64,000 nucleotides of DNA from Planctomycetota bacterium (GTDB lineage Bacteria; Planctomycetota; Planctomycetia; Pirellulales; UBA1268). Location of the stretch: contig JABAAH010000003.1 in assembly GCA_014238855.1 (NCBI GenBank), positions 37,088 through 101,087 on the forward strand, written 5' to 3'. The position numbers and the translations under genes are program-made. Below the pieces are notes generated by a model. The model was not told the origin of the DNA. It saw only the letters and a list, made by a program, of their open reading frames with translations, and did no database searches. Position 1 is the stretch's first letter. Each line of letters opens with the position of its first letter. This document shows positions 1-64,000 of the stretch, piece by piece.

Positions 1-112
1 TGTGGCCAACCGATACAAGTGAAACGATCAAACGAACTCATGCGATCCATATAAATACAATTCATGCCCTACATCAGGAAGTTAGCGATCCTTCGGGGTG
101 TAGGGAATGGCA

Positions 113-138
113 AAAAACACCTATTTCGGCGTGTTTTT
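113..138. terminator. A/T-rich hairpin, possible terminator of an off-window gene
   Basis: AAAAACAC at 113-120 pairs perfectly with GTGTTTTT at 131-138 across a 10-nt loop, giving an 8-bp stem that ends in T residues. It lies in the 213 bases ahead of the first convincing gene, where I see no other coding signal. It could end transcription from a gene before the window. The stem is mostly A-T pairs, so the call is weak. Confidence 0.25.
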
Positions 139-213
139 ACCGGACGTACGAAATTTCGCGTATCATTGGGTTTCTGATGACCTTCGTACATTCTCCCTGC
201 TCTCTACTTTCAC

Positions 214-888
214 ATGCAATCCTGTCAACCCTTGGTCACTGCATCACCGTTCGAAGTGTACCGGATTATTTCTCGTCCGTTCTTTGAGAATACGTACGTT
301 TTAAGACAATCGAAATCAAAAGATTGTCTGATTGTTGATCCCGGTTTTGACCCTGACGCTATCATTCAACTTGTTGATGAACATCAACTTGTCCCCATAG
401 CTATTGTGCTTACGCACGGACATTCAGATCACATTGCTGGCGTTGCCACAATGAAACAGCGATGGCCTTTAGCTCCCATTCTCATAGGTCACGGTGACGC
501 AGGAAAGCTCTCTGATCCAGTTGCGAATCTTTCAGCTGGATATGGTATTGATGTCATCAGCCCACCAGCAGATACGGTTTTGCGTGAGGGAGAGGATTTG
601 CAGGTGGGAAATTTTTGTGCCACTGTAGTAGAAATCCCCGGCCATTCTCTAGGCCATGTCGTTTTCTGGTTTGCGAGTGATCCGATTCTTGTATTAGCTG
701 GAGATGTGTTGTTTCATGAGGGGATTGGTCGCACAGATTTCCCTGATGGTGATTTTTCATCACTCGAATCGGGGATTGTGAACAAACTTTATAAACTTCC
801 TGACTCTGCAATAGTCTTGCCCGGCCATGGTGAGCCAACAACTATTGGGCATGAGAAAAAACATAATCCTTTCGTTTCGCTTTCGTAA
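214..888 (+). CDS. MBL-fold metallo-hydrolase (glyoxalase II-like)
   Basis: This is a predicted cytoplasmic metallo-beta-lactamase-fold hydrolase of 224 aa. The metal-binding signature THGHSDH (HxHxDH) lies near residue 70. Further ligand motifs follow in order: a GHSLGH histidine, the LAGDVLF aspartate and a C-terminal LPGHGEPT histidine. This arrangement is typical of the glyoxalase II / YcbL group, which hydrolyses thioesters such as S-lactoylglutathione, but the substrate cannot be read from the sequence. I see no strong ribosome-binding site before the ATG. The next gene, an acyltransferase, begins 28 bases downstream on the same strand, so the two may be co-transcribed. The family call is firm; the substrate is unknown. 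Confidence 0.85.
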   Translation: MQSCQPLVTASPFEVYRIISRPFFENTYVLRQSKSKDCLIVDPGFDPDAIIQLVDEHQLVPIAIVLTHGHSDHIAGVATMKQRWPLAPILIGHGDAGKLSDPVANLSAGYGIDVISPPADTVLREGEDLQVGNFCATVVEIPGHSLGHVVFWFASDPILVLAGDVLFHEGIGRTDFPDGDFSSLESGIVNKLYKLPDSAIVLPGHGEPTTIGHEKKHNPFVSLS

Positions 889-916
889 TTCATTCCCTGA
901 CGTCAACGACACTCTT

Positions 917-1585
917 ATGCTTGCACCAGCTGACATGCCAACACAACCGCTCGACAAATCAGTCAGTCGGTCGACGCTGTGCAAAATCACTGGACTTGGG
1001 TTGGCTGGCGTGGCGAGGCTCCTAGCAGGAGCCAGTATTCGTTGGATTGCTAGTCAGCCCGATACGTGCCAACGGGTTTATTTTGCAAATCATACGAGCC
1101 ACCTTGACGCATTGTTGATATGGGCATCGCTCCCACGACAGGTTCGGGAAATTACACGTCCTGTGGCAGCCAAGGATTATTGGTCTCGTGGTGCTTTAAG
1201 GAGATGGTTGGCAGAAGAGGTGTTCAATGCAATTCTTATTGATCGAACAGATATAAAAGTTCATCAGAGTCCTGTTGATCTTATGTTGCGTCAGGCCGGG
1301 GAGACACGATCACTTATAGTTTTTCCCGAAGGGAGCCGTAGTACCAGCGGAGAAGTTGGTGAATTTAAAAGTGGGCTCTATTATCTTTCAAAAAAGCGTC
1401 CTGAAATCGAACTCATACCGGTTCACATAGACAATTTAAATAGGGTGCTACCGCGAGGAGAATTCTTACCCGTTCCGTTGCTCTCTTGTATCAGTTTCGG
1501 ACCTCCACTCTGGCTGGAGCGAGATGAATCCAAGCTAGACTTTTTGGCAAGAGCACGCAGGGCAGTTTTATCTCTGAAGGAATAG
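917..1585 (+). CDS. plsC: 1-acyl-sn-glycerol-3-phosphate acyltransferase (PlsC family)
   Basis: This protein probably acylates lysophosphatidic acid to phosphatidic acid at the inner membrane. The two hallmark motifs are present: the HX4D catalytic box in NHTSHLD and the substrate-binding FPEGSRS block. The length (222 aa) fits small PlsC proteins. The ORF can be extended to 827, but that start lies inside the preceding gene, so the ATG at 917 is preferred. The next gene encodes CdsA, which uses the PlsC product, so the pair forms a short phospholipid-synthesis unit. Related LPLAT-family proteins acylate other lipids; that alternative is not excluded. Confidence 0.85.
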   Translation: MLAPADMPTQPLDKSVSRSTLCKITGLGLAGVARLLAGASIRWIASQPDTCQRVYFANHTSHLDALLIWASLPRQVREITRPVAAKDYWSRGALRRWLAEEVFNAILIDRTDIKVHQSPVDLMLRQAGETRSLIVFPEGSRSTSGEVGEFKSGLYYLSKKRPEIELIPVHIDNLNRVLPRGEFLPVPLLSCISFGPPLWLERDESKLDFLARARRAVLSLKE

Positions 1586-1631
1586 ATTCAGTGTTCATGG
1601 TGATCTAAAGTCTCAAAAAGGTGTGTTCTAA

Positions 1632-2603
1632 GTGAATGATATTCGTACCATTGCTTTAGTTGCAGGTGTTCTGCTCTTGCTTTCAATAGTCACGGGAGTA
1701 GGCCAGTTTTTAAAGCGGCATCCCGATCGGGGTATTGATGCGGCTGCAGTCCGAACATTTAATATGAGAATTCGCGGTTGGTGGGTGCTGTGTACAGTCT
1801 TGGCGGCTGCTTTTTGGCTCGGGTCCACTGCGACAGTCACGCTATTCGGATTTGTTTCTTTTTGGGCGTTGCGAGAATTCATTACGCTGACACCAACTCG
1901 TAAGGGTGATCACCGTGCACTGTTCTGGGTGTTCTTTCTTTTCACTCCACTGCATTATGTGCTTGTTGGGCTGAATCGATATGATATTTATAGTGTGTTT
2001 CTGCCTGTTTACGCGACACTTTTTGTTCTAGCGAGGGCAGCGGTGGCTGGCGACTATAAACGGTTCTTGGAACGAACGGCAAAGATTCAGACAGGACTTG
2101 TTGTATGTGTTTACTGCCTGTCTTTTGCGCCAGCATTGCTCGAACTCCGTGTCGATAGAGGGCCGGATGGTATAAGCCAACTGAGTAGCCGTGATGCAAA
2201 TTTCCGATTACTTTTCTTTTTAATTCTGCTCGTTCAGTTTGCAGATTGTATGCAGTACGTGTGGAGCAGAATGTTAGGGCAACGATTAGTCGCTGCTGCA
2301 GTGAGTTCCAATCGGACGTGGGAAGGGTTGTTAGGTAGTGCGACAAGCACAGCGCTTCTTGCAGCGGTGCTATGGTGGGCTGCGCCACCATTTCAGCCTT
2401 GGCAAGCGGCAATCGTTGGCCTGGTTGTCGCTGTTATGGGATTCGCTGGAGGCATGACAATGTCAGCTATCAAGAGAGACCGCGGTGTTAAAGATTACGG
2501 AACGCTTGTTGTTGGCCATGGTGGTGTGCTTGATCGAATCGATTCGATCTGTTTCGCGGCACCGGTTTTCTACCATATGACAGTTCTGGTAATTGGCGGC
2601 TAG
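1632..2603 (+). CDS. cdsA: Phosphatidate cytidylyltransferase
   Basis: CdsA makes CDP-diacylglycerol from phosphatidate and CTP in the inner membrane. The protein is 323 aa with many hydrophobic segments. Its C-terminal part carries the family signature: SAIKRDRGVKDYG followed by GHGGVLDRIDS, matching the S-x-x-K-R-x4-K-D ... H-G-G-x-x-D-R-x-D pattern. An SNRTWEG motif precedes it. The start is a GTG at 1632, 46 bases after the plsC stop. The gene is convergent with the following minus-strand peptidase gene, only two bases away. A CDP-alcohol function other than phosphatidate is unlikely given the signature. Confidence 0.92.
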   Translation: MNDIRTIALVAGVLLLLSIVTGVGQFLKRHPDRGIDAAAVRTFNMRIRGWWVLCTVLAAAFWLGSTATVTLFGFVSFWALREFITLTPTRKGDHRALFWVFFLFTPLHYVLVGLNRYDIYSVFLPVYATLFVLARAAVAGDYKRFLERTAKIQTGLVVCVYCLSFAPALLELRVDRGPDGISQLSSRDANFRLLFFLILLVQFADCMQYVWSRMLGQRLVAAAVSSNRTWEGLLGSATSTALLAAVLWWAAPPFQPWQAAIVGLVVAVMGFAGGMTMSAIKRDRGVKDYGTLVVGHGGVLDRIDSICFAAPVFYHMTVLVIGG

Positions 2604-2605
2604 TT

Positions 2606-3544
2606 TTACTCTGCCTTACGCTGAGTGCGTTTTGCACGCTGGACGTAAATTGACTGGCGAGCGGCGGTTGCAGAGATTCTGTTTCGTGTTGGTCCGTTTA
2701 TGTTTGTCACGTCTGGGCTTTGACCACGGGTAGTTTGTGCGATGTTTTGAATCTGTGGGATTGCGGCGGCGACAGATGCAGGTGGAGCAGGGCAACCACG
2801 CTTCACCCATTCCAACCAGATGTTTTGAAGCTTGCTAATATCGTGGATTCCATAGTGCTGACTCAATGATCGCGGCCAATTACTACTTGCCAAGCCATTG
2901 CCAACGAAATCAATGTAGCGCTGTCTACCTCCCCGTTCGATGAGGTAACGAGCTAGCGAATAGCCCTGTGAGTACAGCGGGAGTACATCTGCCGGATACT
3001 CTTTCATAGCGAACATATCGGGAAATGAAATTCCTCGTCCAGTTCGTAGGAATTCTATGAGTAATCTGTGTTGACGTGCACGCTCCACGGGATGTTCTAC
3101 TGTTGTGCAAGCTCCTTCGTCGGCCCACCGTGGAAGCGGTTGGCGAAAGTGGCTCGCAAAAATTGTATGAGTGACTTCATGTGGGAGGACGGAATCAAGT
3201 ATACGCTCTTCGCTACCTTGAATAGTCATTGTCCAGTTGAATACTTCACCCCGATCGAATACGAAACTTGTTGCTCCACCGGCTCCAAGTGTTGGTGCTA
3301 CTTCGGCCGTGATCGGGCAGGGTTGGCTCCAGCGAGGAAGTGGTTCTCCGAGCCATTCGATCGCAAGGTCGTGGCGGTATTGTTCAGCAGCGTCGCCAAT
3401 CTTCTGTGCTAACTGCGGGTGAGGAGCTTCAACAATAAAATTGGCTGTTCTGTAGCCTGCTGCGAGCAAACAATTTCCCGGAAGACATAAGGCCGCAATC
3501 ACACCGAGTAAAAGAATTCTTTTTTTTAACTTTCGGAACTGCAT
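2606..3544 (-). CDS. Secreted HExxH zinc metallopeptidase-like protein
   Basis: The N-terminus has a basic stretch and a hydrophobic core ending near LLAAG, which reads as a signal peptide, so the mature protein is probably periplasmic or outside the cell. A zinc-protease motif HEVTH sits near residue 123. Downstream, RWADEGAC supplies a glutamate that could be the third ligand, as in gluzincin or peptidase-MA-like folds. The C-terminal ~60 residues are low in hydrophobics and basic, with no recognised domain. No substrate can be named. The gene lies downstream of the LysM gene on the same strand but about 110 bases away, so co-transcription is uncertain. Confidence 0.7.
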   Translation of the reverse strand: MQFRKLKKRILLLGVIAALCLPGNCLLAAGYRTANFIVEAPHPQLAQKIGDAAEQYRHDLAIEWLGEPLPRWSQPCPITAEVAPTLGAGGATSFVFDRGEVFNWTMTIQGSEERILDSVLPHEVTHTIFASHFRQPLPRWADEGACTTVEHPVERARQHRLLIEFLRTGRGISFPDMFAMKEYPADVLPLYSQGYSLARYLIERGGRQRYIDFVGNGLASSNWPRSLSQHYGIHDISKLQNIWLEWVKRGCPAPPASVAAAIPQIQNIAQTTRGQSPDVTNINGPTRNRISATAARQSIYVQRAKRTQRKAE

Positions 3545-3656
3545 GTATTCACCACTTCGCTTCGAAGACTATGTCGCCTGATTTCATTGCGCTGACGGGA
3601 CGTCGGACGGTAGCGGTGAGAAGTAAGTGGGGCCAGAGCGATTTTAGGTTTAATGT

Positions 3657-4421
3657 TTATTTGGCAGGAATCAGTTGCGGCCACGCGAGTCGTAGTTGAT
3701 TTGTCTCTGGTATTTCGAGATTTGTGCCCGGTGATAGAGAGACTCGTGGCTGAAGAGTCTTATTCCATGCGAAGAGGCTGCGGTAATAACGGCCATCTCC
3801 ATATGCTTCTTCTGCAAGTTCCCACCACGAGTCACCCTTTTGAACGTCATAATGCATTCCGGGTGAAAGCCTCTGCGGTGGTTTTGTGATAGTTACTTGA
3901 GGTAGTGAATTAACGTTGGGTGGGGACTGTGGAGGTAGCTGTGAAATGACGTCGTCTGAAGGTTTTGTTGAAGTCGATAGTGTTGTCGGTTCTTGTGACT
4001 GCCAAGGCGCAATTGCCGGCGTGCTGTCCAAGTTTCTGAAAGCACTTGGTTCCTTAGTACCATCGTGTTGAATCTCGTTCACTGTTTCGAGTGACGGAAC
4101 GTTGTCACTTTGTATTTGCGAAAGAGGCGGTTCACGTTCCTTGAATTGATTCAACGAAGGCTCGAAACTTGCTTCAATGCTTGAAAATCGTGGCTCCGAC
4201 TGTTCGGTATCACTCGAAGGCCATGGAGTCTTTTTTTCTGGGCTTGGGGTGAGGTCAGGCGGTGGTACAGTTTCTGCAAAAGGATTAAATGTGACGGTGT
4301 GGATATCGGGGCCAGCACCTTCGGGCGGGCGTGGGATCAGCAAACGGAGAGCAAGTGCAGTAACAAAAATTCCCGCCAAAAGGCCGAGTAATGACAGAAG
4401 GAATTTCGATTCACGTCCCAT
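3657..4421 (-). CDS. Membrane-anchored LysM-domain protein
   Basis: From the chosen ATG the protein is 254 aa. It begins with a single membrane segment (about residues 6-27), continues through a long proline/serine-rich low-complexity linker, and ends in a LysM-like domain (HYDVQKGDSWWELAEEAYGD, then a W-N-x-T-L motif and an LEIP end). LysM domains bind peptidoglycan or chitin-like glycans, so this protein probably spans the periplasm and touches the wall. The track ORF starts 20 codons earlier, but the later ATG gives a cleaner membrane anchor. It follows rsmH on the same strand across about 250 bases in which I see no convincing gene. Confidence 0.72.
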   Translation of the reverse strand: MGRESKFLLSLLGLLAGIFVTALALRLLIPRPPEGAGPDIHTVTFNPFAETVPPPDLTPSPEKKTPWPSSDTEQSEPRFSSIEASFEPSLNQFKEREPPLSQIQSDNVPSLETVNEIQHDGTKEPSAFRNLDSTPAIAPWQSQEPTTLSTSTKPSDDVISQLPPQSPPNVNSLPQVTITKPPQRLSPGMHYDVQKGDSWWELAEEAYGDGRYYRSLFAWNKTLQPRVSLSPGTNLEIPETNQLRLAWPQLIPAK

Positions 4422-4673
4422 GCAAGATCCACACAGATAAATTACGTTCAGTGGCCACGCATTCCGCAGCTTTTGAATCACTCATTAAAGGAGTGGGATT
4501 CTGCTGAAACTATCCTGCTGTTGCCATAGCGGCAGGAGAAGAAAAAGAATTGCACTGGAATGACGTATTTGTGTCGAGAATCGACCTTCGCCCGTGGGAA
4601 GCCGCATGTTCTCATGCTTCGATTGGATGTCAAAATAGGAAGGTGGCGTAGTATTTTGAAATCAGTAAAGACT

Positions 4674-5585
4674 TTAGAGTCGTTCTGCAGCCCGTAGTCG
4701 TGCTGAACGAGAGCGACGGTTTCTGGCAACCTCATCAGAAGCCGCCTCAATTGGAGAACTGGTAAGGCACTTCCAGACCTGTGGACTACGGAAAGCTGTT
4801 TTTACAAGACGATCTTCAAGTGAGTGGAAAGAAATAACAACCAGACGTCCACCAGATTTTAAACGATGAGGGACCCGTTCAAGTGCAATTTGAAGAGACT
4901 TCAGTTCCTCATTGACTGCAATTCTGAGCGCCTGAAAAGTACGAGTCGCTGGGTGTATTCTTCTCTGTTGCGTTGTTTTACGAGGTACGGCGGATGCTAC
5001 GAGTTTGGCAAATTCTTTTGCTGATTCTATTGGATTCCGTTCACGAACCTGTGCGATTCTTCGAGCTATTCTACGACTGTGGCGTTCCTCGCCAAACTCG
5101 TAAATGAGATCCGCCAGTGTTTCTGGGCGAAGACGATTGACAAGCCTCCATGCAGGCTCCCCCTCTGTTGGGTCAAATCGAAGATCAAGTGGGCCATCAG
5201 ATTCGAATGAAAAACCTCTCTCGCGGTCTGCAAGTTGGTCACTCGAAATCCCAACATCAAGAAGCATGCCATCAATTTTATCAACTTCAACAGCGTCCAG
5301 AACTTCGGGTAAATTGCAGAAGTTTGCTTGTGCGAAACGAATAGGAAGTTCCGCAAGTTCGTCCGCGCCTCGCTTGATTGCTTCTGGATCTCGGTCAATT
5401 GCAATCACGCGTCCTGTTGGTCCCACAATTTCTGCTAGCAGTCGTGTATGTCCTCCTCCTCCGAGTGTTCCATCAACAACGGTCATGCCTGGACTTAAGT
5501 TTAGAAACGACAATGACTCGTGCGACAGCACACTGGTATGGAGACTGGTTGACGGTATTTGCTGGATTGGTTTTGGTTTTAGCAC
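4674..5585 (-). CDS. rsmH: 16S rRNA m4C1402 methyltransferase RsmH (MraW)
   Basis: RsmH methylates N4 of C1402 in 16S rRNA with SAM. Recognisable parts are the HTSVLSHE N-terminal motif, the SAM-binding DGTLGGGGHT loop, AIDRDPEAI, LLDVGISSDQL, DRERGFSF and the C-terminal VISFHSLEDR. The open frame runs to 5654, but an ATG there would overlap the divergent queA start. The GTG at 5585 leaves about 50 bases for divergent promoters and a 303-aa protein close to the usual 310, so I chose it. In most bacteria ftsL and ftsI follow; here a LysM gene does. Confidence 0.93.
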   Translation of the reverse strand: MLKPKPIQQIPSTSLHTSVLSHESLSFLNLSPGMTVVDGTLGGGGHTRLLAEIVGPTGRVIAIDRDPEAIKRGADELAELPIRFAQANFCNLPEVLDAVEVDKIDGMLLDVGISSDQLADRERGFSFESDGPLDLRFDPTEGEPAWRLVNRLRPETLADLIYEFGEERHSRRIARRIAQVRERNPIESAKEFAKLVASAVPRKTTQQRRIHPATRTFQALRIAVNEELKSLQIALERVPHRLKSGGRLVVISFHSLEDRLVKTAFRSPQVWKCLTSSPIEAASDEVARNRRSRSARLRAAERL

Positions 5586-5637
5586 TCCCTTAGTGTAACC
5601 GTTTCGATTGATACGTTTATTGAGTACCTTAATAAGC

Positions 5638-6714
5638 ATGACACGTTCAGCCAATTTCGATACAGCCGATTTTTTCGATTATGAACTTCCTGCCTCACGT
5701 ATTGCCCAACAGCCACTTCCAGATCGTGCCGCCGCTCGATTACTTGTGTTGGATCGAGCGTCACAAACCATTCAACATATGAATGTTCGTGATTTGCCTG
5801 ATATTCTTGCTCCAACTGATCTTTTAGTAGTGAATGATTCGCGAGTTGTGCCAGCTCGCCTTCACGGCCGGAGAGTGGAGACAGAGGGTCGCTGGGAGGG
5901 CCTTTTTTTATCGGAAGTTATTAGGGCGGGCGGGCGTCGTTTGTTACGGTTGCTGTCCAAAACACGGGGCACCCTGCGTGTGGGTGAGCGTATTGTGGTA
6001 GTCGGTGAACAAGGACAAGACCTGGCCGTTCTTGAACTTGTTGCCCGTGATTCAGGAGGAACGTGGCTCGTCGATCCATGCACTCATGAGTCCACCATTG
6101 AATTCCTGTCTCGGGTTGGTCGGGTTCCTCTGCCGGGATACATTCGGCAAGGAGTTGCCCAGAGCGATGACATCGAGAGATATCAAACAGTCTTTGCAAC
6201 ACAGCCAGGATCGGCTGCAGCGCCAACGGCGGGTCTGCACTTCACGCCGGCACTTCTACATCAACTTTCCGAACGGGGAATAAAGAAAGCAGAAGTTACG
6301 TTACACGTTGGGATCGACACGTTTCGGCCGATTAGTACTCACAAAATTGAGGATCATGAGATGCACTCGGAGTGGTGCGCTGTTTCAGAAGAAACGGTCA
6401 TGGCTGTCCACAAAACTCAGCAGCAACATGGACGGGTAGTGGCTGTAGGCACAACGGCAGTTCGTTCGCTTGAGACGTCTGCTCATTCTGGGGTCGCTGA
6501 GTCATACGGCGGTGCAACGAAATTATATATACGCCCGGGTTACTCTTTCCGTGTAGTAAACGGCATGTTGACAAACTTTCATATGCCCAGAACAACTCTT
6601 ATGGTGCTAGTGAGCGCATTTGCTGGCCGTGATCTTATTCAGCGGGCGTACAAGGAAGCTATGGAAAACGGCTATAGGTTTCTTAGTTATGGTGATGCAA
6701 TGCTCATTTTGTAA
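5638..6714 (+). CDS. queA: tRNA preQ1-34 S-adenosylmethionine ribosyltransferase-isomerase
   Basis: QueA transfers and isomerises the ribose of SAM onto preQ1 at tRNA position 34, giving epoxyqueuosine. The 358-aa protein shows the family's landmarks: FDYELPxxRIAQxP at the N-terminus, LLVVNDSRVVPARL, PTAGLHFT, LHVGIDTFRP, and near the C-terminus FRVVNGMLTNFHMPRTTL and LLSAFAG-like residues ending in YGDAMLIL. The start at 5638 (MTRSANF) is preferred to the earlier ATG at 5608. It is divergent from rsmH. No other queuosine gene is in the window. Confidence 0.95.
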   Translation: MTRSANFDTADFFDYELPASRIAQQPLPDRAAARLLVLDRASQTIQHMNVRDLPDILAPTDLLVVNDSRVVPARLHGRRVETEGRWEGLFLSEVIRAGGRRLLRLLSKTRGTLRVGERIVVVGEQGQDLAVLELVARDSGGTWLVDPCTHESTIEFLSRVGRVPLPGYIRQGVAQSDDIERYQTVFATQPGSAAAPTAGLHFTPALLHQLSERGIKKAEVTLHVGIDTFRPISTHKIEDHEMHSEWCAVSEETVMAVHKTQQQHGRVVAVGTTAVRSLETSAHSGVAESYGGATKLYIRPGYSFRVVNGMLTNFHMPRTTLMVLVSAFAGRDLIQRAYKEAMENGYRFLSYGDAMLIL

Positions 6715-6845
6715 TGGTAAAATATTTCTTAGGTTCTTGTTTGTAGTCATTCATAACGCTCTTCAGTGATCGTGGTGTGATGCAACGACGGATGAGAACA
6801 AAGCAAGTTGCTATATTTAGAGTTGCTGTATTCAGATTGAAAGGA

Positions 6846-7493
6846 ATGTATCTCGTGTCCCCAATACCTCAGGAAGATGTTTTGGTAGTTCCTCGTCATG
6901 TGTTAGAGCAAGCGGGGTTGTTTCAAGGGTTTTGTGGAGATGTTGAAAAATATCTTCCAGCACTTCTTGATCCAAATCAAACCTCATGGATGCCACGGGA
7001 TCGAGCCGAAGAAGACACATCCTTCAAGCAACTCATTCCGTACTGCCTGCTTGCATGGTTAGGCCCTAATGGCGTGGCACAATATTTTTCGTATACGCGT
7101 GGCGGCGGGCAGGGTGAGGCGAGGCTTCGATCGAAGCGTTCTATTGGCATTGGTGGCCATATTGCTAGTACTGATGGGCAGTATGGAGATAATGCTTCGT
7201 ACGAGGCGGGCATGCTACGGGAACTCAACGAAGAGGTCGCTATCAGCACCAGTTTTACAAGTCGATGTGTTGGACTTATCAATGATGATGCGACGCCTGT
7301 TGGTAGCGTGCATCTTGGGATCGTTCATGTCCTCGAATTACAATCGCCTGATGTGGAGTCTCGTGAGACTGATTTGATTGAATGCGGGTTTGAGTCTTTA
7401 GAAGAACTACTCGCCGAGCGAGAGCATTTTGAAACTTGGTCTCAGATCGCTCTCAACGCTGTGCAAGCTGGAAGTCTTGGGCGATCGTTTTAA
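6846..7493 (+). CDS. Nudix-like hydrolase / predicted phosphoesterase
   Basis: The protein contains a recognisable though extended Nudix box: GIGGHI, a variable stretch, then EAGMLRELNEEV, which supplies the RExxEE metal-binding residues. Nudix enzymes cleave nucleoside diphosphates linked to other groups. The arrangement, with about 110 residues before the box, resembles the COG4112-type 'predicted phosphoesterase' group. The track ORF starts at 6777, but the ATG at 6846 (MYLVSPIP) is preceded by AAAGGA and starts closer to the conserved region. The gene lies between queA and the cysteine desulfurase gene on the same strand; the substrate is unknown. Confidence 0.72.
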   Translation: MYLVSPIPQEDVLVVPRHVLEQAGLFQGFCGDVEKYLPALLDPNQTSWMPRDRAEEDTSFKQLIPYCLLAWLGPNGVAQYFSYTRGGGQGEARLRSKRSIGIGGHIASTDGQYGDNASYEAGMLRELNEEVAISTSFTSRCVGLINDDATPVGSVHLGIVHVLELQSPDVESRETDLIECGFESLEELLAEREHFETWSQIALNAVQAGSLGRSF

Positions 7494-7539
7494 CTGTGTA
7501 TGGCCGCACTTTTCAGTGATTGATGAGAAATACTGAGTG

Positions 7540-8721
7540 ATGTCTGATAATACTCCCGTCTATCTCGATAATCATTCGACCACTCGAGTCGATCCTGATG
7601 TCTTGGAATCGATGATTCCTTGGTTCACAGATCATTATGGAAATGCAGGTAGTGGCACACATGTCATGGGAACCGCAGCACGTGATGCAGTCGAGTTAGC
7701 GAGGCAGCGTGTAGCCGACGCTGTTGGCGCAACGACTCGCGAAATTATTTTTACAAGTGGGGCCACCGAAAGTGTGAACTTGGCAATAGCCGGGGCCGTA
7801 AGTCGTCAGCCATCTGGTCAGTGTGTCGTGGCTGAAACTGAGCATGTCGCGGTCCTTGATGTAGTGGATCAATTAGAGCGACAGGGTTTGTCTGTTCGTC
7901 GCGTGCCAGTTACGGCAAAAGATACTGAGGCTCCCGGTGCTCTCGATCTCGATCTTCTTGACGAGATAGTTGGATCAGGAACGACTCTTGTTTCGATTAT
8001 GTTTGCCAATAATGAGATTGGTACGGTACATCCAATTTCAGCAATCGCCGATATCGTTCATTCGCACGGAGCGTTACTGCATGTGGACTGCGCGCAGGCG
8101 ATCGGGAACTGCTTGATCGATGTGACTGAAATGGGTGCCGATCTGGCTAGTTTCTCAGCGCATAAGTGTCATGGTCCGAAAGGTGTCGGTGCTCTTTATG
8201 TCAGACGCCAGCAACGAATTGTTCGAATTAATCCACAGGTTTTTGGAGGTGGGCAGGAGCGTGGCTTGCGAAGTGGAACACTGAACGTGCCAGGGCTCGT
8301 TGGTATGGGACGAGCGTGTGAACTTGCATCAAAACGTCTGGATGTATCCGCGAAGCACATGACGACTCTGCGTGGGAAGTTTTGGAATCTCTTGGTAGAT
8401 GCAATTCCGGGTATTCGATTGAATGGTCCACCGCTTGATTCAGGTGTGCGGCTGCCTAATAACCTAAACGTCCTTATTCCAGGAATTGATGGCTCAACCC
8501 TTTTAGCAGAGCTTTCACGAATCGGCATTGCAGCAAGCGCTGGCAGTGCGTGCTCAAGCGAACAACCAAAGCCAAGCCACGTTCTTGTTGCACTTGGTTT
8601 ATCGGAGGAGGAAGTTCGACAGAGCATACGTTTCGGGCTATCTCGGATGACCACTTTAACGGAGATTCAGTTGGCATCGGAAAGGCTGCAGGCAGCAGTT
8701 CAGTCGCTTCGGATTGCGTGA
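7540..8721 (+). CDS. iscS: Cysteine desulfurase (IscS/NifS family)
   Basis: This PLP enzyme takes sulfur from cysteine for Fe-S cluster and thio-cofactor assembly in the cytoplasm. The N-terminal YLDNHSTTRVDP motif, the PLP-binding lysine in FSAHKCHGPKG (near residue 208), GGGQERGLRSGT, and the active-site cysteine loop SAGSACSS (near residue 337) are all intact. At 393 aa it has normal IscS length. Start is the ATG at 7540 directly after an in-frame GTG. An IscA/ErpA-type gene follows 226 bases downstream, fitting a small Fe-S module without IscU or IscR in view. Group I (IscS) versus NifS cannot be separated by eye. Confidence 0.93.
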   Translation: MSDNTPVYLDNHSTTRVDPDVLESMIPWFTDHYGNAGSGTHVMGTAARDAVELARQRVADAVGATTREIIFTSGATESVNLAIAGAVSRQPSGQCVVAETEHVAVLDVVDQLERQGLSVRRVPVTAKDTEAPGALDLDLLDEIVGSGTTLVSIMFANNEIGTVHPISAIADIVHSHGALLHVDCAQAIGNCLIDVTEMGADLASFSAHKCHGPKGVGALYVRRQQRIVRINPQVFGGGQERGLRSGTLNVPGLVGMGRACELASKRLDVSAKHMTTLRGKFWNLLVDAIPGIRLNGPPLDSGVRLPNNLNVLIPGIDGSTLLAELSRIGIAASAGSACSSEQPKPSHVLVALGLSEEEVRQSIRFGLSRMTTLTEIQLASERLQAAVQSLRIA

Positions 8722-8947
8722 TTCCTGTGTTTTTTCCTTCAGGATGGCTAAAAAGTGTTGTTTGGTAGCAGACTTCTTGCTGTATCAGCACAACGCCCTT
8801 TGCCGACAATCACTATCGGGATAAACTAAAGTAAGATGCTTCAAGGCATTTAGCGACTCATTGGATGGAAAATGTATCCAATGGAACTGCTCGTAGCGGG
8901 CGTTGCGTTTTTGAAACAGGTGGCAAGTTCCTACGGAGGTTTATACG

Positions 8948-9280
8948 ATGTCGGTTACACTTACTGAAAAAGCAGCCAGCGAAGTGATGAAAATTATTAC
9001 GGATCAGAAACTTGAGGACGGTACTAATCTTCGCGTTGGTGTCGCTGGAGGCGGGTGTAGTGGGTTTCAGTATTCGCTGGGCTTCGATACACAGTTCGAT
9101 CCAAAGGCTGATACAAAAACCGATCAGCACGGTGTCGCGGTTGTGGTTGATAAGAAGAGTGATCTCTTTCTTGACGGCACAACATTGGATTTCCATGAGG
9201 GAATCGATAAGCGAGGCTTTACTTTTAATAACCCAAACGCCTCTAAAAGCTGCGGTTGTGGCAGTTCATTCCAGGCATAG
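8948..9280 (+). CDS. erpA: A-type iron-sulfur cluster carrier (IscA/ErpA/HesB family)
   Basis: A-type carriers receive and deliver Fe-S clusters to apoproteins. The 110-aa protein has the three conserved cysteines: one in GGGCSGFQ near residue 37 and two in the C-terminal CGCGSSF. It starts with the typical VTLTEKAASEV helix and also has the FLDGTTLDF segment. A good ribosome-binding site, CGGAGG, lies 8 bases before the ATG. It follows the cysteine desulfurase gene and is 33 bases ahead of the cobL start. Assignment to ErpA rather than IscA or SufA is tentative. Confidence 0.9.
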   Translation: MSVTLTEKAASEVMKIITDQKLEDGTNLRVGVAGGGCSGFQYSLGFDTQFDPKADTKTDQHGVAVVVDKKSDLFLDGTTLDFHEGIDKRGFTFNNPNASKSCGCGSSFQA

Positions 9281-9313
9281 GCAACTAACGCGGTTCGATG
9301 TAGAGGAGGTCCA

Positions 9314-10561
9314 GTGACGGCGGAAAAAGTATTTATCGTCGGTATTGGTGATGACGGCATCGAGGGTATGACTGCTCATGCCTTCAAGATTGTCGAGTCT
9401 GCTCATGTTTTGTTGGGACCGGACTCGTGTAGCCCACTCTTATCTGCAGGCATGCGAGAGCGGCTTAAATTAGTTGCAAGTCTTGAAGAGTTAGTCGACC
9501 ATATCGAAAAATCTGACAGCAAAAACAAGATTGTTGTGCTGGCATCTGGTGATCCTCTTTTTTATGGAACAGCACGTTACGTTTGTGCGAAACTTGGAAA
9601 AGAGAGATTCGAAGTAGTTCCTCACGTCAGTAGCATGCAACTTGCGTTTGCGAGGGTAAAGGAAAGTTGGGAAGACGCCTACCTTGCGAATCTTTCTGGA
9701 TTGACCGTCATTGATCGCGTTATTGACAAAATTCGTACCGTGGACACCGCAGGTCTTTTCACGAGCGAGAGATGGCCGCCCAACGCTGTTGCTGAGGCTC
9801 TTCTTGAGCAGGGCGTCCAAGGTCTTCAGGCTTATATATGTGAAAATCTTGGTTCACCTGATGAGCGGGTAACACAAGGTTCTCTGCCTGAAATTGCCAA
9901 AGAATCATTTTCGCCGTTGAATGTGATGATTCTAGTTCGTCCGAGTGGGCTGACTGAATTACCGAGCAGGGCAGGAAGACGTCTGTTTGGAAATTCCGAT
10001 GAACTTTTTCTTCAATCTCGTCCAAAGCGGGGCCTGCTCACTCCTGCAGAAGTCCGCAGTCTAGCTCTTGCTGAACTTTCGCTATGCCCGACAAGCATCG
10101 TGTGGGACGTTGGAGCCGGGAGTGGATCATTGTCTGTCGAGGCAGCAAGACTTGCTCTGGCCGGGTCTGTCTTTGCCATTGAGATGGATGTCGATGATCA
10201 TCAGTTAATTGAAGAAAATGCAAAGCGATTTGGAGTCGACAACCTACGAGCGATCCTTGGCCAGGCGCCAGAGGCGTGGAGCGATCTCCCAGACCCAGAC
10301 AGTATCTATGTAGGAGGAAGTGGTCGCTCAGTGACCTCTCTCGTTGAGCAAGCTTGGGAGCGATTAAAGCCGGGGGGGCGATTGGTTACAAGTTGCAACA
10401 GTATTGAAAATCTAGCCGCGGTGCATGCTTTCCTGCGAAGTCGATCAGAAGACGCTGGGTACTGGATGGTTAATATTGCCCGCGGGATAGAGCAAATGGA
10501 TCGTATTCGTTTCGAGGCAATCAATCCAAACTTCCTCATGGCGGCAACGAAGGCAGGGTAG
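9314..10561 (+). CDS. cobL: Precorrin-6Y C5,15-methyltransferase (decarboxylating), CbiE-CbiT fusion
   Basis: CobL methylates C5 and C15 of precorrin-6B and removes a carboxyl group in corrin ring synthesis. The N-terminal ~200 residues form a CbiE-type tetrapyrrole methylase (VFIVGIGDDGIEGMT, VVLASGDPLFYG). The C-terminal half is CbiT-like, starting at GLLTPAEVRSLAL with the SAM-binding DVGAGSGSLSVEAA and the YVGGSGR motif. The start is a GTG with AGAGGAGG four bases upstream. The stop is three bases before the next GTG start, so translation is probably coupled. No other cobalamin gene is visible nearby. Confidence 0.9.
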   Translation: MTAEKVFIVGIGDDGIEGMTAHAFKIVESAHVLLGPDSCSPLLSAGMRERLKLVASLEELVDHIEKSDSKNKIVVLASGDPLFYGTARYVCAKLGKERFEVVPHVSSMQLAFARVKESWEDAYLANLSGLTVIDRVIDKIRTVDTAGLFTSERWPPNAVAEALLEQGVQGLQAYICENLGSPDERVTQGSLPEIAKESFSPLNVMILVRPSGLTELPSRAGRRLFGNSDELFLQSRPKRGLLTPAEVRSLALAELSLCPTSIVWDVGAGSGSLSVEAARLALAGSVFAIEMDVDDHQLIEENAKRFGVDNLRAILGQAPEAWSDLPDPDSIYVGGSGRSVTSLVEQAWERLKPGGRLVTSCNSIENLAAVHAFLRSRSEDAGYWMVNIARGIEQMDRIRFEAINPNFLMAATKAG

Positions 10562-10564
10562 GGC

Positions 10565-11290
10565 GTGACCGACCAACTTCCTGAACCGCTTGATGTAATA
10601 GCTGTCGGCGCACATCCAGATGATGTCGAGATAGGGTGTGGTGGAACTCTTGCAAGATTAGTAGACCAAGGATGTCGCGTAGGCATTGTCGATATTACTG
10701 ATGGGGAGCCAACGCCTCGATCAAGTGGCCCAGAGGAGCGGCTCGCTGAAGCTGCCAAGGCCGCTACGTGTCTTGGTGTTGTACATCGTGAGCACCTCGG
10801 TTTTCCCAATAGGAGATTATTTGATTCTTTTGATGTTCGAGTAGCTCTCGCAAAGGTATTTCGTCGTCATAGGCCGCGCCTCGTACTTGGAATTGGTGAT
10901 AAAACGCCAATGGCTTCGCCTGACCACGCCCAGGCAGTGGCAATCACTGAGGCCGCCGTTTTCTATTCTCGTTTAACAAAATGGAATGATGTTTTTGATA
11001 ACCTTCCCGAACACACGATTCCTCATTTGCTGACATATTTTCTGTTTACCGGGGTTGCTGATCTTCCTGCAGGCTGTTGGCCAATTATTGTGAACATCGA
11101 AAGCCACTTAAAGCAGAAAATGAAGGCTGTTCGCTGTTACGTCTCCCAGTTTCCTCCTGAAAAAGAGCATGTTTTTACACGAGTAGAAGCGCTTTCGAGA
11201 ACAGTGGGATTTCTTGGTGGATGCTCTGAGGGAGAACTGCTTGCCGGGAGTCGAATCCCCTGCACGACAGATCTCATGCGTCTACTCTAA
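10565..11290 (+). CDS. PIG-L family deacetylase, BshB1-like
   Basis: PIG-L enzymes are zinc-dependent N-deacetylases of N-acetylglucosamine conjugates. The zinc motif AHPDD lies near residue 18, and the second histidine is in SPDHAQA. The order GAHPDDVEIGCGGT, IVDITDGEPT, LGFPNRRL and, near the C-terminus, KMKAVRCYVSQF closely resembles BshB1, which deacetylates GlcNAc-malate in bacillithiol synthesis. Without bshA or bshC nearby the pathway remains an inference. The gene starts with GTG three bases after the cobL stop, so it is almost certainly in the same operon. Confidence 0.82.
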   Translation: MTDQLPEPLDVIAVGAHPDDVEIGCGGTLARLVDQGCRVGIVDITDGEPTPRSSGPEERLAEAAKAATCLGVVHREHLGFPNRRLFDSFDVRVALAKVFRRHRPRLVLGIGDKTPMASPDHAQAVAITEAAVFYSRLTKWNDVFDNLPEHTIPHLLTYFLFTGVADLPAGCWPIIVNIESHLKQKMKAVRCYVSQFPPEKEHVFTRVEALSRTVGFLGGCSEGELLAGSRIPCTTDLMRLL

Positions 11291-11345
11291 ACATGGGCTG
11301 ATGAAATCCCGGGTTATTTTTCAGAGACTTTCAAAAGATATTTAT

Positions 11346-11768
11346 ATGAGTGCGATTGAGTGTGCAAAAAACGATTCATGGATGCGGTGGGTTCTCTATG
11401 CGGCTGGTATTTACAATATGGTCTGGGGTGCAGTTGCAATCACTGTTCCTTTGTGGATGTTTCGTGCTGCGGGAATGGAGTTGCCTCGGTATCCGGAGTT
11501 CTGGCAGTGCATTGGTATGATTGTCGGTGTGTATGGCATCGGGTATATCATCGCGGCGTCTGATCCGATTCGGCACTGGCCCATTGTGTTCGTCGGATTC
11601 TTGGGGAAAGTTCTTGGTCCAATAGGATTTGCCGAAGCACTTTGGTCCGAGAGGCTGCCTCTCGTCTTTGGACTCAATATTGTGACGAATGATTTGATTT
11701 GGTGGATTCCATTTTCTCTTATCCTTTTGGCAGCTTGGAGAAATTGTGGTCACTCCGAACCCCGATAA
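11346..11768 (+). CDS. Small integral membrane protein, unknown function
   Basis: From the ATG at 11346 the product is 140 aa with about four hydrophobic helices (around YAAGIYNMVWGAVAI, CIGMIVGVYGIGYII, VFVGFLGKVLGPIG and WWIPFSLILLAAW). I recognise no enzyme motif. The longer track frame from 11214 would overlap the deacetylase gene, so it is not used. The 3' end overlaps the next gene (starting GTG at 11746) by 23 bases, which suggests translational coupling to the flavoprotein. It may act with that oxidoreductase, but that is only context. Confidence 0.65.
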   Translation: MSAIECAKNDSWMRWVLYAAGIYNMVWGAVAITVPLWMFRAAGMELPRYPEFWQCIGMIVGVYGIGYIIAASDPIRHWPIVFVGFLGKVLGPIGFAEALWSERLPLVFGLNIVTNDLIWWIPFSLILLAAWRNCGHSEPR

Positions 11769-12804
11769 CGTTTTCCATGAATATGACATTGTTGTTGTCG
11801 GGGCTGGCATTGCTGGCCTGATGGCATCCAATTATTTGTCAAAGGCGGGCTGCAAAGTAGCTGTGTTAGAAAAATCCCGCGGAGTTGGTGGTCGGATGGC
11901 AACTCGTCGTGTTGATGAGGCAGTCTGTGATCACGGCACGCAATATTTTTCAGTGAAGGGAAGAGCCTTTGGAAGCGTTGTTCTGGAAGCAAAGGAATCG
12001 GGCGCTGTGATGCCATGGTGCGATATGTTTCCGAAGGCAAAAACCCTCGAGGATCCAGCCGTCGCACCTCTTGATGAAGTAGGTCATGCCCGTTGGAAGG
12101 GATCTCGTGGTATGACTAGCCTTCCAAAGTACCTTGCCCAGCAGCTTTCGGAATCAGTCAAAACAGGAGTCCGAGTGAGTGCCCTAAGCATTCATAACGA
12201 TTTAGTGCATGTGTCCTGTGAGAACGATGAGGTGTTTGTGGCTCGAGCTGCTCTGCTTACGGCCCCAGTTCCGCAGGCCGTAGAAATATTAACATCCGGC
12301 GGGCTGGTCCCTCCAGTTGTTGACTCGGCGGCGTGGAAGGCACTTTCATCTGTAGAATATTCACCCTGTTTTTCTCTTATGCTGAAGTTGAAGCAACCAA
12401 GCCTGATCCCGGAACCTGGTGGCCTTGAGATTTGCTCGGGGCCCGTTGCGTGGATTAGCGATAACTTTCAAAAAGGAATTTCACCTGTTCCGAGTCTTAC
12501 GATTCAAGCTACTGCTGAATTTAGCAGAGCTCATTTCGATACTGATCCAATACGTGTGCAAGACGACCTTACAAAAGCAGTACATGGTTGGATCGATGGC
12601 GATATTTCAGATGCGATTGATGGCAGTTCACTTCAGCGGTGGAAATATGCATTTCCTATGTCTCCAATAAGAGCGCCAATGATTGCCGTGCAAAATAGCC
12701 CCCCAGTAGTTTGTTGTGGTGATTCATTCGGTGGCGGGCGTGTTGAATCTGCGGCATCGAGTGGCCTTGCGGCTGCACGGTGGATTCATCGCTTTTTCGT
12801 CTAA
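11746..12804 (+). CDS. NAD(P)/FAD-dependent oxidoreductase, renalase-like
   Basis: The N-terminus has a Rossmann dinucleotide fold, DIVVVGAGIAGLMAS, followed by the E-K-S-R-G-V-G-GRMATR motif that binds FAD in amine-oxidase and renalase-type proteins, then CDHGTQYFS. The C-terminus has the second FAD contact (VVCCGDSFGGGRVESAASSG). At 352 aa it matches bacterial renalase-like proteins, some of which oxidise dihydro-isomers of NAD(P)H; the substrate here is unknown. The GTG start lies inside the preceding membrane-protein gene. It is the last gene of the tight string beginning at cobL. Confidence 0.82.
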   Translation: MVTPNPDNVFHEYDIVVVGAGIAGLMASNYLSKAGCKVAVLEKSRGVGGRMATRRVDEAVCDHGTQYFSVKGRAFGSVVLEAKESGAVMPWCDMFPKAKTLEDPAVAPLDEVGHARWKGSRGMTSLPKYLAQQLSESVKTGVRVSALSIHNDLVHVSCENDEVFVARAALLTAPVPQAVEILTSGGLVPPVVDSAAWKALSSVEYSPCFSLMLKLKQPSLIPEPGGLEICSGPVAWISDNFQKGISPVPSLTIQATAEFSRAHFDTDPIRVQDDLTKAVHGWIDGDISDAIDGSSLQRWKYAFPMSPIRAPMIAVQNSPPVVCCGDSFGGGRVESAASSGLAAARWIHRFFV

Positions 12805-13014
12805 AAGTTCTCAAGCATGGCATCCGCAATGCTGTTTAAATCTGTGATGTTGTATGTTTGCTTTGGATTTTAAATACAAGTGCCGGCGACATCTAAGTCA
12901 TTGCGCGGGTATGCTTTGCAAGAGAGACTGAATACCAAGGTGTACTAGGTTGGATTGTACGTTTGTGCTTCTACGAGTTGGCAGTTCAGGTACTAAAGAA
13001 TTTGGAGACAAACT

Positions 13015-14505
13015 ATGGCATCACTCGTGACATCAAAACTTCCTGAAGTTGAGTCTTATCTGTCGGAAGGCACCGTCCCCGGTGTTGTTGGTGGTGAAGA
13101 TTGGGGTGGTTCCGGAGACACAGTATTTCAGTCTTGTGATCCAGGAAGTGGTGATGTGCTTGCTGAGGTGCACGCCTACACGGCAGATGATGTAAATCGT
13201 AGTGTTGAGAAAGCGAACGAATCATTTAAGAAGTCTGGCTGGGCAACATTGGCTCCAAATGACCGAGCTGTGCGACTTCATCGATTTGCAGACTTGATGG
13301 AGCAAAAAAAGCAAGTTGTGTCTCAAATCGAGGCGATTGATGCAGGTAAATTGCCCGCGCAGGCTTTGGGGGATGTTGAGAATTTCGTTGAATCAGTCCG
13401 CTTTTTTGCAGATATGGCTGAGCATGTACAGCGTCGTAATCAACTCGCTGTAGCGGGGCATGAGGCATGGACACTACGTAGCCCGTGGGGAACTTGTGGC
13501 TTTATATTTCCCTGGAATTTCCCAGTCCTGCTCATGGGGTGGGGCATTGCACCTGCTTTGGCCGCCGGGAACACCGTGGTAGTAAAGCCTGCTGAAGATA
13601 CGCCTCTTTCATCAATCTATATCGCTCGTTTAGCTCGTGAAAGTGGTATGCCAGATGGTGTTGTAAATGTTGTTCCCGGTCTTGGTAGTGAAGCCGGAGC
13701 AGCTCTTTCAGCGAACCCGGGTATCCGTCGGATGTCGTTCACGGGTTCTCCTGAGGTGGGTAGGCTCGTTGGGGAGTCATGTGGTCGTAATCTTGTGCCT
13801 GTAAAACTTGAGCTTGGCGGTAAGGGCGCGGCGGTAGTTTTTGAAGATGTTGATGTCGAAGAAACTGCTAAGAAGCTTGTTGGTGCAATTACTTTCCATG
13901 CCGGTCAGGTTTGCTGTGACGCAACGCGTTGGCTGATTCACAAATCAATATACGATGACTTTATTGATGCCTGTAGACAAGAAATGCAACGTGTCAAAGT
14001 TGGTTATCAGCTCGATGGCGGTACCACCATGGGGCCTGTTGTAAATTCAAAACAGAGAGATAGGGTGTTGAGATACCTTGAAAAAGGTGTCGCCCAAGGT
14101 GCTGATATTGTGGTGCCGGGAGGTCCTGCCGAAGTCGTTGGACACAAAGGTTTTTACGTAAAGCCATGTTTATTGAGCGGATCACTCGATAATGTGGCAG
14201 CCAGAGAGGAAATATTTGGTCCGGTTGCATACATGACGACATTTGAACAGGAGTCGGAAGCGATTTCGCTTGCGAATGACACTGACTATGGTCTTGCTAA
14301 TAGTGTTTGGACCACTGATTTAGGGCGAGCTGCTCGTGTGGCTGAGTCTATGATCGCTGGAAATAGTTGGATCAATTCTCACAATGTTTTTGCAAAAGGG
14401 GTGCCGTACGGCGGAATCCACAAGAGCGGTATGGGAGGAGGCGTCAATTCCATCGAAACCCTTTTTGATTATTGGCGAAGTCAGTCAATCGTCCGGCCTC
14501 TGTAA
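13015..14505 (+). CDS. NAD(P)-dependent aldehyde dehydrogenase
   Basis: This is a full-length (496 aa) ALDH-superfamily enzyme that oxidises an aldehyde to its acid. Landmarks are the FIFPWNFPVLL substrate/cofactor segment, KPAEDTPL, FTGSPEVGR, the catalytic glutamate in LELGGKGA, and the catalytic cysteine in GQVCCDATRW. The C-terminal EEIFGPV and VPYGGIHKSGMG motifs are intact. The ribosome-binding site TTGGAGA precedes the ATG. A 210-base gap separates it from the renalase-like gene, so it probably has its own promoter. Betaine-aldehyde or retinal-type substrates are both possible; the sequence does not decide. Confidence 0.92.
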   Translation: MASLVTSKLPEVESYLSEGTVPGVVGGEDWGGSGDTVFQSCDPGSGDVLAEVHAYTADDVNRSVEKANESFKKSGWATLAPNDRAVRLHRFADLMEQKKQVVSQIEAIDAGKLPAQALGDVENFVESVRFFADMAEHVQRRNQLAVAGHEAWTLRSPWGTCGFIFPWNFPVLLMGWGIAPALAAGNTVVVKPAEDTPLSSIYIARLARESGMPDGVVNVVPGLGSEAGAALSANPGIRRMSFTGSPEVGRLVGESCGRNLVPVKLELGGKGAAVVFEDVDVEETAKKLVGAITFHAGQVCCDATRWLIHKSIYDDFIDACRQEMQRVKVGYQLDGGTTMGPVVNSKQRDRVLRYLEKGVAQGADIVVPGGPAEVVGHKGFYVKPCLLSGSLDNVAAREEIFGPVAYMTTFEQESEAISLANDTDYGLANSVWTTDLGRAARVAESMIAGNSWINSHNVFAKGVPYGGIHKSGMGGGVNSIETLFDYWRSQSIVRPL

Positions 14506-14567
14506 GAACGATCGAGAAAGCAGAAGCACGGTAACGAAAGTATCACACAAGCTAGTAGGTAGGACGT

Positions 14568-15866
14568 GTGAAAAAGTTAGATTGTATCATCGTAGGAGCC
14601 GGGTTGTCCGGGCTCGCTTGCGCTCGGACACTTGTTGACGAGGCCAAGTCGGTACTGATTCTTGAATCAACAGATAGCCCTGGTGGACGAGTTGGCACAG
14701 ACACCGTCAAGGGATTTCAGATTGATCGTGGCTTTCAGGTATATTTAGATTCATACGCTGAAGGAAAGAAATTTCTCGACTATCCGTCTTTAAATTTCGG
14801 TGCTTTCGAACCGGGAGCACTTGTGGCACATCGCGGACGGTTACTTCCAATAAGTGATCCGTGGAGGCGGCCTTTTGCGGCCATTCGTTCGGTGCTGTCA
14901 GGCGCCGTTGGCGTGCCGGATGGTTTGCGTATTGCCTATTTGCGAAGTCAGGCTCTGGCTGGTGTACGAAATGGCAAGATAGACCCAATCGCTATTTCTA
15001 ATGACAAAGAAAAAACAACACGAGAAGAACTGATTTCACGAGGCTTTTCATCGGATTTTATTCGATTGTTTTTTGAACCATTCTTTGGTGGTGTCTTTCT
15101 TGAAAGAAATCTGACGACAGCATCACAAGTTTTTGAATTTACATTTGCGATGTTCTCTCTTGGTAGTGCATGTCTTCCAGCAGGTGGTATGTCTGCCATC
15201 CCTCGTCAAATGGTTCAAAAGCTTCCTTTGGGTTGTTTGGAGACTCTCGCTCCTGTTGTAAAAATCAATAACATGTCGGCCGGGGGCTGGGAAGTTGTAC
15301 TCGAGGATGGGCGGCGATTGTGGGCTGAGTCGGTTGTTGTTTCAGCAGTTGCAGCAGCAAACACACGGCTTTTGCCAGAAGGCCTTCTCACGGCATGGAC
15401 GCCTCCGTCATGGAAAGGTACTTGCCTTGTGGCTTTTGAATCTGATAAGAAGCCCCCGTGTGGAGAGACTCTGGTTGTCTCATCTGAACCGATTGCAATG
15501 GGACCAATTGATAATCTGTCAACACCGTCTGCTGTTGCAAGTGGTTATGCGCCAGAGGGCAAAAATCTTATTTACGTTTCAGTACGGGGCGATTGGCAAG
15601 GTGAAGCTGAGCAGCTGCCGGCTGCGATACGTCAACAAGCTAAGGCCTGGTTTGGTGCCGAAGTTGAGCACTGGAAACACGTAGTAACAGTTTCAGTCTC
15701 ACATGCGTTGCCAATTGAAACGCCAGCTTCGAGGCGACAGAGATTTCCATCAAATTGTCTTGCGCCAAGTCTTTTTCTGTGCGGCGATCATCTTACGACG
15801 TCTTCTATTAATGGAGCACTAGCTGCTGGACGTCGTGCTGCCGAGGAAGTCTTACGATCGGCTTGA
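14568..15866 (+). CDS. FAD-dependent amine oxidase / desaturase-type protein
   Basis: The 432-aa protein opens with a dinucleotide-binding motif, CIIVGAGLSGLACA, then the ESTDSPGGRVGTD FAD motif and DRGFQVYLDSY, as in phytoene-desaturase and protoporphyrinogen-oxidase relatives. A C-terminal LFLCGDHLTTSSINGALAAGR motif completes the FAD site. The start is GTG, preceded by AGGTAGGAC. It lies about 60 bases after the aldehyde dehydrogenase gene on the same strand, so the two may be co-transcribed. The substrate is unknown; the set of conserved residues does not separate carotenoid desaturase from amine oxidase. Confidence 0.82.
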   Translation: MKKLDCIIVGAGLSGLACARTLVDEAKSVLILESTDSPGGRVGTDTVKGFQIDRGFQVYLDSYAEGKKFLDYPSLNFGAFEPGALVAHRGRLLPISDPWRRPFAAIRSVLSGAVGVPDGLRIAYLRSQALAGVRNGKIDPIAISNDKEKTTREELISRGFSSDFIRLFFEPFFGGVFLERNLTTASQVFEFTFAMFSLGSACLPAGGMSAIPRQMVQKLPLGCLETLAPVVKINNMSAGGWEVVLEDGRRLWAESVVVSAVAAANTRLLPEGLLTAWTPPSWKGTCLVAFESDKKPPCGETLVVSSEPIAMGPIDNLSTPSAVASGYAPEGKNLIYVSVRGDWQGEAEQLPAAIRQQAKAWFGAEVEHWKHVVTVSVSHALPIETPASRRQRFPSNCLAPSLFLCGDHLTTSSINGALAAGRRAAEEVLRSA

Positions 15867-16389
15867 GCATGGTGTCGCTGAAGAGTTTATGCAGCAGATG
15901 ATGTAGTACCCTCATCGTAAGTCGATAGAGATTAATCGCAGTGAATCAGCCTCTCTTGCATAGCAGAATAGAAGACGGTGTTATTTTCATATTGCTAGCA
16001 AAAGTGGGGCGGTATCTCGCTTCTAGACAACATCCTTGGAGATGTATGAAGAGACTCGCTTAGCCTGCCATGCCATACGCAAATCACTTCGACGAGTAAC
16101 AGAAAGCGTGTCCTAGGGCCATGAATAGCAATGACGAGGAACAATGTTGCAGTTTGATTTAGAACTGAAAATCGTTGTCCTAGTCCTCCGAAAAGTCTTT
16201 CGAAGTGGCCCAAATCCCACGAACTATTGCAGGGAATAAAAATATTGCACGCAAAAATCCCATCATAGCTGGTTGCCCTTCCCTGGAACGATTATTGGGC
16301 TAAGCGTACCAGTTTTTAGGAAGACGCTCTCGTCAGAGACATTTTGGCGGGTATACTGGAAATGAAACAAGCGTTTGAAACGGTTATTC
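15867..16389. other. 523-base stretch with no convincing gene
   Basis: No frame here gives a protein with recognisable motifs. The 72-codon minus-strand ORF at 15995-16213 has no ribosome-binding site or conserved feature. A TATACT box at 16352-16357, 33 bases before the tetR-type ATG, could be its -10 element, but no good -35 is seen. The rest may hold regulatory DNA, a small RNA or a decayed gene. Confidence 0.5.
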
Positions 16390-17070
16390 ATGTCGTCGAT
16401 AAATACTAAAAAAAAAGAAAGTTCCGAGGTGAATCTGAATGAGGACCCTCGTGGTCGGATTCTATCCGCGGCAGGTCGAGAATTTGCTGAGAAGGGTTTC
16501 GAGGCCGCGACCATTCGCGACATCTGCACTTTGGCATCGGTGAACGTTGCAGCGGTAAATTACTACTTTGGTGATAAACATCGGTTGTATATCGAAAGTG
16601 TGAGGCATGCACACGAGGAACGCTCTCGGCAGTTCCCGCTGCCCGTGTGGGCTGATGGCACTTTGCCCACCGAAAAACTCCGAGGCTTCGTCGGAAATAT
16701 GCTTGAGCGAATGTTGGGGTTTGATAAGCCACCCTGGCAGGTGCAATTGATGCTCCGAGAGGTCCTTCATCCGACTGATGCATGTAGGGAATTAGTGGAG
16801 GACTATATACGGCCTCACTTTTCAGTTTTATGCAAGATTCTCCATGAGTTAACAGACGGCAATTCGACACCAGCTGAATTGCGTCGAATTGGTTTAAGCA
16901 TCGGTGGACAATGTTTTTTATATCGTGCTGCCGGTGATGTTGTCGGCATGCTCATTCCACCAAATGAAATAAAGGAAATGCACAATTCTGTAGACCTCGC
17001 TGATCATATCACAGCGTATTGTCTGGCTGCTCTTGGAAAGCATGCGCCACTTTCGGTTGAGGCGTCGTAG
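16390..17070 (+). CDS. TetR/AcrR family transcriptional regulator (CerR-like C-terminus)
   Basis: This is a one-component repressor, 226 aa from the preferred ATG at 16390. The N-terminal TetR HTH is clear: GRILSAAGREFAEKGFEAATIRDIC, then VNVAAVNYYFGDKHRLY. The C-terminal ligand-binding half, with REVLHPTDACRELVEDYIRPH and IGLSIGGQCFLYR, resembles the CerR/DUF1956 type often found beside efflux pumps. It lies directly ahead of an RND adaptor and pump on the same strand, so it probably represses that operon and its own gene. The inducer is unknown. Confidence 0.88.
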   Translation: MSSINTKKKESSEVNLNEDPRGRILSAAGREFAEKGFEAATIRDICTLASVNVAAVNYYFGDKHRLYIESVRHAHEERSRQFPLPVWADGTLPTEKLRGFVGNMLERMLGFDKPPWQVQLMLREVLHPTDACRELVEDYIRPHFSVLCKILHELTDGNSTPAELRRIGLSIGGQCFLYRAAGDVVGMLIPPNEIKEMHNSVDLADHITAYCLAALGKHAPLSVEAS

Positions 17071-17124
17071 GAACTATAAGTTGCATAAGATAGTTGGTTA
17101 TGTAGGTGACTCAAAAGTGATTGA

Positions 17125-17130
17125 AGGAGG
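17125..17130 (+). promoter_or_regulatory. Strong Shine-Dalgarno AGGAGG of the efflux adaptor gene
   Basis: AGGAGG lies 11 bases before the ATG at 17142. The track ORF begins at a TTG that overlaps this site, so the site decides the start at 17142. Confidence 0.6.
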
Positions 17131-17141
17131 CGCTTAGAGAA

Positions 17142-18566
17142 ATGAAAATGTTTTGGACTATTCTCGGTTGGATTGCGCCTTTTCTTATTCTTGGTGGTGG
17201 CGTAGCCGCTTTCATGGCAATGGGGAGTCAGCCGCCTCCGCCACGAACAACGAATGAAGCCGCTACTGTAATAGCGGTTAAGACAATAGCTGCTACTCGT
17301 GACCCCAGTGTTTTCCAGATTGACTTTGATGGTGTTGTGGTGCCGCTTCGTGAAGTTACGCTTTCGGCTGAGGTGGCTGGGCGGATAGTAAAAAAAACAC
17401 CTGATTGCCAGAGTGGTGAGTTTGTTGAAAAAGGTACGTTACTCCTTGAAATCGATACCCGTGACTACGAACTCGAGGTTCGCCGTCTGAAGCAAGAACT
17501 CAAGCAGGCCGTATTGTCGATCGAAGAAATTGACGAAGAGATCAAGCAGAATGAGCGTTCGGTAGAACTTGCAAAGCGACAGGTGGAGTTAGCCCACCGG
17601 GAAGTCGTGAGGCAGAATAATCTCAAGTCTGACAGAGTCGTGACTGAGGCGGCTTATGAACGAGCTTTACGAGACGAACTGTCTGCAGACAGCAACCTGA
17701 ATACATTACAAGGTCAGCGACGAGTTTTTGCCAAGCGGCGTATTCGTCTGAATGAAGCCGAAACACTCGTGGCAACAATGCTTGAACGATCTCAACTCGA
17801 TCTTGGTAGGACTAATATTATTGCGCCTGTCAGTGGTATTGTCGTTGAGGAGATGGTTGAAGCAGAGTCTTTTGTGAGCAAGGGAACTCCGCTTGTGACA
17901 ATTGAGGATACGAGTGCGGCTGAAGTACGAGTAAGCCTCCAGATGGATGATGTGTCGAGAATTTGGAGTGATAGCCGTCGGGTGGCTGGTGCGTCTGCCT
18001 ATGATTTCCCTGATACGCCAGCATCCGTGGTGTATCGCATCGGGAATCGTCAGTACCGCTGGCAGGGGGTGTTAGAAAGGCAAGAAGGGAAAGGCCTTGA
18101 GGAGCGAACGCGAACGCTTCCCTGTCGTGTACTTATTGCTGAGCCAACTGTTGTTGAGGCCATTGACCGCTACGGATCTCCATTGCCGGAGTTGCCCGCA
18201 GGCGCACCAAAGTCGCTGCTACGTGGCATGTTTGTCGACGTCCAGGTAGAGGTGCAAACAAGGCAGACCTTGGTATCCGTTCCATGTGAGGCGCTGCGGC
18301 CAAATGGTGATGTCTGGATTGTTAAAAATAAGTCACTTATTATTCTTCAGCCACCACTTATTCAGGTGGCAGCAGGTAGAGCTGTTTTTGAATCGACGCC
18401 TGACGGTATGAATCCAAATGATCAAGTTGTAGTGAGTCAAATAGCAAATCCGAGGGCGGGAATGTTAGTCGTTGACAGTTCTGGGCACCTTGGCACTCCT
18501 TCAACGAAGGCCTCTCAATCAAAGGTTGATAATTCGTCAGCGGATTCCTCTGAATCAGGCAAGTGA
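17142..18566 (+). CDS. RND efflux periplasmic adaptor (membrane fusion protein)
   Basis: HlyD/AcrA-type adaptors connect an inner-membrane RND pump to an outer-membrane channel. The protein (474 aa) starts with one membrane segment (FWTILGWIAPFLILGGGVAAF), then a lipoyl-like half-motif (VTLSAEVAGRIV), a long coiled-coil (QELKQAV...LAKRQVELAHREV), and the second lipoyl half (DLGRTNIIAPVSGIVVEEMV). The C-terminus has the beta-barrel and membrane-proximal regions and a serine-rich tail. Its stop is 9 bases before the pump gene. No outer-membrane TolC gene is adjacent. Confidence 0.9.
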   Translation: MKMFWTILGWIAPFLILGGGVAAFMAMGSQPPPPRTTNEAATVIAVKTIAATRDPSVFQIDFDGVVVPLREVTLSAEVAGRIVKKTPDCQSGEFVEKGTLLLEIDTRDYELEVRRLKQELKQAVLSIEEIDEEIKQNERSVELAKRQVELAHREVVRQNNLKSDRVVTEAAYERALRDELSADSNLNTLQGQRRVFAKRRIRLNEAETLVATMLERSQLDLGRTNIIAPVSGIVVEEMVEAESFVSKGTPLVTIEDTSAAEVRVSLQMDDVSRIWSDSRRVAGASAYDFPDTPASVVYRIGNRQYRWQGVLERQEGKGLEERTRTLPCRVLIAEPTVVEAIDRYGSPLPELPAGAPKSLLRGMFVDVQVEVQTRQTLVSVPCEALRPNGDVWIVKNKSLIILQPPLIQVAAGRAVFESTPDGMNPNDQVVVSQIANPRAGMLVVDSSGHLGTPSTKASQSKVDNSSADSSESGK

Positions 18567-18575
18567 GAAACTCTT

Positions 18576-21500
18576 ATGCGGCGTATCATCTCGTGGACTA
18601 TCGAAAACATGCCGGCTATGAATACGCTGGTCGCAGCAATTCTTCTCGTGGGAGTGATGAGTTTTGCTGGCATGCGGCGAGAGGTGTTTCCGGAATTTGA
18701 GCTTGAGATAATTCTTGTATCGGTTCCGTATCCAGGAGCGACGCCCGAAGAAGTCGAAGAAGGAATCTGCCAAAAAGTTGAAGAAGCTTGCCGCAGTGTA
18801 ACGGGGATAAAAAAACTCACGAGCGTTGCGCAAGAAGGTGTAGGTTTTTGTGTTTTTGAGCTTGGTTCTGCTGCCAAGAATGTGCAGAAAGTGCTTAGTG
18901 AAATTCGTTCAGAAGTTGAGCGAATACCAAGTCTTCCGGAGCTTGCTGAAGATCCAAAGGTTGAGCAGATAACTCTTCGTAATCCTGCAATCAAGGTTGG
19001 TATTGTGGCACCTCGACTTGCAGGTGGGGTTTCCGAGACCGAATTACGAGATGTCGCCGAAGTTATTCGAGATGACTTGCTCGCTTTACCGGCTGTGTCT
19101 GCCGCAAATCTGCAAGGAGCGAGGGACTACGAAATCGATATTGAGATTTCAGAGCGGACACTTCGGAAATACGGGCTTTCGCTTCGAAAAGTTGCCAATA
19201 TCGTGCGGCAAGAAAATCTTGAACTGCCAGGAGGTCGAATACGAGGCGAAAGTGGAGAAATTCTTTTACGGGGAAAGAACAAACGGTACGTCGGAGATGA
19301 AATCGCTGAACTGCCTTTGGTGACATTGCCGGATGGCCTTGTTTTGACAGTTGGTGATTTGGGCACGGTGCACGATGATTTCGCTGATGTCGCTGCAACA
19401 AATCAAATCAATGGCCGGCAAGGAATGGTTGTGTCTATTGACCGGAGTTCAGGCGAAGATCTGTTGGCTATGACGGAAGCCGTGAAAGCCTATGTCAGTA
19501 AGGTGTCATTGCCTCAGGGGTATGAAATTGTGACATGGGCTGACCAGTCTGTAGACGTGCGTGATCGGCTCGAGATGTTGGTGAATACAGGGACGCAGGG
19601 GCTTCTTATTGTGTTTATCATACTTTCACTTTTTCTGAATTTAAAAATTGCTTTTTGGGTTGCGCTTGGTATTCCGTTTTGCATGCTTGGTACAGGGGGG
19701 CTGATGTTCCTCACGGACCAGACGCTCAATATGCTCTCCATGTTTGCGTTTCTCATGGCGATTGGCATTGTGGTGGATGATGCGATTGTTGTGAGTGACA
19801 ATATTGAGCGACACCGACGGCTCGGTAAGAAATTAGTCACTGCTGCCATCGATGGTACTGCTGAAGTCACACCCAGTGTTGTCTCGAGTGTGACGACAAC
19901 GGTGATTACCTTTCTTCCGCTTTGCTTTGTCTCTGGTGTCATGGGCAAATTTATTGCCGTCATGCCATTTGCATTTATTACAGCTTTAATCATGTCGCTC
20001 GGTGAGTCCTTGCTCATCCTTCCTGGACATCTGTCTCATGAAAAAGGCCTGGTCTTTACCGTACTCGGCTGGTTGCTCTTCCCCTTTCGTGTTTTTCTGC
20101 CAGTTTTGGAGTGGTTACAAAAGGGGTGTGATCGAGGTCTTCAGTGGGTTATTCGTTCGTGTTATCGCCCTCTTCTGAATATTGCTTTGGCAAATCGCCT
20201 GAGCACTATGGCACTTGCTGTCAGTGTTCTTTTGATGGCTGTCGCTCTTGTTCGTAGTGGTGTAACACCGTTCTCATTATTCCCAAAAATTGATGCAAAT
20301 CGACTGCTAGCAAAAATTACTTTTCCGGATGGTACGCCGTCAGGAGTAACGGATGAAGCAACTCGCCGGATTGAGCAAGCTGCTTTTGACGTAGGTCAGC
20401 GTCTCTCAAAGACAGAAGACACTATTGTTCGACTGGTTCATCGATCAGTGGGCCATGTCGCTGCTCAAGGTGAAGTCGGACCAGATGCCCGCGTGAGTGG
20501 CAGCCATGTTGGGGCCGTGGCAATTGAGCTTGTCGACGGTGAAAGCAGAGAGGTTACAAGCGAGCAGTTTATCAGTGACTGGAGAATGGCAGCAGGTAAT
20601 TTCCCAGGGGTAGAAAGCCTTGTTTACAAGACGGAAAATATCGGTCCGGGTGGTAAGGCTGTTGAGTTCAAACTGTTGTCCCGAAGTGATCCAGAATCTA
20701 TTCGCCAGCTTGAGGAAGCAGTTGAGCGTTGCAAGAATTGGCTTGCCCAGTATCCCGGTGTCATTGACATTGACGACGATTCTCGTCCCGGGAAGTGGGA
20801 ATATCAGATTCGTGTGAAGCCTGAAGCTGAGGCAATGGGTGTCTCTCTTGCAGATCTTGCGGGTACCGTCCGTGCCAGTTATTACGGCGAGGAGGTTATG
20901 CGGCTTCAGCGAGGTCGTCATGAAGTGAAGCTCATGGTGCGATATCCACGTGAAGAACGACGAAGTGTAGCGACACTCAATGATATTCGTGTGACGAGTC
21001 CTGATGGAGTGAAGCGAGCGCTTGATGAGCTGGCCGAGATCGACATAAAGCGTGGCTATTCAGAAATTAATCGATTGAGTCAGAAGCGATCAATAACTGT
21101 CGTTGCTGATATTGATGTCGCGAAGAGTTCTCTTACAAGTGGTCAGATTACTGGTGATATGGGAAAGCGACTCATGCCTGACTTGTTAGCTGAATATCCA
21201 CTTGTGAGCGTTCGGTGGGAGGGGGAGCAGGAACAGACCACGGAGAGTCTCGAAAGTTTAGCTGTGGGTTTTATTGTTGCCTTATTTGCAATGTTTGTCC
21301 TTCTTACAATGGAATTTAAATCATACTTTCAGCCACTATTGATTATTGCAATTATTCCATTTGGTTGTGCCGGCTCCGTGTTTGGTCATGCATTGCTTGG
21401 CATGCCGCTGACTATCTTCAGTATGTTTGGGCTGGTTGCACTTGCTGGTGTCGTGGTCAATGACTCAATCGTTCTCATCGATTTTATTAATCATCGAGTA

Positions 21501-21809
21501 CGGTCAGGCATGCCGCTGTACGAATCTCTTCGCGAGGCCGGACAGTTACGATTTAGGCCGGTGTTTCTCACAAGTGTCACAACGATAGGGGGGCTTTTTC
21601 CACTGATGACGGAGACGAGCTTTCAAGCTCAGTTTCTAGTTCCGATGGCTACGTCACTTGTCTTTGGCTTGGCTGCTACGACACTCATTGTTCTCATCCT
21701 CGTGCCTGTCATGTATTCCTTTTTTGGTACATCGGCTCGAAAACAAGTAGATGACGAATCAGATTGGCAGGAGATTGAAGCAGAGTCGGCTGAGCATGCG
21801 TTGGTCTGA
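18576..21809 (+). CDS. RND family efflux transporter permease (AcrB/MexB-like)
   Basis: This is a proton-driven inner-membrane exporter of 1077 aa. It has the expected two repeats, each with one N-terminal helix, a large periplasmic porter domain and a bundle of helices. The first repeat includes MNTLVAAILLVGVMSFAG, then FPEFELEIILVSVPYPGATPEEVE. The proton-relay aspartate pair is in GIVVDDAIVVSDN on TM4, and the second repeat has GVVVNDSIVLIDFIN. Together with the adaptor and the TetR regulator it forms a drug or lipid efflux operon; the substrate cannot be read from the sequence. A tandem repeat begins 35 bases after the stop. Confidence 0.93.
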   Translation: MRRIISWTIENMPAMNTLVAAILLVGVMSFAGMRREVFPEFELEIILVSVPYPGATPEEVEEGICQKVEEACRSVTGIKKLTSVAQEGVGFCVFELGSAAKNVQKVLSEIRSEVERIPSLPELAEDPKVEQITLRNPAIKVGIVAPRLAGGVSETELRDVAEVIRDDLLALPAVSAANLQGARDYEIDIEISERTLRKYGLSLRKVANIVRQENLELPGGRIRGESGEILLRGKNKRYVGDEIAELPLVTLPDGLVLTVGDLGTVHDDFADVAATNQINGRQGMVVSIDRSSGEDLLAMTEAVKAYVSKVSLPQGYEIVTWADQSVDVRDRLEMLVNTGTQGLLIVFIILSLFLNLKIAFWVALGIPFCMLGTGGLMFLTDQTLNMLSMFAFLMAIGIVVDDAIVVSDNIERHRRLGKKLVTAAIDGTAEVTPSVVSSVTTTVITFLPLCFVSGVMGKFIAVMPFAFITALIMSLGESLLILPGHLSHEKGLVFTVLGWLLFPFRVFLPVLEWLQKGCDRGLQWVIRSCYRPLLNIALANRLSTMALAVSVLLMAVALVRSGVTPFSLFPKIDANRLLAKITFPDGTPSGVTDEATRRIEQAAFDVGQRLSKTEDTIVRLVHRSVGHVAAQGEVGPDARVSGSHVGAVAIELVDGESREVTSEQFISDWRMAAGNFPGVESLVYKTENIGPGGKAVEFKLLSRSDPESIRQLEEAVERCKNWLAQYPGVIDIDDDSRPGKWEYQIRVKPEAEAMGVSLADLAGTVRASYYGEEVMRLQRGRHEVKLMVRYPREERRSVATLNDIRVTSPDGVKRALDELAEIDIKRGYSEINRLSQKRSITVVADIDVAKSSLTSGQITGDMGKRLMPDLLAEYPLVSVRWEGEQEQTTESLESLAVGFIVALFAMFVLLTMEFKSYFQPLLIIAIIPFGCAGSVFGHALLGMPLTIFSMFGLVALAGVVVNDSIVLIDFINHRVRSGMPLYESLREAGQLRFRPVFLTSVTTIGGLFPLMTETSFQAQFLVPMATSLVFGLAATTLIVLILVPVMYSFFGTSARKQVDDESDWQEIEAESAEHALV

Positions 21810-21844
21810 GTCGGCTCGATCCTGTCACATGCATTTCCAGCGAC

Positions 21845-21908
21845 CTCTGGCTTCAGGACTCTGGCTTCAGGACTCTGGCTTCAGGACTCTGGCTTCAGGA
21901 CTCTGGCT
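21845..21908. repeat. Tandem repeat, 14-nt unit, 4 full copies plus part of a fifth
   Basis: CTCTGGCTTCAGGA is repeated exactly at 21845, 21859, 21873 and 21887, followed by CTCTGGCT. It sits 35 bases past the efflux pump stop. A plus-strand frame reads through it but has no coding features. Confidence 0.95.
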
Positions 21909-22084
21909 CTGTGGCACGTGTTTTTGCGAAACGGTGCGATACTTTTCCGTCAAGTTGTTCCGGTGCATTTCGGTCAAAAAAGCGTCTCGTTATCAGTTCG
22001 TTTCCGAAACAGAGTATGTAGATTTATAGCCGCGGTAGCAGTGGATACTGATTGCTTACAGCGCGTCTTTTATGCGAGAAGGCC

Positions 22085-23176
22085 TCATCGATTGCAGAGA
22101 AAATGGCAGACGTCGCCGTCCTGCATGACATATTCTTTGCCCTCAATACGCAATTTTCCAGCAGCACGAATTTCTTTTTCGCTACCAAACTCCTCTAAAT
22201 CATCGACAGAATGTATCTCAGTTCGGATGAATCCTTTTTCAAAATCTGTATGGATAACACCTGCCGCTTGTGGGGCCGTTGCACCTATGGGAACGGTCCA
22301 TGCGCGAACCTCTTTTTCTCCGGCAGTGAAGAAACTCTGCAATCCAAGAGTCGCGTATGTAGCTCGAGCAAGAACTGCTAAAGCAGGCTCACGTAGTCCA
22401 ACATCTGTAAGCATTTCAAGACGATCGTCGTGCTCTAGTTCTGCAAGTTCTGCTTCAAGTTTTGCACACACTGCAATGGCACTAGCATGAACAGAGGACG
22501 CAGCTTTATAAACTTTCTGGACCAGTTCGCCACTTCCTTCAAGGTCAGACTCATCAACATTTGCAACGTAAAGAATAGGCTTTGCAGAAAGCAGCCCAAG
22601 TTCTTTGATAGCTGCTTGCTCTGTTTCTGTAAGGTCAAGTGTTCGGACTGGTTTTTCATTCGTTAAATGTTCTTGGCATTTCTTAAGTACTTCGAGTCGT
22701 TTTTTTGCTTCCTTGTCTAAGCTGCGGGCATTTCGCTCAGCCTTGGGCATGATACCTTCAAAGTGTTGTAGGTCAGCTAGCAGGAGTTCGAGCTCGATGG
22801 TTTCCATGTCAGCAACTGGGTCAACTTTCCCAGCAACATGAATGACATCGGGGTCGTCGAAGCATCTCACGACTTGCAAGATCGCATCGACTTCACGGAT
22901 GTGGGCAAGAAATTTGTTTCCTAGCCCTTGTCCTTCACTCGCTCCTTGTACTATCCCCGCGATATCCACAAGTTTTAGTACGGCCGGGATGACTTTTTGT
23001 GTTTGAACGTGTGTCGTAATTCGTTCCAAACGAATATCAGGCACGCTCACCATACCCTCGTTCGGCTCAATCGTGCAGAAGGGATAGTTTTCACTCTGTG
23101 CAGCTTGTGAGAGTGTCAGCGCGTTGAAGAGCGTGCTTTTGCCAACGTTGGGCAGGCCAACAATACCAGCTTCCAT
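22085..23176 (-). CDS. ychF: Ribosome-binding ATPase YchF/OLA1
   Basis: YchF is an Obg-related P-loop protein that prefers ATP and binds the ribosome. The 363-aa product from the ATG at 23176 matches the usual length. It begins [20 protein letters not shown] (Walker A), has the [11 protein letters not shown] switch, [20 protein letters not shown] (G3 region), a coiled segment in the middle, and a C-terminal TGS domain with [14 protein letters not shown] and [10 protein letters not shown]. The track start 23 codons upstream lies inside the desaturase coding region and is rejected. The desaturase gene ends 5 bases before, so the two are probably co-transcribed. Confidence 0.95.
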
Positions 23177-23181
23177 ATGAA

Positions 23182-24291
23182 TTACGAGGTGAGAGTCACC
23201 GCCCTTGCTCCGCCAAAAATAGTTCTTTTTGCTACCGGCCACCAACCAGGCTGATCAAGACCTCGATATCGAGAGTTCTCGGGCAGGTGTTGGGTGAGAT
23301 ACGTGTGTGCTCCTGCCAAGTTGTGGTATGGCAGCGAGGGGAAGAGGTGATGTAGCGCGTGGTATCGTATTGAGAATGGAAAGAAGAGAAGGGTCAGAGG
23401 GTCATTGCGAATGAAATTACATGAATCAAGAATATGCGATTCAACGTTACTGACTTCTCCATCGCCGTCAAAGTGGTGGTCGGCAAGTTGTCGCATTTGG
23501 TTCATCACGAGCGTTGTTAAGCCGAGTAGATAGAGAAGCGGTATGCGGCTCAGTGGGGCTGCACCTGTGAAAACAGCTAGAGGAATTGCAGCGGCTCTAA
23601 TAAAGCAGAGCACTTCCATAGCGGTAATCACTTTCCTGTCAAAGCGGGTGATCTGTCGTCTGTACCGAAGGTTAAGGGTCAGTGAGCTGCCACGTTCGAG
23701 TACAAACTCACGGAGTCGAGGGTGTAAGTACGATAACGGAGTCAGTAGGAATCTTAGAAAAACAATTATTGGGAACGCGACAATGAAAAGGCTGTAGCCA
23801 AGAGCACTCTTCCAATTGCCTGCCTCAAGTACGTTGGCAACATATTCTGGGTCTTCAGGTGTGCCGTACATTCGTTGGCTGTGGTGATCTCGATGATGTC
23901 GCGTAAAGAAGCATGATGGAGTGAGCGTGAAGACACCTACAAGAAGATTCCATGCTACTTTGAAAGTTCGCATTTCGTTTGCGCCAAGGTGGCATACTTC
24001 GTGGATTAATGAGCCCAATCTATAGAGCCAGAAAACAGCAATTGGGAACGCAATGATTTGCTGCCAAGCCCCGAGAGGGGAAAGCAAATAAACCATTGCA
24101 GCGGAATATGCAAAAACCAAACTCAAAAGAAAATCGGTCCAGTACCGCAGGGGAGATACTTTAAAGAAATCTGTGTCCGATTCTGCGATAACCCGACGAG
24201 CATCTCGAATCCATGTGGGAACCTTGTTTGTGCCAGAAGAATTCGTCAATTCATCGACCGGTGCGTCAATAGCTTCGACTGATCCTTGCAT
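23182..24291 (-). CDS. Membrane fatty acid desaturase family protein
   Basis: This is an integral-membrane di-iron desaturase or hydroxylase of 369 aa. The histidine boxes are HEVCH (residues 97-101), HHRDHH (132-137) and, in the C-terminal third, YHALHHLFP (HxxHH). Hydrophobic segments flank the boxes. The family inserts double bonds in acyl chains or hydroxylates lipids and carotenoids; which one applies here is not decidable. It is divergent from the glycosylase gene with about 70 bases between the starts, and is followed by ychF at 5 bases. Confidence 0.85.
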
Positions 24292-24363
24292 TGAATTCTC
24301 CTTTGTAATCTGACACAGTGTTCTATCGGAATGGAATACGTCTGAATTGGGAGGTTTCGTGTC

Positions 24364-25032
24364 GTGGAACCCAAAATGCCATCATCCGCTTTAAGCATAG
24401 TTAACAGAACAAAAACGTCTAAGTCTCGAAAGGGGTTGGTCCCGAAAAGCAGTAAAACCACGATTGAGAGTGCTTTTCAGGAAGTCCTTGAGCCATCTTT
24501 CTTCGATCGCCGGGCTGACTCAGTGGCTCGAGAACTCCTAGGTTGTTGGCTTATCGTCCAGCGGGCCAATCAGCATCAGGAAAAACACCGTATTTTTGAG
24601 GCTGAGGCCTATTTGGGCCCCCAAGATCTTGCCTGTCATGGCCGTATGGGACCAACTCGTCGAAATCGTACGATGTTTGGTCCTGCTGGATACTGGTATG
24701 TGTATCTTTGTTATGGGATGCATTGGATGCTTAATGTGGTGACCGGACGAGAAGGTCTGCCTGCTGCGGTACTTCTCCGCGGCGTTGGGGAGACAGAGGG
24801 CCCTGGACGGCTTACGAAGATGCTCGGTGTCACAAAGCAGTACGATGGGAAGCGGCTAGAGCCAATCTCAGGCTTGTGGATTGAGAGAGGGGACGGAGTG
24901 CCTCGACGGCAGATTCAGCGAACCCCGCGGATCGGTGTCAGCTATGCTAAACATTGGGCAGACAAACCACTGAGATATCTTGTCAACCCGAGCATTTTCG
25001 ATAGTCGCACCGTAATACGTACGGGGTTGTAA
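24364..25032 (+). CDS. 3-methyladenine DNA glycosylase (AAG/Mpg family)
   Basis: This enzyme removes alkylated or deaminated purines in base excision repair. The family's motifs are visible: [10 protein letters not shown], the catalytic-region [43 protein letters not shown], and PAAVLLRGV. The product is 222 aa from a GTG start; the ATG at 24376 is an alternative. The N-terminal ~35 residues are basic and look unstructured. It is divergent from the desaturase gene and precedes msrA by about 40 bases. Confidence 0.93.
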
Positions 25033-25075
25033 CGTTATCTATAAAAAGAGAAGGCTACGAGGAAAGATTCGTACT

Positions 25076-25735
25076 ATGACTGTCTTATATCGGAAAACAC
25101 ACTATGGTTTTCTAGGGACTAGGTTCCTGATTTGGGTTGTGCTTGTCAGTTCATTGGGAGTGTTTATGACAGATGAGAGTCAGGCAGTTGATGGACCTGT
25201 CGTTGCGAAGGCAACGTTTGGTGGTGGTTGTTTCTGGTGCACTGAAGCGGTCTACGCAGAAATACGTGGAGTGAAAAGTGTTACCAGTGGGTACACGGGT
25301 GGTCGAATTCCCAATCCAAATTATAAGCAAGTTTGCAGTGGCCTTACGGGTCATGCGGAGGGAGTTGAGATTCAGTACGACCCTACGGTTGTGCCATTCG
25401 AGAAACTCCTTGAAATATTTTTTGCAACACATGATCCGACAACATTGAATCGTCAGGGTCCGGACGTCGGTACTCAATATCGGTCAGCAATTTTTTATCA
25501 CGACAGTGAACAGAAAAAGATTGCTGAAAATGTTATCGCGAAACTCAATGAAGCGAATGTCTTTTCCTCGCCTATTGTCACCACGCTGGAGAGGGCAGGA
25601 GTTTTTTACCCAGCCGAAGACTATCATCAAGACTATTTTGCCAACAATGGGTCTCAACCGTACTGCCAGGCAGTTGTTGCTCCCAAGGTGGTCAAAGTAC
25701 GTAAGGCTTTCAAAGAACTCTTGAAGTCGAAGTAA
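25076..25735 (+). CDS. msrA: Peptide methionine-S-sulfoxide reductase MsrA, probably exported
   Basis: MsrA reduces methionine-S-sulfoxide in proteins. The catalytic motif [12 protein letters not shown] lies near residue 50, and [24 protein letters not shown] and [10 protein letters not shown] are all present. The N-terminus carries a hydrophobic segment ([15 protein letters not shown]) before the catalytic domain, so the enzyme is likely exported or membrane-anchored and repairs envelope proteins. At 219 aa it is slightly longer than cytoplasmic forms because of this leader. It converges on pyc. Confidence 0.94.
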
Positions 25736-25808
25736 CTCCTCGAGTTATGAAGAGTATAAAATAGTGGGCGTGATACATAGTTGGCGTGAAGGCAGGAGTC
25801 ATTGAAAG

Positions 25809-25824
25809 GGTCTTTCGGAAGACC
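25809..25824 (-). terminator. Hairpin immediately after the pyc stop
   Basis: On the minus strand GGTCTT-CCGA-AAGACC forms a perfect 6-bp stem that starts at the pyc stop codon and is followed by CTTTC. It lies between convergent msrA and pyc. The T-run is short, so termination is plausible but not certain. Confidence 0.45.
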
Positions 25825-28800
25825 TATTCGTCTGCATACTGTGCAATGAGTTCACCTGCTTCAACTGGAGTGCCCGGACTCACGAGAACTTCGCAAAGCG
25901 TTCCGTCTTGTTCCGCATAGACTGTTGTTTCCATCTTCATTGCTTCCAGACTCAGTATTTTATCGCCTTTCTTGACGGCATCACCCGGTTTCACTGCAAC
26001 GGTGACAATGAGTCCTGGCATTGGTGCACCGATATCCCTGGGATTACCAACGTCTGCTTTGGGCCGTTGCTGGACAGAGCCTTCGAGCGTGCGGTCGATG
26101 ACTGAAACACTCCGCGGCTGACCGTTCAGTTCAAAGAAAACAGTCCGTGTTCCATCCGCGTGAGGCTCGCCGACGGTGAGCAGCCGGATGACAAGGGTTT
26201 TGCCGGGTTCGATGTCAACAAACAGTTCTTCACCCTGCTTGGGGCCTTCAAGGAAAGCAGGGGTTGGGAGGACTGCGACATCGCCATACGTTGCTCTGTG
26301 TTCAGCAAACTCCCGAAAGACTCGAGAGTAGAGGAGCCACGATGAAACCTCACGAGAGGTTGCCTCGCGGCCAACAATGGAGGTGACTTCTGCCATTGCT
26401 TTTTTTGTATCCGCGGGTGCGAGTGTTGCTCCCGGCCGGCCATTAATCAAGGTCTGATTGCGAACCACGCGTGCCACCACCTTAGGTGGAAACCCTCCAG
26501 GAGGCTGTCCCATTCGGCCTGACAGAAGATCAATAACAGATTCTGGGAAAGCTAGTTCACGCTTACTTTCGAGAAGTTCACTGGCTTTCATTTCGTTTGT
26601 AACAAGGAGGAGAGCGAGATCACCAACGGCTTTACTCGTTGGTGTTACCTTCACGATATCTCCAAGGAGTTGGTTTACCTCGGCGTATGTTCGGCACACA
26701 TCTTCCCAGCGGCCTGCAAGCCCAAGAGCCCGTGCCTGTTCGAGTAAGTTGGTGAATTGTCCGCCCGGCATTTCGTGGAGATAAAGATCTGCATCTGGTG
26801 CTTTCATTCCGCACTCGAATGGTGAGTAATGTTCTCGAACAGCAGCCCAGTAGTGGGTTAATTGCCGGAGAGGCTCAGGGTTGAGGGTCGTGTCTAATTC
26901 GGTATTTCGAGTCGCTTCAACAATCGCATTAAGATTTGGCTGGCTCGTGAGTCCGGCAAAAGGTGCCATCGCTGCGTCCACAATACTTGCTCCATTCCGA
27001 GCTGCTTCGAGGCAGCTAGCGAGTGCGGCGCCTGATGTATCGTGTGTGTGGAAATGAATCGGTAGGCTAACTTCATCGTGAAGGGCTTTAACTAATCGTC
27101 CCGCAGCGAACGGCTTACAAAGGCCAGCCATATCTTTGATTGCAAGAAGATGAGCACCACGTTTCTCGAGTTCTTTTGCCAGGTTTACGTAATATTTAAG
27201 CGTATATTTGTCACGTTTTGGATCGAGGACATCTCCTGTGTAGCAGACAGTAGCTTCGCATAGGGCCCCGCTATCCTGAACGGCAGCAATAGCTACCTCC
27301 ATATTTGGAACCCAGTTGAGTGGATCAAAAACACGAAACACATCGATTCCAGCTGAGGCAGATTCTTTGACAAACCCCTGCACAACATTGTCTGGATAGT
27401 TTGTGTACCCCACCGCATTGCTTGCACGAAGCAGCATCTGGAAAAGGATATTTGGGACCTTCTCACGAAGCCGAGTCAGACGCTCCCAAGGGCACTCTTT
27501 TAGGAAACGCATAGCAGTGTCAAAGGTTGCACCACCCCACATTTCAATCGAGAACAGACCACTTGCAAGCCGGGCGTATGCGTCAGCAATAGTGAGCATG
27601 TCATAGCTTCTCATGCGTGTCGCCAGGAGTGATTGATGAGCATCACGCATCGTTGTATCTGTAAGGAGAAGTTCCTTGTGGTTGCGTAGTGATTTAGCGA
27701 ATCTCTCTGGTCCAAGTTCCAAAAGTTTTGTTCGGCTTCCGCTTGGTGGGGCTTGCTGGGAATCAAACTCAGGAAGACATGCTGGGTTTCGGCGTGCGAC
27801 TGGCTGTCGATTTTTCATCAGTGGATTGCCATTCACAATCGTTTCGGCAAGAAAACTGAGAAGGCGAGTGGCCCGGTCCTGCCGCACAGGGAAGTCAAAA
27901 AGACTTGGTGTTTCATCAATAAAACGTGTTGTGCAGTTCCCTGCCAAAAACTCAGGGTGCGTCACAAGATTGATGAGGAATGGAATATTGGTTTTGACTC
28001 CACGGACACGAAACTCTTGGAGACAACGTTCAATATGGCCGGCAGTTTCAACATGAGACAGTCCTCGTGCGGTTACTTTGACGAGGAGTGAATCGAAATA
28101 CGGAGTCACGACGGCCCCAGAGAAAGCCGTACCTGCATCGAGTCGAATTCCCATCCCGCTTGCGGAACGATACGCCGTGATTCTTCCGTAATCTGGTAGG
28201 AAACGATTTTCCGGATCTTCTGTTGTCACCCGGCATTGGATTGCTGCCCCCATTGTGCGAATAGCTTTTTGGTCACCGAGGCCGATGTCCGGGTCGGTCA
28301 ATCGTTTACCAGCTGCTATCTGTAGTTGTCTGCGAACAATATCAACACCCGTGATTTCCTCTGTCACGGTGTGTTCAACCTGAATGCGAGGATTGACTTC
28401 AATGAAATAAAATTGATCCGCATCGGCATCTACAAGGAATTCGACCGTCCCAGCATTTTCATATCTGGCCGTTTGGCCAATAGCAATTGCTGCATCACAT
28501 ATTTGGTTTCGCATTGTGGACGAAAGATTTTGGGCGGGAGCAACTTCTACTACTTTTTGGTGCCGACGCTGCACGGAACAGTCTCGCTCAAAAAGGTGTA
28601 CAAGGTTTCCATGGGTGTCTCCTAGTAATTGAACTTCGATGTGTCTCGCACGTTCGATGAACTTTTCAATGAAGACGCTCGTACTACCGAAAGCAGTTTT
28701 ACTTTCACGTTGAGCGCTCTCTAGTTCAGTAGGAAGTTCCTCTTTGTTGCGGACAATTCGCATGCCACGACCACCGCCACCATGTGCAGCTTTCAGCATG

Positions 28801-29273
28801 ACTGGGAAACCAAGTTCTTCGGCAGTGCCGATCGCCTCATCAATACTTTCGACAGCGCGTGATGATCCTGCAAGTATTGGCACACCAGCTCGTACAGCCA
28901 GTTCACGAGCAGCAGTTTTATCTCCGAGGTTTTCGAGGAGTTCAACTCGTGGTCCAACAAAGATAATCCCGGCTTCATTGCACGCTCGTGCGAATTCAGC
29001 GTTTTCAGAAAGGAAGCCGTACCCCGGATGAATTGCGTCAACGTTGTGTTCTTTTGCTAAAGCAACAATTCCAGCAATGTCCAGATAACTTCGCAATGGT
29101 TCTCCAGCACGTCCTATGAGATATGCTTCGTCTGCTTTAAAGCGATGTAGAGAGAATCTGTCTTCGTGGGCATATATGGCTACTGTGCGCATGCCGAGTT
29201 CATGGGCTGAGCGGAAAACCCGGATAGCAATCTCACTACGGTTTGCAACAAGAAGTTTTCGAATTGATTGCAT
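25824..29273 (-). CDS. pyc: Pyruvate carboxylase, single-chain
   Basis: Pyruvate carboxylase makes oxaloacetate from pyruvate, bicarbonate and ATP, replenishing the TCA cycle. The 1149-aa chain has all parts in order: an N-terminal biotin-carboxylase/ATP-grasp region (KLLVANRSEIAIRVFRSA, GGGGRGMRIV, FIEVNPRIQVEHTVTEE), a carboxyltransferase domain (LLTDTTMRDAHQSLLATRMR, FRVFDPLNW, HFHTHDTSG), a linking PYC domain, and a C-terminal biotinyl domain with EAMKMET. The length matches bacterial and eukaryotic single-chain enzymes. It stands alone on the minus strand, with a hairpin right after its stop. Confidence 0.97.
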   Translation of the reverse strand: MQSIRKLLVANRSEIAIRVFRSAHELGMRTVAIYAHEDRFSLHRFKADEAYLIGRAGEPLRSYLDIAGIVALAKEHNVDAIHPGYGFLSENAEFARACNEAGIIFVGPRVELLENLGDKTAARELAVRAGVPILAGSSRAVESIDEAIGTAEELGFPVMLKAAHGGGGRGMRIVRNKEELPTELESAQRESKTAFGSTSVFIEKFIERARHIEVQLLGDTHGNLVHLFERDCSVQRRHQKVVEVAPAQNLSSTMRNQICDAAIAIGQTARYENAGTVEFLVDADADQFYFIEVNPRIQVEHTVTEEITGVDIVRRQLQIAAGKRLTDPDIGLGDQKAIRTMGAAIQCRVTTEDPENRFLPDYGRITAYRSASGMGIRLDAGTAFSGAVVTPYFDSLLVKVTARGLSHVETAGHIERCLQEFRVRGVKTNIPFLINLVTHPEFLAGNCTTRFIDETPSLFDFPVRQDRATRLLSFLAETIVNGNPLMKNRQPVARRNPACLPEFDSQQAPPSGSRTKLLELGPERFAKSLRNHKELLLTDTTMRDAHQSLLATRMRSYDMLTIADAYARLASGLFSIEMWGGATFDTAMRFLKECPWERLTRLREKVPNILFQMLLRASNAVGYTNYPDNVVQGFVKESASAGIDVFRVFDPLNWVPNMEVAIAAVQDSGALCEATVCYTGDVLDPKRDKYTLKYYVNLAKELEKRGAHLLAIKDMAGLCKPFAAGRLVKALHDEVSLPIHFHTHDTSGAALASCLEAARNGASIVDAAMAPFAGLTSQPNLNAIVEATRNTELDTTLNPEPLRQLTHYWAAVREHYSPFECGMKAPDADLYLHEMPGGQFTNLLEQARALGLAGRWEDVCRTYAEVNQLLGDIVKVTPTSKAVGDLALLLVTNEMKASELLESKRELAFPESVIDLLSGRMGQPPGGFPPKVVARVVRNQTLINGRPGATLAPADTKKAMAEVTSIVGREATSREVSSWLLYSRVFREFAEHRATYGDVAVLPTPAFLEGPKQGEELFVDIEPGKTLVIRLLTVGEPHADGTRTVFFELNGQPRSVSVIDRTLEGSVQQRPKADVGNPRDIGAPMPGLIVTVAVKPGDAVKKGDKILSLEAMKMETTVYAEQDGTLCEVLVSPGTPVEAGELIAQYADE

Positions 29274-29505
29274 GAGAATAATTTCTTGATCAATGGAAAA
29301 ATATTGGAATTGTCGCCAGCAGACGACGTTTACGGCCTAAACATCTGCTTTATGTATTTCGATGTCACGGGGCCTCGCTACAAAAGCCATCGCCACCCAA
29401 AAATACCATATCAATTTACATGGTACCGTGGGCGTGCACTCGGTTATACAGGGAAGACTCGGCGTCGAGAAAAAACGGCCTCTTGGAATTGGCGGTAGGT
29501 ATCAC

Positions 29506-30261
29506 TCACGCGTCTGATCGGTCCTCGGCGTAACTCGCTCGCAGGTATGTGGGTGATAATATAGCCGGCTCCGTTGTGAGTCCTCGTTCAGCTGCGGCAA
29601 GACCAATGCAGGCAAGTGTGCGGGAGTTTGGATGCCATGCTGATGCTGGTGGAATGCTTCGTGACTCCGGGTTGGATTGCAGTTCTTGGAGCACGTCATG
29701 CTGTAGTGCTAAGCCAGGACCGGTGACGATGGTGCCGTGCGGTAATGCCTTCCTCCATTCCTCTGGACTCTTTAACGTGCCCTCACTGACTCGCCAAATG
29801 AGACCGTCTATCGGTTGGGTTGCCGTCGCAGCGTAGAGTTCTCCACGTCCAGCATCGAAAACGACCTCCACTCGATCAACTGGGCCACATTCTGAAATCG
29901 CTTGAGTTGCTAAACAGGACACCGTCGAAACTCCTACAAGAGAACAATTGTTTGTCCAGGCAATGGCTTTTGCTGTCGTAATGCCTACTCGTAGCCCCGT
30001 AAAAGGGCCAGGCCCCGTCGCCACAATAACAAGATCGGTCATATCAAGTGACCAGCCCGCCGATTCAACTGCCGCGGCAAGAACTGGCATGAGATGTCGT
30101 CCCTGACTGCCTGTTTCGGGGAGCCGAGATTCCTGCATGAAAAGGTCATCAATCTGGCATGATCGGTTTGCTATATCACGGTGTGAGGGAAGTGTTCCAG
30201 CGGCTACGCTCCCTGGACTCGTACTGGTTTCGATCGCAAGAAACTTCTGAATTGAGGGCAT
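29506..30261 (-). CDS. tsaB: tRNA threonylcarbamoyladenosine biosynthesis protein TsaB
   Basis: TsaB is the TsaD partner in making t6A37 in tRNAs. The 251-aa protein has the ASKHA fold start (FLAIETSTSPGSVA), the GRHLMP histidine motif, and the signature ATGPGPFTGLRVGITTAKAIAW. The C-terminal half is variable, as in other family members. It may be a catalytically dead paralogue of TsaD, as TsaB normally is. It is upstream of pyc on the same strand but 230 bases away, and divergent from the phosphoesterase gene. No tsaD, tsaE or rimI is adjacent. Confidence 0.9.
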   Translation of the reverse strand: MPSIQKFLAIETSTSPGSVAAGTLPSHRDIANRSCQIDDLFMQESRLPETGSQGRHLMPVLAAAVESAGWSLDMTDLVIVATGPGPFTGLRVGITTAKAIAWTNNCSLVGVSTVSCLATQAISECGPVDRVEVVFDAGRGELYAATATQPIDGLIWRVSEGTLKSPEEWRKALPHGTIVTGPGLALQHDVLQELQSNPESRSIPPASAWHPNSRTLACIGLAAAERGLTTEPAILSPTYLRASYAEDRSDA

Positions 30262-30477
30262 GAGGGAAGCCTGCTTGACCGTAATCGAAACGTGAACAAA
30301 AATTGTTGTAGTATTATGTGGCCGTAAGGTTGGTAGATTACACTTTAGAACTATTATTTGTTGCGTAGTTTTCCGTATTTCAAAATTTCTATACTGTTTT
30401 TGGCGTCATAGCGCGTGCCCTCTTAGACCGCCCAAACACTGAGTACTTGAGGCTGATTTAGTGACAGGGAAGTATTT

Positions 30478-31248
30478 GTGAAGATTGCACTCATTAGTGA
30501 CATTCATGGAAATCTTGAGGCGCTTACAGCCGTCCTTGAGGATATCGACAATCAGGGCGTCGACGCACTCTACTGTCTTGGTGATGTTGTTGGATATGGT
30601 CCCAATCCGTGTGAGTGTTTAACCACTATTCGTGATCGCTGTGCGAAGGTGATTCTTGGAAATCATGATCAAGGTGCCCTATTTGATCCAGATGGATTTA
30701 ACGTAGGAGCAGAACGAGCTATTCGTTGGACTCGTGATCAGCTCGAGTCTCATGACCAGCGAGTGCGTCGCTCAGAAGACAACCTTTTCGACTTTCTTGG
30801 TGAATTACCGAGAAGTTTTAAGGAAGGAGAGGTACTCTTTGTTCATGGTTCAGCAAGACGACCTCTTGACGAGTACGTCTTTCCTGAGGACATATACAAT
30901 CCACTCAAGCTCAAGCACATATTCGAACTGATTACTCGGCTGTGCTTTCAGGGTCATACGCATATTCCTGGAGTGTTTACTATTGCCCCAGAGTTCGTAG
31001 CTGCGGCTGTTGGGCCAGGCACAACTGAAGTGAAGATGGTATTGCCAGCTACCAAGGCTATGATCAACGTCGGTTCGGTGGGGCAGCCTAGAGATAATGA
31101 CCCCCGGGCCTGTTATGTGATTGTCGAAGATTTTGAGACAGTGCGATATCGACGGATAAAGTACGACAACAAGGTAACCTCTGACAAAATCTATAATATC
31201 CCAGAACTGGACAATTTTCTTGGGGATCGGCTTCTCGTGGGGCGTTAA
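30478..31248 (+). CDS. Calcineurin-like metallophosphoesterase
   Basis: This 256-aa protein has the full set of dinuclear-metal motifs: [28 protein letters not shown] and GHTHIPG. It resembles the YfcE / predicted-phosphodiesterase group that cleaves phosphodiesters or phosphoproteins; the substrate is unknown. The start is a GTG with GGGAAG upstream. It precedes yidC by 90 bases on the same strand, and the divergent 216-base gap to tsaB contains a TATACT box at 30390-30395 that may be part of its promoter. Confidence 0.88.
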
Positions 31249-31338
31249 CAAAAACAAAAATCGGAAGACGCCCCCTCCTGATTTGAACAAAAACAGGCTA
31301 TACTCTTGTTTTTCCTATAGGATTTTCATTGGATCATC

Positions 31339-33702
31339 GTGGAACGACGCTACGCTGTTTTTATTGCTCTTTCGTTGGCTGCTGTTCTCGGCAGTCAGGT
31401 CATGCGCACGTTTCTATTTCCGCAGGCAGAAGAACCACCGCCGGTTGCTGACGTGGCCGTTGGTAATGAAAATATTGCAAGCCAAGATGAGAGTGCAAAG
31501 AAAGACAAGGTTGGCACTGGAGATAGCCCCAACGCACCCTCAACAGAGTCTGATCGTTTCGTTGGGGACCAGTCGGTCGTTGGGTCCTCGGGTGAATCGG
31601 CGTCGGGTAGAGAACAGTCGGCATTATCATCATCGCCGCGGCGACATCTCTCTCTGGGTTCACTTCAACCTGATGGTCCAACCGGCATGCTTGTTACGCT
31701 GTCGAGCCGTGGGGCGACTGTTGAGCGTATTGAATTAGCTGGTGATCAGTTTCACGATCAGGACGATCGCGGGGCATACATTGGTCACTTTGCTGCAGAT
31801 GTTGTTCCGGAGGGGTGTCGTCTCAGCGTTGTTGGTGATGGCACTCCGGCGGCAAATGCTGGGCTGAAGACCGGAGATGTTCTTGTTCGGGTCTCTGATT
31901 CCACAACACCAGACCCGCAAAGTCTCACCTCTGTATTGGCTCGACTGAATCCTGGCCAGAGTTTCCCCGTTGTCTTTCGTCGGCCACAGGGAGAATCGCT
32001 TGGTCGTGAGCAAACTGTTGAAGTGAGTGCAACTCGCCGACCACTTGAGGTAATACGTCCAGAGTTTAGTACGGTTCCTGTTGTAGATGTCAATGCAGGG
32101 TTTCACGACCCACTCTCTTTTCGTGTAGCGATCGCATCCCGAGATGGCCAGAAGCGGCCAGAAGGCGGTGAGATAGACGGAAACAAGCTTGAGCAAAAAG
32201 ACTGGGAGGCAACGGTTGCAGATGATCGGATGTCTATCGAGTTTCGCCGAACTCTCAACGATGGCTTGGTTGTTGCGAAACAATATCGCCTCGTAACCGC
32301 TGCAGATAACCCCGTGGGTCTGGTAGATAACGATCGTGCAGGTAGGTATCGGTTGCAACTCAGGGTGTCATTTGTGGCTCCACAACCGACTCGTCTTGAG
32401 TACACCATCGATGGTCCCAATGGACTCCCTACTGAGGGTTGGTGGTACGCGGCTCGCGTGTCCCGTTCATGGGGTTCACTCGGTGTTCGAGATGTCGCAA
32501 TGCGTTTCGTGGGCGAGCCATCAACACTCATCAGTGGGCTGACATTGACGGATGAGGATGCTGAGCAAGCCGCAAGTGCTATTCTCGAAGAAAAGCCGCT
32601 CTCATTCGCTGGGGTCGATGCTTTGTATTTCGCGAGTGGATTACTCCCGGCGGTTGAAGGAAAAGAAATACCACAGCTTGCAGAAGTTCAATCAGTAGTT
32701 GTTGGTGACGTTCCGGAAGCCGCTCGCCGCAAACTCGTTAACGTCAGTTGTCGATTATTATCCAGTGAGTTGCAACTCGAACCTGATGTGCCAGTAACAC
32801 ACCGGTTCGACATATTTGCAGGACCCAAGCGTCCGAGTCTTCTCGCAGCATTTGGGCGTCCGCAGGCATCCATGAATGATCTTGTGTACTACGGTTGGTT
32901 TGGTTGGGTAGCCCGGCCAATGATCGCAATTCTTCATGTTCTGAATGCCATCATTCGAAACTATGGAGTTGCCATCATTTTACTGACGGTCATTGTTCGT
33001 GGAGCAATGTTTCCAATCAGCCGAAAGCAAGCATTGTCATCACAGAAAATGCAGGTTCTGCAGCCAGAGATGAAAGCGATTGCTGATAAATATAAAAACG
33101 ATCCACAGAAACGGACGATGGCTACACAGGAGCTTTGGAGGAAGCATAGCTACAACCCTGCCGGTGGATGTCTGTTGGTTTTTATTCAGATACCAATCTT
33201 TATGGGCCTCTATCGTTCATTGGCGACAGATGTCGAACTTAGGCAGGCACCGCTTTTTACATCTGCTATTCGCTGGTGCTCGAACCTCGCCGCCCCAGAT
33301 ATGATGCTCGATTGGTCTGGTTTTATGCCAGACTTTTTAGTTTCACCAGAGGGCTGGCTTGGCCCATACCTGAATCTATTCCCACTGCTTACCATCGGGC
33401 TCTTCTTGTGGCAGCAGAAACTTTTCATGCCGCCCGCTGTCGATGAACAGGCGAAGATGCAGCAGCAAGTCATGAAGTATATGATGTTTTTTATGGCCTT
33501 AATGTTTTTCAAGGTGCCGTGTGGTTTGTGTCTGTATTTTATTGCATCAAGTCTTTGGGGCATTGCTGAACGGCTTTTACTTCCAACAACGAAGCCAGGT
33601 AGTGCACTTGCTGGAGCAGGTGGCCCAACAATAGTAGATGCAGTAAGCAGTAAGCCAGCTGACCGATCCTCGGGTGGACGAAAGCGTCGAAAACGACGGT
33701 AA
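31339..33702 (+). CDS. yidC: Membrane protein insertase YidC with an embedded PDZ domain
   Basis: YidC inserts and folds inner-membrane proteins, alone or with SecYEG. The 787-aa product has an N-terminal helix (AVFIALSLAAVLGSQ), a low-complexity acidic linker, then a PDZ-like domain at about residues 130-215 (GDGTPAANAGLKTGDVLVRV). The periplasmic beta-domain follows, then the conserved insertase core with YGVAIILLTVIVRG, whose arginine is the known hydrophilic-groove residue, and YNPAGGCLLVFIQIPIFMGLY. A basic tail ends the protein. The PDZ part is absent from proteobacterial YidC. It starts with GTG; a TATACT box lies at 31299-31304. Confidence 0.94.
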   Translation: MERRYAVFIALSLAAVLGSQVMRTFLFPQAEEPPPVADVAVGNENIASQDESAKKDKVGTGDSPNAPSTESDRFVGDQSVVGSSGESASGREQSALSSSPRRHLSLGSLQPDGPTGMLVTLSSRGATVERIELAGDQFHDQDDRGAYIGHFAADVVPEGCRLSVVGDGTPAANAGLKTGDVLVRVSDSTTPDPQSLTSVLARLNPGQSFPVVFRRPQGESLGREQTVEVSATRRPLEVIRPEFSTVPVVDVNAGFHDPLSFRVAIASRDGQKRPEGGEIDGNKLEQKDWEATVADDRMSIEFRRTLNDGLVVAKQYRLVTAADNPVGLVDNDRAGRYRLQLRVSFVAPQPTRLEYTIDGPNGLPTEGWWYAARVSRSWGSLGVRDVAMRFVGEPSTLISGLTLTDEDAEQAASAILEEKPLSFAGVDALYFASGLLPAVEGKEIPQLAEVQSVVVGDVPEAARRKLVNVSCRLLSSELQLEPDVPVTHRFDIFAGPKRPSLLAAFGRPQASMNDLVYYGWFGWVARPMIAILHVLNAIIRNYGVAIILLTVIVRGAMFPISRKQALSSQKMQVLQPEMKAIADKYKNDPQKRTMATQELWRKHSYNPAGGCLLVFIQIPIFMGLYRSLATDVELRQAPLFTSAIRWCSNLAAPDMMLDWSGFMPDFLVSPEGWLGPYLNLFPLLTIGLFLWQQKLFMPPAVDEQAKMQQQVMKYMMFFMALMFFKVPCGLCLYFIASSLWGIAERLLLPTTKPGSALAGAGGPTIVDAVSSKPADRSSGGRKRRKRR

Positions 33703-33766
33703 TATAGGAATGGTCGCCACCTGTAACTTCTTGTTGGCAATCTGCTTGTAATAAAGCAACGGTGTC

Positions 33767-35185
33767 ATGGATTCCACGACTGATCTTATTGTTGCCCCAG
33801 CAACGGCTCCGCAGCCAGCTGCTCGCTCAATCGTTCGTCTGACAGGCGAGGGCCTTGGTAGTGTTTTGTTCCGCCTCTTTGTTTTGGCAGACGGAAGCCG
33901 ACTCCGATTACCAGATAAGCATCAGGACGCTCAAAATGTAGAGGTACGATTCCACCCCGGCTCGTTAGGATCGAGGTGGGGTGAACTCCCTGTTTCGTTA
34001 CTTTTTTGGCCAGGTCCCGGAGGGCCTTTAGGGGCTGCAGTTGCTGAGGTTCAGCTGCCTGGTTCGGCTCCTTTACAGGCGGCGTTGGTGCAGGAAGTTT
34101 GTCGTTTCGGAGCTCGATTAGCTCGCGGTGGAGAGTTTTCACTACGTAGTTTTCTTGCAGGAAAGATCGACTTGTTGCAAGCAGAAGCTGTTGTCGCGGT
34201 TGTCGATGCGAGGACGCCACAGGAACTGTCTCAAGCACTTGATCGGATGGCGGGAGGCATTGGGAAGAAAGTCGAGGAGCTCCGTGAGTATCTACTCGAT
34301 CTTGTTGCAGATATTGAGGCTGCAATTGACTTTGCAGATGATCTTGCCCCGGATTCGGTTCCGGTAGCAGATACCACGGAGGCTGCAATTGGACCGAAAA
34401 TTCAACATGTACGCCAGCATCTTGATCGTGTTGCCGTTCAGTTGGTAGCTCGTGATAGTGGTGGGCAGGCGGGTCTGCCACGGGTAGTTCTGGCTGGACC
34501 ACCAAACATTGGTAAAAGCAGTCTCTTTAACCGTTTGGTTGGACGTGATATGGCGCTGGTGGAAAACGAAGCTGGGACGACTCGGGATTGGATTGCTGGT
34601 GAACTGTGCGATGCTGCAGGAATCGTCACATGTGTTCTTGTTGATCTTGCAGGTATAGGCGAAGCCAGTGGTAATCTTCTGGCTGAGCGAGAGGTGAGTA
34701 TGGCTGCTGACAAAGTTGCGAGGGAAGAAATTCGTCGGGCGGATGTAGTGATTGCGTGTCACGAGGGTGACTCAGAACGTGACCTAGGACTGGGTGATTT
34801 TGCGACTGAATATATTCCTGTTGTAACTCGCGTTGATCAAAGTCATGGCGGTAAGGCTTCGACTGACGGCCGCGGGTGTATCCGCACAAGTGCGAGAACA
34901 GGTATAGGTGTCGAAGCACTTAGGCGACGGATACTGGATGCCGTTTCGGCGATACATCGTGAAACACCTGCCACAATCAGGCTCCGTGCTGGAATCTCAA
35001 AAGCGAATGAGTCTCTTGTCCATGCTGAAAAAAATATGACAGGCTGTGACGGTGGCTCGCCGGATGAAGCCCTCCTTGCGGTACTTCTGCGACAGGCCAT
35101 CGACTCTTTAGGTGAGGTGACAGGAGCGGTGGTGGGCACCGACATTCTTGATCGAGTCTTTTCCCGTCACTGTATTGGAAAGTAG
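33767..35185 (+). CDS. mnmE: tRNA modification GTPase MnmE (TrmE), divergent G domain
   Basis: MnmE works with MnmG to put carboxymethylaminomethyl groups on U34 of certain tRNAs. The N-terminal folate-binding domain has GGEFSLRSFLAGKIDLLQAEAV. The G domain has a good P-loop (GPPNIGKSS), GTTRDW as G2 and DLAGI as G3, but the usual NKxD is TRVD and the SAK motif is SAR. The C-terminal cysteine motif FSRHCIGK is intact. At 472 aa it is near normal length. It follows yidC by 64 bases, a common pairing. Confidence 0.93.
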   Translation: MDSTTDLIVAPATAPQPAARSIVRLTGEGLGSVLFRLFVLADGSRLRLPDKHQDAQNVEVRFHPGSLGSRWGELPVSLLFWPGPGGPLGAAVAEVQLPGSAPLQAALVQEVCRFGARLARGGEFSLRSFLAGKIDLLQAEAVVAVVDARTPQELSQALDRMAGGIGKKVEELREYLLDLVADIEAAIDFADDLAPDSVPVADTTEAAIGPKIQHVRQHLDRVAVQLVARDSGGQAGLPRVVLAGPPNIGKSSLFNRLVGRDMALVENEAGTTRDWIAGELCDAAGIVTCVLVDLAGIGEASGNLLAEREVSMAADKVAREEIRRADVVIACHEGDSERDLGLGDFATEYIPVVTRVDQSHGGKASTDGRGCIRTSARTGIGVEALRRRILDAVSAIHRETPATIRLRAGISKANESLVHAEKNMTGCDGGSPDEALLAVLLRQAIDSLGEVTGAVVGTDILDRVFSRHCIGK

Positions 35186-35343
35186 TGGAAACAAGTGTGG
35201 TTCGCAGTTAGCCGTGTATGGAATGATTCTTTACGCACGCTATCCTGCAGATATGTGGCTAAGTATTGTGGTTTGCTTTTATCATTCGGCGTGGGTACTT
35301 CAGAGAAGTTGCCCATCTGACCTGCGAGCATGTGGAGAGAATT

Positions 35344-37056
35344 ATGGTTTCAAGCAAGTTTGACGTAGCTACGGAATGTCTGCGATTATCGCAAGCTGCG
35401 GATCGTTGGAAGAGCACTGCTCTGGTTGATCGCGCAGAATTGGCGAAGAAAACAGCTCAGGCAGTCGGTGAAGAAGCGCAGGCGTGGGTTGGTGCTGCTG
35501 TTGCGATGAAATCGGTTGGCCCCGATGGCCAGTTGGTGTGCTCCAACGAGCTTCGTTCGATGTTGTGGGCGGAGGAGTCCGCAACTGGTCCTATTGCGAC
35601 GCTGCGTCTTTTAATTCTCACTGAGCAGGCTTTACGGAGTGTTGGTACATCGGGGATGGCGAATGTTTCAGTGAAGCCGAGAGTGACGCACGTGCAGAAA
35701 CAGGACAGTAAGTCGCCATTTGGCACACCATCTTCGTTACTATCTATCGATGTATTGCCTGTACGGAGTCTTTATGACTCTACAATTTTTCGAGGGCATC
35801 AAGCGACTGTTCGTTGCGCAAATATAGGTAGTGTTGAAACATTTATGAAGCTGTGGCAAGAAGAGTGTCAGCGGCGTCCGCATTCGGGTGGCGTTGCTGT
35901 TGTACTCGGTGCAGGTAACGTTACTGGCCTAGCTGCAGCTGATGCCGTGAGTCAAATCTTTGAATATGGTCGTGCTGTTTTGCTCAAGCTGCATCCGGTG
36001 CAGGCCTCATTGGTAACAGTTTTTCGTTCTGCATTGAAGCCGCTCGTAGAGGCGGGGTTGTTAAGCGTTGTCATTGGCGATACGGAACTCGTAAGTGACG
36101 CCATCAGAAATAAAGAAGTGACTGCGATGCATCTCACAGGGGGGGAGGAAACATTTCGAAACATTGTTCGAAGTAGTCAAAGTGAATTAGGCGTTAAGGA
36201 AATCACGTGTGAACTCGGAAACGTTACTCCGTGGATTGTTGTTCCTGGCAAATATTCTGAAAAAGACCTGTTGTATCAAGCAGACCAGGTTGCAGCATCA
36301 ATAGCAAATAATTCATCGTTTAATTGTATCGCGACAAAAGTTGTCTTGACGAGTCGACACTGGAGTCAACGACAACAGTTTCTTGATCGTATCGAACAGC
36401 GGCTTGCAAGTTTGCCCGCGAGACCAGTCTGGTATCCCGGTGCCATTGATCTCCACCAGAAGGCAACGGGTCATTGCATTACAGGTGGGTGCATAAAACC
36501 GAGGCTCTTGCAAAATATTCAGCGGGATGATCAGCCGCATTGGTTTGCACAAGAATGGTTTATTCCAATTGCAGTTGAGACAGCTGTTGATGGCGACTCA
36601 ATTGAAGAGTTTTGTACGGAAATTTCACAGTTCGTGCGAGAGTTGCCCGGAACACTTGCTGCAAGCGTGACTCGTCCTGATGGAATGGCAACACATGATG
36701 CATCTCGAGTTGAGCTTTTGATTGAACATTTGCGATACGGGGTTGTTGCTGTCAATGCATGGTCGGCGCTTGCTTATGCTGTAGCAAATATCCCTTGGGG
36801 TGGTTTTCCTGGTGGCACTATCGAGAACCCTCAGAGTGGTATCGGGCACGTTCATAACCCACAGTTTTTACCATTGGTAAACAATTCAATTCTTCGAGCA
36901 CCATTACGAGTCTGGCCAACGCCGCCCTGGTTCCCTTGGCATCGTAAGGGGAAACAACTCGCTGGGGGTGTCACCGAAATGTATGCTGCTATTGCGGCGG
37001 GCAAAGGAGGGCGCTGGAACCTTGTTGGAATGTTGCCGGACGTGTTTCGAAGTTAA
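35344..37056 (+). CDS. Divergent aldehyde-dehydrogenase-superfamily protein
   Basis: The 570-aa protein has an ALDH-like layout but weak motifs. VAVVLGAGNVTGLAAADAV and MHLTGGEETF resemble the cofactor-binding and FTGS segments. CELGNVTPWIVV resembles the LELGGK glutamate motif, and NNSSFNCIATKVV holds a cysteine where ALDH has GQxC. The C-terminal half has WGGFPGGTIENPQSG like the PFGG motif. I take it as an ALDH-fold oxidoreductase with unusual substrate, or an acyl-CoA reductase relative; no pathway is suggested. The ATG at 35344 is chosen over the track start at 35266 because GGAGAG precedes it. Confidence 0.7.
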   Translation: MVSSKFDVATECLRLSQAADRWKSTALVDRAELAKKTAQAVGEEAQAWVGAAVAMKSVGPDGQLVCSNELRSMLWAEESATGPIATLRLLILTEQALRSVGTSGMANVSVKPRVTHVQKQDSKSPFGTPSSLLSIDVLPVRSLYDSTIFRGHQATVRCANIGSVETFMKLWQEECQRRPHSGGVAVVLGAGNVTGLAAADAVSQIFEYGRAVLLKLHPVQASLVTVFRSALKPLVEAGLLSVVIGDTELVSDAIRNKEVTAMHLTGGEETFRNIVRSSQSELGVKEITCELGNVTPWIVVPGKYSEKDLLYQADQVAASIANNSSFNCIATKVVLTSRHWSQRQQFLDRIEQRLASLPARPVWYPGAIDLHQKATGHCITGGCIKPRLLQNIQRDDQPHWFAQEWFIPIAVETAVDGDSIEEFCTEISQFVRELPGTLAASVTRPDGMATHDASRVELLIEHLRYGVVAVNAWSALAYAVANIPWGGFPGGTIENPQSGIGHVHNPQFLPLVNNSILRAPLRVWPTPPWFPWHRKGKQLAGGVTEMYAAIAAGKGGRWNLVGMLPDVFRS

Positions 37057-37137
37057 GCACGATGATTTGTGGATGCCTTGTTGAATGCTCAATGAAGTTC
37101 GAGGCCTTCTCGCGGTCGTATGTGTTCATTGTGGTGC

Positions 37138-39222
37138 CTAGCGTTTTCGTGGTTTTGCACCCACCTTCTCTCTTGGTGCTGCAGGTCCCTCGCTGAATTT
37201 TTCTGGTTGGCCAGTGAGTTCGTAGAGAAACCGACTTGGCTTGCAGGGTTTTGCTTTTCCCCATTTCATGCGAGTTAGTGCAAGGGAAAGAATAAGTCGT
37301 TTTCGAGCACGAGTAACCCCAACGTAGCAGAGACGTCGTTCTTCATCGATTGCAGGGAGGCCTTCATTTGTTGCTCTGATATGAGGTAAAAGGTTTTCCT
37401 CTAAACCAACCATCCATACGCAATCAAACTCAAGGCCTTTTGCGGCATGAAGTGTCATGAGTTTCAGGGCGTTGCCTTTTGGCTTATCTTCCTCAAACCG
37501 TTCTGCTTCTGTCACCTCAAGAATGAGGTCATCGAGATATCGCTGAACAGTAGTTGCAGGTTCGGCAGATCCATGCTCTTTTTCGTATCGAGCTAAACCG
37601 TTAACAATCTCCTCTACTGACTGCCAGCGTGATTCCTGCTCTTTTTCATCCTCAAATTCTTTCTCTAGGTATTGCCGATATTGTGCCTGATCCAAAGCTC
37701 GCTGGAGCGCATCGGCCGCCGGCAGTCCACTTGTGGTGTTTGCTGGACCTAGCGAGATAAGTTTTTCAAGTTTTTCTACACCGGTGGACGCCGCAGGCGA
37801 CAGCTGTCCAGATTGTTTCAGTTCGAGGAGTGTAAGCCAGATGGTTTTCCCTGTCTCAGAAGCTTTTCTGCGGGCCTTTTCAATCGCGTTATACGACAGA
37901 CCGCGGGGTGGGACATTTGCGATTCGTGCAAGTGCAAGGTCGTCGCTCTGGTCAACAAGGAGCCGAAGGAATGACAGCACATCTTTGACCTCACGGCGAT
38001 CGAAAAAAGAACGACTTCCAATAAGTTCGTAAGGAATATTACGGTGGCGTAATTCAGTTTCAAAGACACGAGTCTGCTCGCCAGTCCGAACAAGAATAGC
38101 CATTTCATTCGGGGGTGCGAATCGCTCCATGAGTAAGGCCTGTGCATCGGCCGTGACGCGGCGTGCTTCATCAACTTCATCTTGGGCCTGCACGATGCTT
38201 GGCTTAAGCCCTGAAGGAACTCTGGAAATAAGTGTTTTGCCGTGCCGGCGTGAATTGCATTCAATGAGCTGGTTAGCAGCTTCAATAATTTCAGGAGTTG
38301 ACCGATAGTTCTCCTCGAGTCGGACAACTGTGGCGCCTGGCCAGCGAGTTGGGAAATCAAGAATATGAGAGATCTGCGCGCCCCTCCATGCATAAATCGA
38401 TTGGTCATCGTCGCCGACAACACAGAGGCTTCTATGATCACGGGCAAGAGCTGAAAGAATGCGTTCCTGAATACCACTTGTATCCTGATACTCATCAACC
38501 AGAATGTGATCGAAGCGAGTGGCTTCTTGTTGTCGAATGACATCGTCTTGTTCGAAAAGCTGGTCAACAAGGAGAAGTAAGTCATCAAAGTCAACGGCAC
38601 CAACACCTTGCATGAGTCGTTGATAACGTTGATATCCTGCTGCCGCAAGATCCCAGGAATCATCGGCATCAACAGAGAGGGTATCGAAAACCTCATTTGG
38701 TCGAACCCCGCGGCTTTTCCATCGGCTAATGCGGTCAAGGAGATCAGTTGGTCGCAGGGTTGCTTCAGCTACTTTCAACTCTTTGAGTACTCTCCGAGCA
38801 GTCGTTTCTTGTTCCCCCCGGTTCACAATCACAAAACGTTTCGGATAGCCAGCCCGTTCAGCGTGCCGACGAAGAATGCGAACACAGAGTGAATGTATGG
38901 TTGATATTTCAGGCTTCTGGGGGCGGCTGTCTTTCTTTTCACCTCTCTGCGGTTTGCGTTTTGTGCCAAATTTCCTGCCAATACGCAGCACCATTTCACG
39001 GGCTGCTTTATTCGTGAATGTAACCGCTAGAATTCGTTCGGGTAATGTTCCTTGCCGGACAAGGTGAAGTATTCGAGAAATGACAACACGGGTTTTACCT
39101 GTTCCCGCACCAGCGAGGACGAGCAGAGGTCCCACGGAGGCAAGAACTGCTTCCATTTGAGCAGTATTCAAGCCCCGTTGAGGGTCCGTTCGGTGGTTTG
39201 AGTAGTTTTCTTTCGTTGGCAT
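37138..39222 (-). CDS. ATP-dependent DNA helicase, UvrD/PcrA family
   Basis: This is a superfamily-1A 3'-5' helicase for excision repair and replication-fork upkeep. The 694-aa protein shows the Q-motif region (LNTAQMEAV), Walker A (AGAGTGKTR), TFTNKAAREM, DEYQDTSGIQ (Walker B), GDDDQSIYAWRGA, the YRST motif, and later LMTLHAAKGLEFDCVWM and YVGVTRARKRL. The C-terminal tail is basic. It resembles PcrA/UvrD more than Rep or RecB. The gene is divergent from the TPR-like membrane protein gene and converges on the ALDH-like gene. Confidence 0.94.
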   Translation of the reverse strand: MPTKENYSNHRTDPQRGLNTAQMEAVLASVGPLLVLAGAGTGKTRVVISRILHLVRQGTLPERILAVTFTNKAAREMVLRIGRKFGTKRKPQRGEKKDSRPQKPEISTIHSLCVRILRRHAERAGYPKRFVIVNRGEQETTARRVLKELKVAEATLRPTDLLDRISRWKSRGVRPNEVFDTLSVDADDSWDLAAAGYQRYQRLMQGVGAVDFDDLLLLVDQLFEQDDVIRQQEATRFDHILVDEYQDTSGIQERILSALARDHRSLCVVGDDDQSIYAWRGAQISHILDFPTRWPGATVVRLEENYRSTPEIIEAANQLIECNSRRHGKTLISRVPSGLKPSIVQAQDEVDEARRVTADAQALLMERFAPPNEMAILVRTGEQTRVFETELRHRNIPYELIGSRSFFDRREVKDVLSFLRLLVDQSDDLALARIANVPPRGLSYNAIEKARRKASETGKTIWLTLLELKQSGQLSPAASTGVEKLEKLISLGPANTTSGLPAADALQRALDQAQYRQYLEKEFEDEKEQESRWQSVEEIVNGLARYEKEHGSAEPATTVQRYLDDLILEVTEAERFEEDKPKGNALKLMTLHAAKGLEFDCVWMVGLEENLLPHIRATNEGLPAIDEERRLCYVGVTRARKRLILSLALTRMKWGKAKPCKPSRFLYELTGQPEKFSEGPAAPREKVGAKPRKR

Positions 39223-39370
39223 GGCTGTCAGTATTAGTGGACTCTACCACACTGTTAGGGTCACCTTGACGCTCCGCCTCAAGAAGCGTCTATTTGGCGT
39301 GGAAGTATGGTAATTGTTGAATCCGCTACACGGCGGCGAGCGCGGTAAAATTACACGAATGGAGAATGCG

Positions 39371-40204
39371 ATGAAGTCGGAACGTCGGCACGAACTGCAG
39401 GAAAACGACCTTTCCGAGCAAGCTGAACATCTTTCAGATCGTTTGCGTCCGTACGTGACGCCCATTCTTTCCGTTGCGATCGGTGGCCTTATCCTCGTTT
39501 TACTCGGTCTTTTCGTGTCTGCTCGTTGGGAGGCAACCCGCTCAGAAAGCTGGGATACGTGTCTTGCTGCGCTCGTAACCGGGGATCCGGAAGGATTTAG
39601 AGAAGTCATTCTTCGCTATCCTGATACGCCTGCAGCACAGTGGGCCGAACTCATTTTGGCCGACAGAACATTAGCTGAGGCCACAGATTTACTTTTTGCA
39701 AAGCTGAACCCCGCCAATGACGTCGCTCGTGAGCGTCTTGAGCGAGCCGCTGCAGCGTATGCCGATGTGTTGTCACAACGACCGACCAGCATGGTTGCAG
39801 AGCGTGCGACGATGGGACTTGCAAAAGCTCGTGAAAGCCTCGGGGATTTAGATCAGGCCCGTCGTGGGTATGAGGCTGTCGCCAATGAATTTCCTTCAAG
39901 CCCAATGGCGCAGATGGCAGCGGAGCATGCAGAAGATCTCGGTCGAGATAAAACAAAAGCTTTTTATACGTGGTTTGCTAACCAACGAGCAGTCAATGCA
40001 ATACAAGAAGAATCGGCTGTAACAAGTGACAGCCAGACAGGTGACAGCCAGACAAGTGACAGCCAGACAGGTGACAGCCAGACAGGTGATGCAGGGCAAC
40101 AGTCAACGAATCCTCCGAAGACCGAAGACACTCAGGAGGAGACACCTGCAAAGGAAAACAAGGCGGACGCCACAGCCCAACCTGAAAGTGCATCAGAGGA
40201 GTAA
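39371..40204 (+). CDS. Membrane-anchored TPR-like protein (YfgM type) with acidic repeat tail
   Basis: From the ATG at 39371 (GGAG six bases upstream) the protein is 277 aa. It has a cytoplasmic N-terminus, one membrane helix (ILSVAIGGLILVLLGLFV), and a periplasmic region that reads as TPR-like helices (AAAYADVLSQRPTSMVAERA, LDQARRGYEAVANEFPSSPM). This layout matches YfgM-type proteins that act with the Sec/chaperone network, though the homology is loose. The C-terminal ~55 residues are acidic and contain four DSQT repeats. The rluD-type gene follows in the same frame after the TAA stop. Confidence 0.68.
   Translation: MKSERRHELQENDLSEQAEHLSDRLRPYVTPILSVAIGGLILVLLGLFVSARWEATRSESWDTCLAALVTGDPEGFREVILRYPDTPAAQWAELILADRTLAEATDLLFAKLNPANDVARERLERAAAAYADVLSQRPTSMVAERATMGLAKARESLGDLDQARRGYEAVANEFPSSPMAQMAAEHAEDLGRDKTKAFYTWFANQRAVNAIQEESAVTSDSQTGDSQTSDSQTGDSQTGDAGQQSTNPPKTEDTQEETPAKENKADATAQPESASEE
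40026..40085 (+). repeat. In-gene tandem repeat, 15-nt unit, 4 copies
   Basis: GTGACAGCCAGACAG is repeated at 40026, 40041, 40056 and 40071; the second copy differs by one base. It encodes alternating SDSQT and GDSQT in the acidic C-terminal tail. The 15-nt period keeps the frame. Confidence 0.95.
40195..40201 (+). promoter_or_regulatory. Shine-Dalgarno AGAGGAG before an in-frame CTG
   Basis: AGAGGAG lies within the last codons and into the stop of the preceding gene, 6 bases before CTG at 40208. The spacing is ideal. No ATG, GTG or TTG occurs in frame between here and the S4 domain, so this site supports a CTG start for the pseudouridine synthase gene. Confidence 0.6.
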
Positions 40205-40207
40205 CCG

Positions 40208-41242
40208 CTGGATACCGACCCCGCAGATTCAACACTGAATCCAGGCGATGAAATATCTTTTTCCGTTGATGAGGCAGTCGCTGGCGTCCGGCTCGATCAG
40301 GTGCTCAGTCAACGGTTTCGTACGTACAGTCGTTCGTATCTCGCTCGAGTAATCGACCGCGGTGCGGTACGTGTCGACGGAATCACCGCCAAGGCATCTT
40401 TGAGATTAAAGGAAGGGTCGATTGTCTACTTCACTGTCCCAGAACCCCCTCGGAGTGGGCCTGAGGCCGAGGAGATGCCACTTCATTTCGTATTCATTGA
40501 TGATGTCATGGCGGTAGTCGATAAGCCACCAGGAATAGTAGTCCATCCAGCAAAGGGAAACTGGAAGGGAACACTTGCCGGTGGCTTAAAGTGGCATCTC
40601 GAACGAAGAGATTCCGAACCTGTAACAAAAGAGGGCCTTTCGCACGCAGGTGGCCCGACGCGGCCTGGAATTGTTCATCGTCTCGACAGAGATACGAGTG
40701 GTGTCATTGTTGTTGCTCGAAATGACGTGTCGCACCACAGGCTTGCAAAGCAGTTTGAACATCGATCAGTAGAGAAGACGTACTTTGCAATTACGCAGGG
40801 CCAGCCGGAGTTAGATCAGGACGAAATCCGCTTGTCGATTGGGGCACATCCGTACCAAAGGGAGAAGATGGCGATTCGCAGTGGTCATTCAACAAGTCGC
40901 GAAGCAGTCACCCGATTTGAGGTTCTCGAACGTTTCAAAGGTGCCGCGCTTGTAAAACTTCTTCCTAAGACCGGCCGGACACATCAGATTCGTGTGCACC
41001 TTGCAGCGATTGGATGCCCTGTCCTCGCAGATGCACTCTACAGTGGACGCTCCTCCATTGACTCAAAGTTTTTCGGCGGACCGCAGAGTCCCCCTGTGAT
41101 TCTTTGTCGCCAGGCATTGCATGCTGCAACGTTAACACTCAACCATCCTACGACGGGGGAGCGATTAACTTTTTCATCACCTCTTCCGTCGGATATTCAA
41201 GATATGCTCGATGTACTGCGGAAGCACGCATCTCTGTCATGA
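40208..41242 (+). CDS. RluA/RluD-family pseudouridine synthase, probable CTG start
   Basis: This enzyme isomerises uridines in rRNA (or tRNA) to pseudouridine. An N-terminal S4 RNA-binding domain (AGVRLDQVLSQRF, YSRSYLARVIDRGAVRVDG) is followed by the catalytic domain with HRLDRDTSGVIVVA, whose aspartate is catalytic, and RTHQIRVHLAAIGCPVLAD. The track ORF starts at a GTG (40301) that would cut into the S4 domain. The only starts upstream that keep the domain whole are CTGs at 40208 and 40235, and 40208 has a well-spaced AGAGGAG. The predicted length is 344 aa. RluD is the likeliest subfamily, not proven. Confidence 0.88.
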   Translation: MDTDPADSTLNPGDEISFSVDEAVAGVRLDQVLSQRFRTYSRSYLARVIDRGAVRVDGITAKASLRLKEGSIVYFTVPEPPRSGPEAEEMPLHFVFIDDVMAVVDKPPGIVVHPAKGNWKGTLAGGLKWHLERRDSEPVTKEGLSHAGGPTRPGIVHRLDRDTSGVIVVARNDVSHHRLAKQFEHRSVEKTYFAITQGQPELDQDEIRLSIGAHPYQREKMAIRSGHSTSREAVTRFEVLERFKGAALVKLLPKTGRTHQIRVHLAAIGCPVLADALYSGRSSIDSKFFGGPQSPPVILCRQALHAATLTLNHPTTGERLTFSSPLPSDIQDMLDVLRKHASLS

Positions 41243-41265
41243 CATCTGATGGACTTCTGAATATT

Positions 41266-43056
41266 TCAGGGCGTCACTGAGGCGTCAAAGTCAGAGGGCA
41301 ATTGCATGTCAGTCACGGTGCCTTGAGTGCCTTCGGTGGCGTGCTCGCCGAATAGAAGTGGGAAAGACAGTGTGAAGCAAGTTCCCTGAGAAGGTGTGCT
41401 TTCTACGAAGATATCACCGCCATGTTCACGCAGAATTTTTTGACTTACGGTGAGTCCAAGTCCGGTGCCGTTGGAACCTTTTGTGGATACAAAGAGATTA
41501 AAAATGTTCGGTAAGGTCTCTGCCGGTATGCCAGGACCGTTGTCAGTAATTACAACTCGCACAACTTCACTTTTTTCATCGATCGCAGTTGTGATCTCAA
41601 CTTTTCCATGAGGTTGATCTTCGACAGCATCAATGGCATTTGTCACGACATTTAAAACAGCTCGTGAAATAGCCTCTGTATCGAAAAGAAGGACAGGGAA
41701 GTCTTGAGGTGTTTGGCAGCGGACAGAAATGCCTGCGTCTTCCGCTCGCTGCGTGACTGTTTCGACAATATCCACAAGAAGTGACGTCATGTCAGAGGGT
41801 GTCGGATCGGGTTTTCGATCTTTGCTGAAAGAGAGCATGTCCATCACGAGTGATGAAATTTTATTCTGATTTCTGTTGACAATCCCCCAGCCTTTATTGG
41901 CTACTGCAAGATCTTGTTTTTCGAGTCCCATCTCAACAAGGTAACTCCCGCCGTGAATTCCTTGCAGAATATTTTTAATGTGATGAGAGAGAGTTGCTAT
42001 GGTTTGCCCGACAGCGGCGAGTCGTTCTGACTGAACCATCGCTGAGTAGTAGGTTGTATCTTCGACGGCAAGTGCGGCCTGATGACCAATTGCCACCATT
42101 AATTTGAGATGCTCATTTGTGAAATGCTGGCCGCCTTCGGCCATGATTTCACCTAACGGAGTCAGTGTGTCAACATAAAGAACACCAATTTGACCGTACC
42201 GGCCCTGCATCGGAACGCAGATCGCTTCATGAACTCCAGTTCGCAAGACGCTTTGCCCGGAACGAAAGCGGTCGTCTCCCTGGGCGTTGCTCGTGAGAAC
42301 ACCTTCGTGACGTTCGAGAACGTAATCAAGAATTGTACGACTGATGGCCATCGATGATTTTTCACCAGACTTACGATCACGACGTGCTTTGGTAACAAGT
42401 TGTCCGTTTTCTTCGTCTCGTAACATGATGCAGCCGCGATCGGCTTCGAGCCAGTCAAAGATGAGTTGAAGTATTCTGTCGAGAAGTTCATCAATATCGA
42501 GCGTGTGGCTCACTGCAAGTGCAGTACGATACATCACATCAAGATTATTTTGAGCTTGGACAAGCCAGTGGTTTTGGGTGTCGTCTTCGGGAAGCGGTGG
42601 CAGATTTAGCCCTAGTTTGTCCGGGATAGCGGCAATAATTCGCGATCCATCATTTTCGGAGTTTGATCCTACTATCTCAACGTTCGTAGGTGGCACCAGG
42701 CCGCTCTCTCCTCGAGAGAAAAGAAAGACCGTGCGGCCAATCTGGATGCGATCTCCCGACCGAAGTTCGGATTCAGAGATACGGCGGCTGTTGAGAAAGG
42801 TTCCGTTTGAACTATTAAGATCGACAAGAAGATAGGTCGCGTCGTCGCGCTTTCGAATGTGGGCATGCTTACGGGACGCTTCGTGGTCTTCTAAAGCAAT
42901 GCCGTTGCCTTTTTCACGGCCGATTCCGATGGTTTGTTCATCACGAGTTGAAACGAGTTGATCAAGGTCGAAGTGGCTTCCATGGCCATGGCCTTGAATG
43001 ACATACAGCGAGGGCACAAATGAACTCCCAGAATGATCGATTTTCAAACCCCTCAT
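41266..43056 (-). CDS. FHA-GAF sensor histidine kinase
   Basis: The 596-aa protein has an N-terminal FHA domain (IGIGREKGNGI, SRKHAHIR, VDLNSSNGTFLN) that reads phosphothreonine. A GAF domain follows (about residues 170-330, with AICVPMQGRYGQIGVLYVD), then a histidine kinase core with phosphoacceptor box ATLSHHIKNILQGI and the HATPase motifs NVVTNAID, DNGPGIP and GTGLGLTVSQKI. No membrane segment is seen, so it is cytoplasmic. No response regulator lies nearby, so it is an orphan kinase that may link Ser/Thr kinase signalling to a two-component pathway. It is divergent from the M28 peptidase gene. Confidence 0.9.
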   Translation of the reverse strand: MRGLKIDHSGSSFVPSLYVIQGHGHGSHFDLDQLVSTRDEQTIGIGREKGNGIALEDHEASRKHAHIRKRDDATYLLVDLNSSNGTFLNSRRISESELRSGDRIQIGRTVFLFSRGESGLVPPTNVEIVGSNSENDGSRIIAAIPDKLGLNLPPLPEDDTQNHWLVQAQNNLDVMYRTALAVSHTLDIDELLDRILQLIFDWLEADRGCIMLRDEENGQLVTKARRDRKSGEKSSMAISRTILDYVLERHEGVLTSNAQGDDRFRSGQSVLRTGVHEAICVPMQGRYGQIGVLYVDTLTPLGEIMAEGGQHFTNEHLKLMVAIGHQAALAVEDTTYYSAMVQSERLAAVGQTIATLSHHIKNILQGIHGGSYLVEMGLEKQDLAVANKGWGIVNRNQNKISSLVMDMLSFSKDRKPDPTPSDMTSLLVDIVETVTQRAEDAGISVRCQTPQDFPVLLFDTEAISRAVLNVVTNAIDAVEDQPHGKVEITTAIDEKSEVVRVVITDNGPGIPAETLPNIFNLFVSTKGSNGTGLGLTVSQKILREHGGDIFVESTPSQGTCFTLSFPLLFGEHATEGTQGTVTDMQLPSDFDASVTP

Positions 43057-43318
43057 TTATCTTTATTCTAGCATATGTACAGAGACTTGGCTCCTTACAG
43101 TGACAGCCGCGAGGAAAAAAGATTTCACACCATTGTTGCACACTGGTAAAATACCCTAGGTGTTGTTTCAACGACGTAAGTACGTGGTGCAATGGAGAGT
43201 CATGATGATCTTGCCAATGGTGCTAATGAGGGGTGTCCGAGCTGTGTTCCAAGCAAAGGTGTCGGATTGTTCGGAGCTACCGTTCATCATGGTTGTGGCA
43301 TATGCTCAATCCAGAAAA

Positions 43319-45241
43319 ATGAACTCTTGGCGGCACGAAACGAATCATCAGGATTCTGTGTTTTTGTCGTTCAGACCTGCCATCACACTTTTATATTGGT
43401 GTGTGATTTCGGTTTGTTTGTTCGCTACGAGTGCCGCACTTGCAGAGCCTGGACTGGAAGCGGCGGCGAACGGGCGAGAGGATCGGCTGCGGGCTGATGT
43501 AACATGGCTTGCTGCTCCAGAGCGAGAGGGTCGCGGGCCCGGCACCAGAGGCATTCGTGATGCAGCAGATTGGATAAGCCAGCAGTTTGCTGAAATAGGC
43601 CTCGAGTCCGTCAATGGCGTCCGGGAGCAGCGTTTTACAATGACGTTAGAGGCGGTCTTGCCGAAAGAGCAGGCAAACCATGCCGAGTTTGTGAAATTGG
43701 CGTCTGATGGATCAGTAGAAGTTTCTCTACCACTGAAACTAGGGGAAACCTTTACGCCGCTCGCAGTTGGTGGCAGTGGAACATTTGATCTACCCCTTGC
43801 CTTTGCTGGCTATGGCATAACAGCGCCAACACAAGAATATGACGATTATGAGCCACTGGGAGAAGAGGCTGTATCAAAGGCGTTGCTCGTGTTGCGGCAA
43901 GAGCCTCAGAAAGACAATCCTCATAGTGTCTTTAACGGTAACCAGGCAACGCAGCATGCTGCACTCGTCCGAAAAATTGCAAATGCAGCAGAACATGAAG
44001 CAGGTGCGGTAGTGTTCTGTAACGATGCCTCTGCAACTGAGCCGGATGCCTTGATGGACTTTCGCCGTGCTGGTGGTGGTGAAAACGGTCGCTCAATGCC
44101 TGTTCTGCAAGTCAGTCGAAGCGTTGTTGCCGACTTGATTAAACGGGCCACGAGTTCACCGATCGTAACCCTTGAGTCGGAGATCGACAGAACTCTTGAG
44201 CCAAAGAGCCAAACTCTTGATGGATGGAGGTTGAGGGGTGAGGTGACGATACAGCGGCAGCAGACAGATGCCGATAATATTGTCGGTTGTATTCCAGGTG
44301 TTGGTTTTGGATCAGACAAGTCCGGTACCTCGGATGTGATTGTTCTTGGCGCTCACTATGACCACCTTGGTTTTGGGGACAGTAATTCTCTGTCGCCAGG
44401 TACGCGAGCGATTCATCATGGGGCGGATGATAATGCAAGCGGTACTGCAGCGTTGCTGGAAGTTGCAAGGCAATTGCAAGCCGAAGGTCCTTACCCACGG
44501 ACGGTCTTGTTCATTGCGTTTGCAGGTGAAGAGCGAGGGCTACTTGGAAGCGGATACTACACAGCTAATCCACTTGTACCACTTGAGCAAACGGCTGCGA
44601 TGGTCAATCTTGATATGGTTGGACGTCTTGTTGATGACAAGCTGATTATTCATGGTACTGGGACGGGTGGTAACTTTGATGACCTCGTTGACCGACTCGT
44701 ATCGAATGCCGGGTTCAGCGTAGCAAAAGAGCCTGGCGGGTATGGGCCAAGTGATCATTCGAGTTTTTACGCCCGCAAAATTCCAGTTCTTCATGTCTTT
44801 ACAGGTTCTCATACAGATTATCACCGTCCTACAGATACGGCGGATAAGGTCAACTACGCTGGAATGGCGAGAATCAGTGGCCTGATTACAAACCTTGTGC
44901 GTGAGTTGGCGACGGCGAGTGAACCGCCTGTGTACATTGAAGTCGCGGGGAAGCCGTTCATGGGAGGCGGTGGAGATCGCCCTTACTTCGGTAGTATTCC
45001 AGATTTTGCAAAACCTGGTGGGGGCTATGCGATTACCGGTGTCTCGAAAACATCGCCTGCTGCCAAGGGTGGCCTTGAAGGGGGTGATGTCATCGTAAGA
45101 CTTGGTGAAAGTGCGATTACTGGGCTTGAAGATTTTGATAGTGCACTTCGCAAGCACAAGGCAGGAGAGACTGTTGAAGTTGTTGTGCTCCGAAATGGCA
45201 AAGAGCTTACCCTTGCGGTCACGCTAGGCGACCCTCGCTGA
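43319..45241 (+). CDS. Secreted M28 family peptidase with PA-like insert and C-terminal PDZ domain
   Basis: Starting at the ATG at 43319, a signal peptide (ITLLYWCVISVCLFATSAALA) precedes the mature protein. The M28 zinc motifs are clear: GAHYDHLGF, GADDNASGTAALLE, FAGEERGLLGSGYY, NLDMVGRL and a late SDHSSFYARKIP plus HTDYHRPTD. A PA-like region lies before the catalytic domain, and a PDZ domain (SPAAKGGLEGGDVIVRLGE) closes the protein. It is probably a periplasmic or surface aminopeptidase or carboxypeptidase. The track start 53 codons upstream gives no leader and is not used. About 160 bases separate it from the ompH gene. Confidence 0.9.
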   Translation: MNSWRHETNHQDSVFLSFRPAITLLYWCVISVCLFATSAALAEPGLEAAANGREDRLRADVTWLAAPEREGRGPGTRGIRDAADWISQQFAEIGLESVNGVREQRFTMTLEAVLPKEQANHAEFVKLASDGSVEVSLPLKLGETFTPLAVGGSGTFDLPLAFAGYGITAPTQEYDDYEPLGEEAVSKALLVLRQEPQKDNPHSVFNGNQATQHAALVRKIANAAEHEAGAVVFCNDASATEPDALMDFRRAGGGENGRSMPVLQVSRSVVADLIKRATSSPIVTLESEIDRTLEPKSQTLDGWRLRGEVTIQRQQTDADNIVGCIPGVGFGSDKSGTSDVIVLGAHYDHLGFGDSNSLSPGTRAIHHGADDNASGTAALLEVARQLQAEGPYPRTVLFIAFAGEERGLLGSGYYTANPLVPLEQTAAMVNLDMVGRLVDDKLIIHGTGTGGNFDDLVDRLVSNAGFSVAKEPGGYGPSDHSSFYARKIPVLHVFTGSHTDYHRPTDTADKVNYAGMARISGLITNLVRELATASEPPVYIEVAGKPFMGGGGDRPYFGSIPDFAKPGGGYAITGVSKTSPAAKGGLEGGDVIVRLGESAITGLEDFDSALRKHKAGETVEVVVLRNGKELTLAVTLGDPR

Positions 45242-45387
45242 TCCAGGGGCCTTGTTTTTAAGCATCGAATTGGTCTTGAGCCACATTGCCATGCCTGACA
45301 GAATCCCCTTCACGTTCGGAGATATACGTTCTCGCGAACCTACCGGAAAGGCGTCCGGTTACGGCGGTTTTCTCGTGACAATTACGC

Positions 45388-45393
45388 AAGGAG
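45388..45393 (+). promoter_or_regulatory. Shine-Dalgarno AAGGAG that sets the ompH start
   Basis: AAGGAG lies 8 bases before a GTG at 45402. The resulting protein begins with a clean signal peptide, whereas the track ORF starting at 45252 does not. Confidence 0.6.
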
Positions 45394-45401
45394 TGCATCT
45401 C

Positions 45402-46034
45402 GTGAAGCGACATTTAGTAATCCATGGAAGCTTGGCTTGCCTGTTTGTTGGCATGGTTCTCAGTCTTCCTGTACACACCGTTCATGCTCAGGGCGCGAGT
45501 CGTCCTCCAGCTACCCATCAGGCAGTAATTGACATTGGCTACATCTATAAGAATCATGCCCGTTTTAAAACACTAATGGACAAGATGCGGGACGAGGTCA
45601 TGGCTGCCGAAAACGGATTAAAGGCAGAGCGAGATCGTATTAACGGTCTTGTTGAACAGTTGAAGGGGTTCAATGCCGGTACGCCTGAATTTAAGAAACT
45701 TGAAGCAGAGGTCGCCAAGGCTCAAGGCGAGTTTAATGTTACAGCTCAACTCCAAAAGAAAGACTTCATGGACCGTGAAGCGTCCGTGTATCATGAAATT
45801 TTTGGTGAGATTCAGGTAGCAGTAACGAAATTTGCTCAAGAGCATGGGATTGCTGTAGTGCATCGTTTTGATGGTGAACCTGTAGAATCAAGCGACCGTA
45901 ATCAGGTGCTGCGGGGCATTACCAAGCCGCTCGTCTATTACGATAAGACTATTGATATAACACCGGATATAGTGACAAGGCTGAACGCCGGTTCCGTTGC
46001 AAGTGCGGCTGGTCAAGCCCCTGTCAATCGGTAA
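45402..46034 (+). CDS. OmpH/Skp family periplasmic chaperone
   Basis: Skp-type chaperones hold unfolded outer-membrane proteins in the periplasm. The 210-aa product has an N-terminal signal peptide (HLVIHGSLACLFVGMVLSLP, then HAQG), followed by AVIDIGYIYKNH, a typical OmpH beta-strand, and a long charged helical region (NGLKAERDRINGLVEQLK) that forms the coiled-coil tentacle. The C-terminal part returns to a beta-strand region. It precedes lpxC, in line with the common ompH-lpx neighbourhood in Gram-negative bacteria. A strong hairpin lies between the two. Confidence 0.86.
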   Translation: MKRHLVIHGSLACLFVGMVLSLPVHTVHAQGASRPPATHQAVIDIGYIYKNHARFKTLMDKMRDEVMAAENGLKAERDRINGLVEQLKGFNAGTPEFKKLEAEVAKAQGEFNVTAQLQKKDFMDREASVYHEIFGEIQVAVTKFAQEHGIAVVHRFDGEPVESSDRNQVLRGITKPLVYYDKTIDITPDIVTRLNAGSVASAAGQAPVNR

Positions 46035-46052
46035 TGTTTTTGCCAGTATGGA

Positions 46053-46086
46053 GAGCAGCGGTGGCTCTTAGAGAGTTCCGCTGCTC
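46053..46086 (+). other. 9-bp perfect hairpin between ompH and lpxC
   Basis: GAGCAGCGG (46053-46061) and CCGCTGCTC (46078-46086) pair perfectly; inside the 16-nt loop a short CTC-TTA-GAG stem is possible. No T-run follows, so it is not a classic terminator. It ends 15 bases before the track start of lpxC. Confidence 0.8.
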
Positions 46087-46101
46087 CTCGTGCTGGGCTA
46101 A

Positions 46102-47118
46102 GTGCTCGTTTTGAGCGTGCCTTCAGGTCACCAGAATTCTCTCGATAGCCAAGTTGGTTCATTCCTCACTAATGGGTGGGTAATTGTTTTGGAAGCTGCA
46201 ACGGGAGCCGCCTCTGCGGCGAATAACGCCGTGGCGAAGTGCGTGGTCAGTAGGCCGCAGCAAACCCTCAGTCGATCGATCACGGTTGTTGGGAAAGGCT
46301 ATTGGAGTGGGATTGAGAATCGTGTTGAGTTACGGCCAAGTGCGGCTGGCTCAGGTGTCCGTTTTATCCGCGAAGACTTGGGGGGGGCGTGCGTTCCGGT
46401 TTCTCTGAAAAATCGCATCGCTGCAACGAAACGAACGAACCTTCAGGTTGGACAAGTAGCTGTGGAAATGGTGGAGCATCTGCTTAGTGCGTTGTCGGCC
46501 CTCGGTGTTGATTGCTGTGAAGTTGGCCTGACTGCTGCCGAGTTACCCGGCCTTGATGGCTCGGCGCGTGCCTACGTCGATGCGATTGACAGTGTAGGTG
46601 TTCAGTCTTTGAATGGAAGTCTTATAAAGCCGCTTGTTGTGCAGTCACCATTCACGATATCTGACGAGTCTGGTAGCGGAGTGGTTGACGTGCATCCACC
46701 AACAACAGGTGGTCTGCGAGTCAGTTACTTTGTGGAATATCCTGGTTCGTCAATCTGGCCGCAGCACTATGAAGCGATCGTGACGCCAGAACGTTACCGA
46801 GAAGATATTGCTGGAGCGCGAACGTTTTTGTTGGAGGAAGAAGCTCGGAAACTTCAGGGAAGTGGTGTAGGGCTTACCGTGACGACTCAAGATCTTGTTG
46901 TTTTTGGCTCAGATGGTCCGCTTGAGAATGAATTGCGTTGGCCAAACGAGTGCGCCCGTCATAAAGTTCTTGATGTTATAGGCGATCTTTTTCTCTCGGG
47001 AAGACCTTTCCGTGGAGATGTAATTGCACGCAGGAGTGGTCATCGTTTGAATGCGGAGGTTGTGGCGACAGTGTTAGCTGCGGAGGACCGGCCGGTGGAA
47101 GCGTCGGGAGCCTCTTAA
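46102..47118 (+). CDS. lpxC: UDP-3-O-acyl-N-acetylglucosamine deacetylase LpxC
   Basis: LpxC carries out the committed zinc-dependent deacetylation step of lipid A synthesis. The body matches the family: SITVVGKGYWSG near the N-terminus, VEMVEHLLSAL with the first zinc histidine, ELPGLDGSARAYVDAI, RTFLLEEEA, and C-terminal ARHKVLDVIGDLFL with the other histidine and aspartate ligands. About 50 residues precede the usual N-terminus, so the real start may be lower, at GTG 46231 or 46243. It is followed 45 bases later by a Gfo/Idh/MocA gene. Confidence 0.9.
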   Translation: MLVLSVPSGHQNSLDSQVGSFLTNGWVIVLEAATGAASAANNAVAKCVVSRPQQTLSRSITVVGKGYWSGIENRVELRPSAAGSGVRFIREDLGGACVPVSLKNRIAATKRTNLQVGQVAVEMVEHLLSALSALGVDCCEVGLTAAELPGLDGSARAYVDAIDSVGVQSLNGSLIKPLVVQSPFTISDESGSGVVDVHPPTTGGLRVSYFVEYPGSSIWPQHYEAIVTPERYREDIAGARTFLLEEEARKLQGSGVGLTVTTQDLVVFGSDGPLENELRWPNECARHKVLDVIGDLFLSGRPFRGDVIARRSGHRLNAEVVATVLAAEDRPVEASGAS

Positions 47119-47163
47119 GAATTTAGTATTTAGTGGTGCGTTGTCATCGTTAGGAGATACGAA

Positions 47164-48204
47164 ATGAGTTGTGCACGGGTCGGTGTTATTGGTTGCGGGC
47201 ATTTAGGGAAAATTCATGCGAGGCTTTTAGCAGGCCGAGATGACTGTGACTTAGTAGGTGTTGTTGATCCAGTTCCTGGTGTAGCCGCAGTTGTTGCTGA
47301 GGCGTACGATTGCGACCCGTATGAGTCCCCTGAAGATCTTGTTGGTCGAGTTGATGTGGCAGTTGTGGCTGCGCCAACAGGGCTTCATGCAGAAGTTGCG
47401 AAACCGCTGCTTGAAGCAGGAATTGATCTTTTGGTTGAGAAACCACTCGCGGCTAGTGTGGAAGATGCACGTGCAATCGTTGTTACGGCCCGTCGCTACG
47501 GCCGTATTGTTGCTGTCGGGCATGTGGAACGCTTTAACCCGGCCTGGGATCTTGCCTGCCAGCAGTCTGGGAAACCAGTTTTTATTGAGGCGGCTCGCTT
47601 AGCCCCATTTACATATCGTTCGCTCGATGTCGGTGTCGTTCTGGATCTTATGATTCACGACATTGATCTTGTCTTATCGTTACAGCCGGGACGCTTAGAA
47701 CGAATTGAAGCAAATGGTGTCGTCGCCACTGGTGGGCATGAAGATGTCGTGAAAGCACGGCTTACTTTTGGGTCTGGTCTCGTGGCAGATCTTATGGCGT
47801 CACGAATTAATCCTGTCTTGAGTCGACGGCTTTCGATGTGGACAACGGATGCAATGGTCTCTGTAGACTTTAATGCAAAGACAATCGGTGTTGTGAACGC
47901 GTCTGACGAAGTAGCCGCCGGAAGATTTGTTGCTGATTCAGTTCCGCTTGGAGATCGTGCTATAGCCAAAGATGCTTTTTTCCAGCAAATACTTCCTTAC
48001 AAGACGCTGCCAGTACCGGATTCCAATGCAATTGCTGCAGAGCATGACGATTTTCTTCATTGTTGTGCTGAGAGAACAGAGCCGCGAGTGAGTGCTTCTG
48101 CGGGATCCGCTGCCCTTGAGGTCGCAACTCATGTACTTGATGCCCTCAGGTGCACAAAGCTTGGAGCCTCACCGTCCGTTATGGCAATGCGGAAAAGTGC
48201 GTAG
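47164..48204 (+). CDS. Gfo/Idh/MocA family oxidoreductase, possibly UDP-sugar dehydrogenase
   Basis: The 346-aa protein has an N-terminal Rossmann motif (RVGVIGCGHLGKIHARLL), the AAPTGLHAEVA segment, the EKPLA motif with its catalytic lysine, GHVERFNPAW, and LDLMIHDIDLVLSL with a catalytic-site histidine. It uses NAD(P) to oxidise a sugar carbon. Right after lpxC it could act on a lipid A precursor, as GnnA does when it makes the 3-keto intermediate for UDP-GlcNAc3N. That is inference from context; no GnnB aminotransferase is in view. A TAGGAGA site precedes the ATG. Confidence 0.85.
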   Translation: MSCARVGVIGCGHLGKIHARLLAGRDDCDLVGVVDPVPGVAAVVAEAYDCDPYESPEDLVGRVDVAVVAAPTGLHAEVAKPLLEAGIDLLVEKPLAASVEDARAIVVTARRYGRIVAVGHVERFNPAWDLACQQSGKPVFIEAARLAPFTYRSLDVGVVLDLMIHDIDLVLSLQPGRLERIEANGVVATGGHEDVVKARLTFGSGLVADLMASRINPVLSRRLSMWTTDAMVSVDFNAKTIGVVNASDEVAAGRFVADSVPLGDRAIAKDAFFQQILPYKTLPVPDSNAIAAEHDDFLHCCAERTEPRVSASAGSAALEVATHVLDALRCTKLGASPSVMAMRKSA

Positions 48205-48349
48205 TTCATACGGATTCCAGAATTTATTGAGCCTCGTGTGTATGAGTCAACCTGATTGATACAACCTGAACCAAGCAGTAGTAGGCAGAAACGGTGTGAC
48301 GATAATAATTCAAATGGGTTTAGATGTTGATATCGGAGAAGGTAAGGCT

Positions 48350-49000
48350 GTGACTCTACATACAAAAGCGTGTCTTCGAAGATGCCGTGTGTTTTTTTGT
48401 GCCGCTGTCGTGCTCTGCGCATGTCAAGCGGTTGCAGATGATGTTACGGCAGACGTTCCAAACCAACTAGCTTTCGATGGGTTTGGGTTCGATACAGATT
48501 CTAAGGACGGTGGAGTTGCAGTGGCACTTGGAGGCTTGCGAGTTCATGACGAGCAGCCTCTTGAAGAAGAATTACCTCTCGAGTTTCTTGTGAAAGGGCC
48601 GCCGAGCAGTAGAGCTGGAGCCGGTGTCATGACGGCAGAGGTCGAGCAGGAAATTGCTTTCCTCAATATCGCAGCAGGTGTTTTGGCTGATCGCGACTCA
48701 ATAGTAGATGGACCCTCGGGGTACACCAGCAGGCTATCGGTTGATTTTGAAGGTGATTCCGTGGCCGGTGGTTTGGACCTCAAGACGCAGATGAGGTATG
48801 CAAAGAATCACAGTACTGTTGGTATCGAATTTGGGCCTCGTTTGAAGCGAAGGTTTGGCAACGGCGTAGAGTTCTTCATGAAGGGTTCTGCTGAGGCGGT
48901 TTCTCGATACGAACGCGGTGGCGAGATGACACCTACTGGAGGGCCATTGCAGCGTCCGGAGCAGGTGGGGTTAAGCGGTACTGTTGGTCTTGCACGATGA
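48350..49000 (+). CDS. Hypothetical exported protein
   Basis: I do not recognise this family. From the GTG at 48350 the product is 216 aa and opens with a signal peptide (FFCAAVVLCACQAVADD). The C-terminal half alternates hydrophobic and polar residues (RLSVDFEGDSVAGGLDLKTQ, TVGIEFGPRLKRRF) as in outer-membrane beta-strands, but the chain is short for a barrel and does not end in an aromatic residue. Its place after the lpx genes suggests an envelope role. The frame extends upstream to 48296, which would bury the signal peptide. Confidence 0.55.
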   Translation: MTLHTKACLRRCRVFFCAAVVLCACQAVADDVTADVPNQLAFDGFGFDTDSKDGGVAVALGGLRVHDEQPLEEELPLEFLVKGPPSSRAGAGVMTAEVEQEIAFLNIAAGVLADRDSIVDGPSGYTSRLSVDFEGDSVAGGLDLKTQMRYAKNHSTVGIEFGPRLKRRFGNGVEFFMKGSAEAVSRYERGGEMTPTGGPLQRPEQVGLSGTVGLAR

Positions 49001-49110
49001 TGCATGAGGCATCGACACACTTGCTGTTGGTGCTATCAGGTCGGCCAGATGCTGCTGTCGTGTCGGACGAAGAACATTTGGTTCCCATGACCAAGAATCA
49101 CGAGGACTTG

Positions 49111-50628
49111 TTATGCGAGGTCCCGGTTTTGGAAAAGTACGATCGCAATGAGTAAAGCAATCGCTGAATACAAGCCTGCGTAGACTGCTGCCCATGCGAG
49201 ATATCCCCATGGCACTGGTACGCCACCGATTACGGCTGCTTCGATGGTGAAATGTTCAAGCACGGGCAGCAGAGTTGCAAAAAGACGTCCAACAAATCGC
49301 ACGATTGCTAATTTCCCAACGCTTGACTGAACAATGAGTGGAACAAGGTGTCCGAGCACGTAAACCGTAAAGCAAATAATAAGGTTTGGAATCATCCCCA
49401 CTCGTGTTGATACCGCCAGGCTTATTGCTGCTAAAAGAATTGTTTCAAGCAGGGAAAGAACAAGACCTGGGACAACAGTCACCATCTCTGTCGCGCAGTC
49501 TGCCCAAAGGGGTGCGGTTTTTGAGGATTCTCGAGCATCATAGACTACCTTCAGGCTTGTGCTCGACATCAGGACTGCCCCAAGGACCATGAAAATGAGA
49601 AGCGCAACGAGTGATAGCCCAATGAATTTACCAATAATAAATTGTCTGCGTGTAAGTGGTTTTGAAAGCACGGTGAGTGCCGTTCGGCCTTCAATTTCAT
49701 CAGAAACAGTGACACTTGCAGTCCAGATGACAACGAGAAGCGCCAGAATTTTGACGAGTGTAAGCCCACTATCCTTCAACATTTTTACGTCTTCACCAAA
49801 CGTGTTGTAAGGAATCACAATAAACGTCAGTAAAAGAACTATGCCAGCGACAATCGCTACACTGAAGATAGGTTGCCCTATAGCTTCTTTCATTGTTGCT
49901 GATACGACAGCTGCAACACGCCGGATACTGAGCCTGAATAGTGTGTATAAAAGAACTATGATCAGCAGCGTTGCCGTCGTGATTGGAAGAATAGCGACTT
50001 CTGGAAACTCAGGCACAAGCTTCCAATTAATTGTGAGGCTTGCCGCCGCTGCATCTTTTTTATCATTCAGGTTGGTTGCTTCAATCTGCGCGTTTTTACC
50101 AAGAAATGGATTTGGTTTCCCAGCTGACTTTTCCCATGACCATTGCGACTGTTGATCCAGATCAATATTCGGCACCTTAAGCAGGGCAAAACCTTCGATA
50201 GGTTTTTGCGTTCGGATTATAATCGGTTGATCGGTACTGAAAGAAATATTTTCTAATTCTTGTGGTCGAATCGGGAGGTCAATTTTTTCCCTTTCACTTC
50301 CAGGCTCGATAGTCACTACCGTTGACGAAGCATTGACCGTCAGCAGCCGACCAAGTGATTGGCCTATGCTCCGAACAGGGACAAGAGGAGTTAGGGCAAT
50401 CGCTGTCCCAGATGCGGCCAAAAGAAGCCATGCAAGTGGCCCGAGGAAACCATCATGCAAACTCGCTTTGGCCTCCGCAGCGGCTCGTGGTGCGATCATT
50501 CGTAGAAGCCCCCACAGTGCCACAAGAATCAATGATGCGGTAAGAGCTCCCATGCCAACGAGCCAGATCGGCGGTAGTGAGATGAGCCAACGGTTTGCAA
50601 AAAGTGGGGTAATCATGTGTGCGTTCAA
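49111..50628 (-). CDS. ABC-2 type transporter permease with a large extracytoplasmic insert
   Basis: This is a 505-aa multi-span membrane protein. After two N-terminal helices comes a periplasmic stretch of about 120 residues rich in beta propensity. The remaining part has the ABC-2 permease pattern: a helix before SVTVSDEIEGRTALTVLSKPLTRRQFIIGKF, the hallmark segment of NatB/Gld-type permeases, then several helices. An ATP-binding subunit is not adjacent, so the partner must be encoded elsewhere. It follows the M16 pair on the same strand at 160 bases. The substrate is unknown. Confidence 0.8.
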   Translation of the reverse strand: MNAHMITPLFANRWLISLPPIWLVGMGALTASLILVALWGLLRMIAPRAAAEAKASLHDGFLGPLAWLLLAASGTAIALTPLVPVRSIGQSLGRLLTVNASSTVVTIEPGSEREKIDLPIRPQELENISFSTDQPIIIRTQKPIEGFALLKVPNIDLDQQSQWSWEKSAGKPNPFLGKNAQIEATNLNDKKDAAAASLTINWKLVPEFPEVAILPITTATLLIIVLLYTLFRLSIRRVAAVVSATMKEAIGQPIFSVAIVAGIVLLLTFIVIPYNTFGEDVKMLKDSGLTLVKILALLVVIWTASVTVSDEIEGRTALTVLSKPLTRRQFIIGKFIGLSLVALLIFMVLGAVLMSSTSLKVVYDARESSKTAPLWADCATEMVTVVPGLVLSLLETILLAAISLAVSTRVGMIPNLIICFTVYVLGHLVPLIVQSSVGKLAIVRFVGRLFATLLPVLEHFTIEAAVIGGVPVPWGYLAWAAVYAGLYSAIALLIAIVLFQNRDLA

Positions 50629-50787
50629 TCAATAAAAATAATATGGAAAAGATTCAAACGGTCTCGTCTTCACGAGCCCCCATTGGAATTCTATTGTGGC
50701 ATCGCTACCAATTTTCCGAAAGATGTGGCCCTCAGCCACCGGTAGGTGTTATTTTTTTGGTTCCGACTGTTACCGCCAGAGGTGAAA

Positions 50788-52023
50788 TCAATCTTTCTGA
50801 AGCGGGCCCGCAAGAACCGTTGTCGATGATTGTGTGAGCTGCCATTCGCAGAGGATTCGATGAAGGTCCTCTCTTGAGATTGTGTCAAGTGTCGTCAAAT
50901 CATCACCAACCGATCGATATCGGCCGAGGTGTGCCCATTCGAGCCCAAGGCTAAAGAGCCGTTGTCGAGGCCGTTCTCCTGCGAGAACAACGCGGCTAAG
51001 AAGTTTGTTTCGCGCCTGTTCGACCTCGCTGTCAGTGAGCCCCTTTGTCGCTGCCTCATAAATCTCAATCACACGGTTCAGGAGAGCTTGTGTAGCTTCG
51101 GGTTCACATGAGAGCTGTGTGACGAAAACGCCTGCATCAAGGAAATCATGATGATGGCATGCGGCGTGTTCTGCTTTTCCAGAATCAACAAGATCCCAGT
51201 AGAGGCGGCTTCCGGAGTCATCACCGAGTACGACTGCAAGTAGTTTTGCGGCAAACCGATCAGAGGTGTCCTCCGCAGGCCCCGGAGACATTCGAACGGC
51301 ATATTCCAAGGCCGCCTGATCGCGTGTGATGACGTCGGTTATTGCCTCGGACGGTGTTGTAGAAAACGGGACCTTGCGATTGGAGTGTGAGATTGATTGC
51401 CAGGAACTACAGAGTTGGCGAGCGCTTGCTATGAGTGAATCAAAGTCAACCGCGCCACTTGCTGCCAAAACGAGATTGTCTGCTGAATAACGTTCTTGGT
51501 GATACGAACGCATAGCCTCGACCGGCAGTGCCTCGATGGAAGACTCCGTCCCTAGGACGCTTCTGGCAAGCGGATGGTCTTTAAAGAAGAGAGCCCGACA
51601 CTGGTCATCCGCACCAAAGGGCGGCTGATCGTCATACATTTTTATTTCTTCGAGAATCACCTGCTTTTCGGTAATAAAATCATCTTCACGAAGAGCTGGT
51701 CGCATCATAGCTGCGAGTAATTCGATTGCAGCATGCTGCTTTTCCGGAAGAACCGCCGCGTAATAGACAGTGTCTTCCTCACTCGTGAAGGCATTCGCGC
51801 TTGCACCCATGGAGTCAAAGCGAAGGTTGATGTCTTCGGCGGATAGGGTATCGGTCCCCTTAAATACCATGTGCTCAAGAAAGTGGCTCGCGCCAGAGAT
51901 TGAGTCATGTTCATCTCGTGCGCCTGTTTTCACAAAAAAACCAAGACTCGCTGAATGAGCTGATTCGCTCACTTCCGCAATGATGTCGAGGCCATTTGGA
52001 AGCTGCTCATGGCGAAACTGCAT
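50788..52023 (-). CDS. M16 family zinc peptidase, catalytic subunit
   Basis: This is an insulinase/processing-peptidase-type metallopeptidase of 411 aa. The inverted zinc motif HFLEH (HxxEH) lies at about residues 47-51 inside GASHFLEHMVFKGT, and the distal glutamate is in the ILEEIKMYDDQPP region. The second half is the non-catalytic fold repeat. Its start overlaps the end of the upstream M16 gene by 17 bases, so the two are translationally coupled and very likely form a heterodimer like mitochondrial processing peptidase or the Sphingomonas Sph2681/2682 pair. Confidence 0.92.
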   Translation of the reverse strand: MQFRHEQLPNGLDIIAEVSESAHSASLGFFVKTGARDEHDSISGASHFLEHMVFKGTDTLSAEDINLRFDSMGASANAFTSEEDTVYYAAVLPEKQHAAIELLAAMMRPALREDDFITEKQVILEEIKMYDDQPPFGADDQCRALFFKDHPLARSVLGTESSIEALPVEAMRSYHQERYSADNLVLAASGAVDFDSLIASARQLCSSWQSISHSNRKVPFSTTPSEAITDVITRDQAALEYAVRMSPGPAEDTSDRFAAKLLAVVLGDDSGSRLYWDLVDSGKAEHAACHHHDFLDAGVFVTQLSCEPEATQALLNRVIEIYEAATKGLTDSEVEQARNKLLSRVVLAGERPRQRLFSLGLEWAHLGRYRSVGDDLTTLDTISREDLHRILCEWQLTQSSTTVLAGPLQKD

Positions 52024-53275
52024 CAGGCACCTCTAGAGGGTTACGGCCGAGAGAAACAGTAGTGACTTCGGAGAGAGGATTCTGGGCGAGCCAATGCTCA
52101 ATACTCTCGACGGTAAGGTTATCAAGGCGCTCGAGATCTTCGGCAAGTGACCGAATGCGCCCGAGATGAAACCACTGTCGTGCCATCGCTCCTGCACGTG
52201 CCGCCGTTGATTCTTGTTGCATGACAAGCCCACTCTTCGCTCGAGCTTTCACTCGATCAAGTTCTTCATTGGTGATCGTCCCAGGAAGACGCTTAATTTC
52301 ATGCAGCATGACATCTAAAGTTTCTTGGGCTCGATCTGCTGTAGTGCCTGAGTAGGCCATCGCTGCAGCGATATCTCGCTGAGTTTGGTAACCAGCCGAG
52401 ACGCTGTAGCAGAGACCTCGTTTTTCGCGAACCTCGGTAAAGAGCCTTGAACTCGAGCCTCCACCTAAAACAGCAAGAGCAGCTGTTGCCTGGAGTGAAT
52501 CGGGGTCCCTGTAGGGAGGCACGTCCCACGCCAGTGCAATATGAGTCTGTTGTGAATCATAGGGAACGTGGCATGTCTTTTTGCCTCGTTCACCATTGGT
52601 TACTGGTTCACGATTTTGTCCTTGCCAGTCGCCGAACAGTGAATCAATCTGCTTTGTGAACTCAGGCCAGTCAAGACGTCCAGCTACAGAGATAATCATA
52701 TCTTGCGGTTGGATAAAGCGAGTCACGAATTTCTGAACATCCGAGTGCTGCAGGTTACTGACATCAGCCGAGGTGCCTTCACTTGGAAGGCCCCAAGGGG
52801 ATGGGTAGTGTGCTTTTCGAAGAGCGAGCATCGTCCGGTGAGTTGGGTCATCTTCGGTGCCGGCGAGGTTCTGCAGAACAACTTGGCGAGCCGGATCAAA
52901 CTGCTGTTTGTCCAGAAGGGGGCGTCGGAGGATATCGGCATAGATTTCTAATGATTCTGGTAGCTGTCGCGATACCATAGCGCCTGCAAAACTACCATGG
53001 CTCATTGAGACTGACTGCGACCACTGAACGCCGGCATTGTCAAGCGAGGCAACGAGTTGTTTGCTGTCTCGATCTCCGGCACCTCGGAGCATGAGCTCGC
53101 CGGTAAGTGTTGCGAGACCACAGCACGAACGAATGGTTGTGCCATTCATGAGAGAATCGCAGAGGCTGCCAGCGGCAACATGGAAAGATACTGAGACTGA
53201 TTCAACACCAGGCAAGAACTCACCGAGTAGAGTAATTCCGTTGTCTAGGGTAGCCGTTTGAAGGGTCTGCTTCAC
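52007..53275 (-). CDS. M16 family protein lacking the zinc motif (partner subunit)
   Basis: The 422-aa protein has the M16 fold (LDNGITLLGEFLPGVESVSVSFHVAAGS), but where HxxEH should be it reads LATLTGELMLRGAG, so it has no zinc. In the C-terminal half it keeps the REKRGLCYSVSAGY segment with the Arg-Tyr pair that non-catalytic subunits lend to the partner's active site. It is thus the regulatory/substrate-binding half of a heterodimer with the next gene, which it overlaps by 17 bases. A GNAT gene lies 31 bases upstream on the same strand. Confidence 0.9.
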   Translation of the reverse strand: MKQTLQTATLDNGITLLGEFLPGVESVSVSFHVAAGSLCDSLMNGTTIRSCCGLATLTGELMLRGAGDRDSKQLVASLDNAGVQWSQSVSMSHGSFAGAMVSRQLPESLEIYADILRRPLLDKQQFDPARQVVLQNLAGTEDDPTHRTMLALRKAHYPSPWGLPSEGTSADVSNLQHSDVQKFVTRFIQPQDMIISVAGRLDWPEFTKQIDSLFGDWQGQNREPVTNGERGKKTCHVPYDSQQTHIALAWDVPPYRDPDSLQATAALAVLGGGSSSRLFTEVREKRGLCYSVSAGYQTQRDIAAAMAYSGTTADRAQETLDVMLHEIKRLPGTITNEELDRVKARAKSGLVMQQESTAARAGAMARQWFHLGRIRSLAEDLERLDNLTVESIEHWLAQNPLSEVTTVSLGRNPLEVPDAVSP

Positions 53276-53306
53276 AAATCTCTGCTTCTGTCATGCGGAC
53301 AAACAA

Positions 53307-54161
53307 TCATACTGGAGACGAGCCAATCAGCGGTTTTGATGCACCGGAGGGCATCATCTGCAAATTGCCGTTGGTAGAGTCTGCCATATCTGGTGGTGTC
53401 TCCGCCACTGCTAGCTCATCAACCACGGAGGAAACCATCGTAGCAATCAAGTCTTGCTGGTTTTTGCTGGTTTCATTGCTGGTCTCATTGCTGGTCTCAT
53501 TGAATTCGTTTTGATGCCGTATTCGGCTTTCAGGAAATCCAAGTGGCAGGGGATTAATAGAAGAATGCCCACTGTCGGTAAAGAGTATGGAATCGACTGG
53601 TTTATAAATAGTTTTTGATCTTCGGAAACCAAGACGTTGATAGAGCCTGATTGCTGCGATATTTTCTGCAGTCACTTCGAGACTTACTCGATAGGCACCA
53701 GCGGTTTGGAACCCGGACAACGCACGTTCAATCAAGACACTGCCAAGTCCACTGCCTCGTTGAGATGGCACTATGCCGATATTTTGTATCGATCCTACGC
53801 CTGAGCGATCGAGTACACCTTGGATTGTTCCGCACCACTCGAGTGGTGCAAGCGGAGCCTTTTCGTGTCTTCGGAAGCGACCACTATTTCGCGCTACCAA
53901 CCAGGTCGCCTCAGGGAGAAAACCGGGCTTTCTGCGTATTTCATGCATGAGCCTTCGGCAGCCAGAAAGTACACCAAGGCAGGGGAACACCTGTGCATCG
54001 ATTTCCTTGCAAAACGCCTCGTGCTTCGTCCGTGCGTGTGCATCAAGAAGGCCTTCATTCCATGGGACAAGATGGTACCCAGGTGTCAGTGATACCGACG
54101 GTACAAACGATCTGGGAAGATCGATTTCCATTCGGAAACGTTTGCAATAACCCGAGTCCAT
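53307..54161 (-). CDS. GNAT family N-acetyltransferase with repeat-bearing tail
   Basis: A GNAT domain transfers an acetyl group from acetyl-CoA to an amine. The acetyl-CoA-binding motif A is clear (NIGIVPSQRGSGLGSVLIE), followed by the SLEVTAENIAAIRLYQRLGF motif B end. The first ~100 residues form a less conserved N-lobe. The last ~90 residues form a polar, low-complexity tail with three NETS repeats. The start at 54161 has AAGAGG at suitable distance. The gene is first in a likely operon with the M16 pair. The acceptor substrate is unknown. Confidence 0.82.
   Translation of the reverse strand: MDSGYCKRFRMEIDLPRSFVPSVSLTPGYHLVPWNEGLLDAHARTKHEAFCKEIDAQVFPCLGVLSGCRRLMHEIRRKPGFLPEATWLVARNSGRFRRHEKAPLAPLEWCGTIQGVLDRSGVGSIQNIGIVPSQRGSGLGSVLIERALSGFQTAGAYRVSLEVTAENIAAIRLYQRLGFRRSKTIYKPVDSILFTDSGHSSINPLPLGFPESRIRHQNEFNETSNETSNETSKNQQDLIATMVSSVVDELAVAETPPDMADSTNGNLQMMPSGASKPLIGSSPV
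53464..53499. repeat. In-gene tandem repeat, 12-nt unit, 3 copies
   Basis: TTGCTGGTCTCA is repeated at 53464, 53476 and 53488 (first copy with one change). On the minus strand it encodes NETS-NETS-NETS in the GNAT tail. The 12-nt period keeps the frame. Confidence 0.92.
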
Positions 54162-54326
54162 GGGGAAGAGCCTCTTTAAAAGAATTGATACAACACGATA
54201 GCCCTGAACCTAAGACTGCATGATCTTTCCGTCAACGCGCTGGTTTCAGGCCATCAAATCTGCCCTGAAAACATTGATAATACTCAGATTGCGGGAATCG
54301 AGCGGATTATACCGGTGGTGCAGCGT

Positions 54327-54342
54327 CACTGCGGTGGCAGTG
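54327..54342. promoter_or_regulatory. Perfect 6-bp inverted repeat upstream of the metal ABC operon
   Basis: CACTGC-GGTG-GCAGTG lies 68 bases before the substrate-binding gene's ATG, in the 249-base gap from the divergent GNAT gene. A TACAAT box at 54363-54368 could be a -10 element. It may be a regulator site or a small hairpin; it does not match a known Fur, Zur or MntR consensus that I can confirm. Confidence 0.3.
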
Positions 54343-54410
54343 CAGTTCCCGCGGTATTACGATACAATTTTTGATTGACCAAAAAAAGGTTTTTGAGAGG
54401 CCGAAAAAAA

Positions 54411-55343
54411 ATGCTGCGATTATTTAAGTTCTTTGTTGTTTTTTTGCTGTTTGTGGCGTCCTGGAAAACTTCCCAAGCAACTTCACCCATCCGTGTTGTC
54501 GCTACCACAACAGTAGTTGCTGATTTAGTTGAGCATGTTGGTGGTGATTGTGTTGTAGTCGAAAGTCTCATGGCTGATGGTGTTGATCCCCATTCGTATC
54601 GTGCCACGCCACGAGACATTGACAGGCTTGTTCGCGCGGACCTGATTGTTGCCAACGGACTCCATCTTGAGGGCAAGTTGGCTGAACTCCTTGAACGAAT
54701 AGGTCGTAAGCGTCCTTTTGTAGCTGTTGGCGATGCCGTGCCAAAAACGGAACTTCTTTCCATCGGTAACGAACTCTTTGATCCACATATATGGTTTGAT
54801 GCAAAGCTTTGGAGTTATTGCCCGCCTGCGGTTGCTGAAGCGTTGTCAAAATTGGATGCTGGATCTGCCGAGCAGTACCGGCAGGGTGCGACAAAATACG
54901 CGGCAGAACTTTTAGAACTCGATAGAACGATTCGTCAGAAGTTCAAAAAAATTCCTCGCCAGCATCGAGTGCTGATTACAGCCCATGATGCGTTTCGCTA
55001 TTTCGGTCGAGCTTATGGAATTGAAGTCGTTGGGGTACAAGGAACGAGTACTGAGAGTGAGGCTGGTCTGGCTGATATAAATCAATTGGTCGACATGGTT
55101 GTTGCCCGTCGAATACCTGCGGTATTTGTCGAGACGAGTGTATCTGATCGAAATGTTACAGCGTTGATAGAGGGTGCTGCGGCACGTGGTCATACGGTAC
55201 GTCTTGGTGGGCGGCTGTACTCCGATGCCTTGGGGCCGGTTGGAGGGGGGGGTGATACGCTTAAGCGTGCCTTGCTCTCGAACGTTGATACTATTGTTAA
55301 AGCGCTTCATGTAACGAGCACTCTTCCGGATAGTCTTGAGTAA
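54411..55343 (+). CDS. Metal ABC transporter substrate-binding protein (ZnuA/TroA/MntC family)
   Basis: This periplasmic protein captures Mn2+ or Zn2+ for the importer encoded next. A signal peptide (LFKFFVVFLLFVASWKTSQA) precedes the mature part. The metal ligands are visible: histidine in DGVDPHSYRATP, histidine in FDPHIWFD, glutamate in GTSTESEAGLAD and aspartate in VETSVSDRNV. The set (H, H, E, D) is typical of Mn-type TroA/PsaA proteins, while zinc proteins usually have a third His. The ATG at 54411 has GAGAGG upstream; the track start at TTG 54375 is rejected. First gene of a four-gene operon. Confidence 0.9.
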   Translation: MLRLFKFFVVFLLFVASWKTSQATSPIRVVATTTVVADLVEHVGGDCVVVESLMADGVDPHSYRATPRDIDRLVRADLIVANGLHLEGKLAELLERIGRKRPFVAVGDAVPKTELLSIGNELFDPHIWFDAKLWSYCPPAVAEALSKLDAGSAEQYRQGATKYAAELLELDRTIRQKFKKIPRQHRVLITAHDAFRYFGRAYGIEVVGVQGTSTESEAGLADINQLVDMVVARRIPAVFVETSVSDRNVTALIEGAAARGHTVRLGGRLYSDALGPVGGGGDTLKRALLSNVDTIVKALHVTSTLPDSLE

Positions 55344-55390
55344 CTCGTTTGCCTTCGTGCACGAATGCGTCGGGGAAGGAAAACATCTTC

Positions 55391-56191
55391 ATGGTTGGGA
55401 ATGACTCTGCTTCTGAGGTGCATGCCGATGCACCGATGCTTGAGTGGCATGACCTCACTGTTGCATATGGTCGTCGGCCAGTCTTGTGGAATGTTGATTT
55501 CGAGATTCCCAAGCCTTGCCTTTTTGGCATTATTGGTCCCAATGGCGCGGGGAAGAGTACCCTGCTCAAGGCGAGTTTGGATCTTGTGCAAAGAGCTGGA
55601 GGATGTGTCCGGTTTTGGGGGCAGCCACTTGCTCAGGTTCGTTCAAGAATTGCGTATGTACCCCAAAGAGAAACGGTTGATTGGGATTTTCCAGTGACCG
55701 TTATGGATGTCGTCCGAATGGGGGCAACGTCAAAGTTAGGTTGGTTCCAACGAGGTGGGAAACGTGAACGCGAATTAGCCTTGCATAGTCTTGATCGTGT
55801 TGGGCTCGCTGATTTCTCAAATAGACAGATCGGGAAACTTTCAGGGGGCCAGCAGCAGAGAGTCTTTTTAGCTCGAGCGCTTGCCCGCGAGGCGGAGATT
55901 TACCTGCTTGATGAGCCCATGGCAGGTGTTGATGCTGGGTCGCAAGAGCAGATATTCAACATTCTGGCTACTCTTCGAGATCAAGGGAAACTTATTGTTG
56001 CGGTTCATCATGACATTCGCACGGCTGTTGAATGGTTTGATGCAGTAGCGCTTGTCGATATGCGTCTCGTTGCTGCCGGCCCGACAGCAGAGATTCTTAC
56101 GCCTGAAAACCTCACAATGACATATTCCGGTCGACTGAGTGTTTTGGATGAAATTGGAGAAGCTGTTGAGCGAGGAGGAAGAACATCATGA
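55391..56191 (+). CDS. Metal ABC transporter ATP-binding protein
   Basis: This is the ATPase of the Mn/Zn-type importer, 266 aa from the ATG at 55391 (GGAAGGA upstream). Walker A is GPNGAGKST, the Q-loop region is YVPQRETVDWDFP, the ABC signature is LSGGQQQR, Walker B is EIYLLDEPMAGVD, and the switch histidine is in VAVHHDI. The VDWDFPVTV motif is typical of the ZnuC/MntB subfamily. The 3' end overlaps the first permease gene by 4 bases (ATGA), showing translational coupling. The track start at 55349 is less well supported. Confidence 0.94.
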   Translation: MVGNDSASEVHADAPMLEWHDLTVAYGRRPVLWNVDFEIPKPCLFGIIGPNGAGKSTLLKASLDLVQRAGGCVRFWGQPLAQVRSRIAYVPQRETVDWDFPVTVMDVVRMGATSKLGWFQRGGKRERELALHSLDRVGLADFSNRQIGKLSGGQQQRVFLARALAREAEIYLLDEPMAGVDAGSQEQIFNILATLRDQGKLIVAVHHDIRTAVEWFDAVALVDMRLVAAGPTAEILTPENLTMTYSGRLSVLDEIGEAVERGGRTS

Positions 56192-57135
56192 TCCGCCTGA
56201 GCGTGATCGCGGCCTTCCTCCCCTACAACACACTTGTCGTAGCTGCGGGTGTTGCAGCAGTTGGTTGTGCTGCGGGGGTGATTGGTACGTTTGGAGTTCT
56301 TCGTAAGCGGGCGTTAGTTGGTGATGCGGCGGCTCATGCAACGCTTGTTGGTGTCGCATCCGCTTTGCTCCTGACTGGACAGCGTGATCTCGCTGTTCTT
56401 CTTGTCGGTGGCCTGACTTCAGCAATGGTTGCGATAGTTCTTTTGGTTCTCATTCGAAAGTTCACCCGTACTCGTGATGACGCAGCAATCGCAATCGTAC
56501 TGAGCGTTTCTTTTGGGCTGGGGATTACATTAATTTCTGGAATGGTGTCTCGTGGGATTCCTGGGAGTGGAGGCTTGGAGCGATTTTTACTTGGACACAC
56601 AGCGTCGCTGACGGCCCATGATGCAATCTTGCTTGGGGCTGTTTCCGCTACAAGTGTGTTGTGTATCGTGGTCGGTCTGAAGGAAGCAACAATGGTTGCT
56701 TTTGATCGAGATTTTGCCGCGGCGGCTGGGTGGCCTGCAGCAACAATAGATTTCGTGTTAATTGCTCTTGTTGCGGTGATGGTTGTTGTCGGGTTGCCAG
56801 CAGCAGGTGCGGTCTTGGTGACGGCACTCGTAGTCATTCCGCCAGCAGTTGCCCGTCAGTGGACAGAGCGAATTGTGCCGATGCTGGTCATTGCCGGAAC
56901 TGTTGGACTCGTGAGCTCGCTCTTGGGCGTTGCGATTAGCAGTGTAGCCGTTCAGATACCAACTGGGCCGGTTGTCGTTCTTGTAGCAACATCATTTTTA
57001 ATTTTTTCTGTTTTTCTGGCACCTTGCCGGGGAATCGTATGGCGGGCTAGAGCTACAAGTCTGCTCCCTTCTGCCTGTTGTGAAGAAAAAGATGCCGAGA
57101 CAACTGCCCGTGTAGTGACGGAGCAAAAACTGTGA
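56188..57135 (+). CDS. Metal ABC transporter permease 1
   Basis: This ABC-3-type membrane component (ZnuB/MntC family) is 315 aa with about eight to nine hydrophobic segments. GVIGTFGVLRKRALVGDAAAHATLVGVA is the family's recognisable N-terminal helix with the ATPase-contact loop, and the aspartate in it is conserved. DFAAAAGWPAATIDF and PAAGAVLVTALVVIPPAVAR follow. It overlaps the ATPase gene by 4 bases and the second permease gene by 4, so all three are tightly coupled. The importer thus has two different permeases, as in TroC/TroD. Confidence 0.93.
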   Translation: MIRLSVIAAFLPYNTLVVAAGVAAVGCAAGVIGTFGVLRKRALVGDAAAHATLVGVASALLLTGQRDLAVLLVGGLTSAMVAIVLLVLIRKFTRTRDDAAIAIVLSVSFGLGITLISGMVSRGIPGSGGLERFLLGHTASLTAHDAILLGAVSATSVLCIVVGLKEATMVAFDRDFAAAAGWPAATIDFVLIALVAVMVVVGLPAAGAVLVTALVVIPPAVARQWTERIVPMLVIAGTVGLVSSLLGVAISSVAVQIPTGPVVVLVATSFLIFSVFLAPCRGIVWRARATSLLPSACCEEKDAETTARVVTEQKL

Positions 57136-58424
57136 TCAATCTCGTTGCAGATTCTGCTATCACGCTATGGTTTGATCGGGTAGGCCCATTGCATGGATGG
57201 GCTATAGCAACAGCGGTAGTTGTTTCTGCATGCTGTGCAATCGTTGGCACACTGTTGGTTGTTCGTCAAATGAGCTTGTTGGGTGATGCGATCAGCCATG
57301 CGGTTCTACCTGGGCTTGTTGTAGCGGTACTTTGTGGTGCTCAGCCCGGTGGAGTCGGTGTATTACTTGGGGCTACCGTAGCTGCAATGACTACCGTGTG
57401 GTCCACCCGATTTCTTTTTCGTCACGCGGGGCTTTGGGAAGACGCAAGTGTCGGAGTTGCATTCACAACGCTCTTCGCTGCTGGGGTGTTGCTGATCACC
57501 GTATCAGGTTCTCGGGTTGATCTTGACCCTGGTTGCGTTCTCTACGGTATCCTAGAACTTGTACCCTTTGATACTGTGAGTGTGTACGGGTGGGATCTCC
57601 CAAGGGCTTTTGTATCTGCGTTGTCTGTTCTCGTGCTTATTATTTTTGGTGTTTGGTGCACATGGCGGTGGCAGATTTTTACGGCGTTTGATACTGATGC
57701 TGCAAAAGCAGCTGGAATACCAGTAGGAGGGGTGACATGTGGTCTCCTGATAGGCGTATCACTAGCTACGGTCACCGGGTTTGTCGCGGTCGGTGCGATT
57801 CTTGTCGTTGCCATGCTTGTGGTTCCCGCTGCCGCTGCGGAGCGATTGGTTCACAGGCTCCACCATGCGGTTTGGCTCGCGGTGCTATTTGCAGCCGTAG
57901 GTGCCGTTGGAGGCTATCTTCTTGCATGGAGATTCAGTACCTCCGCCGCGGGGATGATGGCGGTCGTGTTAGGCGTCGAGTATCTCGTTGCTATTCTCAT
58001 TGCACCAGATGATGGCGTAGCGGCTCGACTTGTTTCAAAATTAGTCTATTTGTGGCGAGTGCAAATCGAAGACCGACTGGCGTCACTGTGGAGAGCGGAA
58101 GAATCAAAGCAGTTGGTACAGGAAGGTGGTTTCGCAGGACTTATTAATCGATGGTTATGTGTACGTGGCAAGTTACGAAAAGAAGAAAACGTTTTTGTCT
58201 TAACTCCACAAGGACGAATGCATGCCGAACTCATCGTTCGATCTCATCGATTGTGGGAAACCTGGCTTGGGAAACATGTTGATCTCCCCGTCGATCACCT
58301 TCATCCACCAGCAGAGTGGATTGAACATCATCTTGGAGAGCAAGTAAGAAAACGTATTGAGGATGAACTTGGCAATAAAGATATCGACCCACACGGAAGC
58401 ATGATTCCAAAGGAAAAGCGGTGA
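57132..58424 (+). CDS. Metal ABC transporter permease 2 fused to a DtxR/MntR-like domain
   Basis: The first ~300 residues form the second ABC-3 permease (VVRQMSLLGDAISHAVLPGLVVA, AAKAAGIPVGGV, AILVVAMLVVPAAAAERL). The last ~130 (from about 58041) form a cytoplasmic domain that reads as DtxR/MntR: a degenerate winged helix (VQIEDRLASLWRAEE, VFVLTPQGRMHA), then HRLWE, HPPAEWIEHHLGE and DPHGSMIP. The metal ligands H, E...E-H match MntR (E-x-x-E-H) rather than DtxR (C-x-x-E-H). The domain could sense Mn2+ and adjust transport. No free dtxR gene is nearby. It overlaps permease 1 by 4 bases. Confidence 0.9.
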   Translation: MINLVADSAITLWFDRVGPLHGWAIATAVVVSACCAIVGTLLVVRQMSLLGDAISHAVLPGLVVAVLCGAQPGGVGVLLGATVAAMTTVWSTRFLFRHAGLWEDASVGVAFTTLFAAGVLLITVSGSRVDLDPGCVLYGILELVPFDTVSVYGWDLPRAFVSALSVLVLIIFGVWCTWRWQIFTAFDTDAAKAAGIPVGGVTCGLLIGVSLATVTGFVAVGAILVVAMLVVPAAAAERLVHRLHHAVWLAVLFAAVGAVGGYLLAWRFSTSAAGMMAVVLGVEYLVAILIAPDDGVAARLVSKLVYLWRVQIEDRLASLWRAEESKQLVQEGGFAGLINRWLCVRGKLRKEENVFVLTPQGRMHAELIVRSHRLWETWLGKHVDLPVDHLHPPAEWIEHHLGEQVRKRIEDELGNKDIDPHGSMIPKEKR

Positions 58425-58773
58425 CCCATTTTTTGCTGCTACGCGGTTTTTGCTGCTACGCGGTTTGATTGCGAAGTGTGGAGAGTGATCCTGTGACGCA
58501 TGTTTATTTAAAACGTCTTCAGCAGAACGTTTTTTGCTGACGCATTTATGGAGTCATGATCGACGTATTTGCTATAAACGGTACTTTCCGACAGCTGGAG
58601 ATGCCTGTTTCTGTGATAAAGTGAGATGAGTGGCTGGGTTTATTTGCATACGAAGCCTGATGAGGGTATTCCCGAAGAACACATTGTGTAATTCAGCATG
58701 ACATTGAAACGCAGGTTTGGCTGCCGGTTTTGATGGCACTTCACCCGGAGATACGGGCGGACATGGTGCTGGA
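58425..58773. other. 349-base stretch without a gene, carrying a duplication and possible promoter
   Basis: The stretch begins with the 17-nt duplication, then holds TTTTTTGCTGACG at 58529-58542, a partial echo of that unit, and a TATAAA at 58573-58578 that may be a -10 box for the chemoreceptor gene, though no good -35 is visible. The 58717 TTG-initiated extension of the chemoreceptor ORF overlaps its end. I see no protein or tRNA here. Confidence 0.45.
58430..58463. repeat. Tandem duplication of a 17-nt unit
   Basis: TTTTTGCTGCTACGCGG occurs exactly twice in a row at 58430 and 58447, 5 bases after the permease-MntR fusion stop. A third, diverged copy starts near 58529. Confidence 0.92.
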
Positions 58774-61389
58774 ATGGCTTTTAAAACTCACGCAGTGCAC
58801 GGAAAAATGATGCAACTTGTGAAGGAACGTTCTCCGCGAAATCCAGTACTTATTGCCCTGGTTACGATGTCATTGCTACCCCTTGGGGTTCTTGGTATCG
58901 CGATGTATCAGTCAGCGCTTTCTGCAATTAAGGTCGCTGCATTTCAGCGGGTTGAATTAGCGTCTGATTTGACAGCAAACACTATGAGTCTGGGGTATGC
59001 GGAACTTGCTGCAGAACTTCAGGTGACGGCATCTCTTCCTCGGGTTGAAACCAGTGCCGCTGAGATGATTTCAGGATTCCGTGACTTTCAGGCGAATCCA
59101 TCAGGCGAAGAGAGTGTTCGCACGGGTCTGCTGAGCTATTACGCAGCTATGCTGGACACTGAAGACGATGATCAGAAAGAGAGCGAGAGTAAAGCAGATG
59201 TGTTTGTTAATGAGTTGCAGGGCCCCGGCTTGTTTCTTCACGATCTCTATGTGCGTCAAAATGCAAATAAAACAGATGCGAAAAGTTTACTAGATGATGC
59301 AGGAGATGGGTCGTCGTACTCAGCAGGCCATATTGAACTTCATCCAGTGATGCGGAGCATCAAGGAGAGGTTGAGGCTTTACGACATACTACTCATTGAT
59401 GCGGAGACGCGGAATGTTGTTTACAGTGCAAATAAAGGGCGTGATTTTGGCGCTGGATTTGCTTCTGGATCGTTGCAGAAAAGTGGTCCGGCAGACGCAG
59501 TAGATGCCTTGCTAGATAGTCGTTTGGCTGATGGTTTCACGTGCGTTGACTATATGCCATATGGGCCGGCAGAAAACTCTGTCCTGAGTCTCGCTACATT
59601 GGTTCAGGTTGAGGACGAGGTAGCTGGAGTTTTACTTTTTCTTGTTTCATTTGAGCAATTAGACCAAATAATTTCTAGCAATGGTGTTTCCTCCGGTAGC
59701 GTTTCATACGAAGTGTATGGAGATTCTTGGACACGTGGGTCCGAGGGCAGGTCTACCAAGTTACGGCCACACCTTTTCGTTTCGGATGAAGCGCAGGCAA
59801 AATTTACTGCATTCACAAAGTCAAAAAGCTATTCTCTTCGAAGCGATGAGGAGAGCCGTGGTTTGCTCTGTGCTTCAGCTAAAGTTTCAGTGTGTCCACA
59901 AGCGACTGACTCAGATATTGTCTGGATGCTTGTTGCGACAGTACCTGAAACAGAAGTTATGGCATCAGCGTTTTCAGTAAAGGTATTTGGCCAGACAGTT
60001 TTTGGTGTCACGGCTGTCGCGATCCTTTTGTCAGCCTTCATACTGGCACGACTACTTACGAAGCGACATGCAGAGCAACTACGGCTGGCTGAAATGGTGA
60101 CGAATACATCAGTTCAATTAGTGCAAGCTGATGAAAATCTCCAAGTCGTGTATTCGAATCCGGCTACAGAACAAGCGCTGAAAATGCATCCTCAAATAAG
60201 TGATCAGGAAGCCGGCGGAACGCTCGCAGGATTATTTGGGCAGGTTCCGGAAGATTTTGAATTCATGAAAGACTCAGAGAGTCTTCCGCAGGCTATACAG
60301 ATTCATTGTGGAAGTGAAGAATTAGAACTTCACGTTTCAGCAATTGCAGGCCGCCACGGCGAATTTCTTGGCCCCATGGTTACCTGGAGCATTGTTACAG
60401 AAAAAGCTCGTGCAGCAGACCGTGAGCGTGAACTGTCTTCGCAGGTGATGGCTTCGAAAGAGTCTCTTGAAAAGTCACAGCGAGTCTTGCAACAGGGTGT
60501 TGATTCATTGTCTGGGCTGTTTGAGGCAGCCTCGGCGGGAGACCTCACAAAGGAAGTTTCTCTTGAGGGTAGTGAGCAGCTTGCCACGTTGGGCACAAAC
60601 GCACGAGATATGCTCAAGAATCTTCGTGAAGTTATTTCAAAGATCGCAGCCGCGGCTGAGCAGCACGGTGAGGGGGCGAGAATGATAGCGGACAGTGCTT
60701 CTAGTCTGAGTGAGGGAGCACAAAATCAGGCGGCCGGTATCGAAGAGATTGGTTCTTCAATGGATGAGCTGGCGACTTCAATCGTCGATGTCTCAAGCAA
60801 CGCTGCAAATTGCCAGAAAGAAGCAAATAAGGCAGTGAATCTAGCGCAGGCTGGTAGTCAGGCCGTTCGAGATGCCGTTGACTCTATGAAAGCAATTCAT
60901 AGCTCTTCTGAGCAGATTCGAGACATTATCACGATCATTAGTGATATCACCTCACAAACTAATTTATTAGCATTGAATGCAGCGATTGAAGCTGCACGAG
61001 CGGGCGAACATGGGCTCGGGTTTGCTGTTGTTGCAGAGGAAGTTCGTAAACTAGCCAATCGTACGAGTGAAGCCACTGCGGATATTACGCAGCTTATTAA
61101 TGAATCATCTGCAAGGATTCAAAAGGGAGCATCGTTGTCTGAAATTGTTGGTGGTTCGCTTGAATCGATTGTGACCGCAGCCGATACAACAGCCAACGCA
61201 GTGGGTGAAATCGCTCTGTCAAGTGAATCACAGGCGAGGAATGCAGCAGAGGTGAAGCGGGCAATTTCATCTGTATCGCAGACCATTGAAAGTAATGCAG
61301 CAGCATCAGAAGAACTGGCTGCGAGTTCGGAAGAACTTGGTGCGCAAGCACAAGGTCTCTGGGAATTGGTCAGGCAGTTCAGGCTCTAG
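58774..61389 (+). CDS. Methyl-accepting chemotaxis protein with PAS-like insert
   Basis: This chemoreceptor (871 aa from 58774) has an N-terminal helix ([21 protein letters not shown]), a periplasmic sensor region of about 350 residues, and a second helix ([20 protein letters not shown]). A PAS-like stretch follows ([20 protein letters not shown]), then a HAMP-like piece ([11 protein letters not shown]). The cytoplasmic MCP domain has the conserved hairpin tip [21 protein letters not shown] and [18 protein letters not shown]. The start is uncertain: the track uses a TTG at 58717. No other che gene is near, so the receptor is an orphan. Confidence 0.93.
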
Positions 61390-61580
61390 GACTGGTGATA
61401 ATTTTCATTTGTTTGTCTCAGGTTGAACATGTTTGTACACCGTGAATGAAGTGATACATGTGCCAAAATAGACTATTACAGGCTATCATCTCGTGTTGAT
61501 CGACATCGTTTCCAAAGAGACTTTTCTGTACAGTCACTCTGAGCCTTTTCTTGAATCCAAAGAAATCTTGAATATTTGAA

Positions 61581-61883
61581 ATGCCTGACTACGTATATCT
61601 TGACTTTACAACGTGGTCTTCAAAAGCTGAACTTGTTGGCGATGTTGCAGCCGTACTCGAACCAGAACTCCTAAAACAGTTTTCTGGTTTTTCTCTCGAG
61701 CGACCAGGCTATGTCTTTCGTGATGGTCTCGAAAACTCATATCGCTCCTTTATTATCTCGGACGATAACCGAAAATGGTGGAGTATCTTGTGGACTGGGG
61801 ATCGGGTTCAGGCTGATAATTTGCTTGATGTTGCGATCGACGTCTGGCAGTCTCGCCTTCGGCAGGTAATCGAAGACAGGTGA
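61581..61883 (+). CDS. Small hypothetical protein
   Basis: The 100-aa product (MPDYVYLDFTTWSS) has no signal peptide or membrane helix and no motif I recognise. It is well formed, with balanced charge and a tryptophan-rich middle (RKWWSILWTGDRVQADNLL), so a real gene is likely. It lies between the chemoreceptor gene and convergent nfo, with about 190 bases before it. I cannot assign a function. Confidence 0.55.
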   Translation: MPDYVYLDFTTWSSKAELVGDVAAVLEPELLKQFSGFSLERPGYVFRDGLENSYRSFIISDDNRKWWSILWTGDRVQADNLLDVAIDVWQSRLRQVIEDR

Positions 61884-61912
61884 TCATGAGAATCAAGTGG
61901 TATGTCGGAGAT

Positions 61913-62854
61913 TCAACTCTCGAGACGGCGGAGTAGTTTGAGGTTGCGAATATCGTTTTGCGGATCCGGCTTGCCGTCGTCACCCTCTTTGGGAGTTTCA
62001 AGAACACATGGAATCTTCTTAAGTTTGGGATGAGTGACAAGAAGTTTGAAGGCTGCGCGTCCGATGGCACCCTGGCCGATACCTTCGTGGCGATCAACTC
62101 GAGATCCTTGCTCACGTTTGGAGTCATTTGCATGAATCACTTTGAGCCGGGAGATCCCGATCGTTTTATCAAATTGTCGAATGGTGTCGTCAAGTAATTT
62201 TTTCGGGTGCAGAGGGTAGCCTGCGGCAAAAACATGACATGTATCAAGGCATACGGCGACGCGCTTTTGAAGTGTTTTGAAGGTGTCGATGCGGTCAAGC
62301 ATCATTGCGATCTCTTCAAACGTATGACCAAGACAGGTTCCCTGTCCGGCCGTAGTCTCGATAAGAATGCCACTACTGAGTTTCTTCGTTCGGCGAAGTG
62401 CTTCGACAATTCCGTCAGCAGCACGTTGAACAGCGATCATGCGGTCTTGTTTGCCAGCAGCGCCCGGATGTGCAACGACCCATGGAATGCCCAGAAGATC
62501 TGCTCGCTCCAGTTCAGTAACCAGTCCTTGTATCGATTTCTCTCGGAGTGTTTTGTCCGCGGACGCTGGGTTGATAAGATACGAATCATGTGCGACCACA
62601 AGTTTAAGGCCCGCTTGATCGACTGCTTTCCGAAAGGCTGCTGCAACATCAGGATCAATTGGTTTGACCGCCCACTGGTTTACGTTTCGTGTAAATATTT
62701 GCATGCAGTCACAGCCGGTTTCAATCGCTCTTTCGACGGCTTTCGGAAGGCCTCCGGAGATTGATTGATGTGCCCCGAGCGGACGGACACGAGTTCCTCT
62801 TGGGGATGACGGACGCTCAGAAGACCGTTTTTTCGTTACTGTTTTGGAGTTCAT
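61913..62854 (-). CDS. nfo: Deoxyribonuclease IV (endonuclease IV)
   Basis: Nfo cuts DNA 5' of abasic sites in base excision repair and uses three zinc ions. The family landmarks are all present: RPLGAHQSISGG, MQIFTRNVNQW, VVAHDSYLIN, VVAHPGAAG, IETTAGQGTCLGH, CLDTCHVFAAGYPL, VIHANDSK, DRHEGIGQG, and LETPKEGDDG. At 313 aa it is slightly longer than E. coli Nfo (285 aa), mostly because of a basic N-terminal leader. It complements the AAG glycosylase and UvrD helicase also in this window. It is convergent with the small hypothetical gene on one side. Confidence 0.96.
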   Translation of the reverse strand: MNSKTVTKKRSSERPSSPRGTRVRPLGAHQSISGGLPKAVERAIETGCDCMQIFTRNVNQWAVKPIDPDVAAAFRKAVDQAGLKLVVAHDSYLINPASADKTLREKSIQGLVTELERADLLGIPWVVAHPGAAGKQDRMIAVQRAADGIVEALRRTKKLSSGILIETTAGQGTCLGHTFEEIAMMLDRIDTFKTLQKRVAVCLDTCHVFAAGYPLHPKKLLDDTIRQFDKTIGISRLKVIHANDSKREQGSRVDRHEGIGQGAIGRAAFKLLVTHPKLKKIPCVLETPKEGDDGKPDPQNDIRNLKLLRRLES

Positions 62855-62993
62855 TGTTCTCGAGAAAAAGACTGGATGAGGCGAATTTCTTGGCAGAAAA
62901 AGCTATCTTTTGCATCCGGGATGCAAGAGGCCTTACACTGTATCCAAGTCTGCCGTATTTGGAAGCGTCCTGTGTATCCGAAAGGAAAGCCAA

Positions 62994-63521
62994 ATGGTCT
63001 CAATCCTGTCAGTTATTGTCATCATTCTTGGAGTTGTTACTGGAGTTATGATAACCGTAACGGTGGTGCGTCCTCTTCAGGCAGCGAGGAAAGCCAAAAA
63101 GATTGCTCGAATCCAAAGAGATTTCCGTCGCCAACGAGAACAGCTAGAAGCGAAGTTTATTGACGAGGTATCAGTGAGTGGTAAGCCTCGCGGCTTGCGA
63201 TGGTCAGACGTTGCTTTTGATGATGACATTGTTTTTGCACGTGATCGTAAGACCGGTGATCTTCGGGCTCTTGTCGCTATTGAGGTCTGTTTTGAAGCGA
63301 TTGAAGGTGGCGGCATGGAAGAAGTGGAAGCAGTGTCAAATGTGCGGGCAGCAACTGCTGAATTTCTTTATGACGGTGTCCGTTGGTGTACGAGGGGACG
63401 AGTATTTTTTAACCTCGGTCCAAAGGGGCTCATACGGTATCTGCACGCGGATCTTGAATCTGTTGAGTGTGGGCCCGCGTCGGGAATAAGTCCACAAGCA
63501 ACTGAATCCTCTGCTACTTAG
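62994..63521 (+). CDS. Membrane-anchored hypothetical protein
   Basis: From the ATG at 62994 (AAAGGAAAG upstream) the product is 175 aa. It starts with one membrane helix (LSVIVIILGVVTGVMITVTVV), then a highly basic stretch (RKAKKIARIQRDFRRQREQLE), and a soluble domain of about 110 residues (LRWSDVAFDDDIVFARD, VRWCTRGRVFFNLGPKG) with no family I recognise. It resembles conserved planctomycete hypotheticals in layout, but that is an impression. The track ORF begins 28 codons earlier, which would place the helix internally. Confidence 0.62.
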   Translation: MVSILSVIVIILGVVTGVMITVTVVRPLQAARKAKKIARIQRDFRRQREQLEAKFIDEVSVSGKPRGLRWSDVAFDDDIVFARDRKTGDLRALVAIEVCFEAIEGGGMEEVEAVSNVRAATAEFLYDGVRWCTRGRVFFNLGPKGLIRYLHADLESVECGPASGISPQATESSAT

Positions 63522-63732
63522 AAAATGTGCGACACGGCAGAGCGAAAGATGGGCGAACAGGAGAGACTTTGCGTCTTACTGTCACAGCAAGCCCCCGCAT
63601 TCATGCTGCTTTGTAATGATGCTTTCCCAGATTATCCCTCAGTAGGCAGTTGAGACTGTGACGCGGTGACGTCGTCCGCCGATACATCTAGAGGAAGAAC
63701 GCAGAGTTTTTTGCTGAGATGTGATGGGGAAT

Positions 63733-64000
63733 ATGCATACGCCGGTACTCGATAGATCACTACATCGAAGGAGTTGTCTTTGCATTACGGTAGTAATGCT
63801 TTCTTTATCATGCACTCTTGGTGCGGAGCCCGCACAGATTGTTCGAGAGCCGGCACGATCGCAGAAAGAGCGATGTGCAGCGGCGGAACGATACCTGTCA
63901 GACAGTTGTGAATATTGGCAAGCAGCCAATCGCATGCGGAAGAGTTGCTCGCATCTGACCGTTGAAGCCTATTACGCTGCCACTGAGGCAGCCTGGAATG
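63733..64000 (+). CDS. 5' part of a secreted protein, cut by the window end
   Basis: An open frame not in the track runs from the ATG at 63733 (MHTPVLDRS) to the window edge without a stop. The N-terminus is basic, then hydrophobic (CLCITVVMLSLSCTLGA), then EPAQIVREPARSQ, which reads as a signal peptide with cleavage near LGA. Downstream are three cysteines and many alanines (AAAERYLSDSCEYWQAAN). The ribosome-binding site GGGGA is close to the ATG, so the start is not certain. No function can be assigned to 89 residues. Confidence 0.5.
   Translation, partial: MHTPVLDRSLHRRSCLCITVVMLSLSCTLGAEPAQIVREPARSQKERCAAAERYLSDSCEYWQAANRMRKSCSHLTVEAYYAATEAAWN

Follow-up and report, generated by a model that had tools for sequence, protein, structure and literature searches.

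A DtxR/MntR-derived module with a retained metal site and an eroded DNA-binding half on the permeases of bacterial metal importers

The importer operon and its fused permease

The window analysed here is a stretch of 64,000 nt from a planctomycete genome of the order Pirellulales. On its forward strand, four genes encode a metal importer consisting of a substrate-binding protein of the ZnuA/TroA type (positions 54375..55343; Pfam ZnuA, E 6e-72), an ATP-binding subunit (55349..56191; Pfam ABC_tran) and two permeases, from here P1 (56188..57135; 315 aa, Pfam ABC-3) and P2 (57132..58424). The last three genes overlap by 4 bases. The presence of ABC-3, ABC_tran and ZnuA domains in consecutive genes, together with a fold match to PsaC, places the system among the cluster A-I importers with ABC-3 permeases. 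For the ATPase, the best NCBIfam match was a manganese transporter ATPase model, below its cut-off. The substrate-binding protein matched zinc as well as manganese models, every score again lying below cut-off, and reading the metal of the importer from this protein was abandoned for that reason. Upstream of the operon, an operator search returned only one 13-nt imperfect inverted repeat (54241-54273) and a promoter scan gave nothing above chance. Directly 3′ of the importer, the window contains a gene for a large membrane-associated chemotaxis-type receptor (58717-61389, +).

The P2 reading frame (57132-58424, +) starts with GTG and encodes 430 aa with zero internal stops. An ABC-3 membrane domain occupies residues 20-292 (57189..58007; Pfam match at residues 23-289, E 5e-38) and is followed by a tail that a first-pass annotation, made from the letters of the window, had read as a DtxR/MntR-type module. 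Pfam, AlphaFold and Foldseek agree with that reading. The metal-binding and dimerisation domain Fe_dep_repr_C (PF02742) was found at residues 358-427 (58203..58412) with 66.8 bits against a cut-off of 27, whereas the DNA-binding half, Fe_dep_repress (PF01325), was not matched by Pfam in P2 even at E<=1, so that only one of the two profiles proposed for checking the tail recognised it. The three motifs described earlier were all seen, as HRLWE (372-376), HPPAEWIEH for HxxxExxEH (391-399) and DPHGSMIP for DPHGxxIP (419-426). In a phmmer search of the PDB, the top matches of the tail were exclusively repressors of the DtxR/MntR family, and no PDB chain spanning both the permease and the module half was found by sequence.

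Several trivial explanations for this gene were ruled out. An assembly join or frameshift, which the first-pass annotation had considered, is excluded by three congeneric genomes from separate assemblies that share the single-frame fusion at 89, 81 and 68% identity to the P2 of the window. Pfam, phmmer and Foldseek together rule out a chance resemblance of the tail to DtxR/MntR proteins. The fused gene, whole or partial, was present in 34 of 40 genomes of the window's family. Pairwise dN/dS was computed for the window against its two nearest relatives and for those two against each other. The metal domain gave values of 0.03-0.05, the permease 0.05-0.08 and the winged helix 0.12-0.32, and this pattern identifies the tail as selected coding sequence. 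The metal half is thus the part most strongly guarded by selection and the DNA half the least. Lineage-local, pseudogene-like decay was rejected as well, since an eroded DNA half beside a kept metal half recurs in several phyla and strong purifying selection acts on the metal domain. We consider the fusion of an ABC-3 metal permease with a two-domain DtxR/MntR module in P2 to be real and well supported.

Predicted structure of the fused permease

An AlphaFold (AF2) model of the P2 monomer was built on 30 relatives and reached a mean pLDDT of 87. In this model, a helix of residues 296-325 (58017..58106) runs continuously from the last membrane segment into helix 1 of the DtxR fold and contains D314, the ligand equivalent at alignment position 8. 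There follows a degenerate winged helix at residues 326-357 (58107..58202), in which helix 2 of the helix-turn-helix (HTH) is missing, the recognition-helix equivalent spans residues 334-344 and the wing is kept at 348-357, and then the three helices of the metal and dimer domain. No low-confidence linker joins permease and module. In Foldseek comparisons, the front of P2 matched PsaC (7kyp, TMt 0.84-0.89), while the tail matched the manganese repressor DR2539 (8pw0; TMt 0.80, rmsd 1.8 over 129 columns), followed by IdeR, SloR and DtxR.

Retention of the metal site and loss of DNA-recognition residues

For a systematic comparison, 389 DtxR modules were aligned, 98 of them free and 291 fused, with positions numbered after the MntR encoded by the window genome itself. 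The Ser/Thr pair of the recognition helix (positions 40 and 42) was found in 87/98 free MntRs (34/34 and 53/64 in two sets) against a single one of the 291 fused domains; P2 of the window has F and G there. PF01325 was matched in 20/20 stand-alone MntRs, in 0/30 P2 fusions and in 0/9 other fused proteins, while PF02742 was matched in all 59 proteins (20 free controls and 39 fused). On a profile of stand-alone MntRs, the N-terminal half of the fused planctomycete tails scored at most about 10 bits, and the metal half mostly 40-95 bits in the P2 fusions and in the P1-only fusions of loci L111-L116. The P2 tail hence joins the DtxR/MntR family by PF02742 and its conserved ligands, not by PF01325 with the Ser/Thr pair. 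The eroded look of the DNA-binding half, remarked on for the window, is shared by nearly all of the examined fused domains. The same remark had included the alanine at the position equivalent to E11 of MntR; this alanine is present in the P2 tail, yet it is no sign of decay by itself because the stand-alone MntRs of planctomycetes carry lysine there.

The metal site presents the opposite picture. All seven ligand positions of the DtxR type (D/N8, H79, E83, H98, E102, E105 and H106) are occupied in P2 of the window, by D314, H372, E376, H391, E395, E398 and H399. The full set was present in 71 of 92 P2 fusions from Planctomycetota (77%), the window included; within these 92, H79, E83 and H98 were found in 89 and E105 and H106 in every protein. 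It was also complete in 15/29 P2 proteins from a scan of named genomes and in 6/6 P1 proteins of L111-L116. By these ligands, the predicted site is of the DtxR/SloR/DR2539 type (D8, E102, E105 and H106 plus H79, E83 and H98) and not the binuclear site of Bacillus subtilis MntR; the earlier assignment to MntR was correct in that the site is of the glutamate and not the cysteine type. Specificity for Mn2+, which had been proposed from it, is plausible for a site so predicted.

In loci where both permeases are fused, P1 usually has Asp at positions 98 and 102, and the canonical set occurred in 0/63 of these P1 modules. P1 modules share a further residue, Arg34, found in most of them (6/6, 40/63 and 65/75 in the three sets) and in 12/21 Bacillales tails against 0/98 free MntRs. 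The gain of this conserved arginine indicates that their winged helix was reused and is not merely decaying. Trp82 was present in 262 of the 284 fused rows having a residue at that position, against 7/98 free MntRs. It had been considered as a strict marker of fusion and was dropped because it also occurs in 7/64 of the additional free MntRs, mostly from Bacteroidota.

Distribution and ancestry of the fusion

The first-pass annotation had suggested that such fusions may occur elsewhere in the same phylum. In surveys of the window's order and phylum the fusion was common, and it extends far beyond that phylum: named genomes, scanned with P1 fusions as seeds, yielded it in records from Acidobacteriota, Planctomycetota, Verrucomicrobiota, Bacteroidota, KSB1 and Chloroflexota, the Planctomycetota among them being Rhodopirellula, Gimesia and Botrimarina. 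Operon architecture was mapped in about 145 loci. The commonest arrangement, in 57 loci, had both permeases fused, followed by fusion of P1 alone with a short P2 (37 loci) and by a fused P1 with a longer tail on P2 (17 loci), which was a bare winged helix in the cases read. Fusion of P2 only characterises the window's family, where P1 lacks the module, and some other loci; outside this family, relatives also have a fused P1. Some tails have been cut back to the winged helix and others lost.

A free MntR gene was encoded in the flank of 55 out of 103 fusion loci with wide flanks. The window genome likewise encodes an intact MntR as a protein of its own, comprising a DNA-binding, a metal and a FeoA domain. 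The double-permease fusions, the MntR genes beside many operons and the precedent of chlamydial YtgCR discussed below had gone unmentioned in the first-pass annotation.

A related tail was detected in Bacillales. The P1 protein of Bacillus nakamurai (MntC, L220, about 434 aa) and of 20 further Bacillales, i.e. 21 of 81 genomes, carries a homologous tail without ligands. In profile-profile comparison, the B. nakamurai tail matched MntR at 97.4% and the other fused P1 tails at 99.7%. The AlphaFold model of the Bacillus protein contains the expected tail helices, but their Foldseek matches to the MntR/DtxR family were weak (E about 0.5), so that homology rests on the profile comparison. On that basis, Bacillales MntC carries a decayed copy of the module. 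It differs from P2 of the window in that the ligands are lost and the module sits on P1 only, with P2 (MntD type) unfused.

An unrooted tree of 99 modules (132 columns, Trp82 omitted) required just two changes of the label fused or free. One branch (100/89) separated the free MntRs and the fusions on single-permease importers from all P1, P2 and Bacillales modules. This topology would fit a single old capture that gave rise to the P1/P2 type, and possibly another one behind the single-permease type. With so few columns and no root, this reading is suggestive only.

Discussion

The closest known relative of the arrangement is YtgCR (CT069) of the ytgABCD iron importer in Chlamydia, in which an ABC-3 permease is likewise followed by a DtxR-like module within a four-component cluster A-I system. 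This fusion is cleaved, and the released YtgR represses its DNA targets in a metal-dependent manner (PMC5599777; PMC7755916). Our comparison with YtgR is based on these published descriptions. The planctomycete P2 shares with YtgCR the combination of permease and DtxR-like module in one polypeptide; judged by sequence, its module is not competent to bind DNA as YtgR is, and a separate intact MntR is present. The chlamydial module is located on YtgC with YtgD unfused, that of the window on the second permease and those of its relatives often on both. The tail resembles DR2539, SloR, IdeR and DtxR in fold, metal ligand set, dimerisation helices and DPHG motif, but unlike them is anchored to a permease, has an eroded HTH and lacks the FeoA/SH3 domain, which is kept in single-permease fusions such as L128. 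The PsaBC and MntBC manganese importers have the same ABC-3 permease fold (TMt up to 0.89 to PsaC 7kyp), but they form a homodimer from one kind of permease and have no cytoplasmic tail. An appended cytoplasmic ligand sensor, for which feedback by the imported product has been proposed, is found in the C2 domain of MetNI and the regulatory domain of ModBC. Those domains belong to the ATPase subunit and have unrelated folds, whereas in the window the module is repressor-derived and sits on the permease, with inhibition inferred from anatomy. Transinhibition through appended domains is established for ABC importers, including MetNI and ModBC (PMC10710835).

Given a kept metal site, lost DNA recognition, a stiff join and a coexisting repressor, the most likely role of the module is to signal cytosolic metal to the importer. 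The conservation pattern suggests that it is probably a former gene controller which now acts directly on transport. We therefore favour, with a little more belief than doubt, a repressor-derived sensor that has ceased to bind DNA and throttles import once cytosolic metal is sufficient (transinhibition). Under this proposal, a whole two-domain repressor of the MntR type would have been captured long ago by a metal-importer permease and then stripped of DNA recognition, so that what remains on the importer would be a cytoplasmic gauge for metal. At sufficient cytosolic Mn2+, or possibly Fe2+, the metal would occupy the H/E/D site, and the filled module would change conformation or pair. The stiff helix leading to the last membrane helix could relay this change to the interface of permease and ATPase and so slow import, and transcriptional control would be left to the separate MntR. 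Metal binding by the tail, the identity of the metal and the gating step are what we infer. Because both permeases often carry the module in relatives, a pair of sensors could form under one transporter. In the window's family only P2 is fused, which leaves no module dimer within one transporter and would require pairing between transporters or with MntR, or action as a monomer. The altered P1 ligands in double fusions and the missing ones in Bacillales MntC imply that sensing is not universal.

Two functions had been offered for the module at the outset, gating of import and the tying of a DNA-binding domain to the membrane. Erosion of the DNA-binding half favours the former and speaks against the latter. 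A tail that represses the importer operon upon metal binding, whether released by proteolysis or tethered, is what Chlamydia trachomatis YtgCR would predict, given the same domain order, its cleavage and the DNA binding of freed YtgR, and by this analogy the chlamydial fusion, reported as a repressor, counts against the transinhibition reading. For the proteins studied here such a repressor appears quite improbable, as the DNA-recognition residues are gone in 290/291 fused domains, PF01325 is unmatched in the fused proteins searched and the window genome has its own intact MntR. The model also lacks HTH helix 2. Its permease and module are connected by a confident, unbroken helix instead of a floppy linker, which makes proteolytic release less likely. 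Alternatively, the dimerisation helices of the tail could mediate pairing with the stand-alone MntR, which would link the repressor or its metal to transport in the manner of MalK and MalT. The dimerisation and metal half is indeed the best-conserved part, MntR is frequently encoded beside fusion operons, and this scheme would need no more than one module per transporter, which is the situation in the window's family. The lineages of fused modules and of free MntRs are nevertheless separate and differ at conserved positions such as Trp82, and we regard the pairing as rather unlikely.

Unlikely, too, is a purely structural relic whose part is confined to stabilising or assembling the transporter, without any sensing. 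Such a role would suit the tail that Bacillales MntC retains although its ligands are gone, the divergent ligands of P1 modules and the tails shrunk to the winged helix or lost. It fits poorly with the near-invariant ligands of P2 and with purifying selection that is stronger on the metal domain than on the permease.

Returning to direct feedback on transport, a broader version of this reading is possible and is offered tentatively. In ancient Mn/Fe importers of several phyla, a repressor that once switched genes may have become a valve giving direct metal feedback. Often each permease has its own module, with a canonical site on P2 and a site on P1 that is altered but conserved, so that the former dimer would form an asymmetric sensor under the transporter; YtgR would be the exception in which DNA binding was kept or regained. 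The fusion itself is known from YtgCR. New, as far as residues and profiles can tell, is the widespread and often doubled DtxR module on metal-importer permeases that is predicted to be dead for DNA binding; no paper on a fusion outside Chlamydia, or on such a DNA-binding-dead, multi-phylum and often double version, was found in the open-licence literature. If the module gates import, a transcription factor has been turned into a transporter valve, and several phyla would possess a fast, protein-level brake on transition-metal homeostasis besides MntR. In this view, chlamydial YtgCR belongs to a large family of such fusions. The proposal is directly testable, as cultured free-living relatives (Rhodopirellula, Gimesia and Botrimarina) share the architecture. 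For annotation, PF02742 found on a permease should not be read as a sign of a repressor.

Additional observations on individual loci

Among the double fusions, for example in L063-L083, L084, L087-L101 and L103-L106, P2 has the canonical ligands and P1 a conserved altered set (HVDRDAD..EH). P2 tails that lack the metal domain and consist of just the winged helix, as half-relics of the module, occur in L111-L116 (e.g. L112:2127-3302), L193, L202, L214 and L217. In L102, L109, L124 and L125, both permeases have long tails that show little or no detectable trace of the DtxR module, and a free MntR gene adjoins each of them. The MntC-type permeases of Bacillales in L240-L261 are 410-475 aa long and have a DtxR-like tail that is missed by Pfam. 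Importers with one permease gene, fused to the module, are present in L117, L118, L119, L127 and L128; the tail of L128 runs on into a FeoA/SH3-like region, which amounts to a near-complete three-domain regulator in fused form. In L079:1501-4113 (-), a single reading frame of 871 aa comprises both P1 and P2 and may represent a natural tandem fusion of the two permeases. Beside a stand-alone MntR, L008:2050-3138 (+) encodes a 363-aa protein in which no DNA-binding half was recognised; it has a metal domain with the fused-type Trp82 and two FeoA stretches.
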